Below are positions 1-45,624 of a stretch of DNA of 45,624 bases, piece after piece. The notes beneath the pieces are model-generated. The model saw only the letters and a program-made list of their open reading frames with translations. It had not been told where the DNA came from and did no database searches. Origin of the DNA: an uncultured Geobacter sp. (GTDB taxonomy: Bacteria > Desulfobacterota > Desulfuromonadia > Geobacterales > DSM-12255); NCBI GenBank assembly GCA_937871715.1, contig CALMOE010000203.1:1-45624 (forward strand). The letters are read 5' to 3'. The translations under genes and the position numbers were made by a program. Position 1 is the first letter of the stretch; each line of letters opens with the position of its first letter.

Positions 1-619
1 TGAGCGGCTCGTCGATGTTCAGGGTGCGGATGTAGTTGGTCTTCACCCCGGCCTTGATCTCCTGAATGACATCCCATTTGTCGTAGACATACTGGGTTGT
101 CGTGCCGTTGATGGTCTTGCTCGTTCTGCGGTTGATGGCGTCGTAACTGAAGCTGGCGGAGAGCGATGGCCCGCTGATGGCGGTGAGGCGGTTTCTCGCG
201 TCCCAGGTGTAGGTGGTGGTTCCCGAAGCGTCCGTCTTCGCCTGCAGGTTCCCGTTCAGGTCGTAGGTGAGGTTTTTCGTGCCTAGCGCCAGCATCTCAT
301 TCGCCGCGTCGTGGCTGGTGTTACTGATTGCCGGCGAGAGAGTCTGGGTTGCATTCCTGGTGAAGCTGTTCCGGTTGCCGTTGTCATCCAGGGTGTAGGT
401 CAGGTTCTCGATCTGCGCTGACGGTCCCTGCTGCAAAAGGCTGGTCAGGTGATTGGCGAGGTCGTAGCCGTAGCTGCTGGTGACGTACTTGTTGTTGGTG
501 GCGATGGGGATCTTCAGGGAGGTCCGCCGGCCGCCGTTGTCGTAGGCCAGGGTGTAGGTTCTCGTCTTGGTGCCGTTCTTCTTGGCGACATGTGTTGAAG
601 CTGTAACGGCCAGGCGCAT
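1..619 (-). CDS. RHS/YD-repeat protein, C-terminal part cut by window edge
   Basis: Read on the minus strand from an ATG at 617-619, the frame stays open to the window edge (206 codons). It contains repeated YD-type units: YTLAYDNGGRRTSL, YGYDLANHLTSL, YDLNGNLQAKTD, YTWDARNRLTAI and FSYDAINRRTSK. These are typical of RHS/YD-repeat proteins, secreted or surface toxins and wall-associated proteins whose repeats form a beta cocoon. No signal peptide or N-terminal domain is present. An in-frame TAA lies about 80 bases upstream of the ATG, with no other start between. A GAGG sits 9 bases before the ATG, so a short ORF is possible. I think a truncated RHS 'tip' or remnant is more likely than an intact gene. 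The C terminus lies outside the window. Confidence 0.75.
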   Translation of the reverse strand, partial: MRLAVTASTHVAKKNGTKTRTYTLAYDNGGRRTSLKIPIATNNKYVTSSYGYDLANHLTSLLQQGPSAQIENLTYTLDDNGNRNSFTRNATQTLSPAISNTSHDAANEMLALGTKNLTYDLNGNLQAKTDASGTTTYTWDARNRLTAISGPSLSASFSYDAINRRTSKTINGTTTQYVYDKWDVIQEIKAGVKTNYIRTLNIDEPL

Positions 620-669
620 CGATTGAAACCTCGGGTAAAGGAGCTGACGGGCAGGAGTCCGTATGCCAC

Positions 670-678
670 GGGGGGGGG
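670..678. repeat. G9 homopolymer tract
   Basis: Nine consecutive G on the plus strand lie in the intergenic region between the RHS fragment and the hemerythrin operon. No coding frame that I accept crosses it. Confidence 0.9.
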
Positions 679-763
679 AATGGGCGGATTACCAATGGCT
701 AATACTGGAACGCTATCACCTCCCGCCTCCCTGTCAATCATAGCGACGGCAAATGTTCGATTC

Positions 764-805
764 TTGACCAAAGTCATGCATCTCTCCGCCCGGATTGGGT
801 ATCTT
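764..805 (+). promoter_or_regulatory. Crp/Fnr-type operator with -10 element upstream of the hemerythrin operon
   Basis: The interrupted palindrome TTGAC-CAAA-GTCAT at 764-777 is one base from a perfect TTGAC-N4-GTCAA, the form used by Fnr/HcpR/DNR-type regulators. A -10-like TATCTT follows at 800-805, predicting a start near 812. The operator centre (770.5) would then lie about 41.5 bases upstream, the class II activator position. The first gene starts at 833. Both elements and their spacing are visible; the regulator's identity is inferred. Confidence 0.5.
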
Positions 806-832
806 GACCATAACGAAACGGGGAGGAACACC

Positions 833-1054
833 ATGAAATTCGAGAGCGGACTGGGAGAGAGGGCGATTCAGGATGTGCTCACAGAGCACCCGGCCATCGG
901 CGACATCCTGGCGAAGCACGACATCGGCTGCGTCACCTGCAAGGTGGGGATCTGCCTGCTGAAGGACGTGGTATCCATCCACGCCCTTCCGGCTGAAGAG
1001 GAAGCGGCCATCGAAAACGAAATCAGCAGCTACCTGAATGGGAAAGGAGAATAG
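833..1054 (+). CDS. Small cysteine-containing DUF1858/ScdA_N-like protein
   Basis: This 73-residue protein begins at the ATG preceded by GGGAGG six bases upstream. An N-terminal helix (RAIQDVLTEHP) is followed by a turn with Cys33, Cys36 and Cys41 (GCVTCKVGIC), then a second helical half. The pattern matches the small DUF1858/ScdA_N (DUF542) folds, where a conserved Cys follows the 'LxxHDIGC' type segment. ScdA_N forms the N-terminal domain of the RIC/YtfE di-iron repair proteins, whose C-terminal domain is a hemerythrin. Here a hemerythrin gene lies two genes downstream in the same operon. Function in redox or nitrosative-stress repair is inferred from that context. I cannot decide between DUF1858 and DUF542 by eye. 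Confidence 0.8.
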   Translation: MKFESGLGERAIQDVLTEHPAIGDILAKHDIGCVTCKVGICLLKDVVSIHALPAEEEAAIENEISSYLNGKGE

Positions 1055-1058
1055 GAAA

Positions 1059-1508
1059 ATGGGAAATCTTGGCTGCGGCTGCCCGGGGAGCATGGCGAGG
1101 GTGATTGAGAGAAACGAGACAAGTGAACAGGAAGCGAAGGGGAGCATCCCCTCCGAGCTGCGCCAGTGGCCGGTGCAGCTCCACCTGGTGCCGCCGACGG
1201 CCCCCTACTTCCAGGACGCGGACATCCTGGTGGCCGCCGACTGCGTCGCCTTCGCCATGGGGGAGATGCACCGCCGTCTCCTGAAGGGGAAGGCCCTGGC
1301 CATCGCCTGCCCCAAGCTGGACGAGACCGGCAACTACGTGGAGAAGCTGGCCCAGATCTTTCAATCCGTGAAGAGCGTCACCGTGGCCATCATGGAGGTC
1401 CCATGCTGCCGCGGCCTGGACGTCATGGTCCGTCAGGCCCTGGAGAAGAGCGGCCGCCACATCCCCCTGGAGACGGTGGTCATCGGCATCGACGGCGAGA
1501 GGAGGTGA
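1059..1508 (+). CDS. Cysteine-rich putative iron-sulfur accessory protein
   Basis: The product has 149 residues and starts at the ATG with AGGAGA eight bases upstream. It opens with GCGCPGS (Cys6, Cys8) and then carries a conserved core with ELRQWPVQLHLV, ADCVAF (Cys62), AIACPKLD (Cys84) and EVPCC (Cys116, Cys117). As I recall, this core is the C-terminal part of a delta-proteobacterial family whose usual members also have an N-terminal ferredoxin domain. That ferredoxin part is absent here, although the CPGS motif that normally follows it is kept. It lies between the small Cys protein (4-base gap) and the hemerythrin (same mRNA). An electron-transfer or metal-binding role is likely but not shown. 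Confidence 0.75.
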   Translation: MGNLGCGCPGSMARVIERNETSEQEAKGSIPSELRQWPVQLHLVPPTAPYFQDADILVAADCVAFAMGEMHRRLLKGKALAIACPKLDETGNYVEKLAQIFQSVKSVTVAIMEVPCCRGLDVMVRQALEKSGRHIPLETVVIGIDGERR

Positions 1509-1513
1509 TGGGG

Positions 1514-2065
1514 ATGAAGCGGGATATCACCTCCGCCCTGGTGGCGGAGCACGTGCTGATCAAGCGGATGCTGGCCCTTATCGAGAGATTCGCCCCCCTC
1601 ACGGAAAGTGGGGAGTTCAGCAACTGGCAGTTCTACCTGGAGGGGGCCGACTTCATCCGCCAGTATGCCGACCGCTTCCACCACGCCAAGGAGGAGGACG
1701 TGCTCTTTGAGGCCCTGATCGAAAACGGCATGCCCAGGGAGAACAGCCCGGTGGCGGCCATGCTCATGGAGCACGACCTGGGGAGGGCCTACGTCAGGAG
1801 CTTCGCCGAGGCAGCCGCTGAGGCCGCGGCCGGCGGAAAAGCGGAGCGGCAGGTGATCGCCGAGAGCGCCCTGGCCTACGCCGCCCTGCTGCGGGAGCAT
1901 ATCGCCAAGGAGGATGACATCCTCTACCCCCTGGCGGAGCGGGTCATCCCGGAAAGCATGCGGGACGCCATCATCGCCGGTTACGCCAGGGCGATAAGGG
2001 CGGTTGACGGGGATTTCGAGGCACGGTACGAAAGGATCGTCGCCGGGTACGAAGCGCTGGGGTAG
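1514..2065 (+). CDS. Hemerythrin HHE domain protein
   Basis: This 183-residue all-helical protein has the metal ligand pattern of hemerythrin HHE domains: His13 (VAEHVLIK), His57-Ala-Lys-Glu-Glu61, His87 (LMEHD) and His129-Ile-Ala-Lys-Glu133. These residues bind a di-iron centre for O2/NO sensing, storage or iron-centre repair. An ATG at 1508 overlaps the previous stop (TGATG), but the GGAGG at 1501-1505 is only two bases from it and eight from the ATG at 1514, so I chose 1514. As the last gene of the three-gene operon it supplies the domain that RIC/YtfE proteins carry at their C terminus. A hairpin terminator follows. Confidence 0.9.
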   Translation: MKRDITSALVAEHVLIKRMLALIERFAPLTESGEFSNWQFYLEGADFIRQYADRFHHAKEEDVLFEALIENGMPRENSPVAAMLMEHDLGRAYVRSFAEAAAEAAAGGKAERQVIAESALAYAALLREHIAKEDDILYPLAERVIPESMRDAIIAGYARAIRAVDGDFEARYERIVAGYEALG

Positions 2066-2090
2066 GCAAAACACCACTCCTTGAATAAGA

Positions 2091-2121
2091 GAAGCCCGCG
2101 GCACCGGTTGCCGCGGGCTTC
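2091..2121. terminator. Bidirectional hairpin terminator
   Basis: The perfect 12-bp stem GAAGCCCGCGGC / GCCGCGGGCTTC has a 7-base loop. It lies between the convergent hemerythrin and glutamate dehydrogenase genes. The flanking T tract is weak. Confidence 0.8.
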
Positions 2122-2125
2122 TTCG

Positions 2126-5086
2126 TTACCACTCCGGGAAGTTGCGCAGGAGGTGGAGGCGCACCTCGTCCTCGAAGGCGCTCTCCCTATCCCCCCGGTA
2201 TACCAGTGAGGAGCCGATCTCCGCTGCCAGGATGGCGGAGAGGTACTTAGGGGGGAGGCGGGTAAGGCGCCGCCTGTAGCGGGGCTCCTGCCGCAGCATG
2301 GCCGGGAGGTGGGCGAGGATCGCCCTGCGGAAGAGCGGCTGGAGCGCCAGCTCGGGACGCTTTTGGAAGAAGCGGAACAGCCTGGTGTAGAGGGAGTTGA
2401 TCTCCGCGCTGAGGGTGTCGGAGATCTCGGTGCCAAGGAGGCCGGGCTGCTCCCTCCTGCGGCGCAGGATCAGCCTGGCCTCATCCTCGGCCCGCCTCTC
2501 CAGCACCGCCAGGACGTCGGCCACGTAGCGCTCCTTCTCGGCGAGGAACTCCTTCTCGGAGAGGAGGAGGTTGGCGATGATCTCGTAGGAGGAGGAGATG
2601 ACCCCGCACTTGTTGGCCGAGGCGTCGCGCATGATGATCACCCCGCTCTGCTGCAGCCGGACGCGGGCCTCGGGGGTGATGAAGGAGTTGGCCCCCTCGA
2701 CGATGGCCCGGGACGAGGGGGTGCCGTCATGGAGGAGGTAGCGCTCCCAGTTGGCGGCGTCGATGGTCTCCGGCCTGCCGCCGGCGGGGATGAACAGGTC
2801 CGCCGGAATGGTGAAGGGGAGCTCGCCGTACTCCCGGGAGAAGTCGTCTATGGAGATCCACTCCTCGCAAAGCCCCTCTTCCGTGCGGCTCACCCGGCGG
2901 TACAACTCCTTCAGGCCGTCGCGGCGGCTGCCGCTCCTGAAGAGGATGAAGCCCCCCGGGTGGAGCACTTCGGGGGAGAAGGAGTCCAGATCATCTTTCA
3001 GGAGGATGCGGGCCAGCTCCCCGTGGTCAGCCCCTTCCGGGTCGTGGAGTGCGGCGCTGCCGTCGAGGATCAGCACCATCCGCACCTTGGGCGAACGCTC
3101 CAGCATGATGCGCATGGCATTGCCGGCCACATCTCCATTGGGGCCGCCGGTGAACTTGACGCTGAAGCTCTCCACGGCGGGATCGATCCCCAGCTCCCGC
3201 AGGGTGATCTCGGCAAAGCGAACCACCCCGGTGGATGTGACACCGTACTCCTTGTGGTTGATCCCCACCTTTTTACTGGATATGAGGCCGATCCCCAGCA
3301 TGTAACCCCGCTTGCGGGAGAGCCAGGCGATGGCCTCCACCATGGAGTCGTGCATGTTCTCGTCCGGCCCCAGCTCGATCGGCTCGTCCTCCAGGCAGTA
3401 GTCCACCACCCGGGGGTGGACCGCCACCCCCTCCCGGGTGACGAAGATGTCGAGGAAGGCATTGATGATGCCGTACTGCAGCTTGAAGAGGCGCCACTCC
3501 TCCAGGCCGCTCTCCCGCCGGCGGCGGTCGGAGAGGGCGAGGAGCGTCACCAGCTTGGAGCCCCCCTCATAGATATCCTTGTTCTTCAGGTGCTGGGTGT
3601 GGGCCAGGACGAAGTTCTCCCTGAAGATGTTGTTGGCAACGGTGATGAAGTCGTCCTGGCTGCGGGCGATGACCGTGCGCCACCCCCCCCTGGCGATGTC
3701 GGAGAAGCCGATGTGGTAGCCGAAGCCGAAGCGGCTGAAAAAGAAGGTGATGCGGAAGGGGGTGGCCGCCGGCAGGTCGGCGGTCGCCTCCCGCCCCAGC
3801 TCCGCCAGGTAGGCCGGGTCGAGGCGGAAGGCCAGGGCCTGCTTCTCCAGGACGAAGAAGTTGGTCTTCAGCGTATGGGTGATGAAGGTCAGGCAGCAGC
3901 CGAAGATGGCGCGGCGCACCTCGTCCAGGTAGCGGTGGCCGGTGTTGTAGCCGGCGACCGCCCCCCTGGCCTCGGCCAGCAGCCGCTGCCAGAGCTCCTC
4001 CCTGCCGGCAATTTCCGGATCGAAGCGTGCCCTGAAGAGGGTGGAGAGCTGCAGGGAGATCTCCGGATGGGCATGGAAGGCGCTCTGCACGTCCTCCAGG
4101 CCGAAGCGGTCCGGCTGGTTGTGGGCCAGGTTGGTGTGGCAGAAGACTATGAAGACGTTCATCAGCGCCCCGTCCTCGCCACCCATCAGCCCGGTGGTGA
4201 CGAACTCCCGGTAGCTGTAGGAGCGGGTCGCCAGGATCTGGGTGGTGGAGAGCTCCCGGCGCAGGGTCTCGAACTCCTTACCACCCTTCTGCAGCACCCC
4301 CCCGTCGCGGCGGCGCACGTAGAAGGTCCCCAGGAAATAGGGGTGGATGCCGTTGCTGACGGTCAGGCAGTAGGCGCGCCCCACCCCCAGCTCCAGGCGG
4401 TTGAAGATCTCCATCACCTGGAGGAGGAAATCATGCTGGGGTGGGTTCCCCACGGCGAAGAGGAGGCGGTACTCGTCACCGCCGGGCATCTCCTCAAGCC
4501 CCAGGTAGAAGCCGTTGTTCCTGTTACCCCTCTGGAAAAGCGACATGATCTGGGCGACCCGGGCCGGGGGGGAGACCCGCACGTAGTTCTCGTTGTTCAG
4601 CCAGATGATGCGCAGCAGGCGGTCGAACTCCTTCATGTCGAAGGCGGGGAAGCTGCGGCGCATCTCCCCTGCCACCCGGCGGCTGATGGCTGACGGCACC
4701 TCGACCCCCATGTTCTCCCTGACCTCCTGGTCGCTCCGCCGGTCGAACTCGAAGCGCTGGATCTCCAGGGTCTGGTCGCAGCCGGGGAGCGGCCCGGCTG
4801 AGTGGGCGATCATGGCGTAGGAGATTTCGTGCTCATCGATGCGGCGCAGGGTCTGGTAGAGGGAGCCGGGGTAGTTGACCACCGCCAAGATCAGCGCCTT
4901 CTCCCGGTCGGCCAGGACCAGCTTTCTGTTCTCCCCCAGGGTCCCCAGCTCCCGCTCCAGAATCTCGTTGGCCAGGGGCTCGTCCCCCATGGAGATGAAG
5001 TAGTAGGGGTTCATCTGCTCCTTGAGCCAGCGACGGTTTGCCGACACGGCGCCTGTTTTCGTGCACCCCTTGTCGCTCTTTGCCAT
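2126..5086 (-). CDS. NAD-specific glutamate dehydrogenase, large type (986 aa)
   Basis: The enzyme oxidatively deaminates glutamate to 2-oxoglutarate and ammonia with NAD. At 986 residues it is larger than the ~450-residue hexameric enzymes and smaller than the ~1600-residue GDH of proteobacteria; it matches the ~1000-residue GDH2-like class. The catalytic Glu/Leu/Phe/Val dehydrogenase core lies in the middle: GWRTVIARSQDDF followed by KNKDIYEGGSKLV near residue 500, then TGGPNGDVAGNAMRIM and a Rossmann segment near 640-700. The N-terminal ~430 residues probably form regulatory or oligomerisation domains. ATG 5086 has AGGAG nine bases upstream. It is a single-gene unit, divergent from the DUF2721 gene, with its own sigma-70-like promoter. 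It probably links amino-acid use to the TCA cycle. Confidence 0.93.
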   Translation of the reverse strand: MAKSDKGCTKTGAVSANRRWLKEQMNPYYFISMGDEPLANEILERELGTLGENRKLVLADREKALILAVVNYPGSLYQTLRRIDEHEISYAMIAHSAGPLPGCDQTLEIQRFEFDRRSDQEVRENMGVEVPSAISRRVAGEMRRSFPAFDMKEFDRLLRIIWLNNENYVRVSPPARVAQIMSLFQRGNRNNGFYLGLEEMPGGDEYRLLFAVGNPPQHDFLLQVMEIFNRLELGVGRAYCLTVSNGIHPYFLGTFYVRRRDGGVLQKGGKEFETLRRELSTTQILATRSYSYREFVTTGLMGGEDGALMNVFIVFCHTNLAHNQPDRFGLEDVQSAFHAHPEISLQLSTLFRARFDPEIAGREELWQRLLAEARGAVAGYNTGHRYLDEVRRAIFGCCLTFITHTLKTNFFVLEKQALAFRLDPAYLAELGREATADLPAATPFRITFFFSRFGFGYHIGFSDIARGGWRTVIARSQDDFITVANNIFRENFVLAHTQHLKNKDIYEGGSKLVTLLALSDRRRRESGLEEWRLFKLQYGIINAFLDIFVTREGVAVHPRVVDYCLEDEPIELGPDENMHDSMVEAIAWLSRKRGYMLGIGLISSKKVGINHKEYGVTSTGVVRFAEITLRELGIDPAVESFSVKFTGGPNGDVAGNAMRIMLERSPKVRMVLILDGSAALHDPEGADHGELARILLKDDLDSFSPEVLHPGGFILFRSGSRRDGLKELYRRVSRTEEGLCEEWISIDDFSREYGELPFTIPADLFIPAGGRPETIDAANWERYLLHDGTPSSRAIVEGANSFITPEARVRLQQSGVIIMRDASANKCGVISSSYEIIANLLLSEKEFLAEKERYVADVLAVLERRAEDEARLILRRRREQPGLLGTEISDTLSAEINSLYTRLFRFFQKRPELALQPLFRRAILAHLPAMLRQEPRYRRRLTRLPPKYLSAILAAEIGSSLVYRGDRESAFEDEVRLHLLRNFPEW

Positions 5087-5145
5087 GGTGATACGCTCCT
5101 TGCCGGGGATGATTTGCTTTTGCCAGCCAGCTGTTTTCGGTATAA

Positions 5146-5174
5146 AGTATACTCCGGATACGGAGATTTTCTAA
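5146..5174 (-). promoter_or_regulatory. Sigma-70-type promoter of the glutamate dehydrogenase gene
   Basis: On the minus strand, -35 TTAGAA (5169-5174) and -10 TATACT (5146-5151) are separated by 17 bases. The -10 is near-consensus and the -35 weak. The predicted leader is about 50 bases. Confidence 0.55.
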
Positions 5175-5215
5175 TGTGATGTCCCGATCCATCGACGAAA
5201 TAAGGGAGGATTCCC

Positions 5216-5656
5216 ATGCGGGAACTCTACGATATAAGCAACATAGCCCACGCCATCCAGCTGGCGGTCGCCCCGGTATTCCTGCTCACCGCCATCGGCG
5301 CCTTCCTCGGAGTCATGGCCAACCGCCTCGCCAGGGTTATCGACCGTGCCAGGGTCCTGGAGGGGAAGCTGGCCTCGGCCCAGCCGTCGGAGAGCTCGGC
5401 CATCAGGGCCCACCTGCAGATCCTCTCCCGCCGGGCCAAGCTGATCAACATGGCCATCACCTTCTGCACCATGACCGCCCTCCTGGTCTGCGGGGTCATA
5501 GCCATCCTCTTCTTCGGCTCCTTCATCCGCTTCGATATCACCATCCCCGTATCCCTGATCTTCATCCTGGCCATGATCCTCATGGTTATGGGGCTGCTCT
5601 GGTTCCTGAGAGAGGTGTTCCTCGCCACCTCCAGCCTGAGGATCGGCCCGAACTGA
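5216..5656 (+). CDS. DUF2721 family membrane protein
   Basis: This 146-residue protein has the DUF2721 layout: an N-terminal hydrophobic helix (AIQLAVAPVFLLTAIGAFLGVMA), a basic cytoplasmic loop with NRLARVIDRAR, and two more hydrophobic helices (roughly residues 80-105 and 108-130). The charged loop between helices is the most conserved part of the family. No biochemical function is known for it. ATG 5216 follows GGGAGG. It stands alone between the divergent glutamate dehydrogenase and the convergent pgi, and a hairpin terminator follows it. Confidence 0.88.
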   Translation: MRELYDISNIAHAIQLAVAPVFLLTAIGAFLGVMANRLARVIDRARVLEGKLASAQPSESSAIRAHLQILSRRAKLINMAITFCTMTALLVCGVIAILFFGSFIRFDITIPVSLIFILAMILMVMGLLWFLREVFLATSSLRIGPN

Positions 5657-5680
5657 CCGGGCATAACCCCATAAAGAGAA

Positions 5681-5709
5681 GGAGCCCGGACTTTAATCGG
5701 CCGGGCTCC
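5681..5709. terminator. Bidirectional terminator between DUF2721 gene and pgi
   Basis: The stem GGAGCCCGG / CCGGGCTCC (9 bp) encloses an 11-base loop between two convergent genes. The T tract is poor on both strands. Confidence 0.7.
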
Positions 5710-5750
5710 TGTCGCATCTCAGTTAGAAGCATGGAGCGACTGTCGTCAGC

Positions 5751-7337
5751 TCACCCCATGAACCTGCTCTCCCACAGGGGTTCGCGCCTCTCCATGGCAA
5801 CGGAGTGGTCCGGGTTGGCCGAAAGGTGGAGGAGGATGCGGAAGGCCATCTCCGTCCGCTCCGGGTATCCGAGTAGATCGGCAACCTCCGCCGCGCTGTA
5901 ACCCTTCCCCGCCGACCCCCTAAGCAGGGAGACCACGCTCTTCTGCAGGGCCAGTACCTGGCCCGCCGCTCTCTTCCCGGCCTCCACCCCCGGCTGGTGA
6001 TAGGCGTTGATCCCCACCAGCGAGGCATACAGCCCTACCGCCCGCTCGTAGAGGGCGATGAGAACACCGATGGTGAATGGGTCGATCTTCTCCACTGTGA
6101 TGGTGAGCGAACCCCGCCCCGCCTCGCTCAGGGCCTCCCGCGTCCCGTGAAGGAAGCCGGCCAGGTAGTCGCCGCTGGTGATCCCCGGCTCCACCGCCAA
6201 TGACCCCCCCTCCCGGTCCCGCAGCACCTCGATGAAGGTGACGAAGAAGTTGTCAACCCCCTCCCTGAGCTGCTGCACGTAGGCGTGCTGGTCAGTCGAC
6301 CCTTTGTTGCCGTAGACCGAAAGCCCCTGGTTGACCACCCTCCCCGCCAGGTCCCTCTCCTTGCCGATGGACTCCATGATCAGCTGCTGCAGGTAGCGGG
6401 AGAAGAGGAGGAGTCGGTCCTTGTAGGGGAGGAGCACCATGTCCCTCCTGCCGCCACCACCGGTGGCATGGTACCAGGCGAGGGCCAGGAGGGCTGCCGG
6501 GTTGCGCCGAGTCTCCCCCCTCCGTGTAACCACGTCGCACAGCCGCGCCCCCTCCAGGAGGCGGTCGATCTCCACCCCCTGGAGAGCGGCGGGGAGAAGA
6601 CCGACGGCCGAGGTGACCGAGGTGCGGCCGCCAACCCAGTCCCACATGGGGAATCGGGCCAGCCACCCCTGCTCCAGGGCGAGGTCGTCCAGTTCGCTCC
6701 CCCTGCCGGTGATTGCCACGGCATGGCGGTTGAAGTCTAGCCCCAGTCGTGCGTAGGCGGCCATGGCCTCCAGCATGCCGTTTCTGGTCTCCTTGGTGCC
6801 GCCGCTCTTGGAGATGACGATGCAGAGGGTCTCGGCCAGGGCCGGCCCTATCCCGGCCAGTACCCGGTCCATGCCGTCCGGGTCGGTGTTGTCGAAGAAG
6901 TGGCACTGCATCCGGTCGCCGCTCCCCCCCAGGGCATCGCTGACGAACTGCGGGCCGAGGGCCGAACCGCCGATCCCCACAACGAGGATTCGACTGAAAC
7001 GCCTGCCGCACGGAGCCGCAACTACGCCGTCATGGATATCGGCGCTGAACTCCTTCACGGCGCGAAGGGCGAACCCTATCTCTGCGGTGATCTCTGCCGA
7101 GGGGGCAAGCCCGGGGGCTCGCAACCAGTAGTGCCCCACCATCCTCCCCTCGTCGGGGTTGGCGACTGAGCCCTTCTCCAGGTCGGCCATGGCTGCAAAG
7201 GCCCGCTGCATGGCATCCTCCATGGATGCAATAAAATCGTCTTCCAGGTTCATCCGGCTGATATCCAGCATCAGGCCGATCTCCGCGGCAGTGCAGAGGT
7301 TCTTTGTGTAACGCTGCCAGCTGTTTGCAGATGACAT
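5751..7337 (-). CDS. pgi: Glucose-6-phosphate isomerase
   Basis: The enzyme interconverts glucose 6-phosphate and fructose 6-phosphate in glycolysis and gluconeogenesis. The 528-residue protein shows the family's sugar-phosphate-binding segments: [36 protein letters not shown] and [22 protein letters not shown]. The last contains the catalytic His region. A C-terminal [14 protein letters not shown] segment supplies the active-site Lys region. ATG 7337 follows AGGAGA at a proper distance. It is a single gene, convergent with the DUF2721 gene and divergent from the transglycosylase gene. Such isomerases serve mainly gluconeogenesis in acetate-oxidising Geobacter; that is an inference for this strain. 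Confidence 0.96.
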
Positions 7338-7373
7338 GGGGCGTCTCCTTTCGCTTCTTCGCTGCAGCGCAGA

Positions 7374-7401
7374 ATATTAACACAACCTGGGATTACTTCA
7401 A
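7374..7401 (-). promoter_or_regulatory. Candidate pgi promoter
   Basis: On the minus strand, -35 TTGAAG (7396-7401) and -10 TAATAT (7374-7379) are separated by 16 bases. The start would fall about 30 bases before the pgi ATG. Confidence 0.45.
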
Positions 7402-7493
7402 CCGCTTGCTGCGACGCTCCGCTTAAGCCCGGCGCATCTTCGATGAGGCAATGCCTACATAGACGGCGCGCAACCGTGCGAAGTTCGGGTCGA

Positions 7494-7522
7494 TTGACAC
7501 CGGGGCAAAACTCTTTTATACT
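7494..7522 (+). promoter_or_regulatory. Near-consensus sigma-70 promoter of the transglycosylase gene
   Basis: The -35 TTGACA (7494-7499) is a perfect match and the -10 TATACT (7517-7522) differs from consensus at one base, with the ideal 17-base spacer. The predicted start near 7529 gives a ~47-base leader to ATG 7576. This is one of the strongest promoter matches in the window. Confidence 0.8.
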
Positions 7523-7575
7523 GCCCCATCCGCGACCGGCCGATCATATTTCAACAGTGGCCCGAGGACCTAGTT

Positions 7576-9015
7576 ATGTTCAAACATCTAGCAATACTCA
7601 TCCCCCTCCTCCTGCCGGCATCCGCCCTGTCTGCGGATATGTCGGCACTCCTTTTGAAGGAGCTGGCCGCAGGAGGCAAGGCGGCCAAGCCAGCGGCAAG
7701 GCTGGGGGAGAGGGACCTGCGCGCCGAGAAGTTCCTGGAGATACCCCTTGCCGAACTGACCACATCCGCCGAGGGGAACAGGGGGGAATCGGATGCCGCC
7801 TTTCTCAACGAGTCCCTGCCGGACTCCGACATCCCCCTGACCCTGAACAGCAAGGTCAACTACTTCATCGACTTCTTCCAGACGAGGGGGCGCAACTCCT
7901 TCGCCCGCTGGATCTCCCGCTCCGAACGCTACATCCCGATGATGAAGGAGATCCTGCGCAAGGAGGGGATGCCCGAGGACCTGGTCTACCTGGCCATGAT
8001 CGAAAGCGGCTTCACCCCACACGCCATATCCGTCGCCAGTGCGGTCGGGCCGTGGCAGTTCATGTCAGGCACCGGGAAGCGCTATGACCTGCGCATCGAC
8101 GACTGGATCGACGAGAGGCGCGACCCGATCAAGTCCACGGTGGCCGCCGCCCTTTATCTGAAGGAGCTCTACGCCCTGTTCAACAGGGACTGGTACCTGG
8201 CGGCAGCCGGCTACAACGCAGGGGAGAACAAGATCCTGCGCGCCATCAACATGTACGACACCAGGGATTTCTGGGAGATATCCAAGGGCTCCTACCTGAA
8301 GAAGGAGACCAAGGACTACGTCCCCAAGCTGCTGGCAGCGGCCATAATCGCCAAGGAGCCGGCCAAGTACGGCTTTGCCGACGTGGCCTACCTGCCGGCC
8401 ATGGACCTGGACACGGTGGAGATTCCGTCCCGCACCGATCTGGAGGTGATCGCCAGGATTACGCAGGTGCCGTACCAGACCCTGAAGGAGCTCAATCCGG
8501 AGCTGCGCCGCTGGTGCACCCCCCCTGACTATCAGGGGTACAGCCTCAAGCTCCCCAAGGGGAAGGGTGAGCTTTTCCTGGCGGAGTACGCCAAGATCCC
8601 GGCAGAGCAGCGCTACACCGAGAGGATCACCTACAGCCGCTACAAGGTCGGCAAGAAAGAGACTCTCGCCTCCATCGCCAGGAAGTTCAGCACCACCACG
8701 GACAGGCTTGCGGAGCTGAACCGGCTCAAACCCACATCCAAGCTGCGCGGCAAGAACCTCCTCGTGCCGGTGCAGCTGGCATCCGCGCCGCCCCCCACCC
8801 AGCAAAAAGGGGAGAGCTCCCCGACTGCCGGGGAACAGAAGGAGCTGAACAGGTACTACACGGTGAAGAGGGGGGACACCCTCTACTCACTGGCCAAGAA
8901 ATTCAAGGTTACCACCGCCATCCTCTCGGCATGGAACAACATGACGGATAAAGTCGCCCTCAGACCGGGCAAACGGATCATCGTCGCCAAGCTCTCCTCC
9001 ACAGAGAAGGGCTGA
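7576..9015 (+). CDS. MltD-like membrane-bound lytic murein transglycosylase with two LysM domains
   Basis: The enzyme cleaves peptidoglycan between MurNAc and GlcNAc, forming 1,6-anhydro ends in the periplasm. The 479-residue protein has a signal peptide (residues 1-19, ending ASALSA). An SLT catalytic domain spans about residues 95-260, with the catalytic Glu143 in YLAMIESGF followed by SAVGPWQFM and AGYNAGENK. LysM domains lie near 354-398 (YKVGKKETLASIARKF) and 425-472 (YTVKRGDTLYSLAKKF) and anchor it to the wall. The organisation is that of MltD; no lipobox Cys is seen at the signal peptide end. It heads a plus-strand run into the TPR gene and ispE, with 36 bases to the next gene. Confidence 0.9.
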   Translation: MFKHLAILIPLLLPASALSADMSALLLKELAAGGKAAKPAARLGERDLRAEKFLEIPLAELTTSAEGNRGESDAAFLNESLPDSDIPLTLNSKVNYFIDFFQTRGRNSFARWISRSERYIPMMKEILRKEGMPEDLVYLAMIESGFTPHAISVASAVGPWQFMSGTGKRYDLRIDDWIDERRDPIKSTVAAALYLKELYALFNRDWYLAAAGYNAGENKILRAINMYDTRDFWEISKGSYLKKETKDYVPKLLAAAIIAKEPAKYGFADVAYLPAMDLDTVEIPSRTDLEVIARITQVPYQTLKELNPELRRWCTPPDYQGYSLKLPKGKGELFLAEYAKIPAEQRYTERITYSRYKVGKKETLASIARKFSTTTDRLAELNRLKPTSKLRGKNLLVPVQLASAPPPTQQKGESSPTAGEQKELNRYYTVKRGDTLYSLAKKFKVTTAILSAWNNMTDKVALRPGKRIIVAKLSSTEKG

Positions 9016-9051
9016 GCCGATCCCAATCAAACCACGGAAGGACCCCCCTGC

Positions 9052-9813
9052 ATGTATAACATCATTATCTCCGTCGCCCTGGCAGCCATCACCTACGCCA
9101 TCCTCGCCCTTGCCGCCCACCTCTCCTGGTGGATCGCCGCCATAGCCGCCGTGGTGGTCATGCTCGCCTGCTTCCTCCTCATCTCCCGAATGATCATGAA
9201 GAAGATCGAAGCCATAATGTCAGGGGCGATGAAGGACCTGCAGACCCAGAAGGTGACCAGCAAGGAGATGCAAACCCAACTGGTGGACAAGGCGATCAAG
9301 GAGCTGCACGAAGCACTGAAGTACGAGAAGTGGCAGGTATACGTGGGGGGGCAGGTGAACTCCTCCATCGGCATGCTCTACTACATCAAGCGCGATTTCA
9401 ACAGCGCTCTCCCCTACCTGCAGAAGGGTTTCTTCAAGAACTGGGTCACCATGGGGATGCTCGGGGTCTACTACCTGAAGAAGAACAAGCACGAGAAGAT
9501 GAAGGAGACCTTCGACAAGGCCCTGCTCGGCACCCCCAAGGAGTCGCTCCTCTGGGCGCTTTACGCCTACTGCCTCTGCGAGGCCGGCAGCAACGACAAG
9601 GGGATCGAGATGCTGGAGCGCGGCCTGAAGAAGATCCCAGGCGACGAGCAGTTGACCGCCAACCTTGCCCTTCTCCGCGACGGGAAGAAGATGAAGATGT
9701 CCGGCTACGGCGAGATGTGGTACCAGTTCCACCTGGAGAGCCAGGCCACCCTGCAGAAGCAGCAGATGGCCTCCATGACCGGAGGGATGCGCCGCAGGAT
9801 AGTGAAAAGATGA
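9052..9813 (+). CDS. Membrane-anchored TPR-like protein of unknown function
   Basis: This 253-residue protein starts with two hydrophobic helices (about residues 3-45), then a charged helix (MKKIEAIMSGAMKDLQ) and tetratricopeptide-like helical repeats from about residue 90 to 215 (YYIKRDFNSALPYLQKGF, YYLKKNKHEKMKETFDKAL, YAYCLCEAGSNDKGIEMLERGL). The TPR units suggest a cytoplasmic scaffold tethered to the inner membrane. GGAAGGA precedes ATG 9052. Its stop overlaps the ispE start by four bases (ATGA), so the two are translationally coupled. I do not recognise a named family. Confidence 0.85.
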   Translation: MYNIIISVALAAITYAILALAAHLSWWIAAIAAVVVMLACFLLISRMIMKKIEAIMSGAMKDLQTQKVTSKEMQTQLVDKAIKELHEALKYEKWQVYVGGQVNSSIGMLYYIKRDFNSALPYLQKGFFKNWVTMGMLGVYYLKKNKHEKMKETFDKALLGTPKESLLWALYAYCLCEAGSNDKGIEMLERGLKKIPGDEQLTANLALLRDGKKMKMSGYGEMWYQFHLESQATLQKQQMASMTGGMRRRIVKR

Positions 9814-10652
9814 GTAGCAGCATCCGCCTGGAGGCTCCTGCCAAGGTAAATTTCAGGCTGGACGTCCTTCGCCGTCGCCCGGACGGCTACCACGACCTGC
9901 GCATGGTGATGCAGCGCATAGGGCTGTACGACGAACTGGAGATCACCCTCACGGAGACCCCGGGCATCAGGGTCAACTGCGACGGGGCTGACCTGCCGGA
10001 AGACGAGGGGAACCTGGTCTGGCGGGCAGCAGCCGCCATGCTGAAAATATCTGGGAAACAGGCAGGGGTCTGCATCAGGCTTGTGAAGAAGATCCCGGTA
10101 GCCGCGGGCCTTGGCGGGGGGAGCAGCGATGCCGCCGCTACCATCCTGGGGCTGAACGGGCTCCTGGGTCTGGAACTGGATGAAAGGGAGCTGATGGAGA
10201 TCGGCCTCCCCCTCGGTGCTGATGTCCCCTTCTTCATCTTCTCCAGGCCGGCAGTAGCCACGGGGATCGGCGAAAAACTTGCCCCGCTGGAGGGGATAGC
10301 CCCAGTATGGCTCCTGCTGGTTAATCCCGGAATCCATGTCTCAACCGCCTGGGTCTACCAAAATTTACTGTTGACAACGGATAAAGTCGCGGCTAAGATT
10401 CCTTTTCTCTATAACTCCGCCGATGAAATCTGCGCGATCCTGGCAAACGACCTGGAAGAGGTGACCGAGAAGAGATTCCCGGTGATCGTCGAGATCAAGG
10501 AGCTGATGATGACATGGGGTGCCAGAGGGGCGCTCATGTCGGGAAGCGGACCGACCGTTTTCGCAGTTTTCGCGGACGAGCAGTCGGCCAGGCTCGCCGA
10601 AGAGAAAATAGTCAGGGATAACTGGTTCACAGCCGTTGTCCCCACAATCTAG
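9810..10652 (+). CDS. ispE: 4-diphosphocytidyl-2-C-methyl-D-erythritol kinase
   Basis: IspE phosphorylates CDP-methylerythritol with ATP in the non-mevalonate isoprenoid pathway. The 280-residue protein opens with APAKVNFRLDVLRRRPDGYHDL, which includes the substrate-binding His/Asp segment. It contains the GHMP kinase ATP loop PVAAGLGGGSSDAA near residue 100 and the third GHMP motif GALMSGSGPTVFA near residue 240. ATG 9810 overlaps the upstream stop by four bases. The gene is followed after 34 bases by tRNA-Gln and then prs, the conserved order in related genomes, and is probably on one transcript with them. Confidence 0.96.
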   Translation: MSSSIRLEAPAKVNFRLDVLRRRPDGYHDLRMVMQRIGLYDELEITLTETPGIRVNCDGADLPEDEGNLVWRAAAAMLKISGKQAGVCIRLVKKIPVAAGLGGGSSDAAATILGLNGLLGLELDERELMEIGLPLGADVPFFIFSRPAVATGIGEKLAPLEGIAPVWLLLVNPGIHVSTAWVYQNLLLTTDKVAAKIPFLYNSADEICAILANDLEEVTEKRFPVIVEIKELMMTWGARGALMSGSGPTVFAVFADEQSARLAEEKIVRDNWFTAVVPTI

Positions 10653-10664
10653 ATAGTTCACAAT

Positions 10665-10679
10665 TGCCGGTATCCCCGG
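10665..10679 (+). other. Small hairpin between ispE and tRNA-Gln
   Basis: GCCGG-TATCC-CCGGC forms a 5-bp stem just after the ispE stop and 7 bases before the mature tRNA end. It could assist RNase P leader processing or be incidental. No T tract follows. Confidence 0.4.
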
Positions 10680-10686
10680 CATACAA

Positions 10687-10761
10687 TGGGGTGTCGCCAA
10701 GCGGTAAGGCACCGGATTTTGATTCCGGCATTCCCAGGTTCGAATCCTGGCACCCCAGCCA
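10687..10761 (+). tRNA. tRNA-Gln (anticodon UUG)
   Basis: The 75-base cloverleaf has acceptor arms TGGGGTG (10687-10693) and CACCCCA (10751-10757), the discriminator G and an encoded CCA end. The anticodon stem is CCGGA/TCCGG with loop TTTTGAT, giving anticodon TTG at 10719-10721. The T arm is CCAGG-TTCGAAT-CCTGG. It lies inside the ispE-prs run with no evident promoter of its own, so it is probably cut from a longer transcript. Confidence 0.97.
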
Positions 10762-10770
10762 CTTTCAATA

Positions 10771-10792
10771 AAGGGCGGCCTGTGCCGCCCTT
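10771..10792 (+). other. Strong hairpin between tRNA-Gln and prs
   Basis: The perfect 9-bp stem AAGGGCGGC / GCCGCCCTT has a CTGT loop and starts 9 bases after the tRNA CCA. Only two T follow, so it is a poor terminator. It ends 17 bases before the likely prs start and overlaps the region where a ribosome-binding site would lie. Confidence 0.75.
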
Positions 10793-10809
10793 ACAAGTTG
10801 GTGCCAGAC

Positions 10810-11754
10810 ATGCAAAACAGAATCAGAGTCTTCAGTGGCAACTCCAATCCTGCCCTTGCGGAGAAAATCTGCAACAACCTGAACATCCCCCTGGGCAAAG
10901 CCAAGGTTCGCACCTTCTCCGACGGTGAAATCATGGTGGAGATCGGCGAGAATGTCCGCGGCAGGGACATCTACATCATCCAGTCCACCTGTGCGCCGAC
11001 CAACAACAACCTGATGGAGCTCCTCATCATCATGGACGCTCTCCGTCGGGCCTCCGCCGCCACCATAACCGCCGTCATCCCCTACTACGGCTACGCCCGT
11101 CAGGACAGGAAGGCCGCACCCCGCACCCCAATCACCTCCAAGCTGGTTGCCGACCTGATAACCACCGCCGGAGCCGACCGGGTTGTAACCGTAGACCTCC
11201 ATGCGGGGCAGATCCAGGGATTCTTCAACATCCCCGTCGACAACCTCTACGCCGCTCCGGTGATTCTCGAGCACCTGAAGAACAAGTTCAATGGCGAGGA
11301 TATCGTCATGGTCTCCCCCGATGCCGGTGGCACCGAAAGGGCCCGCGCCTTCGCCAAGAGACTGGGGTGCACCCTGGCGGTCATCGACAAGAGAAGAACC
11401 GGACCAAACGTGGCCGAGGTGATGCACCTCATCGGCGATGTCAAGGACAAGGTCGCCATCATCCTCGACGACATGATCGACACGGCCGGCACACTCACCC
11501 AGGCCGCCGGAGCCCTGAAGAGCCACGGCGCCAAGCGTATCTGCGCCTGCGCCTCCCACGGAGTCCTCTCCGGTCCGGCCATCGACCGGATCAACGACTC
11601 CACAATCGAAGAGGTGCTGATCACCGACAGCATCCCCCTGCCGCAAAATGGCAAGGATTACAGCAAAATTAAGGTACTGAGCGTTGCGGAGCTGCTCGCC
11701 GAGGCGATTCGCCGCATCCATGAGGACGAATCGGTAAGCTCCCTCTTCGTGTAA
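10810..11754 (+). CDS. prs: Ribose-phosphate pyrophosphokinase (PRPP synthetase)
   Basis: Prs makes phosphoribosyl pyrophosphate from ribose 5-phosphate and ATP. PRPP feeds purine, pyrimidine, NAD, tryptophan and histidine synthesis, including the his genes of this window. The 314-residue protein has the class I signatures [10 protein letters not shown] (flexible loop), [12 protein letters not shown] (metal/substrate site) and [13 protein letters not shown] (PRPP-binding loop). ATG 10810 fits the usual N terminus ([11 protein letters not shown]); an in-frame GTG at 10801 and TTG at 10798 are alternatives. No good Shine-Dalgarno is seen before any of them, and a strong hairpin stands immediately upstream. 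Confidence 0.95.
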
Positions 11755-11796
11755 GCATCGGTAAACACAAAATTATCCCTATATATGGAGGAAAAC

Positions 11797-12381
11797 ATGG
11801 AAACCAAATCACTCAACGTCGAACTTCGCAGCAAGACCGGCAAGGGTATCAGCCGCCAACTCCGCCGCGACGGCCGCATCCCGGCAGTCGTCTACGGCAA
11901 GGGGATCGATCCCTCCGCCATCAGCCTTGACCAGCGCGAGCTGATGAAGCTGCTCAGCGGCGACGGCGGGATGAACTCCCTCATCACCCTGAATGGCGGC
12001 GAGGGGCTGAGCGGTTCGGTGGTCATCGTCTCCGACCTCGTTGTGGACCCACTCAAGGGTACCCCCAAGCATGCCGACCTGCACAAGGTCAACATGGACG
12101 AGAAGGTGCGCGTCGAGGTAACCATCAGGCTGAAGGGGACCTGCAAAGGGGTGAAGGACGGCGGCCTCCTCGACTTCGTCAAGCATACCGTCGAGGTGGA
12201 GTGCCTCCCCGCCATCATCCCGGCCCACATCGACCTGGACATCACCACCCTGACTATCGGTCACTCCATCCACGTCTCCGACCTGCAACTTCCGGCAAAT
12301 GTCCGCCTCCTCGACGACCAGAAGGCATCGGTTGTCAGTGTTCTGGGCAAGGCCAAGGAAGAGGCTGCCACAGAGGCCTGA
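11797..12381 (+). CDS. rplY: 50S ribosomal protein L25 / general stress protein Ctc
   Basis: This 194-residue protein is the long (TL5/Ctc) form of bL25, which binds 5S rRNA. The N-terminal L25 domain (LNVELRSKTGKGISRQLRRDGRIPAVVYGKG) is followed by the C-terminal TL5 beta domain (from about residue 100: EKVRVEVTIRLKGTCKGVKDGGLLD). ATG 11797 follows GGAGG at good spacing; an in-frame ATG 12 bases earlier overlaps that site and is rejected. The prs-rplY-pth-ychF order is a conserved cluster. It lies 42 bases after prs and 23 before pth, consistent with one operon. Confidence 0.95.
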   Translation: METKSLNVELRSKTGKGISRQLRRDGRIPAVVYGKGIDPSAISLDQRELMKLLSGDGGMNSLITLNGGEGLSGSVVIVSDLVVDPLKGTPKHADLHKVNMDEKVRVEVTIRLKGTCKGVKDGGLLDFVKHTVEVECLPAIIPAHIDLDITTLTIGHSIHVSDLQLPANVRLLDDQKASVVSVLGKAKEEAATEA

Positions 12382-12404
12382 TCCCTCCGGAGCAGCTGAC
12401 GAAC

Positions 12405-12983
12405 ATGGCTAGCAAACTCATAGTGGGGCTGGGGAATCCCGGCCCCAAATATTTATGGACCCGCCACAACGCGGGTTTCATCGTTTTGGACCGATTTGCC
12501 CACCTCGCCGGCATCCCCGTAACCAAGAAGAGCTTCTCCGGGCTCTACGGCGAGGGGAACTGGGAGGGGCACCGCCTCCTCCTCCTCAAGCCCCAGACCT
12601 TCATGAACCTCTCCGGCCGTTCGGTTGCCGAGGCTCTCCGCTTCCACAAGCTCTCTCCAGCCGACCTGATCGTCATCCACGACGATCTGGACATCACCTT
12701 CGGCCAGATCAAGCTTAAAGAGGGGGGAGGACACGGCGGCCATAACGGTCTGCGCTCCATGCAGCAGCTGCTGGGGACCGGCGACTTCCCCCGCCTGAGG
12801 GTAGGCATCGGCCGCCCCGGCAAGGGGGAGATGGCCGACTACGTGCTGAGCAACTTCGCCAAGGACGAGATGAACGACCTGGCGCGGCTGGTGGATGGCA
12901 TCGTCGACGGCCTGGAGATGTTCATCCGCGAAGGGCTTCCCAAGACCATGAGTCTCTACAACAACAAGAATCTGCTCGCCTAA
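12405..12983 (+). CDS. pth: Peptidyl-tRNA hydrolase
   Basis: Pth releases peptides from peptidyl-tRNA that has dropped off ribosomes. The 192-residue protein begins [19 protein letters not shown], which contains the catalytic His of the RHNAGF motif. It continues with [10 protein letters not shown] and HDDLD, and the [12 protein letters not shown] segment that binds the tRNA backbone. ATG 12405 is the first suitable start after the rplY stop. It is part of the prs-rplY-pth-ychF run. It is the standard-length enzyme with no missing motif. Confidence 0.96.
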
Positions 12984-13012
12984 AGGGGCGAAGCAGGCAA
13001 AGGAACCGGAAT

Positions 13013-14107
13013 ATGGGCTTCAACTGCGGCATCGTCGGCCTCCCCAACGTGGGAAAATCAACGATTTTCAATGCGCTAACCGCGGCAGGCGCCGAATCTG
13101 CCAACTACCCCTTCTGCACCATCGACCCCAACGTCGGAATAGTTCAGGTACCGGACCCCCGCCTGCAGCAGCTGGCGGCCATCGTCATCCCGGAGCGGAT
13201 CCTCCCCACGACCATCGAGTTCGTCGACATAGCAGGCCTGGTCAAGGGTGCCAGCCAGGGCGAGGGGCTGGGGAACAAGTTCCTCGGCCACATACGCGCC
13301 GTGGACGCCATCGTCCATGTGGTCCGCTGCTTCGACGACGAGAACGTTGTCCACGTGGACGGCAGCGTCAACCCCCAGCGGGACATTGAGGTAATCCAGC
13401 TGGAGCTTGCCCTGGCCGACCTGGACACCGTGGAGAAGCGGATCCTGCGCAGCGAGAAGCTGGCCAGGAGCGGGGACAAGAAGGCCAAGGACGACGTGGC
13501 CTTCTGCCAGAAGCTGAAGCAGACCCTCGAACAGGGGAAACCGGCCCTGGGGCTGGCGGAAAACGATGACGAACGCCTGATCCTGCGCGACATGCACCTC
13601 TTGACCGACAAGCCGGTCCTCTACGTGGCCAATGTCGCCGAGGACGACCTGGAGGGAAAGCACCCCTTCGTCTCCCAGGTGGCCGAGATTGCCAGCCGCG
13701 AGGGGGCCAGGATGGTGACCATCTGCGGCAGGATCGAGTCGGAGATCTCCGAGCTGGAGGGAGAGGAGAAAGCCGAGTTCCTCGCCGGCATGGGGCTTGC
13801 CGAATCGGGACTGGACAGGCTGATCCGCTCCGGCTACGAGCTCCTCGGGTTGATAACCTACTTCACCGCCGGGGTGAAGGAGGTCAGGGCCTGGACCATC
13901 CCCCTGGGGACCAAGGCACCCCAGGCAGCGGGGGTCATCCATAGCGACTTCGAGAAGGGGTTCATCCGCGCCGAGGTCATCGCCTTTGGCGACTTCATAG
14001 CGGCCGGGGGGGAGTCTGGCGCCAAGGAGAAGGGTCTGATGCGACTTGAGGGTAAGGAGTACGTGGTCAGGGACGGCGACGTGATGCACTTCAGGTTCAA
14101 CGTCTAG
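13013..14107 (+). CDS. ychF: Redox-regulated ATPase YchF (OLA1 family)
   Basis: YchF is a ribosome-associated P-loop protein of the Obg clade that prefers ATP over GTP. The 364-residue protein has G1 GLPNVGKST near residue 8, [17 protein letters not shown] as G3, a coiled-coil insert around 130-200, and a C-terminal TGS domain (about 280-364, [16 protein letters not shown]). The G4 position reads NVAED rather than NKxD, which fits ATP specificity. It is 29 bases downstream of pth and ends the cluster; a hairpin (14183-14201) follows. Confidence 0.96.
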
Positions 14108-14138
14108 ACAAATAGTCTCCGGCAAGGGAAACAATTGC

Positions 14139-14167
14139 TTGATCCGGCTAAAGAATTGTGCTATTAG
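14139..14167 (+). promoter_or_regulatory. Candidate promoter of the rpsF-rpsR operon
   Basis: The -35 TTGATC (14139-14144) and -10 TATTAG (14162-14167) have a 17-base spacer, and a TG one base before the -10 makes it an extended -10. The predicted start near 14174 gives a leader of about 108 bases. Confidence 0.5.
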
Positions 14168-14182
14168 GGTAAATTTCCTACG

Positions 14183-14201
14183 AGCGGCCATGGGGGCCGC
14201 T
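14183..14201 (+). terminator. GC-rich hairpin, possible ychF terminator or rpsF leader structure
   Basis: The perfect stem AGCGGCC / GGCCGCT has a 5-base loop. It is followed by TCTCC rather than a T run, so termination is uncertain. It lies downstream of the proposed rpsF promoter. Confidence 0.45.
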
Positions 14202-14233
14202 TCTCCTTGCTCCGGGTGGGACCGGGGCTATCT

Positions 14234-14255
14234 GTTTCGCGAAAAACGCCGAAAC
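14234..14255 (+). promoter_or_regulatory. Candidate S6:S18 autoregulatory hairpin in the rpsF leader
   Basis: GTTTCG-CG, loop AAAAA, CG-C-CGAAAC folds into a stem with one bulged C next to CG, giving a CCG at the bulge. The S6:S18 complex is known to bind a leader hairpin with a conserved CCG in rpsF mRNAs. The element sits 26 bases before the start codon. The match is structural and by eye only. Confidence 0.35.
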
Positions 14256-14281
14256 AAACAAACCGTGAGGAGGTTGTAAAG

Positions 14282-14653
14282 ATGAGCAGGATGTACGAGA
14301 CGATTTACATCGTCAAGCCGGACCTGGCAGACGAGGAGAGCAAGTCCCTCACCGCCAAGGTCAATGAAACCGTGGAAAAGATGAATGGTGCCGTCAGGAA
14401 GCTTGAGGATTGGGGTGTACGCAAACTTGCCTACCCGATCAACAAGATCACCCGTGGCCGCTACATGTACCTCCGCGCCGACGGCGATGCGAAGCTGATC
14501 GCCGAACTGGAGCGCCGTCTCCGCCTTGACGACAGGGTAATCCGTTACCAGACAGTCAAACTGGAGAAGGAGACCGTGGTAGCAGCACCGGCGAAGCCGG
14601 TAGAGGCCGAGGAGACCGCTTCCGCACCGGAAGCCGCAGCCGAAAACGAGTAA
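14282..14653 (+). CDS. rpsF: 30S ribosomal protein S6
   Basis: bS6 binds the central domain of 16S rRNA together with S18. The 123-residue protein has the family core RMYETIYIVKPDL, KLEDWGVRKLAYPI and RGRYMYLRADGD, with an acidic Ala/Glu-rich C-terminal tail (after residue ~95). ATG 14282 follows GAGGAGG; the in-frame upstream ATG at 14207 lies in the leader and is rejected. It is first in rpsF-rpsR-DUF2232-rplI. Confidence 0.96.
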   Translation: MSRMYETIYIVKPDLADEESKSLTAKVNETVEKMNGAVRKLEDWGVRKLAYPINKITRGRYMYLRADGDAKLIAELERRLRLDDRVIRYQTVKLEKETVVAAPAKPVEAEETASAPEAAAENE

Positions 14654-14674
14654 ACTGACGGAGGTTCATATACC

Positions 14675-14950
14675 ATGAGTGAAGAGAGAACTACACAGCG
14701 CCCGAGCGGGCCGAGGAAGAAGAGACCATTTCAGCGCCGCAAGGTATGCCGCTTCTGCGCCGACAAGCAGGTGACCATCGACTACAAGGATCCCCGCACC
14801 CTGCGCTACTTCATCACCGAGCGCGGCAAGATCGTCCCCCGCAGGATCTCCGGCAACTGCTCCAAGCACCAGAGGGAGATCACCGAGGCAATCAAGCGGG
14901 CACGCAACATCGCCCTGCTCCCCATTGCCAGCACCCACGCAATGCCGTAA
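14675..14950 (+). CDS. rpsR: 30S ribosomal protein S18, zinc-type
   Basis: bS18 pairs with S6 on 16S rRNA. The 91-residue protein carries VCRFCADKQ and [10 protein letters not shown], that is CxxC plus CxxH, the C+ form that can bind zinc. The basic N terminus ([15 protein letters not shown]) and [11 protein letters not shown] terminus are standard. GGAGG precedes ATG 14675, 21 bases after rpsF. Confidence 0.97.
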
Positions 14951-14965
14951 CGGACAGAGCAACCC

Positions 14966-15910
14966 ATGACGCTGCCCGGCAGAGAGCTACTGCTCGATGC
15001 AACCAAGGGAGCGGTCCTTACCCTGGCCCTCTTCCTTGCATATGTAACATTCCCCCTGGTGGGGCTGGTTCCAGGAATCCTGGCCCCGCTGCCAGGGGTC
15101 TTCTACTACCTGAAACGGGGGGCCGCGGCAGGTTTAGTCACAGTTGCAGTAACCTTCGCGGTTCTCTGCGCCATGGACGGCCTCTCGACCGCCCTGCTGT
15201 ATATGCTGCAAGTCGGCACACTCTCCATCCTCCTGCCGCTCTTCTACCGGAGGGGGAAGGGGGCTGCCGGGGCAATAGCCTCGGCGGTTGGGATCAACTT
15301 CCTGCTCATCGTCATCCTGGCAGTTGGCTACGCCAACTGGTCAGGGATGGACCTGCAGGGGAACATCCTCAAGGGGATCGACAACAGCATAACCCAGGCC
15401 ATCTCGGTATACGAGAAACAGGGACTTAAGGGGGAGGATCTGCAGACCATCTCCCAGGGGATACGCCAGGCAGGCTCCCTTATAGGTCGGGTCTTCCCGT
15501 CTCTGCTGCTGGTGGCCCTCGGCTCCATGGCTGCCATGAACATGGCGCTCCTCTTCAGGATCGCCGGCAAGCATCTGCCGCAGTTGCCGATGCCGGAGAG
15601 TTTCCACCAGTTCCGCAACCCGGAACCCCTTGTCTGGGTGGTGATAGCAGCAGGCTTCGCCATGCTCCTACCCTACCCCGACGTAACCCGCATCGCCCTG
15701 AACCTCCTGATCGTAAGCGGCTTCGCCTACTTCATCCAGGGGCTGGCGGTCACCATGGCATTTTTCAGGAAGATCGCCGTCCCTTCCCTGGTACGGGTGA
15801 TCTTCTGGCTTTTCCTGGCATTCCAGCCCTACATGGTGCTGGCAGTTGCCATAATCGGCATATTCGACATCTGGGGGGACTTCAGAACCCCCCGTGAAAA
15901 AAACCTGTAA
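14966..15910 (+). CDS. DUF2232 (YybS-like) polytopic membrane protein
   Basis: This 314-residue integral membrane protein has about eight hydrophobic segments: near residues 14-30, 32-50, 55-75, 78-95, 100-125, 170-195, 220-245 and 270-305. The pattern and its position between rpsR and rplI match the DUF2232/YybS family, also found beside ribosomal genes in Firmicutes. Function is unknown. An ECF-transporter-like or envelope role has been suggested for relatives, and nothing in the sequence decides it. It lies 15 bases after rpsR and 17 before rplI, so it is co-transcribed with ribosomal proteins. Confidence 0.85.
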   Translation: MTLPGRELLLDATKGAVLTLALFLAYVTFPLVGLVPGILAPLPGVFYYLKRGAAAGLVTVAVTFAVLCAMDGLSTALLYMLQVGTLSILLPLFYRRGKGAAGAIASAVGINFLLIVILAVGYANWSGMDLQGNILKGIDNSITQAISVYEKQGLKGEDLQTISQGIRQAGSLIGRVFPSLLLVALGSMAAMNMALLFRIAGKHLPQLPMPESFHQFRNPEPLVWVVIAAGFAMLLPYPDVTRIALNLLIVSGFAYFIQGLAVTMAFFRKIAVPSLVRVIFWLFLAFQPYMVLAVAIIGIFDIWGDFRTPREKNL

Positions 15911-15927
15911 GCAGGCTGGAGGAAAAA

Positions 15928-16374
15928 ATGAAAGTAATTCTGCAAGAAAACCTGGAGAACCTCGGCAACATCGGCGACATCGTCAAGGTAGCACCCGGCT
16001 ACGCCCGTAACTACCTGATCCCCAAAGGGTACGCACTGCTCGCCAACGAGAAGAACACCAAGGCCATGGAGCACGCCAAGCGCCAGCTCGAGTACAAGAA
16101 GAACAAGGTACTGGAGCAGGCACGGGCCATTGCCGCCAAGATCGACGCCATCACCCTCAACCTCGTCCACCAGGCAGGGGAAGAAGGGAAGCTGTTCGGC
16201 TCCGTCACCAACATGGAGCTGGCCGAGAAGCTTATCGCCCAGGGGATCGAGATCGACCGCAAGAAGATCGCCCTGGCAGAGCCTATCAAGCAACTGGGCG
16301 AATACAGCGTGACCGTCAAGGTTCACCCGGAAGTTGCCGCCGCCTTCAAGGTTGTTGTCAGCAAGCCGGAGTAA
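15928..16374 (+). CDS. rplI: 50S ribosomal protein L9
   Basis: bL9 is the elongated protein at the base of the L1 stalk. The 148-residue sequence starts MKVILQENLENLGNIGDIVKVAPGY with the ARNYLIPKGYA N-terminal domain, then the long connecting helix (about residues 40-75) and the C-terminal domain ending in KVHPEVAAAFKVVV. GGAGG precedes ATG 15928. A rho-independent terminator follows 26 bases after the stop. Confidence 0.97.
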   Translation: MKVILQENLENLGNIGDIVKVAPGYARNYLIPKGYALLANEKNTKAMEHAKRQLEYKKNKVLEQARAIAAKIDAITLNLVHQAGEEGKLFGSVTNMELAEKLIAQGIEIDRKKIALAEPIKQLGEYSVTVKVHPEVAAAFKVVVSKPE

Positions 16375-16400
16375 TTGCGGCCAAGTCGTGAAACGTAAAG

Positions 16401-16431
16401 GGCGACGCGGGACAACCTGCGTCGCCTTTTT
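16401..16431 (+). terminator. Rho-independent terminator after rplI
   Basis: The stem GGCGACGC / GCGTCGCC (with a further G-C above a short mismatch) is followed by TTTTT at 16427-16431. It ends the rpsF operon. Confidence 0.9.
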
Positions 16432-16488
16432 GCTGCAACAGGCATAACAGCTGAGACACTCAACATCATCGACGAAAATGGAGCAACC

Positions 16489-16866
16489 ATGATCAAGATT
16501 GATTTCGACAAGATGGGTGGGCTGATTCCGGCCATCATCCAGGACCACGCAAGCGGCGACGTGCTCATGGTCGCCTTCATGGACGAGAAGACCCTCAACC
16601 TAACCCTGGAGACGGGCAAGACCTGGTTCTTCAGCCGCAGCCGCAACAAGTACTGGATGAAGGGGGAGGAGTCGGGCAACACCCAGGAGGTGATCGAGGC
16701 CTACACAGACTGCGACGCAGACTCTGTGGTCATCAGGGTGAAGCAGAACGGACCGGCTGCCTGCCACACCGGCAACAGGAGCTGCTTCTATGTCAAATGG
16801 GAGAACGGCCAGTGGGTGGAGCACTCCAACCCCCTGTTCGACCCTTCGGAGGTATACAAGAAATGA
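16489..16866 (+). CDS. hisI: Phosphoribosyl-AMP cyclohydrolase
   Basis: HisI opens the adenine ring of PR-AMP, the third step of histidine synthesis. The 125-residue monofunctional protein has [33 protein letters not shown] and the metal-binding DCDADS plus [11 protein letters not shown] cysteines. The PR-ATP pyrophosphatase (HisE) is a separate gene, found 21 kb away in the main his operon. Its stop overlaps the start of the long-form hisG by ATGA. Confidence 0.96.
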
Positions 16867-17738
16867 GCAAGCAACTCAACTTCGGCATCCCGAAAGGGAG
16901 CCTGGAGGACGCCACCGTAGATCTCTTCAAGAAGGCTGGCTGGAAGGTCAGCATCTCTTCGCGCAGCTACTTCCCCGGGGTGGACGACGAGGAGATGAAC
17001 TGCAAGCTGATCCGGCCCCAGGAGATGGGGAAGTACGTGGAGCGGGGCACCATCGATGTGGGGATAGCCGGCCGCGACTGGGTAAGGGAGAACGATTCGG
17101 ACGTTGTCGAGATCTGTGAAATGGTCTACTCCAAGGTCTCCCGCCGCCCTGTGCGCTGGGTCCTGGTGGTTGCCCAGGATTCGCCGGTGCAAAAGCCCGA
17201 GGACCTGGCCGGCGCCACCATCTCCACGGAGCTGGTAGGCTTCACCAAGCGCTATTTCAGCGAGCGCAACATCCCGGTGAACGTTGAGTTCTCCTGGGGG
17301 GCAACCGAGGCCAAGGTTGTCGACGGCCTGTGCGATGCCATCGTCGAGGTAACCGAGACCGGCTCGACCATCAGGGCCAACAACCTGCGCATAGTCTGCG
17401 ACCTGATGCAGTCGGTGCCGGTGATGGTGGCCAACAAGGACGCCTGGCAGGAGCCGTGGAAAAGGGCCAAGATCGAGCAGATTGCCACCCTGCTGAAATC
17501 CGCCCTTGCTGCGGAGGGGATGGTGGGTATCAAGATGAACGCCCCCGGCGACAAGGTTGAGGCGATCACCGCAGTCCTCCCCAGCCAGAAGGCGCCCACC
17601 GTAGCCCACCTCTACAAGTCGGACTGGGTCTCCATCGAGAGCATCCTCTCGGAGAAGGACGTGCGCAAGATCGTCCCCGAGCTCCTCAGGCTAGGTGCCG
17701 AGGGGATCGTGGAGTACCCCCTCAACAAGATCATCTAA
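16863..17738 (+). CDS. hisG: ATP phosphoribosyltransferase, long form (HisG_L)
   Basis: HisG condenses ATP and PRPP, the first and feedback-controlled step of histidine synthesis. The 291-residue protein has the catalytic domain ([42 protein letters not shown], the PRPP-binding loop) plus the ~75-residue C-terminal regulatory domain (from about residue 215, [23 protein letters not shown]) that binds histidine. The long form works alone as a hexamer. ATG 16863 overlaps the hisI stop. A second, short-form hisG is present in the main his operon at 42686-43324, so the window carries both types. Confidence 0.93.
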
Positions 17739-17756
17739 GACAGATCTTCAGCGGAC

Positions 17757-17799
17757 AAAAAAAGAGCGCCCCATCTCCATGATGGCGGCGCTCTTTTTT
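17757..17799. terminator. Bidirectional rho-independent terminator
   Basis: AAAAAAAGAGCGCC pairs with GGCGCTCTTTTTT across a 16-base loop between convergent hisG and the ABC permease gene. T runs are present on both strands. Confidence 0.9.
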
Positions 17800-17821
17800 G
17801 TTTCAGCTCACACCTATCGGC

Positions 17822-18664
17822 TCAGCCTCCGCTCACCCCCCAGCGGCGGTGCAGCCTCTTCTCCAGGGTGCCGAAGAGGAGACGGTCGGCGAGGAGGCCT
17901 ATGACCACGATGACTATCATGGTGGCAATCACCAGGGGCATGTCGTGCAGCTCCCGCCCCATCATCAGGGTCGAGCCGAGCCCGGAACCGACGTAGATCA
18001 GCTCGGCCGCCATCAGGGCACGCCAGGCGAAGGACCAGCCGAGCCTGGCACCGGTGAGGAGGGCTGGCATGGAGGCGGGGAGGATGACATACAGGTACCC
18101 CTTCCAGCCGGTCGCCCCCAGCACCCTGGATGCCCGGATGTAGAGGCGGGGGATGTTCTTCACCCCGTCGCGCACGGCGAGAATGATGGCCATGACAGCC
18201 CCCATGACCACCACGAACTGCATGGAAACCTCACTCAGGCCGAACCAGAGCACCGCCAGGGGCATCCAGCATATGCTGGGGAGGGCCTGCAGCCCCAGGG
18301 CCATGGTTCCAAGGGTGTTGTCAAGCAGCTTGATCCTACCCAGGAGGAGCCCGAGGGGGATGCCTATGAGCAGGGATAGGGAGTAGCCGATAGCCAGACG
18401 CCTGATACTGGCCAGCATTGCCAGGGGCATGGAGCCGTCGCCGAAGGTTACAACCAGAGAGTCCAGCACCTGGCGCGGATGGGGGAAGAGGAGCTCGCTC
18501 CAGAGGCCGGCGGCGGCCAGCCCCTGCCAGACAAGGATCAGCAGGACGAAGAACGCAGCCCTCGCGCCGCTCTTGCGCAGCAGCTCCGACCTTCTCTCAC
18601 GAACCCTCTTCCGCAGAAGTGCCTCTACCCTCTCCCTATCCTGTATGATGCTCCGCTCAGACAT
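17822..18664 (-). CDS. ABC transporter permease, NitT/TauT (SsuC) type
   Basis: This is the inner-membrane channel subunit of a nitrate/sulfonate/taurine-family importer. The 280-residue protein has a basic N-terminal extension, about six membrane helices, and the permease EAA loop (RASRVLGATGWKGYLYVILPASMPALLTGARLGWSFAW, near residues 175-212) that contacts the ATPase. The start overlaps the end of the ATPase gene by eight bases. It forms an operon with the ATPase and binding protein; substrate is unknown. Confidence 0.92.
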   Translation of the reverse strand: MSERSIIQDRERVEALLRKRVRERRSELLRKSGARAAFFVLLILVWQGLAAAGLWSELLFPHPRQVLDSLVVTFGDGSMPLAMLASIRRLAIGYSLSLLIGIPLGLLLGRIKLLDNTLGTMALGLQALPSICWMPLAVLWFGLSEVSMQFVVVMGAVMAIILAVRDGVKNIPRLYIRASRVLGATGWKGYLYVILPASMPALLTGARLGWSFAWRALMAAELIYVGSGLGSTLMMGRELHDMPLVIATMIVIVVIGLLADRLLFGTLEKRLHRRWGVSGG

Positions 18665-19430
18665 CAGCCACCCCGCTGCCGCGCATCTCGTCCCGCAGGT
18701 CGTCCCTGAGCACCGAGGCGATCTTCACCAGCTCCACATCCTCAAGATGGCGATGGCGGGGGAGGTTTATGGGGTACTCCCGGCAGATCCCTCCGCTGCG
18801 CGGCGACATGAGGAGCACCCTGGTACCCAGGCGCACCGCCTCCCGCACGTTGTGGGTGACGAAGATGATGGTCTTGCCGGTCTGCTCCCAGATGGATTCG
18901 ATCTCCACGTGGAGCTGGTCCCGGGTCTGGGCGTCCAGGGCGGCGAAGGGCTCGTCCATGAGGAGGATCTCCGGGTCCAGGGCCAGGGCTGCGGCCAGGG
19001 CCACCCGCTGGCGCATGCCGCCGGAGAGCTCGTGGATCCAGGAGTTGGCGAAGGAGGAGAGCTTCACCAGTGAGAGGAGCTCCATGGCCCTCTCCTGCCG
19101 CTCCCTCCTGCCGACTCCGGCCATCTTCAGGCCGAAGGCCACGTTCTGCACGGCAGTGAGCCAAGGGAAGAGGGCCGCCTCCTGGAACATCACCACCCTG
19201 TCCGGCCCCGGGCCGCTAACCTCTTTGCCGCCGACCAGGACCCGCCCATGATCAGGCTTTTCCAACCCGGCGACGAGATTGAGCAGGGTCGACTTGCCGC
19301 AGCCGGAGGCGCCGAGGACGCAAAGGAACTCACCCTCCTCGATGGGGAGGGTGACATTGCTCAGAACCTGCAGGGGGCCGCTGTCGGAGAGGAACAGCTT
19401 GGAGACATTATCCAGGAGAACCTTGGGCAT
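18657..19430 (-). CDS. ABC transporter ATP-binding protein, NitT/TauT (SsuB) type
   Basis: This energising subunit has Walker A GASGCGKST, the Q-loop MFQEAALFPWL, signature LSGGMRQRVALAAAL, Walker B ILLMDEPFAALD and the switch His in FVTHNVREA. I placed the start at the ATG at 19430 (MPKVLLDNVS), which gives 257 residues and the normal N terminus. In-frame ATGs at 19475 and 19490 would add 15-20 residues with no homology I recognise. It lies between the binding protein gene and the permease gene. Confidence 0.92.
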   Translation of the reverse strand: MPKVLLDNVSKLFLSDSGPLQVLSNVTLPIEEGEFLCVLGASGCGKSTLLNLVAGLEKPDHGRVLVGGKEVSGPGPDRVVMFQEAALFPWLTAVQNVAFGLKMAGVGRRERQERAMELLSLVKLSSFANSWIHELSGGMRQRVALAAALALDPEILLMDEPFAALDAQTRDQLHVEIESIWEQTGKTIIFVTHNVREAVRLGTRVLLMSPRSGGICREYPINLPRHRHLEDVELVKIASVLRDDLRDEMRGSGVADV

Positions 19431-19520
19431 GGGGGAGAGCAACCTTCCTTGAAATGGCGACCGCCAAGGCCGCATCTTAGAGCCTGCCAAGATTAGCAGG
19501 AAACGGCCGGCCGGGCAACC

Positions 19521-20519
19521 CTATCTTCGCTTCCCCTTCGGCGGGAGGAGTCGATTGAGGCGCGAGAGATCGAGGGCCCCCTGGGGGGGGGCCTTGGCCG
19601 ACCTGGGGAGGAAGCCGAGTTCCGTTGCCCTTGTGGCCGAGGTCATCAGGGCCTCGGGGAGCGGATCATGGGTTATGGTCAGGCGGGAGAAGGCATCCCT
19701 CAGCACTGTCTCGGCCAGGGGCTTGCGCGTCACCCTGGCCAGCTCGGCGTTGATAAGCTTCATCCCCCTTGATGGGTTGGCATTGATCCACTCGGTCGCC
19801 TCCAGGTGGGCCTTGAGGAGCCTGTCGACCAGCTCGCCATTGGCGGCCAGATATTCGCTGCGCCCTACCAGCACGGCGGTGGGGAACCTGCCGCCCGGCC
19901 AGAGGGTCCGCTCGTCCACCAGGATGCTGCCGCCGGCCTCATGCACCAGGCGCGAGGCCCACGGCTCCGGCACCCAGGCCGCATCCAGCCTCCCCTGGAG
20001 GAAGAGGTCGAGGATCTCAGCATTCTTCACCGGCATCACCTTCAGGTCGCTGTCGGCCCTGAGGCCGTTTACCTTGAGCCAGTGACGCAGGGAGATGTCC
20101 TGGGTGTTGCCGAACTCCGGGGAGGCAACCCGCTTCCCCTTGAGATCCGCCGCGCTCCTCACCCCGCCCCCCTTGCGCACCACCAGGGAGGCGCCGCCGC
20201 TGGCTGCGCCGGCGATGATGCGCAGCGCCTTGCCACCACTACGTACGTAGGCGTTCAGCGCCGGGTTGGGGCCGACGTAGGCCAGGTCGATCGCCCCGGA
20301 GAGGAGCGCCTCCATGGCGGCCGGGCCGGCGTTGAACAGCTTCCACTCCACCCTGCGGCCGGCAAGCCTCTCGAAGCTGCCGTTGGCCCTCCCCACTATG
20401 GCCTGGGCGTGGGTGATGTTGGCGAAGTAGCCGATCCTCACGCCAGGCTCGGCGGCAGCGGTAACGGCCGGCCAGGCGAGCCGAACCATTAGCAAGAGGG
20501 CAATTATGCAGAATCTCAT
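19521..20519 (-). CDS. ABC transporter substrate-binding protein, NitT/TauT (SsuA) type
   Basis: The 332-residue periplasmic binding protein has a signal peptide (about residues 1-22, ending VTAAAEP) and the SsuA-type fold: VRIGYFANITHAQAIV, NAGPAAMEALLSGAIDLAYVGPNPALNAY, KGKRVASPEFGNTQDISLRHWL and AAWVPEPWASRLV. ATG 20519 has GGAG eight bases upstream; a TTG at 20537 is the only longer start. The family binds nitrate, taurine, alkanesulfonates, thiamine precursors or similar small anions, and the residues visible do not settle which. An intrinsic terminator ends just 17 bases upstream of the start codon. Confidence 0.9.
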   Translation of the reverse strand: MRFCIIALLLMVRLAWPAVTAAAEPGVRIGYFANITHAQAIVGRANGSFERLAGRRVEWKLFNAGPAAMEALLSGAIDLAYVGPNPALNAYVRSGGKALRIIAGAASGGASLVVRKGGGVRSAADLKGKRVASPEFGNTQDISLRHWLKVNGLRADSDLKVMPVKNAEILDLFLQGRLDAAWVPEPWASRLVHEAGGSILVDERTLWPGGRFPTAVLVGRSEYLAANGELVDRLLKAHLEATEWINANPSRGMKLINAELARVTRKPLAETVLRDAFSRLTITHDPLPEALMTSATRATELGFLPRSAKAPPQGALDLSRLNRLLPPKGKRR

Positions 20520-20535
20520 ATATATATCTCCGCGC

Positions 20536-20560
20536 AAAAAAAAGGGGGCGATTAGCCCCC
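20536..20560 (-). terminator. Rho-independent terminator after the propeller gene, abutting the ABC operon
   Basis: On the minus strand, GGGGGC-TAATC-GCCCCC is followed by TTTTTTTT (20543-20536). The T tract ends 16 bases before the binding-protein ATG, so it may act as an attenuator as well as a terminator. Confidence 0.9.
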
Positions 20561-20582
20561 TATGCTTCTATTTAGGTCAGGA

Positions 20583-22376
20583 TCAGATCACCAGCGGGTA
20601 AGTTGAGATAACCACGCCTGTCGTGCCGACGGTGAGCGGCCCCATGGTGGAAGGGGTCTGGGTTGCATAAGAGTCATCCCAGCCACTGCTCAGAATGACG
20701 TATGCTGCAGATCCATTAGTAGTGCCACCGCTGGTGTATTTGGCTGACACCCGAATTTCATCTCCAGTGGAAGCAGCTGAGAAGATGTCAGTAATAACCG
20801 CAGCATAAACTGATTTGGTTACGTTCTTGATCGGCCCGCCAACACTGCCGGCGCTTAACACCACCGGGTTGCCGACACCTACGCTCTTGTCCCCATCAAT
20901 GGTAATGGTGCAGTCTTGACCATTTGCCACGCCGGTGCAGGCGCCGGACCAGTTGAGTGCGGAGAAGCCGCTATTGGCCTTTAGTGTAACAGATGTGCCG
21001 GAAAGAAACTTGGCGCTCTTGACATTAAGAGATATACCCGCAGGGGTGCTATACAGCCAGCGGTCGCTGGAGTTGGGGGACCAGTCCACAGTCAGGGTGT
21101 AGTAGGTGCCGCCGGCAGCCGGGACGGCGGAGATGGTATGGTTGCCGGTCAGGCCGGTGAAGTTGTAGGAACTCAGGGTGCCGGCTGCAGCACCGTCGAC
21201 CGTCACGTCACAGGCGCCGGTGGGATTGGCGATGGTGAAGAGGCGCCCCTTGGCGTTGACCGGCACGCTGCCGCTGGGGGAGATGGTGCATGCCGGGGTG
21301 GCGGAGGCGGTTATGGTGTAGGGGAGGAGCGGGCCGACGAAGCTGCCGAAGCTGGTGGGCTTGGCCCCTGGCGGGAGGCTGATGGTAGCGGTAACCGTGT
21401 TGCTGGCGGTGTCGAATACCTTGACGGTCTCGCCGGCGGTGGAGGTGTTCATGGTGATGTAGAGCTTGCTCCCGTCCGGGGTGGCGGAGATGCCGTAGGG
21501 GCCTGCTGCCACTGCGTAGTTGCTGCCGACCCTGATGTCAGGGGCCGCCGAGGAGTCGATGGCGTTCAGCTTGTCGACGCTGTTGGAGGGGGCGTATACC
21601 TTGCTGCCGTCGGCCTTGACCACCAGGGCGAGGTTGCCGGTGCCGATCTGTGCCGGATCGCCAACGCCGTCCTTCAGGCTGTACACTGAGCTGTCGGCCA
21701 GCTTGACGGCGCGAACGTCACCGGAGAGGCTGGAGGCGTAGAGGGTGTTGCCGTCGCTGCTCAGGGCCAGCCCCATGGGCTGGGTGCCACCCAGGGATAT
21801 AACCGCAGAACGGCTGTAGACATTGCCAGCTTCGTCCAGGGAGACCTCGGCCACGTTGCCGGTGGAGGTGCTGGAGACGTAGGCCTTGTTGCCGGCGGCA
21901 TTGATGACCACGCCGTTGGGATTACTGATCGACGAGTCGTCGACAGCAACCCTGCCAACCTCGGAGGCGCCTGTGCCGCTGATATCGATGACGATCAGGG
22001 TGTTGCTCATGTTGCTGGTCACATAGAGACGCGTTTCCGCGTCATTGACCGCCAAACCGCCGGGGACGTCGGTGCCGAGCCCGATCCTCTTGATGACCGC
22101 CTTGGTGGCCGCGTCGATGACCGCTACCTCATTGGTGTCCTGCAGGCCAACATATACTTTCTGCCCGGAGGAGCCGACCGTCACGCCGAATGCGTAGGGG
22201 TGCACCGTCGGCAGGGTGTCCGGCAGGGGAACGCTGGCAGTAACCGTATCGGTGGCGGTATCGATTATTGACACGTTTTTGGTCCCGCTATTGGCCACAT
22301 ATGCAAACGGTGCGGCGTGTGCGATGCTTGCCGCAGCCAGTACGCAGATGGCAGTCATAACTGACCTTGATTTCAT
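20583..22376 (-). CDS. Secreted YVTN-type beta-propeller protein
   Basis: This 597-residue protein has a signal peptide (residues 1-21, ending SIAHAA). A beta-propeller of YVTN/surface-layer type follows to about residue 345, with repeats such as FAYVANSGTKNVSIIDTAT, VYVGLQDTNEVAVIDAAT and LYVTSNMSNTLIVIDIS. The C-terminal ~240 residues are beta-rich, with Cys pairs (CTISPSG...CDV and CTGVANGQDC) reminiscent of bacterial Ig-like repeats. No lipobox, sortase or PEP-CTERM signal is present. It is probably extracellular or outer-surface. GGAGG precedes the ATG, a sigma-54 promoter lies about 50-70 bases upstream, and a terminator follows the stop. Function is unknown. Confidence 0.87.
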   Translation of the reverse strand: MKSRSVMTAICVLAAASIAHAAPFAYVANSGTKNVSIIDTATDTVTASVPLPDTLPTVHPYAFGVTVGSSGQKVYVGLQDTNEVAVIDAATKAVIKRIGLGTDVPGGLAVNDAETRLYVTSNMSNTLIVIDISGTGASEVGRVAVDDSSISNPNGVVINAAGNKAYVSSTSTGNVAEVSLDEAGNVYSRSAVISLGGTQPMGLALSSDGNTLYASSLSGDVRAVKLADSSVYSLKDGVGDPAQIGTGNLALVVKADGSKVYAPSNSVDKLNAIDSSAAPDIRVGSNYAVAAGPYGISATPDGSKLYITMNTSTAGETVKVFDTASNTVTATISLPPGAKPTSFGSFVGPLLPYTITASATPACTISPSGSVPVNAKGRLFTIANPTGACDVTVDGAAAGTLSSYNFTGLTGNHTISAVPAAGGTYYTLTVDWSPNSSDRWLYSTPAGISLNVKSAKFLSGTSVTLKANSGFSALNWSGACTGVANGQDCTITIDGDKSVGVGNPVVLSAGSVGGPIKNVTKSVYAAVITDIFSAASTGDEIRVSAKYTSGGTTNGSAAYVILSSGWDDSYATQTPSTMGPLTVGTTGVVISTYPLVI

Positions 22377-22427
22377 GTGATCCTCCTCGGGCTAATCATT
22401 TGTACGGTTAGAGCTTCGAGTTAAAGA

Positions 22428-22444
22428 AGCAATTTTTACGCCAA
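22428..22444 (-). promoter_or_regulatory. Sigma-54 (RpoN) promoter of the propeller gene
   Basis: On the minus strand the sequence TTGGC-N7-TTGCT places GG and GC at the exact -24/-12 spacing of the YTGGCACG-N4-TTGCW consensus. The predicted start near 22416 gives a leader of about 40 bases to the GGAGG-led ATG at 22376. The remaining ~150 bases up to the glycosyltransferase stop would hold any enhancer-binding site; I see no clear palindrome there. Confidence 0.65.
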
Positions 22445-22600
22445 CATTCCGGACCTCGACCCATTAAGGGAACAAAAGAAAAATGCCTGAGTTATCAGCA
22501 CGTAAGCGCCACCCGGGCAGCAACTGACCCCCCAAACGGCAAACGCTGTCAGGATTTCACTACGTTAAATGGCCGGAAGGGGCGGCATCTGCCATGGATT

Positions 22601-23551
22601 TCACCACCCCCCCTCCATCTCTTTCACCCGCCTCAGCAGCACCTCACCCACCCCACAACCACCCCTTTTGTAACGGGGGGTGAAGAGCCCGGTGATGAAG
22701 CCGGCGCCATAGCAGCAGTGGAGAAGAGTATACACGAGGGGGAGACGCCAGGCAATGGCGAAGCTCTCCCCCAGCGCCGCTGCCGCCGTGCTGGCCAGGG
22801 CCAGGAGGGCGTAGAGAGCGGCGGGGAGGAGGTACCACCACCTGGGGAAGAGGGGGATGGAGATGAGGTAGCAGACGAAGAGGGATGGGATCAGTGCCTT
22901 GGCATCCAGCGAGCGGCTCAACAGGGTCTGCTCCGCCCTCCCCCTGCCGTAGGTGAACATCTGGCGGACGAAGGCCCGCAGGTTGGGGCGCTGGCCGCGG
23001 GTGACATACATGTCCGGGTCGTGGACCAGGCGCCGACCCTCTGCCAGGAGGCGATCCACCAGCTCGTTCTCCTCGTTGGGGTAGAGCCTCTCGTCCAGGC
23101 CGCCGGCGGCGAGATAGACATCCCTGCGGAAGGCCATGTTGCAGAGGATCAGCTCCCTGTCGTCCGTGTCGCGCAGCACGCCGTGACGGCGATAGCGGTT
23201 GCGGATGGCTCCGCCGCCGAAGAGGGATGCCAGCGCGCAGGCGACCCCCCGCTGGAAGGGGGTGTTGTCGGCAGGCGTCAGGGAGGGGCCGCCGGCCACG
23301 GCCACCGCCGGGTCCCCCATGTGCCGCTCCAGGCGGAGCAGGGCGTCGGGGACTACGATGGAGTCGTCGTCGAGAAAGTAGAGTATCTCACCTCCTGCCT
23401 CTGCCGCGGCCCGGTTCCGCTGCCGGCTCGGCCTGCGACCCTCGGCGACTATGACCTCGTACTGCGGCGACCCCGAAGCGAGGCTGCGCAGCCCCTCGAG
23501 GGCCGCCACCTCTCCGCCGGGCTTTACAGGGATGATGACCGATATCTTCAT
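22601..23551 (-). CDS. Family 2 glycosyltransferase
   Basis: The protein has the GT-A fold of family 2 enzymes: KISVIIPVKPGGEVAALEGL at the start, ILYFLDDDSIVVP (DxD metal/nucleotide-sugar site, near residue 65) and CNMAFRRDVYLAAGGLDERLYPNEENELVDRL (acceptor and ED motif). Two to three hydrophobic helices follow in the C-terminal ~100 residues, implying membrane association. I chose ATG 23551 because the domain begins right there; an in-frame ATG at 23575 adds eight residues. Neither has a clear ribosome-binding site. It is a lone gene, divergent from the release-factor-like gene. Its sugar and acceptor are unknown. Confidence 0.88.
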   Translation of the reverse strand: MKISVIIPVKPGGEVAALEGLRSLASGSPQYEVIVAEGRRPSRQRNRAAAEAGGEILYFLDDDSIVVPDALLRLERHMGDPAVAVAGGPSLTPADNTPFQRGVACALASLFGGGAIRNRYRRHGVLRDTDDRELILCNMAFRRDVYLAAGGLDERLYPNEENELVDRLLAEGRRLVHDPDMYVTRGQRPNLRAFVRQMFTYGRGRAEQTLLSRSLDAKALIPSLFVCYLISIPLFPRWWYLLPAALYALLALASTAAAALGESFAIAWRLPLVYTLLHCCYGAGFITGLFTPRYKRGGCGVGEVLLRRVKEMEGGW

Positions 23552-23614
23552 GGCAGGGGAGATTAGCACAGCCATAAGTTAGCTGACAAGCGTTTGCTCC
23601 GGGGCATTTGCAGC

Positions 23615-23643
23615 TTGGCAGGCCGGCCGGATGGGGTTATCAT
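23615..23643 (+). promoter_or_regulatory. Sigma-70 promoter of the release-factor-like/mutS2 operon
   Basis: The -35 TTGGCA (23615-23620) and -10 TATCAT (23638-23643) each differ from consensus at one base and have the ideal 17-base spacer. The predicted start is near 23650, 20 bases before the ATG. Confidence 0.7.
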
Positions 23644-23669
23644 GCCCAATCCGGCCCATGGAGGAGAAG

Positions 23670-24029
23670 ATGATCCAGTTCGGCGTTTCCCCGGAAAAGC
23701 AGAGACAGCTGACAGAGCGGATGGCGGAGCTGGGGATCAGCGAGGCCGACCTGGAGGAGCGCTTCATCCGCTCCTCGGGGAGCGGCGGCCAGCACGTCAA
23801 CAAGAGCGCCACCTGCGTTCAGCTTACCCACAAACCCACCGGCCTGGAGGTGAAGTGCATGCGGGAGAGGAGCCAGGCCCTCAACCGCTTCCTCGCCAGG
23901 AGGGAGCTGGCGGAAAAGGTGGCAAGGAGCATGGGCCTGGCAACCAGCCGCGACCAAATGGCGGAAAAGATCCGCAGGAACAAGGGGCGCCGAAGGCGCC
24001 GCAGAAGCGAAAAACGGGATGAGAGTTAA
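23670..24029 (+). CDS. Release-factor-like peptidyl-tRNA hydrolase (GGQ domain only)
   Basis: This 119-residue protein consists of the RF-1 catalytic domain. SSGSGGQHVNKSATCVQLTH carries the GGQ motif (residues 39-41) that hydrolyses peptidyl-tRNA in the ribosome. It is followed by a helix (RSQALNRFLARRELAEKV) and a strongly basic tail (RRNKGRRRRRRSEKR). No codon-recognition domain is present, so it acts without a stop codon, like ArfB/YaeJ or mitochondrial C12orf65/mtRF-R; the segment after GGQ is closer to the latter by eye. ATG 23670 follows GGAGG at five bases. Its TAA is immediately followed by the mutS2 ATG, so the two are coupled. Confidence 0.88.
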   Translation: MIQFGVSPEKQRQLTERMAELGISEADLEERFIRSSGSGGQHVNKSATCVQLTHKPTGLEVKCMRERSQALNRFLARRELAEKVARSMGLATSRDQMAEKIRRNKGRRRRRRSEKRDES

Positions 24030-26390
24030 ATGAACGGCACACCACTAAAGCTACTGGAGTTCGGCAAGATTCTGGAGAGGATAGCCATCTTCACCCATGG
24101 CGCACCGGCGGTGGAGAGGGTGATGGAGATCGCCCCCCTTGGCAGCAGGGAAGAGATGGAGCGCCGCTTCGGCCTGATTGAGGAGATCCGCCAACTGGGG
24201 CGTAGCGCCATAGGGCTACCCCTAAGCGACTACGAGGACGTCACCCCGATAGTCGAGCTTGCCAGGCCTGCAGGTGCGGTACTGAACCCCCTGGAGCTGG
24301 CCAGGATCCTCCCCATACTCCGGATCAGCCAGGCCATCCGCAGACAGCTTGATTACCGCGGCGACACCCCCCTCCTGGCGGAACTGGGGAGCGGGATAAC
24401 CGGCTTCCCCGACATCATGGAGGCACTGGAGCACGCCATCGCCCCGGACGGCACCCTCCTGGACACGGCCTCCACCCTCCTCTTCCAGCTGCGGCGCAGC
24501 ATCAGGCAGCTGACCTCAAGGGTGCGCAAGCGCCTGGAGGAGATCGTCAGGGAGAGGGAGGTGGCCATCTTCCTCCAGGACGACTTCATCACCCAGCGCA
24601 ACGGCCGCTGGGTCATCCCGGTGCGGATGGACTCCAAGGGGATGGTCCCGGGGGTGGTGCACGACGTCTCCAACTCTGGGGAGACGGCCTTCATGGAGCC
24701 GATCGAAGTCATCGCCATGGTCAATGAGCTGGAGAACCTCCACGCCGAGGAGAAGGGCGAGCAGATCCGCATTCTGCGCCAGTTCACCTCCTGGGTGCGC
24801 CAGGACGGGGACGGCATTCTGGCCAACATGGAGGGGATCGTCGCCTTTGACCTGCATAACGCCATCGCCGGCTTCGCCGACCTCCTCGGCGCCAACCGAC
24901 CCGAGCTGAGCAGTGAGCTGCGCCTCAGCATCCGCGGGGGGCGCCACCCCCTGCTGCTCCTCATGGAGCGGGAGCGGGGCGGCAGGGGGGTGGTCCCCCT
25001 GGAGCTGACCCTGGGGGATACGGACTCAGGGCGGGTGCTCCTCATCACCGGACCCAACACCGGCGGCAAGACCATTGCCATCAAATGCGCCGGACTGCTC
25101 ATCGCCATGGCCCGCTCCGGAATCCCGGTTACGGCCGACAGCTCGTCGCTCTTCCCGGCGGAAGCCACGGTCCTGGCAGATATCGGCGACGAGCAGTCCA
25201 TCGAGGAGAGCCTATCCACCTTCTCAGCCCACATCAGCAAGATATCCGCCATCCTTGGCAGGGCTGACGCCGGCACGGTAGTCCTCCTCGACGAGCTGGG
25301 GACGGGGACGGACCCGACCCAGGGGGCCGCCCTTGCCTGCGGCATCCTCGCCGACCTGATGGCCAAGGGGTGCCTGGTGCTGGCCACCACCCACCTGATC
25401 GACATCGTCGCCTTCGTGCAGCGTAGCGCCGGGATGGTCAACGGGGCGATGGAGTTCGACCGCAGGACCCTCACCCCCGGCTACCGCCTGGCCATCGGCG
25501 AGCCGGGGCAGTCCCACGCCCTGGATATCGCCCGGAGGTGCGGCCTGCCGGAGCGGATCATCGCCAGCGCCGAGGGGATGGTGGGGAGGATGGAGTCGGA
25601 GTTCCACACCCTCCTCGCCGAGCTGAAGGAGATGCGCCGCCGGCACGAGGAGACCCTTGAGGAGATGCTGCGCCGCGAGAGGCTCCTGGCCTCCCGCGAG
25701 TCCGACCTTGCCGCAGCGGCAGCCGAGATGGAGGTAAGGATCAGGGAGAGCCGGGCAAAGGGGCTAAGGGAGGCAAAGGAGCTGGTCCAGGGGGCGAGGA
25801 GGGAGATCAACCGGATCCTGGAGGAGGCGAAGAGGGAGAAGGGGAGGGATGCCGTAACAAAGCTGGCCGAGGTGGAGGAGAAGCTGGACGCCCCACTGCG
25901 GGAGCTGGAGGGGGGCAAGGTTATCCCGGCTGAGGAGATCAGGGCGGGGATCAGGCTCTTCGTGCGGATGCTCGGCATGGACGCCACGGTGCTGAGCGTG
26001 GATGGCAGGCATCGGCGGCTGCGGGTCAAGGCCGGCACAATGGAGATCGAGGTCCCCTTCGAAGGAGTTGAGCACCCCAGGGGGGGTGGGGAGGCGAAGA
26101 AGAGATCCGCCGGCAGGCACAGCGTATCGACCGCTGGTGGCGCGGACGAGAAGCGCGAGATAAACCTCATCGGCAAGCGGGTGGAGGATGCCATCCTCCT
26201 CCTGGACAGGTTCCTCGACCAGGCAGCCCTGAGCGGCTGGCAGGAGGTGCGGGTGATCCACGGCAAGGGGACCGGCAACCTGATGCGCGGCCTGCGGGAG
26301 CACCTGGCCAGACACCCCCAGGTGGCATCATTCCGCCCGGGGGAGCCCTACGAGGGTGGCGAGGGGGCGACCGTAGTCACCATGGGCTGA
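24030..26390 (+). CDS. mutS2: MutS2 ATPase/endonuclease with Smr domain
   Basis: MutS2 is a MutS paralogue lacking the mismatch-recognition domain. In Bacillus it is known to recognise collided ribosomes and split them; a role suppressing recombination is also described. The 786-residue protein has core and clamp helices (1-330), Walker A GPNTGGKT (about 341-348), Walker B VVLLDELGTGTDP (about 417-428), a long charged coiled coil (about 515-620) and a C-terminal Smr nuclease-like domain with HGKGTG near 744-749. The coupled GGQ protein just upstream strengthens a translation-rescue role here. A hairpin terminator follows. Confidence 0.95.
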   Translation: MNGTPLKLLEFGKILERIAIFTHGAPAVERVMEIAPLGSREEMERRFGLIEEIRQLGRSAIGLPLSDYEDVTPIVELARPAGAVLNPLELARILPILRISQAIRRQLDYRGDTPLLAELGSGITGFPDIMEALEHAIAPDGTLLDTASTLLFQLRRSIRQLTSRVRKRLEEIVREREVAIFLQDDFITQRNGRWVIPVRMDSKGMVPGVVHDVSNSGETAFMEPIEVIAMVNELENLHAEEKGEQIRILRQFTSWVRQDGDGILANMEGIVAFDLHNAIAGFADLLGANRPELSSELRLSIRGGRHPLLLLMERERGGRGVVPLELTLGDTDSGRVLLITGPNTGGKTIAIKCAGLLIAMARSGIPVTADSSSLFPAEATVLADIGDEQSIEESLSTFSAHISKISAILGRADAGTVVLLDELGTGTDPTQGAALACGILADLMAKGCLVLATTHLIDIVAFVQRSAGMVNGAMEFDRRTLTPGYRLAIGEPGQSHALDIARRCGLPERIIASAEGMVGRMESEFHTLLAELKEMRRRHEETLEEMLRRERLLASRESDLAAAAAEMEVRIRESRAKGLREAKELVQGARREINRILEEAKREKGRDAVTKLAEVEEKLDAPLRELEGGKVIPAEEIRAGIRLFVRMLGMDATVLSVDGRHRRLRVKAGTMEIEVPFEGVEHPRGGGEAKKRSAGRHSVSTAGGADEKREINLIGKRVEDAILLLDRFLDQAALSGWQEVRVIHGKGTGNLMRGLREHLARHPQVASFRPGEPYEGGEGATVVTMG

Positions 26391-26397
26391 GCAGAAG

Positions 26398-26426
26398 AGG
26401 GGGCAAGGGGCGACCCTGCCCCCCTT
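26398..26426. terminator. Hairpin terminator between mutS2 and the small TPR-like gene
   Basis: AGGGGGCAAGGG pairs with CCCTGCCCCCCTT (one bulge) around a short loop, between two convergent genes. The T tract is short. Confidence 0.6.
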
Positions 26427-26450
26427 CGTGACACGTTTACCGGTGACTGG

Positions 26451-26885
26451 CTACTTGGCAGGCGCGGCTTGCGTCGGGGGCTGGGGAGCAGCCATCTCCT
26501 GGCGGAGCCTTTCCACCGCCTGCAGCGCCTCGACGCGGAAATCGCTCTGGGGATAGGCGGCGAGGAACTCCTCCAACTGTTTCAGGGCCTGCTGACCATC
26601 CCCTTTCAGCCTGCTCTCCACCGCGGCGCTGAACTGCTGCAGCTCCTCCTCCCCCGCTTCGGCCGGTTTCTCCTTCCCCTTCCAGTAGATGTCGGTGGCC
26701 TCGTCACTCTTGGCCCCCCGCACCCCCCCTACGGCGGTTGTGGTGACACCCTTCTTCACCGGGGTGATCTTCTCCAGCTTGCCGGAGAGGCTCTCCCAGA
26801 ACCCCTCCCTCTTCCCCCCCTCACTGCCGTGGGCAAGGGTGGCTGCCAGCATCAGGCCGGCAACCAAGAACAGACACTTTTTCAT
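26451..26885 (-). CDS. Small secreted protein with YbgF/TPR-like helical domain
   Basis: This 144-residue protein starts at the ATG with GGAGG eight bases upstream. A signal peptide (MKKCLFLVAGLMLAATLAHG) is followed by a low-complexity linker and a C-terminal helical unit: LKGDGQQALKQLEEFLAAYPQSDFRVEALQAVERL. This resembles a single TPR/YbgF pair that tracks a 'size-of-pool' helix. The tail is Pro/Gln/Ala-rich (QPPTQAAPAK). It is the last gene of the three-gene unit with the giant propeller protein and the cyclase, 47 bases after the former. It is probably periplasmic; the linker and tail suggest it contacts a partner. I do not recognise a named family. Confidence 0.75.
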   Translation of the reverse strand: MKKCLFLVAGLMLAATLAHGSEGGKREGFWESLSGKLEKITPVKKGVTTTAVGGVRGAKSDEATDIYWKGKEKPAEAGEEELQQFSAAVESRLKGDGQQALKQLEEFLAAYPQSDFRVEALQAVERLRQEMAAPQPPTQAAPAK

Positions 26886-26932
26886 GAACGACACCTCCGT
26901 TTGCGGCCTCAATGGCTCCGGCCACCATGGGT

Positions 26933-29900
26933 TTACATGCTTCCGAGAAGCTCGACTGCTATGCTGCGGTACTTCTTCACCAGGGTGGCATCCTTCTTCG
27001 TGGCCCGGAGGAAAGTTTCCGCCGCCTTGTCACGGTTGTCAAGGCGAAGATGGCAGAGGGCAAGGTTGACGAGGATGTAGGGGTCCCCCTCGTCCAGTTC
27101 GGCCGCCTTCTCGTAGGCGCTCCTCGCCCCCTGGTAATCCCCCTGCAGGTAGCGGAGATTGGCCAGGTTGTTGATCACCTCGGCATTCGCAGGCATGAGC
27201 AGGTTGGCCTTTTCCAGGAACTTCCTCGCCTCGTCAAGCTCACCCGCCTCTCCGTAGATGATCCCCAACTGCAGGTGGGCGTTGCCGTCGCCGGGCTTCT
27301 CCTTGATCCGGGCAAAGTACCTGCTGCTGGCATGCATCAGCCTCATCCTGTTGATGCGGGCGATTTCGCCGCCGAAGCGCTTGTCCACCTCGGCGCGCCT
27401 GGCAACGGTTGCGCGCCACTCGGTAAGCGGCAAGCTGGCCGGCTTGTAACGCCCCCAGGCCAGACCCAGGTCGGTGATCTCCAACCCCTTCTCCCGCCAT
27501 TCGTAATATGCCTTGCTCCCGGCTTCCCAGGCTTTCATGAAAGGAGAACCCACCAGGGTCAGCTCCACCGGTGCCCAGACTATCCCCTCGTGGATGGCGA
27601 ACATGCCGTTCATGGTGGAGTCCCCCAGTTCGCTCGCCTGGCCGACGGCAAGCATGATGAAGATATGATCCAGGGTGCCGAGGAGCATGGTGCGGATGCC
27701 AAGCCCCTCCAGGGCGGCGGCGTAGAGGACAACCAGGTCGGTGCAGACCCCGGAGTTGCGTTTCAGGGTCTCCCGCGGGTACTGGACGTAGTCGACGATA
27801 CGTGTCTTCCCCTCCACGATCTGATAGGGGTTGTTGGGGTGCTGCAGATAGGTCATCCCCATCTGGCCGAGGTATTCGTAGATTGCCGCCGCATATACGA
27901 GGGGTGAGCCCATATCACCGTACTGGGTGACGATGGCCCGGGTGAACTCCAGGATTACCGGGTCCTTGGAGGTGACGAAGGTGGCCACCCGGTCCTTGTT
28001 GACCCACATCATGCGGTGCTTTTCATAGAGATTGATGGTGTTGTTCCTGGAGAAGCTGTGCTGCTTCTGGTTCTCGTAGTAGGTGGCCTGCAGTTCGGTC
28101 TGCACCGGCGTATCCTCGGTTACCTCCAGGATCTTGTTGTTGAAGACGGCCTTCAGGTCGACCACCCGGCTCTGCCGCGGAACGAGGTTGCGGATCTCCA
28201 CTTCGGTTGGGAAATCCATGAACTCCTTGACGGCAAAGGCAAGCTTGAGGATGCCGATCTCGTCCCTGGTGTTGTTTGTCAGGCGGACCTTGCCGATCCC
28301 TTCGGTTTCGTAGATCTTGTAGGTGTTGGAGAAGATATCTTCCATCTCCAGGATGTCTATCTCCAGGGGGGGCTTGGTGGCGACCATGGTGCTCACATCC
28401 ACCCCGCTCCGTTCGCTCTCCACCCCATCGATGCTCACGGCGCTCACCAGATAGGTGTAGTCGCTATCCGACTCCAGCCCCCCCTCGGCGAAGGAGGTCT
28501 CCTTGGTTTTCCCCACCAGGAGCGGCGGGGCATCCTCCTCGTCGCTCTCCCTGTAGACGGCAAAATGGTCGATATAATCGCGGCTCCCCGCCTGCCAGGT
28601 CAGATCCACCGACCACTCCTGGCTCTTCGCCTCCAGGTTGCCGGGGGGGGGCGGGACGAACTTCTTCGCCACGGCAGTAGCCCTCTCAGTGGAGATGTTC
28701 TCGTTGCCGCCGCGCACCACGGCGCTCACCATGTAGGAGTAGGTCAGATCCGGCAGGGCCTTGGCGTCCCTGAAGGAGTTCCCCTTGACAACCGCCACCT
28801 CCCTGTATTCACCCCCGCCTGCCTGGGAACGGAACACCCGGAAGGACTCCACGAACGACTCGTCGCTCCCCCGCCAGCTAAGCTCCACGCTGCGCATGCC
28901 GCCGACGGCTACCAGGTCCTTGGGTGGGGAGGGGGTGTAAATGGTGGTGAACTCCTGCACCCTGCCGATCCCCGGATCGGAAACGAGGAAGCTGATGTCG
29001 TCCATCACCGCCAGGGATGACGGTTTGCGGAAGTCACCCTTCCCCTCACCCTTGGCCCCGAACTCCCTCTTGTACTCCCCATAGAGGTTGAAGACCTTGA
29101 CGCTGTTCGTGCCGGCGTCGAGGACCATCACCTCGCTGCCGCTGACCGCCACCTTCACCGGCTTCTCAAGCCTCCCCGGGCCATCCCCCCTGCCGCCGTA
29201 CTCACCCAGCGGTTCGCCATTGGGCTTGAGAACTGTGATCACATTGCGGGAGCCGAGGAGCACATGGAGGTTCCCCTTGGCATCCTGATCGAGAGAAATC
29301 GGCCTCTCCAGGGGCTTCCCCCCCACCCCGCGGCCGAAGGCGCTCAGGAATACCCCCTCGGAGTTGAACAGCTGCACGCGGTCGTTGCCAGTATCGGCCA
29401 CGTAGATAACTCCGTCCCTGGCGATGCGGATATCGCTCGCCCCGGAGAAATACCCCTCCCTGCTCCCTTCGGCACCGGTCCTGGTGAGGATCTTCCCCCC
29501 GTCGTCAAGCCTGAGGAGCTGCCACTCCTCACCGTCCAGGATCCACGGCAGCCCCTGGGGATCCACGTCAATGGCCAGGGGCTTTCTCCCCGCAAGACTG
29601 AAGCTCTTCTCCACCTGGCCGGAGCGGACGACGACGATCGACCGCTCCTCGGCATCGATGCCGTAGATCCGGCCGTGGCTCCTGTCGAAGGCTAGCTTCC
29701 CCACGGGGAGCGGGAGGTTCCTGTTCCAGCGCACCGAGGTAGGGGGGGGGATGCTCAGGGGGAGGTCGCTCACCCCCCCCTTGTCCGTGGCTATCACCTG
29801 CACCGTACCCTTCTCCCTGTCGACGGCATAGACCCTGCCGAAAGAATCGGCAAAGATTCCCCAGAGATCCTTGAACTGGACCTTGCCGTCGCCCAGGGTG

Positions 29901-30640
29901 CCGAAGGAGAAGAGCTTCTCACCCTTGGAGCTGTACTTGGTGATGTTGTAGTTCCCCTGGTCGGTGACAAATACGCCGTCTTCGGCCACCGCCAGGGAGT
30001 AGGGCTTCTCCGGGCCGCTGATCACCCCCACATAGGAGCCGTCCTGGCGATAGATCTTCACCTGGCGGCTCTCCCCGTCCACGGCGTACACATTCCCCCG
30101 GTTGTCAACAACTACGTCGGTGGGGCTCTTTAGCCGCGCCCCCCCCTCGCCGCTGCTGCCTATGGAGTGGAGATAGACCCCGTTTGGGCCGAAGAGCTGG
30201 ATGCGATCGTTGCCATAGTCGGCAACATATATGACCCCCTGATAGACGAAGATACCGCTGGGGTTGCTGAGCTGCTTCGGACCGCTCCCCCCCTTGCCAA
30301 AGCTCTCCCTGTACCCGCCCCCCCTGGAGAAGACCACCACCCGGTCGAGGGAGGTGTCGCAGACATAGATGTTGTCTCCGTAGACCGCGATGCCCGCGGG
30401 CTTCTTCAGCAGCGGATCGCCATCCGGGTCCATACCCTGGATGGTGAGGACGTTCTTTCCTTCCAGGGTATGGACTCTGACGCTTCCATCCCTGGTGGTG
30501 ACATAGAGGTTGCCGCTTTTGTCCGCTGCCACCCGTTGCGGTTTTTCCACTGCAACCTCGGCTACCAGCCTGACCTGATGGGCTCCATGGGCAAGGGTTG
30601 CCATAAGGAAAAACATTGCTGTCACTGCTATCCTGAACAT
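26933..30640 (-). CDS. Giant secreted NHL-propeller/FN3/transglutaminase-like/TPR protein
   Basis: The 1235-residue product starts at ATG 30640 (GGGAGG six bases upstream) with a signal peptide (MFRIAVTAMFFLMATLAHG). NHL-type propeller repeats (for example IYVADYGNDRIQLFGPNG and IYVADTGNDRVQLFNSEG) fill about residues 20-570. Two fibronectin type III domains follow (about 580-680 and 685-775; SVELSWRGS..., SVDLTWQAGS...), then a beta domain (to ~930). A transglutaminase/protease-like core (~935-1040) has candidate catalytic Cys966 (SGVCTDLVVLYAAALE) and His992 (TLDHIFIML). TPRs (~1120-1235) close the protein. Its domain order is unusual and I know no characterised homologue. It lies between a CHASE2 cyclase gene and a small secreted protein gene, which suggests periplasmic or surface signalling or processing. 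Confidence 0.88.
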   Translation of the reverse strand: MFRIAVTAMFFLMATLAHGAHQVRLVAEVAVEKPQRVAADKSGNLYVTTRDGSVRVHTLEGKNVLTIQGMDPDGDPLLKKPAGIAVYGDNIYVCDTSLDRVVVFSRGGGYRESFGKGGSGPKQLSNPSGIFVYQGVIYVADYGNDRIQLFGPNGVYLHSIGSSGEGGARLKSPTDVVVDNRGNVYAVDGESRQVKIYRQDGSYVGVISGPEKPYSLAVAEDGVFVTDQGNYNITKYSSKGEKLFSFGTLGDGKVQFKDLWGIFADSFGRVYAVDREKGTVQVIATDKGGVSDLPLSIPPPTSVRWNRNLPLPVGKLAFDRSHGRIYGIDAEERSIVVVRSGQVEKSFSLAGRKPLAIDVDPQGLPWILDGEEWQLLRLDDGGKILTRTGAEGSREGYFSGASDIRIARDGVIYVADTGNDRVQLFNSEGVFLSAFGRGVGGKPLERPISLDQDAKGNLHVLLGSRNVITVLKPNGEPLGEYGGRGDGPGRLEKPVKVAVSGSEVMVLDAGTNSVKVFNLYGEYKREFGAKGEGKGDFRKPSSLAVMDDISFLVSDPGIGRVQEFTTIYTPSPPKDLVAVGGMRSVELSWRGSDESFVESFRVFRSQAGGGEYREVAVVKGNSFRDAKALPDLTYSYMVSAVVRGGNENISTERATAVAKKFVPPPPGNLEAKSQEWSVDLTWQAGSRDYIDHFAVYRESDEEDAPPLLVGKTKETSFAEGGLESDSDYTYLVSAVSIDGVESERSGVDVSTMVATKPPLEIDILEMEDIFSNTYKIYETEGIGKVRLTNNTRDEIGILKLAFAVKEFMDFPTEVEIRNLVPRQSRVVDLKAVFNNKILEVTEDTPVQTELQATYYENQKQHSFSRNNTINLYEKHRMMWVNKDRVATFVTSKDPVILEFTRAIVTQYGDMGSPLVYAAAIYEYLGQMGMTYLQHPNNPYQIVEGKTRIVDYVQYPRETLKRNSGVCTDLVVLYAAALEGLGIRTMLLGTLDHIFIMLAVGQASELGDSTMNGMFAIHEGIVWAPVELTLVGSPFMKAWEAGSKAYYEWREKGLEITDLGLAWGRYKPASLPLTEWRATVARRAEVDKRFGGEIARINRMRLMHASSRYFARIKEKPGDGNAHLQLGIIYGEAGELDEARKFLEKANLLMPANAEVINNLANLRYLQGDYQGARSAYEKAAELDEGDPYILVNLALCHLRLDNRDKAAETFLRATKKDATLVKKYRSIAVELLGSM

Positions 30641-30714
30641 GCTGAACCTCCCCGCAGACTGATACGGGTTCTGACTCTCCCCCAAAAAACGCTCGCGCCA
30701 CTATATACCGGCAT

Positions 30715-32505
30715 TTACGAACGCAACCCCCTGAGGGCATATATCTCTACCGGCATCTTCTTCCCCTTGACCAGGATCTCACCCATGGGTTCGGTCTCCA
30801 TGAGATGATCGATCCTGTCGCGCAGGGAGCGGGTGATGACGGCAGAGTGAACGTCCCTGCTCTTGTCCTGGATCCGGTAGGTCAGGTTGACGTTGTCGCC
30901 GATGGCCGTATACTCCATCTTCTTTCCCACTGCCCCTATGTTCCCCACGATCACCTCGCCGGTGTTTATGCCGATCCCCCAGGAGAGTGGCTCGTCCCCG
31001 GCCAGGCGCCACTTATCCTGCAGAGGCCCCATGGCCTCCAGCATCTCCAGGGCGCAGCGGCTGGCCAGTTCGGCATGGTTCTCCTGGTGAAGCGGGGCGT
31101 TCCAGAATGCAAGTATGCCGTCCCCGAGAAACTTGTCCAGTGTACCGTCATGCCTGATGACGATGTCGGTCATGGCGGCCAGATAGTCGTTGAGGATGCG
31201 CACCACCTCCGCTGGGGAGCGGCTCTCGCTGTAGCTGGTGTAGTTCTTCACGTCGGCAAAGAGAATGGTCAGCTCCCGGGATTCGCCGCCGATCCTGGCC
31301 ATCCCCGGATTTTTCACCAGTTCGTCCACCACCCGCTTGGATACGTAACTGGAGAACATTGAGCGGATGTCCCGTGCCTGGCGGTCGATGATGAAGAATC
31401 GGTAGTAGGCGGCAACCGCATAAACCAGGAGGATGGCAATGAACGGGTAGACGACGCTGATCCACATCCCGCCGAGGAAAAGCCTCGTGGAGAGATAGGC
31501 ATGGCCGGCGAGGATGGCAATTACCAGCGGGAGGGAAACGGCATGGCGCAGCTTCCAGCAGACTGCGGCGGTCAAAGCCCCCCCAAGGATGATGATGAGC
31601 TGGTCGATTGCCCCCTCTCTCCCCCCCCGGCTTACGAAATTCCCCCTGGCGATGTTTTCCGCCACATTGGCATTCACCTCCACCCCCGGGGAGTTGTTGG
31701 AGAAGGGGGTGATCCGCATGTCGTAGATCCCCAAGGCGGTTGCCCCCACGAAGATGACCCTCCCCCGCAGGCTCTCTGCGCCGACTCTCCCCCTGACCAC
31801 GTCGACGAAGGAGTAGCGGTCGTACCTTCCCGGCGGGCCACTGTAGTTGATGAGCATCCTCTGCTCCCCGTCAGTGGGGATCCACCTCTCGCCGAGACGC
31901 AGATGGCGCGAACCCACCTCGAACTCGCCGACACCGAGGAGCTCCGCCGCACCGCTTAGCCCAAGGGACGGGTAAAATCTCCCCCCGTATGAGATGGCCA
32001 GCCTCGTCCAGCGGATGACCCCGTCGCTGTCCGGGAGGACATTGATCTGGGCGATTCTCCTGGCCCCCTTTACCAGGGTTGGGATGCTGGAGGTGATGCT
32101 GGAAACCTTGCCGTCCGGTGCGAACTCCATGCCGCAGGCAAGGGTGACGTTGCCGCTCCGGCGGATTGCCGCGCCGAAGGCTGCGTCGGCACCGGGGGAC
32201 TGGGGCTCGGGGAAGAAGGCGTCGAAGAGGACAGCCCTGGCCCCTGCCCGGCTGGTGGCGTCCAGCAGGGTGGCGTAGTGTTCCCTGGAGAAGGGGAACC
32301 TCCCCAGCTCGGCGATTGTCCTGTCGTCGATGGCGATGATGGCGATGGAGCGGCTGTCACCCGCCCCCCTGTGCAGGGACCTGACCCTTAGGTCGTAGGT
32401 CTTCTCCTCGAACCTCTCCAGAAGGTCCGGCTGTCGATGGTAGAGACCGAGCACAGCGGCTATCGACAGGAAGGTTACCAGGTATATGTTGAAGACCCTT
32501 TTCAT
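30715..32505 (-). CDS. CHASE2-sensor class III adenylate/guanylate cyclase
   Basis: The protein makes cAMP or cGMP in response to an extracytoplasmic signal. From the ATG at 32505 it has 596 residues: an N-terminal membrane helix (MKRVFNIYLVTFLSIAAVLGLY), an extracytoplasmic CHASE2 domain (about 25-310), three membrane helices (about 320-385) and a class III cyclase domain (about 415-590). Metal-binding Asp are visible in ILFADVKNYT and LDKFLGDGILAFWN, and the transition-state Asn/Arg pair in IGDNVNLTYRI. No strong ribosome-binding site precedes ATG 32505; a TTG at 32523 is an alternative. The downstream genes encode two secreted proteins. Confidence 0.93.
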   Translation of the reverse strand: MKRVFNIYLVTFLSIAAVLGLYHRQPDLLERFEEKTYDLRVRSLHRGAGDSRSIAIIAIDDRTIAELGRFPFSREHYATLLDATSRAGARAVLFDAFFPEPQSPGADAAFGAAIRRSGNVTLACGMEFAPDGKVSSITSSIPTLVKGARRIAQINVLPDSDGVIRWTRLAISYGGRFYPSLGLSGAAELLGVGEFEVGSRHLRLGERWIPTDGEQRMLINYSGPPGRYDRYSFVDVVRGRVGAESLRGRVIFVGATALGIYDMRITPFSNNSPGVEVNANVAENIARGNFVSRGGREGAIDQLIIILGGALTAAVCWKLRHAVSLPLVIAILAGHAYLSTRLFLGGMWISVVYPFIAILLVYAVAAYYRFFIIDRQARDIRSMFSSYVSKRVVDELVKNPGMARIGGESRELTILFADVKNYTSYSESRSPAEVVRILNDYLAAMTDIVIRHDGTLDKFLGDGILAFWNAPLHQENHAELASRCALEMLEAMGPLQDKWRLAGDEPLSWGIGINTGEVIVGNIGAVGKKMEYTAIGDNVNLTYRIQDKSRDVHSAVITRSLRDRIDHLMETEPMGEILVKGKKMPVEIYALRGLRS

Positions 32506-32513
32506 CGCCGGAT

Positions 32514-32542
32514 AACTTAGCAACTAACTGGTTTCATGTAAA
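32514..32542 (-). promoter_or_regulatory. Weak candidate promoter of the cyclase operon
   Basis: On the minus strand -35 TTTACA (32537-32542) and -10 TAAGTT (32514-32519) are 17 bases apart. The start would fall almost at the ATG (32505), giving a nearly leaderless mRNA. The -10 is poor. It lies just after the rpoD terminator, where a new promoter would be needed. Confidence 0.3.
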
Positions 32543-32573
32543 CAGCGTTCTAGGGGGGATGATCGGAGGGGAC

Positions 32574-32610
32574 AAAAAAGGGCCGTGGCAGCTACCTGCC
32601 ACGGCCCTTT
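32574..32610 (-). terminator. Rho-independent terminator after rpoD
   Basis: The perfect 12-bp stem CAG...GGGCCGTGG type (GGGCCGTGGCAG / CTGCCACGGCCC) has a 4-base loop and, on the minus strand, a TTTTTT run. It ends the rpsU-cvpA-dnaG-rpoD operon. Confidence 0.92.
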
Positions 32611-32621
32611 CCAGACTGGAA

Positions 32622-34382
<1,761 letters not shown>

Positions 34383-34472
34383 TCACTTCCCCTTCTGCCG
34401 GAAAGGGACGGCATCCGCAACGCCCCTGGCGCTACCTGCCGCGATTACCCATCCGACTGAATTGTCACAGTT

Positions 34473-36224
34473 TTATAGTAATTGTGATTTTCTGTTTCGC
34501 AAGTTGTTAAGTGCTTCCATTATCTCCCAGTAGCGGGGGGAGTCGGAGTCCAGCTTGAGCAGCTCCCGGCGGAGGCTCTTGGCGTCCAGCATCTGCAGGG
34601 AACTCTTCTCCAGAGCCTTGCGGTAGTCCTGCATCGCCCGGAAAGGATCCAAGTCGGCCAGGTGGGCATCATCCATGAACAGCCCGGCCAGACTCCTCCC
34701 AAGTTCGCTCTCGCCGAGGGGGGCGAGCAGGGAGGCAAAATCCGCCCCTTCGCCGCTCTCCATGGAGCTGAGGAGCCGGTCTGCCATGGGCCGAAGCTCC
34801 TGTGGAAGGAGAGCCTCGATCCCTGCGGCGCGGAAGTCGGACGCTATCTGGGGATAGCGTGCCAGGAGGGCCAGGAGCGAGAGTGCCGGATCGGCCTCAC
34901 GCCTCTCCACTGCTGCCGCAGCCGGCCTGGAACTCTGCCGCTGCGCGCTGCCGCCGAGGCTCCCCGGCTCCATGTCCAGCACCCTTTCGAGCTCACGCAG
35001 GTAGAGAGTGCGCTCCTGCCCATCGCCGAGTCTCTCCACCATGGGACGAAACTTGTCTATTACCCCCTTCTTCCCGGTAACCGTGCCTGTTTCGTGGCTG
35101 GCAAGGAGCTCACGCAGGTAGTAATCCAGCGCCGGACGTGCCTGGGAGAGCAGTGCTGCGAATTCGCCTCCCCCGTGGCTGGCTAGGAAGCTGTCCGGGT
35201 CATCGCCAGCTGGCATATCAACCACGAAGCAGGGGAGCTTCTCCTCAAGGGTAAGTTCCATCCCCCTGAAGGTCGCCTTCCTCCCCGCGCTGTCGGCATC
35301 GAAGAGCAGGTAGACCCTCTCCGCATAGCGCCTGATCACCTGCAGGTGTCCACTGGTCAGGGCCGTGCCGCAGGTCGCCACCACGTTCCTGATCCCCGCC
35401 CGGTACAGGGCAAGGTGATCAAAGTACCCCTCGACGATGATCACGCTCTTCTGCTCGCGCATCGCCTGCCGCGCCAGGTCGATGCCGAAGAGGGTCTCGC
35501 TCTTGTTGTAGAGCGGAGATTCGGGGGAGTTGATGTATTTTGGGAGCGAGTCGTCCAGTACTCTCCCGCCGAAGGCTATCGGCTGGCCGTGCACGTTGGC
35601 TATGGTGAATATCAACCGGTTGCGGAACAGGTCGAAGTAGCCGCTGCCGCCGCTCTTCGCCTTGATCAGGCCGAGGCGCTCGGCCATCTCCAGGGAGCCC
35701 CCCTTCTGGCGCAGATATTTCACCAGCCCGTCCCACTGCTCCGCGGCATAGCCGAGCCGGTAGGGGGAGATTATCTCCCCTGGAACACCGCGGCCGGCAA
35801 GATAGCTACGCCCCGGCTCTCCGGCCTGCTCCCGCTGCAGCATAGCGGCGTAGTACTCAGCCGCCAGGGCGACGATCGCCAGCTGCTGCTCCTTCTCATC
35901 CAGGCGCCTTTTCTCCGCGGCAGTGGGGAGTCGCTCCTCGATCACCACCCCTACCCGCTTGGCCAGCAGCTTGACTGCCTCCGGGAAGGAGAGCCCCTCC
36001 ATCTTCATGACGAAGCTTATGGCGTTGCCGCCGACGCCGCAGCCGAAACAGTGGAATATCCCCCTGGCCGGATTGACGTTGAACGAAGGTGTCTTCTCCC
36101 CGTGGAAAGGGCAGAGCCCCAGGTAGTTGGCCCCGGATTTCTTCAGGCTGATGTAGTCGGAGACCACCTCGACTATGCCGGCCCTCTCCCGAACCTCGGC
36201 GATCTTATCGTCAGCAATCATCAT
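34473..36224 (-). CDS. dnaG: DNA primase
   Basis: DnaG makes RNA primers for replication. The 583-residue protein has the N-terminal CHC2 zinc finger (Cys38, His41, Cys59, Cys62: LCPFHGEKTPSF and HCFGCG), the catalytic TOPRIM domain (IIVEGYFDHLAL and LLFDADSAGRKA near residues 260-320) and a C-terminal helicase-binding domain. It starts with two successive ATGs (MM); the spacing does not distinguish them well. It lies five bases after cvpA and 90 before rpoD. Confidence 0.97.
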   Translation of the reverse strand: MMIADDKIAEVRERAGIVEVVSDYISLKKSGANYLGLCPFHGEKTPSFNVNPARGIFHCFGCGVGGNAISFVMKMEGLSFPEAVKLLAKRVGVVIEERLPTAAEKRRLDEKEQQLAIVALAAEYYAAMLQREQAGEPGRSYLAGRGVPGEIISPYRLGYAAEQWDGLVKYLRQKGGSLEMAERLGLIKAKSGGSGYFDLFRNRLIFTIANVHGQPIAFGGRVLDDSLPKYINSPESPLYNKSETLFGIDLARQAMREQKSVIIVEGYFDHLALYRAGIRNVVATCGTALTSGHLQVIRRYAERVYLLFDADSAGRKATFRGMELTLEEKLPCFVVDMPAGDDPDSFLASHGGGEFAALLSQARPALDYYLRELLASHETGTVTGKKGVIDKFRPMVERLGDGQERTLYLRELERVLDMEPGSLGGSAQRQSSRPAAAAVERREADPALSLLALLARYPQIASDFRAAGIEALLPQELRPMADRLLSSMESGEGADFASLLAPLGESELGRSLAGLFMDDAHLADLDPFRAMQDYRKALEKSSLQMLDAKSLRRELLKLDSDSPRYWEIMEALNNLRNRKSQLL

Positions 36225-36229
36225 CCCTG

Positions 36230-36769
36230 CTACCCCTTCGATTTCGCCGCCGGGGCCGGCTTCTTCGGCTTCGGACTCTCCTTCTCATCCGCCCCCCCCC
36301 CTGCCCAGCCGGAGACGATCTCCCTGCCGGTGGCGATGAAAGTTGCAGCCGTGGGGGAACGGTGCAGGTACCCCTTGAATTTTTCCGGCAGAGGCCTGGT
36401 TACGCAGAAGTAGAGCACCATGGCGATGATGAAGGCCCCCTCGAGGAAACCGAGGACCACACCGCCGACCTTGTTAACTCCACCGAGAAGGATGATGTTG
36501 AAGAAGACCGTCAACAGGTGGCCGAGGAGATAGAAGATCAGCCCGACAACGAGGAAGATGAAGACGAAGGAGAGGATTGTTGCCACATTGGGCGGCAGCT
36601 GGATGAGATGGCGGCTCGCTTCGGCCAGCAGGTGGTAGTATTTCAGGGCAGCCCAGCCGCCGACGAGAAAGCCGAGCAGGGAACATACCTGGCGAATGAG
36701 CCCCTTGGTGAATCCCTTGAAAACGAATGCGAGCAGCACCAGCCAGATCAGAATGTCTACAAGATTCAT
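36230..36769 (-). CDS. CvpA family membrane protein
   Basis: This 179-residue protein starts at ATG 36769, preceded by GAGGGAG. It has four hydrophobic helices (about residues 3-20, 28-48, 62-85 and 97-122) with the GFTKGLIRQV and GGVNKVGGVVLGFLEGAF segments of the CvpA (colicin V production) family, then a Lys/Pro/Ala-rich cytoplasmic tail. Relatives in E. coli are needed for colicin V secretion and envelope stress; the biochemical role is not settled. Its insertion between rpsU and dnaG is a departure from the E. coli operon. It overlaps nothing and abuts dnaG. Confidence 0.85.
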   Translation of the reverse strand: MNLVDILIWLVLLAFVFKGFTKGLIRQVCSLLGFLVGGWAALKYYHLLAEASRHLIQLPPNVATILSFVFIFLVVGLIFYLLGHLLTVFFNIILLGGVNKVGGVVLGFLEGAFIIAMVLYFCVTRPLPEKFKGYLHRSPTAATFIATGREIVSGWAGGGADEKESPKPKKPAPAAKSKG

Positions 36770-36805
36770 CGCTCCCTCGACATCATTTGTATATCTGCCT
36801 GGGCC

Positions 36806-36841
36806 GAAAAGAAAAGTAGGGGCAATCACGAGAATTGCCCC
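36806..36841 (-). terminator. Intrinsic terminator/attenuator after rpsU
   Basis: On the minus strand GGGGCAAT-TCTCGTG-ATTGCCCC is followed by TACTTTTCTTTTC. It stands between rpsU and cvpA, like the terminator T1 found after rpsU in E. coli. It should lower expression of cvpA-dnaG-rpoD relative to rpsU. Confidence 0.85.
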
Positions 36842-36922
36842 CACCCAGGTCATCCTGTCCTGCTGTATCGACGTCGGGCGATGCCCGGCCAGCGCCGGCA
36901 GCAGAAGACATGAAAGGATTGC

Positions 36923-37120
36923 CTAGTCGATCATCTTGCGCTGCTTCTTCAGCGCGCGCTTGCGAGCGGCAATAGCCTTCTTCTTCTTCTTGATGCTCGG
37001 CTTTTCGAAATGCTCGCGCTTGCGGACGTCCGAAAGAATCCCTGCCTTTTCGCACTGCTTCTTGAATTTCTTCAGCGTAAGCTCAAACGGCTCAGTCTCT
37101 TTTACCTTGATTCCCGGCAT
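36923..37120 (-). CDS. rpsU: 30S ribosomal protein S21
   Basis: bS21 assists initiation at the anti-Shine-Dalgarno end of 16S rRNA. The 65-residue basic protein matches the family: [28 protein letters not shown] and a Lys/Arg-rich C terminus. Its Shine-Dalgarno is unusual, a run of eight G (37130-37137 on the opposite strand as C8) ending nine bases before the ATG. The gene heads the rpsU-cvpA-dnaG-rpoD operon and has its own promoter. Confidence 0.96.
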
Positions 37121-37189
37121 TCATGTTCACCCCCCCCTATTTAAATTTCCAACCCAGGGTAGGCCGGTTTTCCCATGCAAAGGTTGATA

Positions 37190-37218
37190 ATACTATGCAA
37201 AGACAGATATATTGTCAA
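37190..37218 (-). promoter_or_regulatory. Sigma-70 promoter of the rpsU operon
   Basis: On the minus strand -35 TTGACA (37213-37218) is consensus, the spacer is 17 bases and -10 is TAGTAT (37190-37195). The start near 37183 gives a ~60-base leader. TTTGCAT occurs twice across this region and a TTATCAACA lies just upstream (37224-37232). Confidence 0.7.
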
Positions 37219-37252
37219 TAAATTTATCAACAGCCCCGCTGAAACGTTCGGA

Positions 37253-37575
37253 TCAGGCGTTGCGAGACTCTTTCTCCTCGATCCCTGAGGTGCCGAAGCG
37301 ACGGCGCAGCTCGTCGTAGACGGCTTCCAGGGGGATGTCATGATAGCCGAGGAGCACCAGTGTGTGGAAGAAGAGGTCAGCCGTCTCGTAGACCATCTCG
37401 TCCCTGCTCCCCCCCTTGCCGGCGATAACCAGTTCGGTGGCCTCCTCGCCGAGCTTCTTCAGGACCTTGTCCACCCCCTTGGCCATGAGGGAAGCGGTGT
37501 ATGATTTTTCCGTCGGATTAGCCTTTCGCTCCAGGATCACCCGGTAGACTTCCTGGAGTATATCGCCTTGCCCGC

Positions 37576-37579
<4 letters not shown>
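37253..37579 (-). CDS. hisE: Phosphoribosyl-ATP pyrophosphatase
   Basis: HisE hydrolyses PR-ATP to PR-AMP and pyrophosphate, the second step of histidine synthesis. The 108-residue MazG-like helical protein shows [24 protein letters not shown] (metal-binding Glu) and [13 protein letters not shown]. It is the last gene of the operon, overlapping hisF by four bases. HisI, the next enzyme in the path, lies elsewhere at 16489. No terminator is seen between hisE and rpsU, so read-through is possible. Confidence 0.96.
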
Positions 37580-38336
<757 letters not shown>

Positions 38337-38338
38337 CT

Positions 38339-39067
38339 TTAAGCCCCCTTCGTCAAAGCAATCGCCTCGGCCAGGTCAAGCGCCCCGGTGTAGATCGCCT
38401 TGCCGGTGATGACGCCGGTGACGCCGCTCTTCTCAACGGCCAGCAGATTTTCGATATCCTTCAGGCTCGATACCCCGCCGGAGGCGATGACCGGAATGCT
38501 GATCGACTCGGCCAGCGCCCGGGTCGCCTCGATGTTCGGCCCCTGCATCATGCCGTCACGGCTGATGTCGGTGTAGACGATGGCCGATACGCCGAACCCC
38601 TCGAACCGCCGGGCCAGTTCGGTCGCAGTCACGCCGGTAACCTCGGCCCACCCCTGCACCGCCACCATGCCGTTCTTGGCGTCGATACCGACGACGATCC
38701 GCCCCGGGAACCGCTTGCACGCCTCTTCCACCAGCTCCGGGTTGCGCTGGGCAGCGGTGCCGATGATCACCCGTCCGATCCCCATCTCCAGGTACGCCTC
38801 GATTGTGGGGATGTCGCGGATACCGCCCCCCAGCTGGGTCGGGATGGTCAGCGCCTTGACGATCTTTTCGATGGCCCCGCGATTCTTCGGCTCGCCGGCA
38901 AAGGCGCCGTCCAGGTCGACGATATGCAGCAGCTCAGCCCCCTGGTCCTGCCAGATCCTGGCCTGGGCACCGGGATCATCGTTGAACACCGTATCCTTCT
39001 CCATCAGCCCCTGCTCCAGGCGGACGCACTTCCCTTCCTTCAAATCGATAGCCGGAATGACGATCAT
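38339..39067 (-). CDS. hisA: ProFAR isomerase (phosphoribosylformimino-AICAR ribotide isomerase)
   Basis: HisA isomerises ProFAR to PRFAR. The 242-residue TIM barrel is a paralogue of His[21 protein letters not shown] carries the first catalytic Asp, and [18 protein letters not shown] and the second catalytic Asp in TDISRDGM are present. It overlaps hisH by four bases. Confidence 0.97.
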
Positions 39068-39687
39068 GCAAACTCTCCGAAATTTTTCAGTATCTTCAGA
39101 CCCATCTCCTGGGATTTCTCCGGGTGGAACTGGGTGGCCATGACGTTGTCCCTGCGGATCGACGAACAGAAATCGATGCCGTAGGAGGTAGTAGTGGCGA
39201 TGACCGCCGGGTCATCGGGCTGCACATAATAGGAGTGGACAAAATAGACGTTCGTCCCGTCAGGCACCCCGGCATAGAGTGGGGAATCACCGCAGAGGGC
39301 CAGCTGGTTCCACCCCATGTGGGGGACTGCCAGCTTCTCGCCGTTTTCCGTCATCCCCTCGGGGAAGCGGACCACCCGGCCGGGGATGATATCCAGCCCC
39401 TTGTGCAGGCCGAACTCCTCGCTCTCGGTGAAGAGGAGCTGCAGGCCGAGACAGATGCCGAGGAAAGGCCTCCCCTCCCGCACCACCCGGTGGATCGGCT
39501 CTACGAAACCACCCTCCTCAAGGTTGCGGATGCAGTCGCGGAAGGCGCCGACACCGGGGAGGACGATCTTTTCCGCCTCAAGCACCACATTCGGATCGTC
39601 GGTCACCACCGCCTCGAAGCCGACCTTCTCGAACCCCTTCTGCACCGAGCGGAGGTTCCCCATGCCGTAGTCGATGATGGCAATCAT
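39064..39687 (-). CDS. hisH: Imidazole glycerol phosphate synthase, glutaminase subunit
   Basis: HisH hydrolyses glutamine and channels ammonia into HisF. The 207-residue class I amidotransferase has the nucleophile in [13 protein letters not shown] (Cys near residue 82) and the catalytic HPEKS (His and Glu near 187-189), with the oxyanion-strand motif [12 protein letters not shown] at the start. It overlaps hisB and hisA by four bases each. Confidence 0.97.
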
Positions 39688-40271
39688 ATGGTTCCCTTGG
39701 TCGACATGACCCCCTGGATGCGCGGGTCCAACTGGGTGGCCATGTCCAGCGCCCGGGCGGCCCCCTTGAAGCAGGCCTCCAGGATGTGGTGCACATTGTC
39801 GCCGTACATGACGTTGATATGCAGGTTGGCCCCCAGGTTGTTCACCAGGGCCTGGAAGAACTCCCGGGCAAGCTCCACATCAAAGTCGCCGATCTTCACC
39901 TTGGGGAGGCTGACGTTGTATACCAGGAAGGGGCGGCCGGAGAGGTCAGTGGCCACCGAAGCCAGGGTCTCGTCCATGGGGACGCTTGCCTGGCCGTAGC
40001 GGCGGATCCCCTGTTTGTCCCCTAGGGCCTCCCTGATCGCCTGGCCGAGGACGATGCCGATGTCCTCCACCGTGTGGTGGAAATCGATGTCGATATCCCC
40101 CCTGGCCTCGACCTCCAGGTCGAAAAGGCCGTGCCGGGCGAACAGGTCGAGCATGTGGTCGAGGAACGGCACCGAGGTGCAGATCTTCCCCTGGCCGCTG
40201 CCGTCCAGGTCGATGGCAAGCCTGATGCTGGTCTCTTTCGTAATTCGTTCGATTGAAGCGGTTCTGGCCAT
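39684..40271 (-). CDS. hisB: Imidazoleglycerol-phosphate dehydratase
   Basis: HisB removes water from imidazole glycerol phosphate to give imidazole acetol phosphate. The 195-residue monofunctional protein lacks the phosphatase domain that E. coli HisB has at its N terminus. Both Mn-binding repeats are present: [12 protein letters not shown] and [21 protein letters not shown] precedes ATG 40271, nine bases after hisC. The histidinol-phosphatase must be encoded elsewhere. Confidence 0.97.
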
Positions 40272-40280
40272 GGTAGCCTC

Positions 40281-41333
40281 CTAGCCGATTTCTTGTAGAG
40301 CAGTAAGAGTTGTTTCCATCTCTTCCCGGGCACCTATGGATATCCGCAGCCCTTCTTTGAGGAGGGGGTCGGAGAAGTGGCGCACCAGGATCTTCCGGGC
40401 ATACAGGGCGTCGTAGACCCGCTTGCCGTCGCAGTCCGGCGGCGCGGCGAAGACGAAGTTGCCGCTGGATGGGATGACCGAGTAGCCGATCTTCATCAGC
40501 TCGGCGGTGAACCATTCCCGGGTGTCGATCACCTGGCGGCACCGCTCCCGGAAATACTCCTGGTCCAGCAATGCCGCCCCGCAGGCCGCCTGGGCAAGCC
40601 GGTCCAGGTTGTAGTGGTCGCGGATCTTGTCCAGGGCGGAGATCACCTCCGGCCGGGCGATGGCCAGACCGAGGCGCATACCGGCCAGGGCGTAGCTCTT
40701 GGAGAGGGTCCGGGTCACCACCACATTCTCGTGCTTCTTCACCAGCTCCAGGGCATTGGTGTCGGAAAAATCTGCGTAGGCCTCGTCAACCACCAGCATG
40801 CCGGAGCAGCGCTGGGCCAGCCGCTCGATGTAGCCTGTGGAGAAGGCGAATCCCAGGGGTGAGTTGGGGGTGGTGAGGAAGAACAGCTTCCCTTCGTAGC
40901 GCTCCGGGAACCCCTCTATCCAGAGGTCGTCGGAGAGGCCGAAAGTCCTGACCTTGGCCCCCTGGATCTCTGCCAGGGTGGCGTAGTAGGAGTAGGAGGG
41001 GTGGACGAAGGCGATCTCCTCACCCTCGCCGGCAAAGGCGCGGATCAGGTTATTCAGCACCTCGTCGGAACCGTTGGCCATGATCACCCAGGAGGGGTCG
41101 AAACCGTACAGCTCAGCGGCGATCTCCCGCAAGGACTGGCTGGAGGCGCTGGGGTAGGTGCGAAGGGATGCGCCCTCCCCCCCCAGCTCGGCCATGACCG
41201 CCTCCACCACCTTGGGCGACGGCGGGTAGGGGTTCTCGTTGGTGTTCAGCTTGATCCAGGAGGCGATGTCGGGCGGCTGGTAGCCGGGGACGTAGCCTGC
41301 CATGGCGGAAATATTTTGTCGTAACGGAATCAT
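40281..41333 (-). CDS. hisC: Histidinol-phosphate aminotransferase
   Basis: HisC transaminates imidazole acetol phosphate with PLP. The 350-residue fold-type I protein has [15 protein letters not shown] near the start, [24 protein letters not shown] and the PLP-Lys in [17 protein letters not shown]. It starts at ATG 41333, with AGGTGG nearby, 60 bases after hisD. That gap contains a near-perfect palindrome. Confidence 0.96.
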
Positions 41334-41348
41334 TGGGCCACCTGCTTC

Positions 41349-41381
41349 TTATAGGTCCCATAAGAGCTATTGGACCTATAA
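41349..41381. repeat. Palindrome between hisD and hisC
   Basis: TTATAGGTCC and GGACCTATAA (10 bp) are separated by 13 bases that contain further pairing (ATA/TAT). The transcript would form a hairpin upstream of hisC. No T tract follows. Adjacent AGTCCTAT continues the pattern, suggesting degenerate 7-8 base units. Confidence 0.7.
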
Positions 41382-41393
41382 GTCCTATGATGT

Positions 41394-42689
41394 TTATTTT
41401 TCTTCCAGCCGGATGCTGACCGACCTGGCATGGGCCTCAAGACCCTCCAGACCGGCGATGCGGACGATGTCGTTCCCCAGCCGCCCCAGCCCCCCCCGGC
41501 TGAAGTAGACGATGGAGGACTTCTTGACAAAGTCGTCCACGGAGAGAGGGGAGAAGAAGCGGGCCGTCCCGCCGGTGGGGAGGGTGTGGTTAGGGCCGGC
41601 CAGGTAGTCGCCTGCCGCCTCGGGGGTGAAGTGCCCCATGAAGATTGCTCCGGCGTTCTTTATCTTCGCCAGGATGGCGAAGGGGTCGTTCACGGCCAGC
41701 TCCAGGTGCTCCGGGGCGATCCGGTTGGAAAAATCGATCGCCTCCTCCAGGGTAGCGGCAACGATGATTGCCCCGTAGCTCTCCCAGGAGCTGCGGGCGA
41801 TGCTCTCCCGGGAGAGCTCCTTCAGCTGCCTCTCCACCTCCCCTGCCACCGCCTCACCGAAGGAGCGGTCGGTGGTGATGAGGATGGAGGAGGCGAGCTC
41901 GTCGTGCTCAGCCTGGGAGAGGAGGTCTGCGGCGATGTGGGCCGGAGAGCCGCTGCCGTCGCTCACCACCAGGATCTCCGAGGGGCCGGCGATCATGTCG
42001 ATCCCCACCTGGCCGAACACCAGCTTCTTGGCCGTGGCGACATAGATGTTACCCGGGCCTGTGATCTTGTCCACCCGTGGGATCGTTTCCGTGCCGTATG
42101 CCAGGGCGGCCACCGCCTGGGCGCCGCCGATGCGGAAGATCCGGTCGACCCCTGAGAGGCGGGCCGCCACCAGCACGTGGGGGTTGATCTCCCCGCCGGG
42201 GGTGGGGGCCACCATGATCACCTCCGGCACGCCTGCCACCTTTGCCGGCACCGCGTTCATGATGACGCTGGATGGGTAGCTGGCCTTGCCGCCGGGGACG
42301 TAGATCCCCACCCGCTGCAGCGGAGTCACCATCTGGCCGAGCATGATGTCCGTCTCTTCGGTGGATAGCCAGGTCTGGGCCTTCTGCTTCTCGTGGAAGC
42401 GGGCCACCCTCTCGACGGCCAGCTTCAGGGCGGCCAGATCCTCGTCCCCGACCCTGGCGAAGGCCTCTTCGATCTCCTCACCAGTAACCTCCAGGGCCGC
42501 CAGCGACTTTGCCTCCAGCCTGTCGAAGCGGTTGGTGTACTCCAGCACCGCCCCGTCACCCCCCTGCCGCACGGCAGAGATGATCTCCAGGACGACCTGC
42601 TCCACTTCCCGCCCGGTCTCCTCGCTGCGGGAGAGGATGGAGTCAAACTGGGAATCGAAATCGGCATCATGAATATGCAGGAATTTCAT
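41394..42689 (-). CDS. hisD: Histidinol dehydrogenase
   Basis: HisD carries out the last two oxidations from histidinol to histidine with NAD, using zinc. The 431-residue protein shows YVPGGKASYPSSVIMNAVPAKVAGV, VGGAQAVAALAYGTETIP, DMIAGPSEILVVSD and the catalytic QAEHDELASSILIT and NRIAPEHLEL, with the zinc/base histidines. ATG 42689 overlaps the short hisG stop by four bases. Confidence 0.97.
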   Translation of the reverse strand: MKFLHIHDADFDSQFDSILSRSEETGREVEQVVLEIISAVRQGGDGAVLEYTNRFDRLEAKSLAALEVTGEEIEEAFARVGDEDLAALKLAVERVARFHEKQKAQTWLSTEETDIMLGQMVTPLQRVGIYVPGGKASYPSSVIMNAVPAKVAGVPEVIMVAPTPGGEINPHVLVAARLSGVDRIFRIGGAQAVAALAYGTETIPRVDKITGPGNIYVATAKKLVFGQVGIDMIAGPSEILVVSDGSGSPAHIAADLLSQAEHDELASSILITTDRSFGEAVAGEVERQLKELSRESIARSSWESYGAIIVAATLEEAIDFSNRIAPEHLELAVNDPFAILAKIKNAGAIFMGHFTPEAAGDYLAGPNHTLPTGGTARFFSPLSVDDFVKKSSIVYFSRGGLGRLGNDIVRIAGLEGLEAHARSVSIRLEEK

Positions 42690-43324
42690 ATCTGCTTCTC
42701 CAGCCCTTCTATAATCTCGCTGATCCTCTTGTGCTTGGTCTTCAGGCTAGCCCGGTTGACGATCAGGCGGGTTGTGATCTCGGCGATGGTCTCCACCTCC
42801 ACCAGGCCGTTCTGCTTCAGGGTCTCGCCGGTGGAGACCAGGTCGACGATCCGCTGGGAGAGCCCGACAAGCGGCGCCAGTTCGATGGAGCCGTAAAGCT
42901 TGATGATCTCCACCTGCACCCCCTTGGCGGCGAAATACTTCTCCGTCACGTTCGGGTACTTGGTGGCGATCCTGATGTTGGACCAGCGGGAGGGATCATC
43001 CTGGTCCGCCAGTCCGGCCGGCTCGGCCACCATCATCCGGCAGTAGCCGAACTTCAGGTCCAGTGGCTCGTAGAGGTTCTTCCCCTGCTCCATGAGGGTG
43101 TCCTTGCCGACGATCCCCAGGTCTGCAGCACCGTACTCCACGTAGGTGGGGACGTCCGTCGCCCGGACGATCATGTAGCGCATCCGCTGGGCCTCGTTCT
43201 CGAAGATCAGCTTGCGGGACTTGCCGAGAAGTTCCCGGCAGTCGATGCCGATCTTGGCGAACAGCTCCACCGACTCTTCCAGGATCCGCCCTTTCGGGAT
43301 TGCTATCGTAATGAAATCGCTCAC
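42686..43324 (-). CDS. hisG: ATP phosphoribosyltransferase, short form (HisG_S)
   Basis: This 212-residue protein is the short HisG: the periplasmic-binding-like catalytic domain (FITIAIPKGRILEESVELF, DVPTYVEYGAADLGIVGKDTL, DLVSTGETLKQNGL) is present, but the C-terminal histidine-binding domain is absent. Short HisG normally needs HisZ, a HisRS paralogue, for regulation; no hisZ is in the window. The start is a GTG with AGGGA seven bases upstream. It opens the his operon, coupled to hisD by ATGA, and a long heptad palindrome lies upstream. Confidence 0.95.
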   Translation of the reverse strand: MSDFITIAIPKGRILEESVELFAKIGIDCRELLGKSRKLIFENEAQRMRYMIVRATDVPTYVEYGAADLGIVGKDTLMEQGKNLYEPLDLKFGYCRMMVAEPAGLADQDDPSRWSNIRIATKYPNVTEKYFAAKGVQVEIIKLYGSIELAPLVGLSQRIVDLVSTGETLKQNGLVEVETIAEITTRLIVNRASLKTKHKRISEIIEGLEKQI

Positions 43325-43341
43325 GTTGGTTCCCTTGGAAC

Positions 43342-43417
43342 CTGGCTAAGGGCTAAGGGCTAAGGGCTAAGGGGGTGTCGATTTACCCTTAGCCTATAGC
43401 CTTACGCCTTAAGCCAG
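43342..43417. repeat. Heptad palindrome between murA and hisG (GGCTAAG x4, inverted degenerate x4)
   Basis: Four exact GGCTAAG copies occupy 43344-43371. After a 16-base spacer, 43388-43415 carries four degenerate copies in inverse orientation, read on the minus strand as GGCTTAA, GGCGTAA, GGCTATA, GGCTAAG. The two 28-base arms can pair almost end to end with a few mismatches. There is no T tract. Confidence 0.9.
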
Positions 43418-43421
43418 TAGT

Positions 43422-44675
43422 TTATTCTTTCACCCGGACGATATCCGCCCCGAGTCCGGCAAGCTTCTTCTCGATCGACTCGTATCCCCGATCCAGGTGG
43501 TAGATGCGCGACACCTCGGTCTCCCCTTCGGCGGCCAGCCCTGCAAGGATCAGGCAGGCGGAGGCCCGCAGATCCGTGGCCATCACCGGCGCGCCGGAGA
43601 GCTTCTTCACCCCTTTGACGGTGGCGCTGTTCCCTTCGACGGTTATGTCCGCGCCGAAGCGGAGCAGCTCGGAGACGTGCATGAAGCGGTTCTCGAAGAT
43701 GTTCTCGGCAATGACGCTGGCGCCGTCGGCCACGGTCATCAGGGCCATGAACTGGGCCTGCATGTCGGTGGGGAAGCCTGGGTAGGGTCGGGTCTTGATG
43801 TTCATGCTCCTGATCTTCTTCGGCCCCTTGACCCTGACGACGCCCTCCTTGTTGATGATATCCACCCCGGCGTCCTGGAGCTTGAAGACCAGGGCGTCCA
43901 GGTGCTCCAGCTGCATGTTGGCGATGCGGATGTCGCCGGCGGTAATGGCAGCGGCGATCATGAAGGTGCCGGCCTCGATCCGGTCCGGCATCACCCGGTA
44001 GCTGACCGGAGAGAGCTCGCTCACCCCCTGAATCCGGATGGTGTCCGTGCCGGCCCCCTCGATGCGCGCCCCCATCTGGATCAGCATGCTTGCCAGGTCG
44101 ACGATCTCCGGCTCACGGGCGGCGTTCTCCAGCACCGTCTCCCCCTTGGCCAGGGAGGCGGCCATCATCAGGTGCTCCGTGCCGCCGACTGTCGGCATGT
44201 CGAAGTTGATCCTCGCCCCCTTCAGCTGCCTGGCCTTGGCCTCCACGTAGCCGTGGGTCAGGTTGATCTCCGCCCCCAGGGCCTTCAGCCCTTTCAGGTG
44301 CTGGTCAATGGGGCGGGCGCCGATGGCACAGCCGCCGGGGAGCGACACCCGTGCCCGGCCGTGGCGGGCAAGGAGCGGCCCCAGCACCAGCACCGAGGCG
44401 CGCATGGTCTTCACCAGGTCGTAGGTCGCCTCCACGTTGTTGACGTTGGTGGCATCTATCCTGACGACGTGGCCGTTCCCCTCGACGACGGCGCCGAGGG
44501 ACTCCAGTACCTTGATGGTGGTGTTGATATCCCTCAGGAAAGGGACGTTGCTGATCTCGTGCAGGCCAGGGGCCAGGATAGTGGCGCAGAAGATGGGGAG
44601 GGCCGCATTTTTCGAGCCGCTGACGGAAACTTCGCCGGAGAGCTTTCTGCCCCCCCTGATGATTAACTTGTCCAA
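43422..44675 (-). CDS. murA: UDP-N-acetylglucosamine 1-carboxyvinyltransferase
   Basis: MurA transfers enolpyruvate from PEP to UDP-GlcNAc, the first committed step of peptidoglycan synthesis. The 417-residue protein has the catalytic loop with Cys116 ([13 protein letters not shown]), so it should be sensitive to fosfomycin, and the two-domain EPT fold with repeated inside-out alpha/beta units. The start appears to be TTG (44673-44675) with AGAGAGG eight bases upstream. It lies between prmC (37-base gap) and the heptad element before hisG. Confidence 0.96.
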
Positions 44676-44712
44676 TTGGATGCCTCTCTGTTTGATGCCG
44701 GGGGGTGTCCCC

Positions 44713-45564
44713 CTAGTGAATCTGTCCGCCTACGACCCGCTCTATGCCGGCGGGGTCCTGCTGCGTGAATATCTGCGTGAAGCCGCAGCCGGCGAACAGC
44801 CCCCTGACAGCCTCTCCCTGGCCGATACCGATCTCCACCAGGAGCCAGCCCCCTCTGTTCAGGTGGCCCGGGGCAGCCGGGATTATCGATCGGTAGAATG
44901 CCAGACCGTCCGCACCGCCGTCAAGTGCTCCCATCGGTTCGAAGTCCCGCACCTCCGGCTCCAGCGCCGACAGGTCAGCAGTGGGGATGTAGGGGGGGTT
45001 GCTGACTATCATGTCGAAGCGCCTCCCATCCAGCTGCTCGAAGAGGGAACCGGCAACCAACTCCAGCTCCGCGCCGTTACGGGCCGCGTTCTCCCTGGCA
45101 ACGGCCAGGGCAGCCGGAGAGCACTCCACCCCGCAGACCCTCCCTCGTTGGAGCGCCTTGGCCAGGGCCACTGCGATGCAGCCGCTCCCCAGGCCGATAT
45201 CCAGGATCGACCCGTCTGCCGGCACCCGCTTCAAAGCCTCTGCAACCAGCACCTCGGTGTCGTGGCGTGGGATGAGGACATCGGGTGAAACGACGAAGTC
45301 CAGGCCGCAGAACTCCTGGCTCCCCAGGATGTACTGCAGCGGCTCGCGTTTGGCCCGCCTGGCGACCATGGCCCGGAAGGTCGCCAGCTCGCCTTCGCTC
45401 AGGGGCTTGTCGAAGTTGAGATAGAGCCCCACCCGGTCCAGCCCCAGGGATTCGCACAGCATCCACTCGGCCTCCAGGCGGGCGTTCTCCACTCCCTTCT
45501 CCGCCAGGTACCCCTTGGTCCAGTTCAAGACCTTCAGTGTTGTCCAGGTTTCTTTATCTGTCAT
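44713..45564 (-). CDS. prmC: Peptide chain release factor N5-glutamine methyltransferase
   Basis: PrmC methylates the Gln of the GGQ motif in RF1 and RF2. The 283-residue protein has an N-terminal helical domain, [24 protein letters not shown], the AdoMet-binding [16 protein letters not shown] (about 120-135) and the catalytic VSNPPYIP (NPPY 189-192). The DxG loop reads GLGSG instead of the common GTGSG. Only a few bases separate its ATG from the heptad array upstream, and no Shine-Dalgarno is seen. The gene for RF1 would be expected just outside the window. Confidence 0.95.
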
Positions 45565-45569
45565 GACAC

Positions 45570-45624
45570 GTTCGAGGTTCGAGGTTCGAGGTTCGAGGTT
45601 CGAGGTTCGAGGTTCGAGGTTCGA
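45570..45624. repeat. Heptad tandem array GTTCGAG, cut by window edge
   Basis: Seven exact copies of GTTCGAG (45570-45618) plus six bases of an eighth run off the right edge. They lie immediately upstream of the prmC start. Confidence 0.95.

Follow-up and report, generated by a model that had tools for sequence, protein, structure and literature searches.

A GGQ hydrolase gene abutting mutS2 in Geobacterales suggests a bacterial split-and-release rescue operon

A gene pair from an uncultured Geobacter, encoding a short GGQ protein and MutS2, suggests a bacterial operon for split-and-release ribosome rescue. We put at about one half the chances that its products would act in sequence, with MutS2 splitting the ribosome and the GGQ protein then releasing the peptide on the 50S subunit in place of RqcH, because every step past the gene pair is drawn from homologues. 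Just short of an even chance, in our estimate, is the broader proposal of a second bacterial large-subunit quality-control pathway, in which MutS2 and an mtRF-R-type hydrolase would replace alanine tailing by RqcH. If true, the operon would be a bacterial counterpart of mitochondrial RQC, with its splitting factor identified by gene linkage. Many bacteria have MutS2 and lack RqcH, and the operon is a concrete candidate for clearing their split 50S subunits. It is found in an order with cultured members, so the proposal is directly testable.

The anatomy of the locus is firmly established, and so, by sequence, is the family assignment. The window is the whole stretch of DNA that was analysed, 45,624 nucleotides long; the pair and its surroundings within it are as follows.

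22601–23575, opposite strand: glycosyltransferase family 2 gene, divergent, upstream of the pair
23615–23643, + strand: promoter-like site TTGGCA-17 nt-TATCAT (10/12 sigma-70-like matches)
23670–24029, + strand: GGQ gene, 119 aa, mtRF-R/C12orf65-like, without a codon-recognition domain (Pfam RF-1, 85 bits)
23784–23792, + strand: GGQ catalytic motif, codons 39–41 (from the sequence; invariant across a 25-member alignment)
24030–26390, + strand: mutS2, 786 aa (TIGR01069, 720 bits)
25041–25592, + strand: MutS2 ATPase (MutS_V) with intact Walker A GPNTGGKT and Walker B LLDELGTGTDP (Pfam PF00488, residues 338–521; 7qv3 alignment)
25929–26063, + strand: MutS2 KOW-like segment, about residues 634–678 (alignment to the B. 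subtilis MutS2 KOW segment)
26160–26381, + strand: MutS2 SMR domain (Pfam PF01713, residues 711–784; 7qv3 alignment)
26451–26912, opposite strand: convergent gene, downstream of the pair

A preliminary description of this DNA had reported a 119-residue GGQ protein lacking a codon-reading domain, a GGQ stop codon touching the ATG of mutS2, and one near-consensus promoter before the pair. It was right on each count. RF-1 is the only Pfam domain that the GGQ protein matches; the TAA at 24027–24029 abuts the ATG at 24030 without a gap; and the promoter-like site, with its 10 of 12 matches, is the sole one within 23500–26600, where shuffles expect 0.3. Since the genes on both flanks lie on the opposite strand, the GGQ gene and mutS2 read, by layout, as a stand-alone two-gene operon.

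Sequence, fold and tree comparisons support the view that the GGQ protein is nearer to C12orf65/mtRF-R than to ArfB, with an AU test leaving alternatives standing. The top match among all PDB sequences is human mtRF-R/C12orf65 (7a5h_C, 60 bits, E 3e-15) and the second is mouse C12orf65 (2rsm, 57 bits); RF1 and RF2 reach at most 49.5 bits and ArfB about 27 bits. The protein falls under every family cut-off in NCBIfam, and against the ArfB model (NF006718, cut-off 100 bits) it scores 48 bits, over residues 19–54 only. Its AlphaFold2 model (pLDDT 88) has its highest TM-score, normalised to its own length, with 7a5h_C (0.62, versus 0.42 for ArfB); by Foldseek E-value, RF1/RF2 chains rank better than 7a5h_C. 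A tree of 60 rows and 110 alignment columns places the bacterial GGQ subfamily and C12orf65 on one side of a branch with support 97/92, and ArfB, RF1/RF2, PrfH-like proteins and a second short GGQ protein on the other. Within the first group, C12orf65 is nested among the bacterial sequences. On these 110 columns alone, a grouping of C12orf65 with ArfB is not rejected by the AU test (p 0.34). The C12orf65/mtRF-R likeness proposed in the preliminary description is borne out by sequence and TM-score; the tree with ArfB, RF-H and C12orf65 that it called for leans the same way, within that limit of the AU test.

Human C12orf65/mtRF-R with MTRES1, of mitochondrial RQC (7a5h), is thus the closest known system in sequence and TM-score, and it shares with the GGQ protein a GGQ domain without codon reading, the lack of a helical insert and a basic C-terminal helix. 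mtRF-R works on large subunits after they have been split; with 70S or 55S ribosomes, no peptide release was detected (PMC8786322). Unlike it, the GGQ protein is bacterial and gene-linked to a known ribosome splitter; for mitochondrial mtRF-R, according to the same review, no upstream splitting factor is known (PMC8786322).

Could the protein instead be an ArfB-type factor, one that acts on whole 70S ribosomes stalled at the end of an mRNA and frees their peptides, with its co-transcription with mutS2 reflecting a shared stress role only? We consider this unlikely. Like ArfB/YaeJ and ICT1, it is a short GGQ hydrolase without a codon-reading domain; its domain is of the RF-1 family, as theirs is, and it has a basic C-terminal helix, and Burroughs and Aravind put C12orf65 with classical ArfB domains (PMC6514570). 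Unlike ArfB/YaeJ and ICT1, however, it has neither the helical insert nor the tail that enters the 30S mRNA channel. The insert, between the last two strands, is a feature of ArfB class 1 and ICT1 (PMC6514570). Both the 25-member alignment and the AlphaFold2 model of the GGQ protein have a short loop instead, lying in the model between strands 49–54 and 60–63. As for the tail, it is the part by which ArfB, reaching into the 30S mRNA channel, recognises empty ribosomes; L119 of ArfB stacks on G530 of the decoding centre (PMC8874680), and ArfB cut by 10 C-terminal residues loses ribosome binding (PMC8012679). We searched for a pattern with the ArfB spacing ERRLASK...K..R, anchored on the residue equivalent to L119. 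It is found in E. coli ArfB, and it is missing from the mutS2-linked protein and from all Geobacterales members of its subfamily. Long-tailed relatives do exist in other phyla, which favours the ArfB-type reading: of 105 distinct sequences in the wider subfamily, 32 have the tail, and none of these 32 is from Geobacterales. The preliminary description had raised the case of a protein belonging firmly to ArfB and acting on 70S ribosomes; as to family, what we find is a protein that lacks the insert and the 30S tail, matches ArfB at only 27 bits and stands closer to mtRF-R.

The ArfB-type reading also has to accommodate a second short GGQ protein, with a tail, already present in this genome (L003). 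Proteins of this kind, about 107–130 residues long, are present in all Geobacterales examined (L003, L184–L193). They have no helical insert and form a clade apart from both ArfB and the mutS2-linked protein. Most copies have the ArfB-like tail, including the one in this genome (L003:1498–1821, contig C133). By sequence, then, Geobacterales have one tail-less, mtRF-R-like GGQ protein, the mutS2-linked one, and one ArfB-like, mostly tailed, short GGQ protein.

The partner is a full MutS2. It matches TIGR01069 at 720 bits over positions 5–790 (cut-off 400), and it aligns over its full length with ribosome-bound B. subtilis MutS2 (7qv3, 8qpp; 386 bits). The domain set is complete, comprising ATPase, coiled coil, KOW-like segment and SMR domain. 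In the KOW-like segment the uS10-contact residues differ from those of B. subtilis MutS2. The SMR domain keeps HGKG and has NLI at the nuclease DxH/DLR position; the nuclease residues are lost throughout the sampled Geobacterales MutS2 proteins and in nearly all others from Desulfuromonadia. In B. subtilis, MutS2 takes collided ribosomes apart and leaves the mRNA intact, and its product is passed on to RqcH (PMC10897456). By homology, the MutS2 of this species would split ribosomes too.

These features bear on the reading in which the two proteins have no joint function, and the GGQ gene simply shares the operon of a MutS2 that works in DNA recombination. MutS2 is annotated as an endonuclease, and the genes lie apart in nearly half of Geobacterales genomes. 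We nevertheless regard this reading as highly improbable: MutS2 matches the ribosome-bound protein over its full length, its SMR nuclease motif is lost, the pair has been retained repeatedly, and RqcH is absent in the same order.

The linkage itself is well conserved. The GGQ gene lies directly before mutS2 in 30 of 57 GGQ-bearing Geobacterales genomes, spanning 15 of the 18 GGQ-bearing genera sampled; the two genes are apart in the other 27 genomes, and in three genera. Upstream neighbours of the pair vary among genera (a glycosyltransferase, an EAL-HDOD protein and others), and the pair therefore outlasts rearrangement around it. The adjacency is not chance, recurring as it does in 15 of 18 genera with several upstream neighbours.

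We also sampled 198 genomes across the phylum, which we take to be Desulfobacterota; the names Desulfuromonadia, Geobacterales and Myxococcota for genome groups are likewise our reading, drawn from related named records. Forty-four carry the GGQ subfamily at 149 bits or more, the next best GGQ protein scoring 87. MutS2 is present in 39 of these 44 and absent from five. The genes are adjacent in nine genomes: four Geobacterales, four of family f22 and one of family f45. That the adjacency might be unique to this genome, a doubt raised in the preliminary description, is therefore excluded. Its expectation that the pair would be conserved stood in part: the pair is conserved across Geobacterales and occurs in f22 and f45, and as a general rule it fails, being confined to one GTDB phylum. 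In f22, f45 and a third family outside Desulfuromonadia, f55, both the GGQ and the MutS2 proteins cluster with their Geobacterales counterparts, and for the two genes we therefore claim a shared history and no more. Co-transfer of the pair into these three families from inside Geobacterales was considered and set aside, since on MutS2 the AU test does not reject a placement outside the order (p 0.75). A separate origin of Geobacterales MutS2 from the MutS2 of other Desulfuromonadia was likewise unsupported (AU p 0.46).

The partnership is not obligate. MutS2 does not depend on the GGQ protein, as 112 of the 151 MutS2 genomes in the phylum sample have no GGQ gene, and there are GGQ carriers without MutS2. 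MutS2 was not detectable in 12 of 12 GGQ-bearing genomes from Omnitrophota, Verrucomicrobiota, Lentisphaerae, FCPU426, Spirochaetes and one unassigned Deltaproteobacterium, many of them drafts; in Myxococcota it is present in 10 of 12 GGQ-bearing genomes. The GGQ family is therefore not generally dependent on MutS2. These 12 genomes, and the limitation of the linkage to Geobacterales and two families, are what one would expect if the GGQ protein were a general bacterial mtRF-R serving any splitting event (HflX, HrpA or MutS2), with the mutS2 linkage a lineage-specific regulatory convenience. Yet the linkage has been kept through several rearrangements of the flanking genes, and most family members from genomes lacking MutS2 bear the ArfB-like tail, perhaps for another function. 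We judge the general role distinctly improbable.

Across phyla, no consistent neighbour of the GGQ gene other than mutS2 was found. In Geomonas and Citrifermentans (L046:5001–7083, L048–L062) the GGQ gene is unlinked to mutS2 and is the gene immediately before rho, in the same orientation. Elsewhere its neighbours are tRNA-related and differ with lineage: a YbaK-like aminoacyl-tRNA editing domain (L141:1928–2410), TruD (L123:2064–3230) and TilS (L064:5422–6420). In one f14 genome (L232:71–4144), mutS2, a transporter-like gene and the GGQ gene form a tight co-directional row, the order being the reverse of that in Geobacterales; this row may be chance.

The distribution of RqcH adds support for a joint pathway of MutS2 and the GGQ protein. 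After splitting by MutS2 in Bacillus, it is RqcH that receives the 50S-peptidyl-tRNA, and of the genomes that encode RqcH, 97% encode MutS2 as well (PMC11633108). We did not find RqcH (NFACT_N, PF05833) in this genome or in any sampled Geobacterales, the search being positive in 10 of 14 control genomes. Nor do the two factors ever occur together among 117 Desulfuromonadia genomes: all 117 have MutS2, 60 have the GGQ gene, 46 have RqcH, none has both and 11 have neither. Both the absence of RqcH from the sampled Geobacterales and this exclusion in the class are new here. In the phylum sample, too, the 44 GGQ genomes and the 27 RqcH genomes do not overlap; counted by family (19 with GGQ and 11 with RqcH among 79), zero overlap has P = 0.038. 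Genus g164 of family f82 carries the GGQ gene and lacks RqcH, while in its sampled sister genera the reverse is true; the MutS2 of g164 is the family's own. Because Geobacterales are one clade, the class-level exclusion rests on about three independent lineages.

The exclusion is not a general law. A Pelobacter MAG (L045) has a tail-less GGQ form together with RqcH. Among 189 Myxococcota genomes, RqcH is present in 5 of the 12 GGQ carriers, no different from 93 of 189 overall; RqcH absences there are less sure, since the scores extend down to the threshold. All five RqcH-positive carriers have tailed GGQ proteins (L172–L179, RqcH in 5 of 9), and RqcH is absent from all three with tail-less ones (L180, L181, L183), a pattern seen after the fact.

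For Geobacterales we propose the following mechanism. MutS2, by homology to the B. subtilis protein, would be recruited to collided ribosomes, and its ATPase domain would split them, leaving the mRNA uncut and peptidyl-tRNA on the 50S subunit. The GGQ protein could then move into the vacant A site of that subunit, where it would hydrolyse the peptidyl-tRNA and so allow recycling without alanine tailing by RqcH. The 50S substrate, the order of action, the replacement of RqcH and the joint pathway are all extrapolated from homologous systems. In favour of the split-and-release operon we count the linkage, the likeness to mtRF-R, the missing ArfB insert and tail, the MutS2 match and the absence of RqcH. 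Against it we count MutS2 without GGQ, GGQ without MutS2, the 27 of 57 genomes in which the genes are unlinked, RqcH co-occurrence in Myxococcota and Pelobacter, the 11 of 117 genomes with neither factor, and the AU result (p 0.34).

Compared with RQC in Bacillus by MutS2 and RqcH/RqcP, the proposed pathway would start with a member of the same MutS2 family, the splitting factor that leaves 50S-peptidyl-tRNA (PMC10897456). It differs in that RqcH is absent, a release-type hydrolase would presumably take its place, and no alanine tail is expected. A review assigns the steps of bacterial RQC that follow splitting to RqcH/RqcP rather than to a release factor (PMC8786322). The operon also resembles PrfH with RtcB, in which RNA repair is coupled to release, in that a GGQ factor is joined in one operon with a second enzyme related to the ribosome; unlike PrfH, the GGQ protein has no codon-recognition remnant, and its partner is MutS2 rather than an RNA ligase. 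We found no report of the GGQ–mutS2 pair in the open-access papers searched, and MutS goes unmentioned in the main text of the principal survey of gene neighbourhoods of release factors (PMC6514570).

One GGQ protein from outside Geobacterales also deserves mention. The member from candidate division FCPU426 (L056:5001–5414) matches human C12orf65 (7a5h_C) at 91 bits. It is the closest bacterial match to the human protein found in this analysis, and may help to trace mitochondrial mtRF-R to its bacterial origin.
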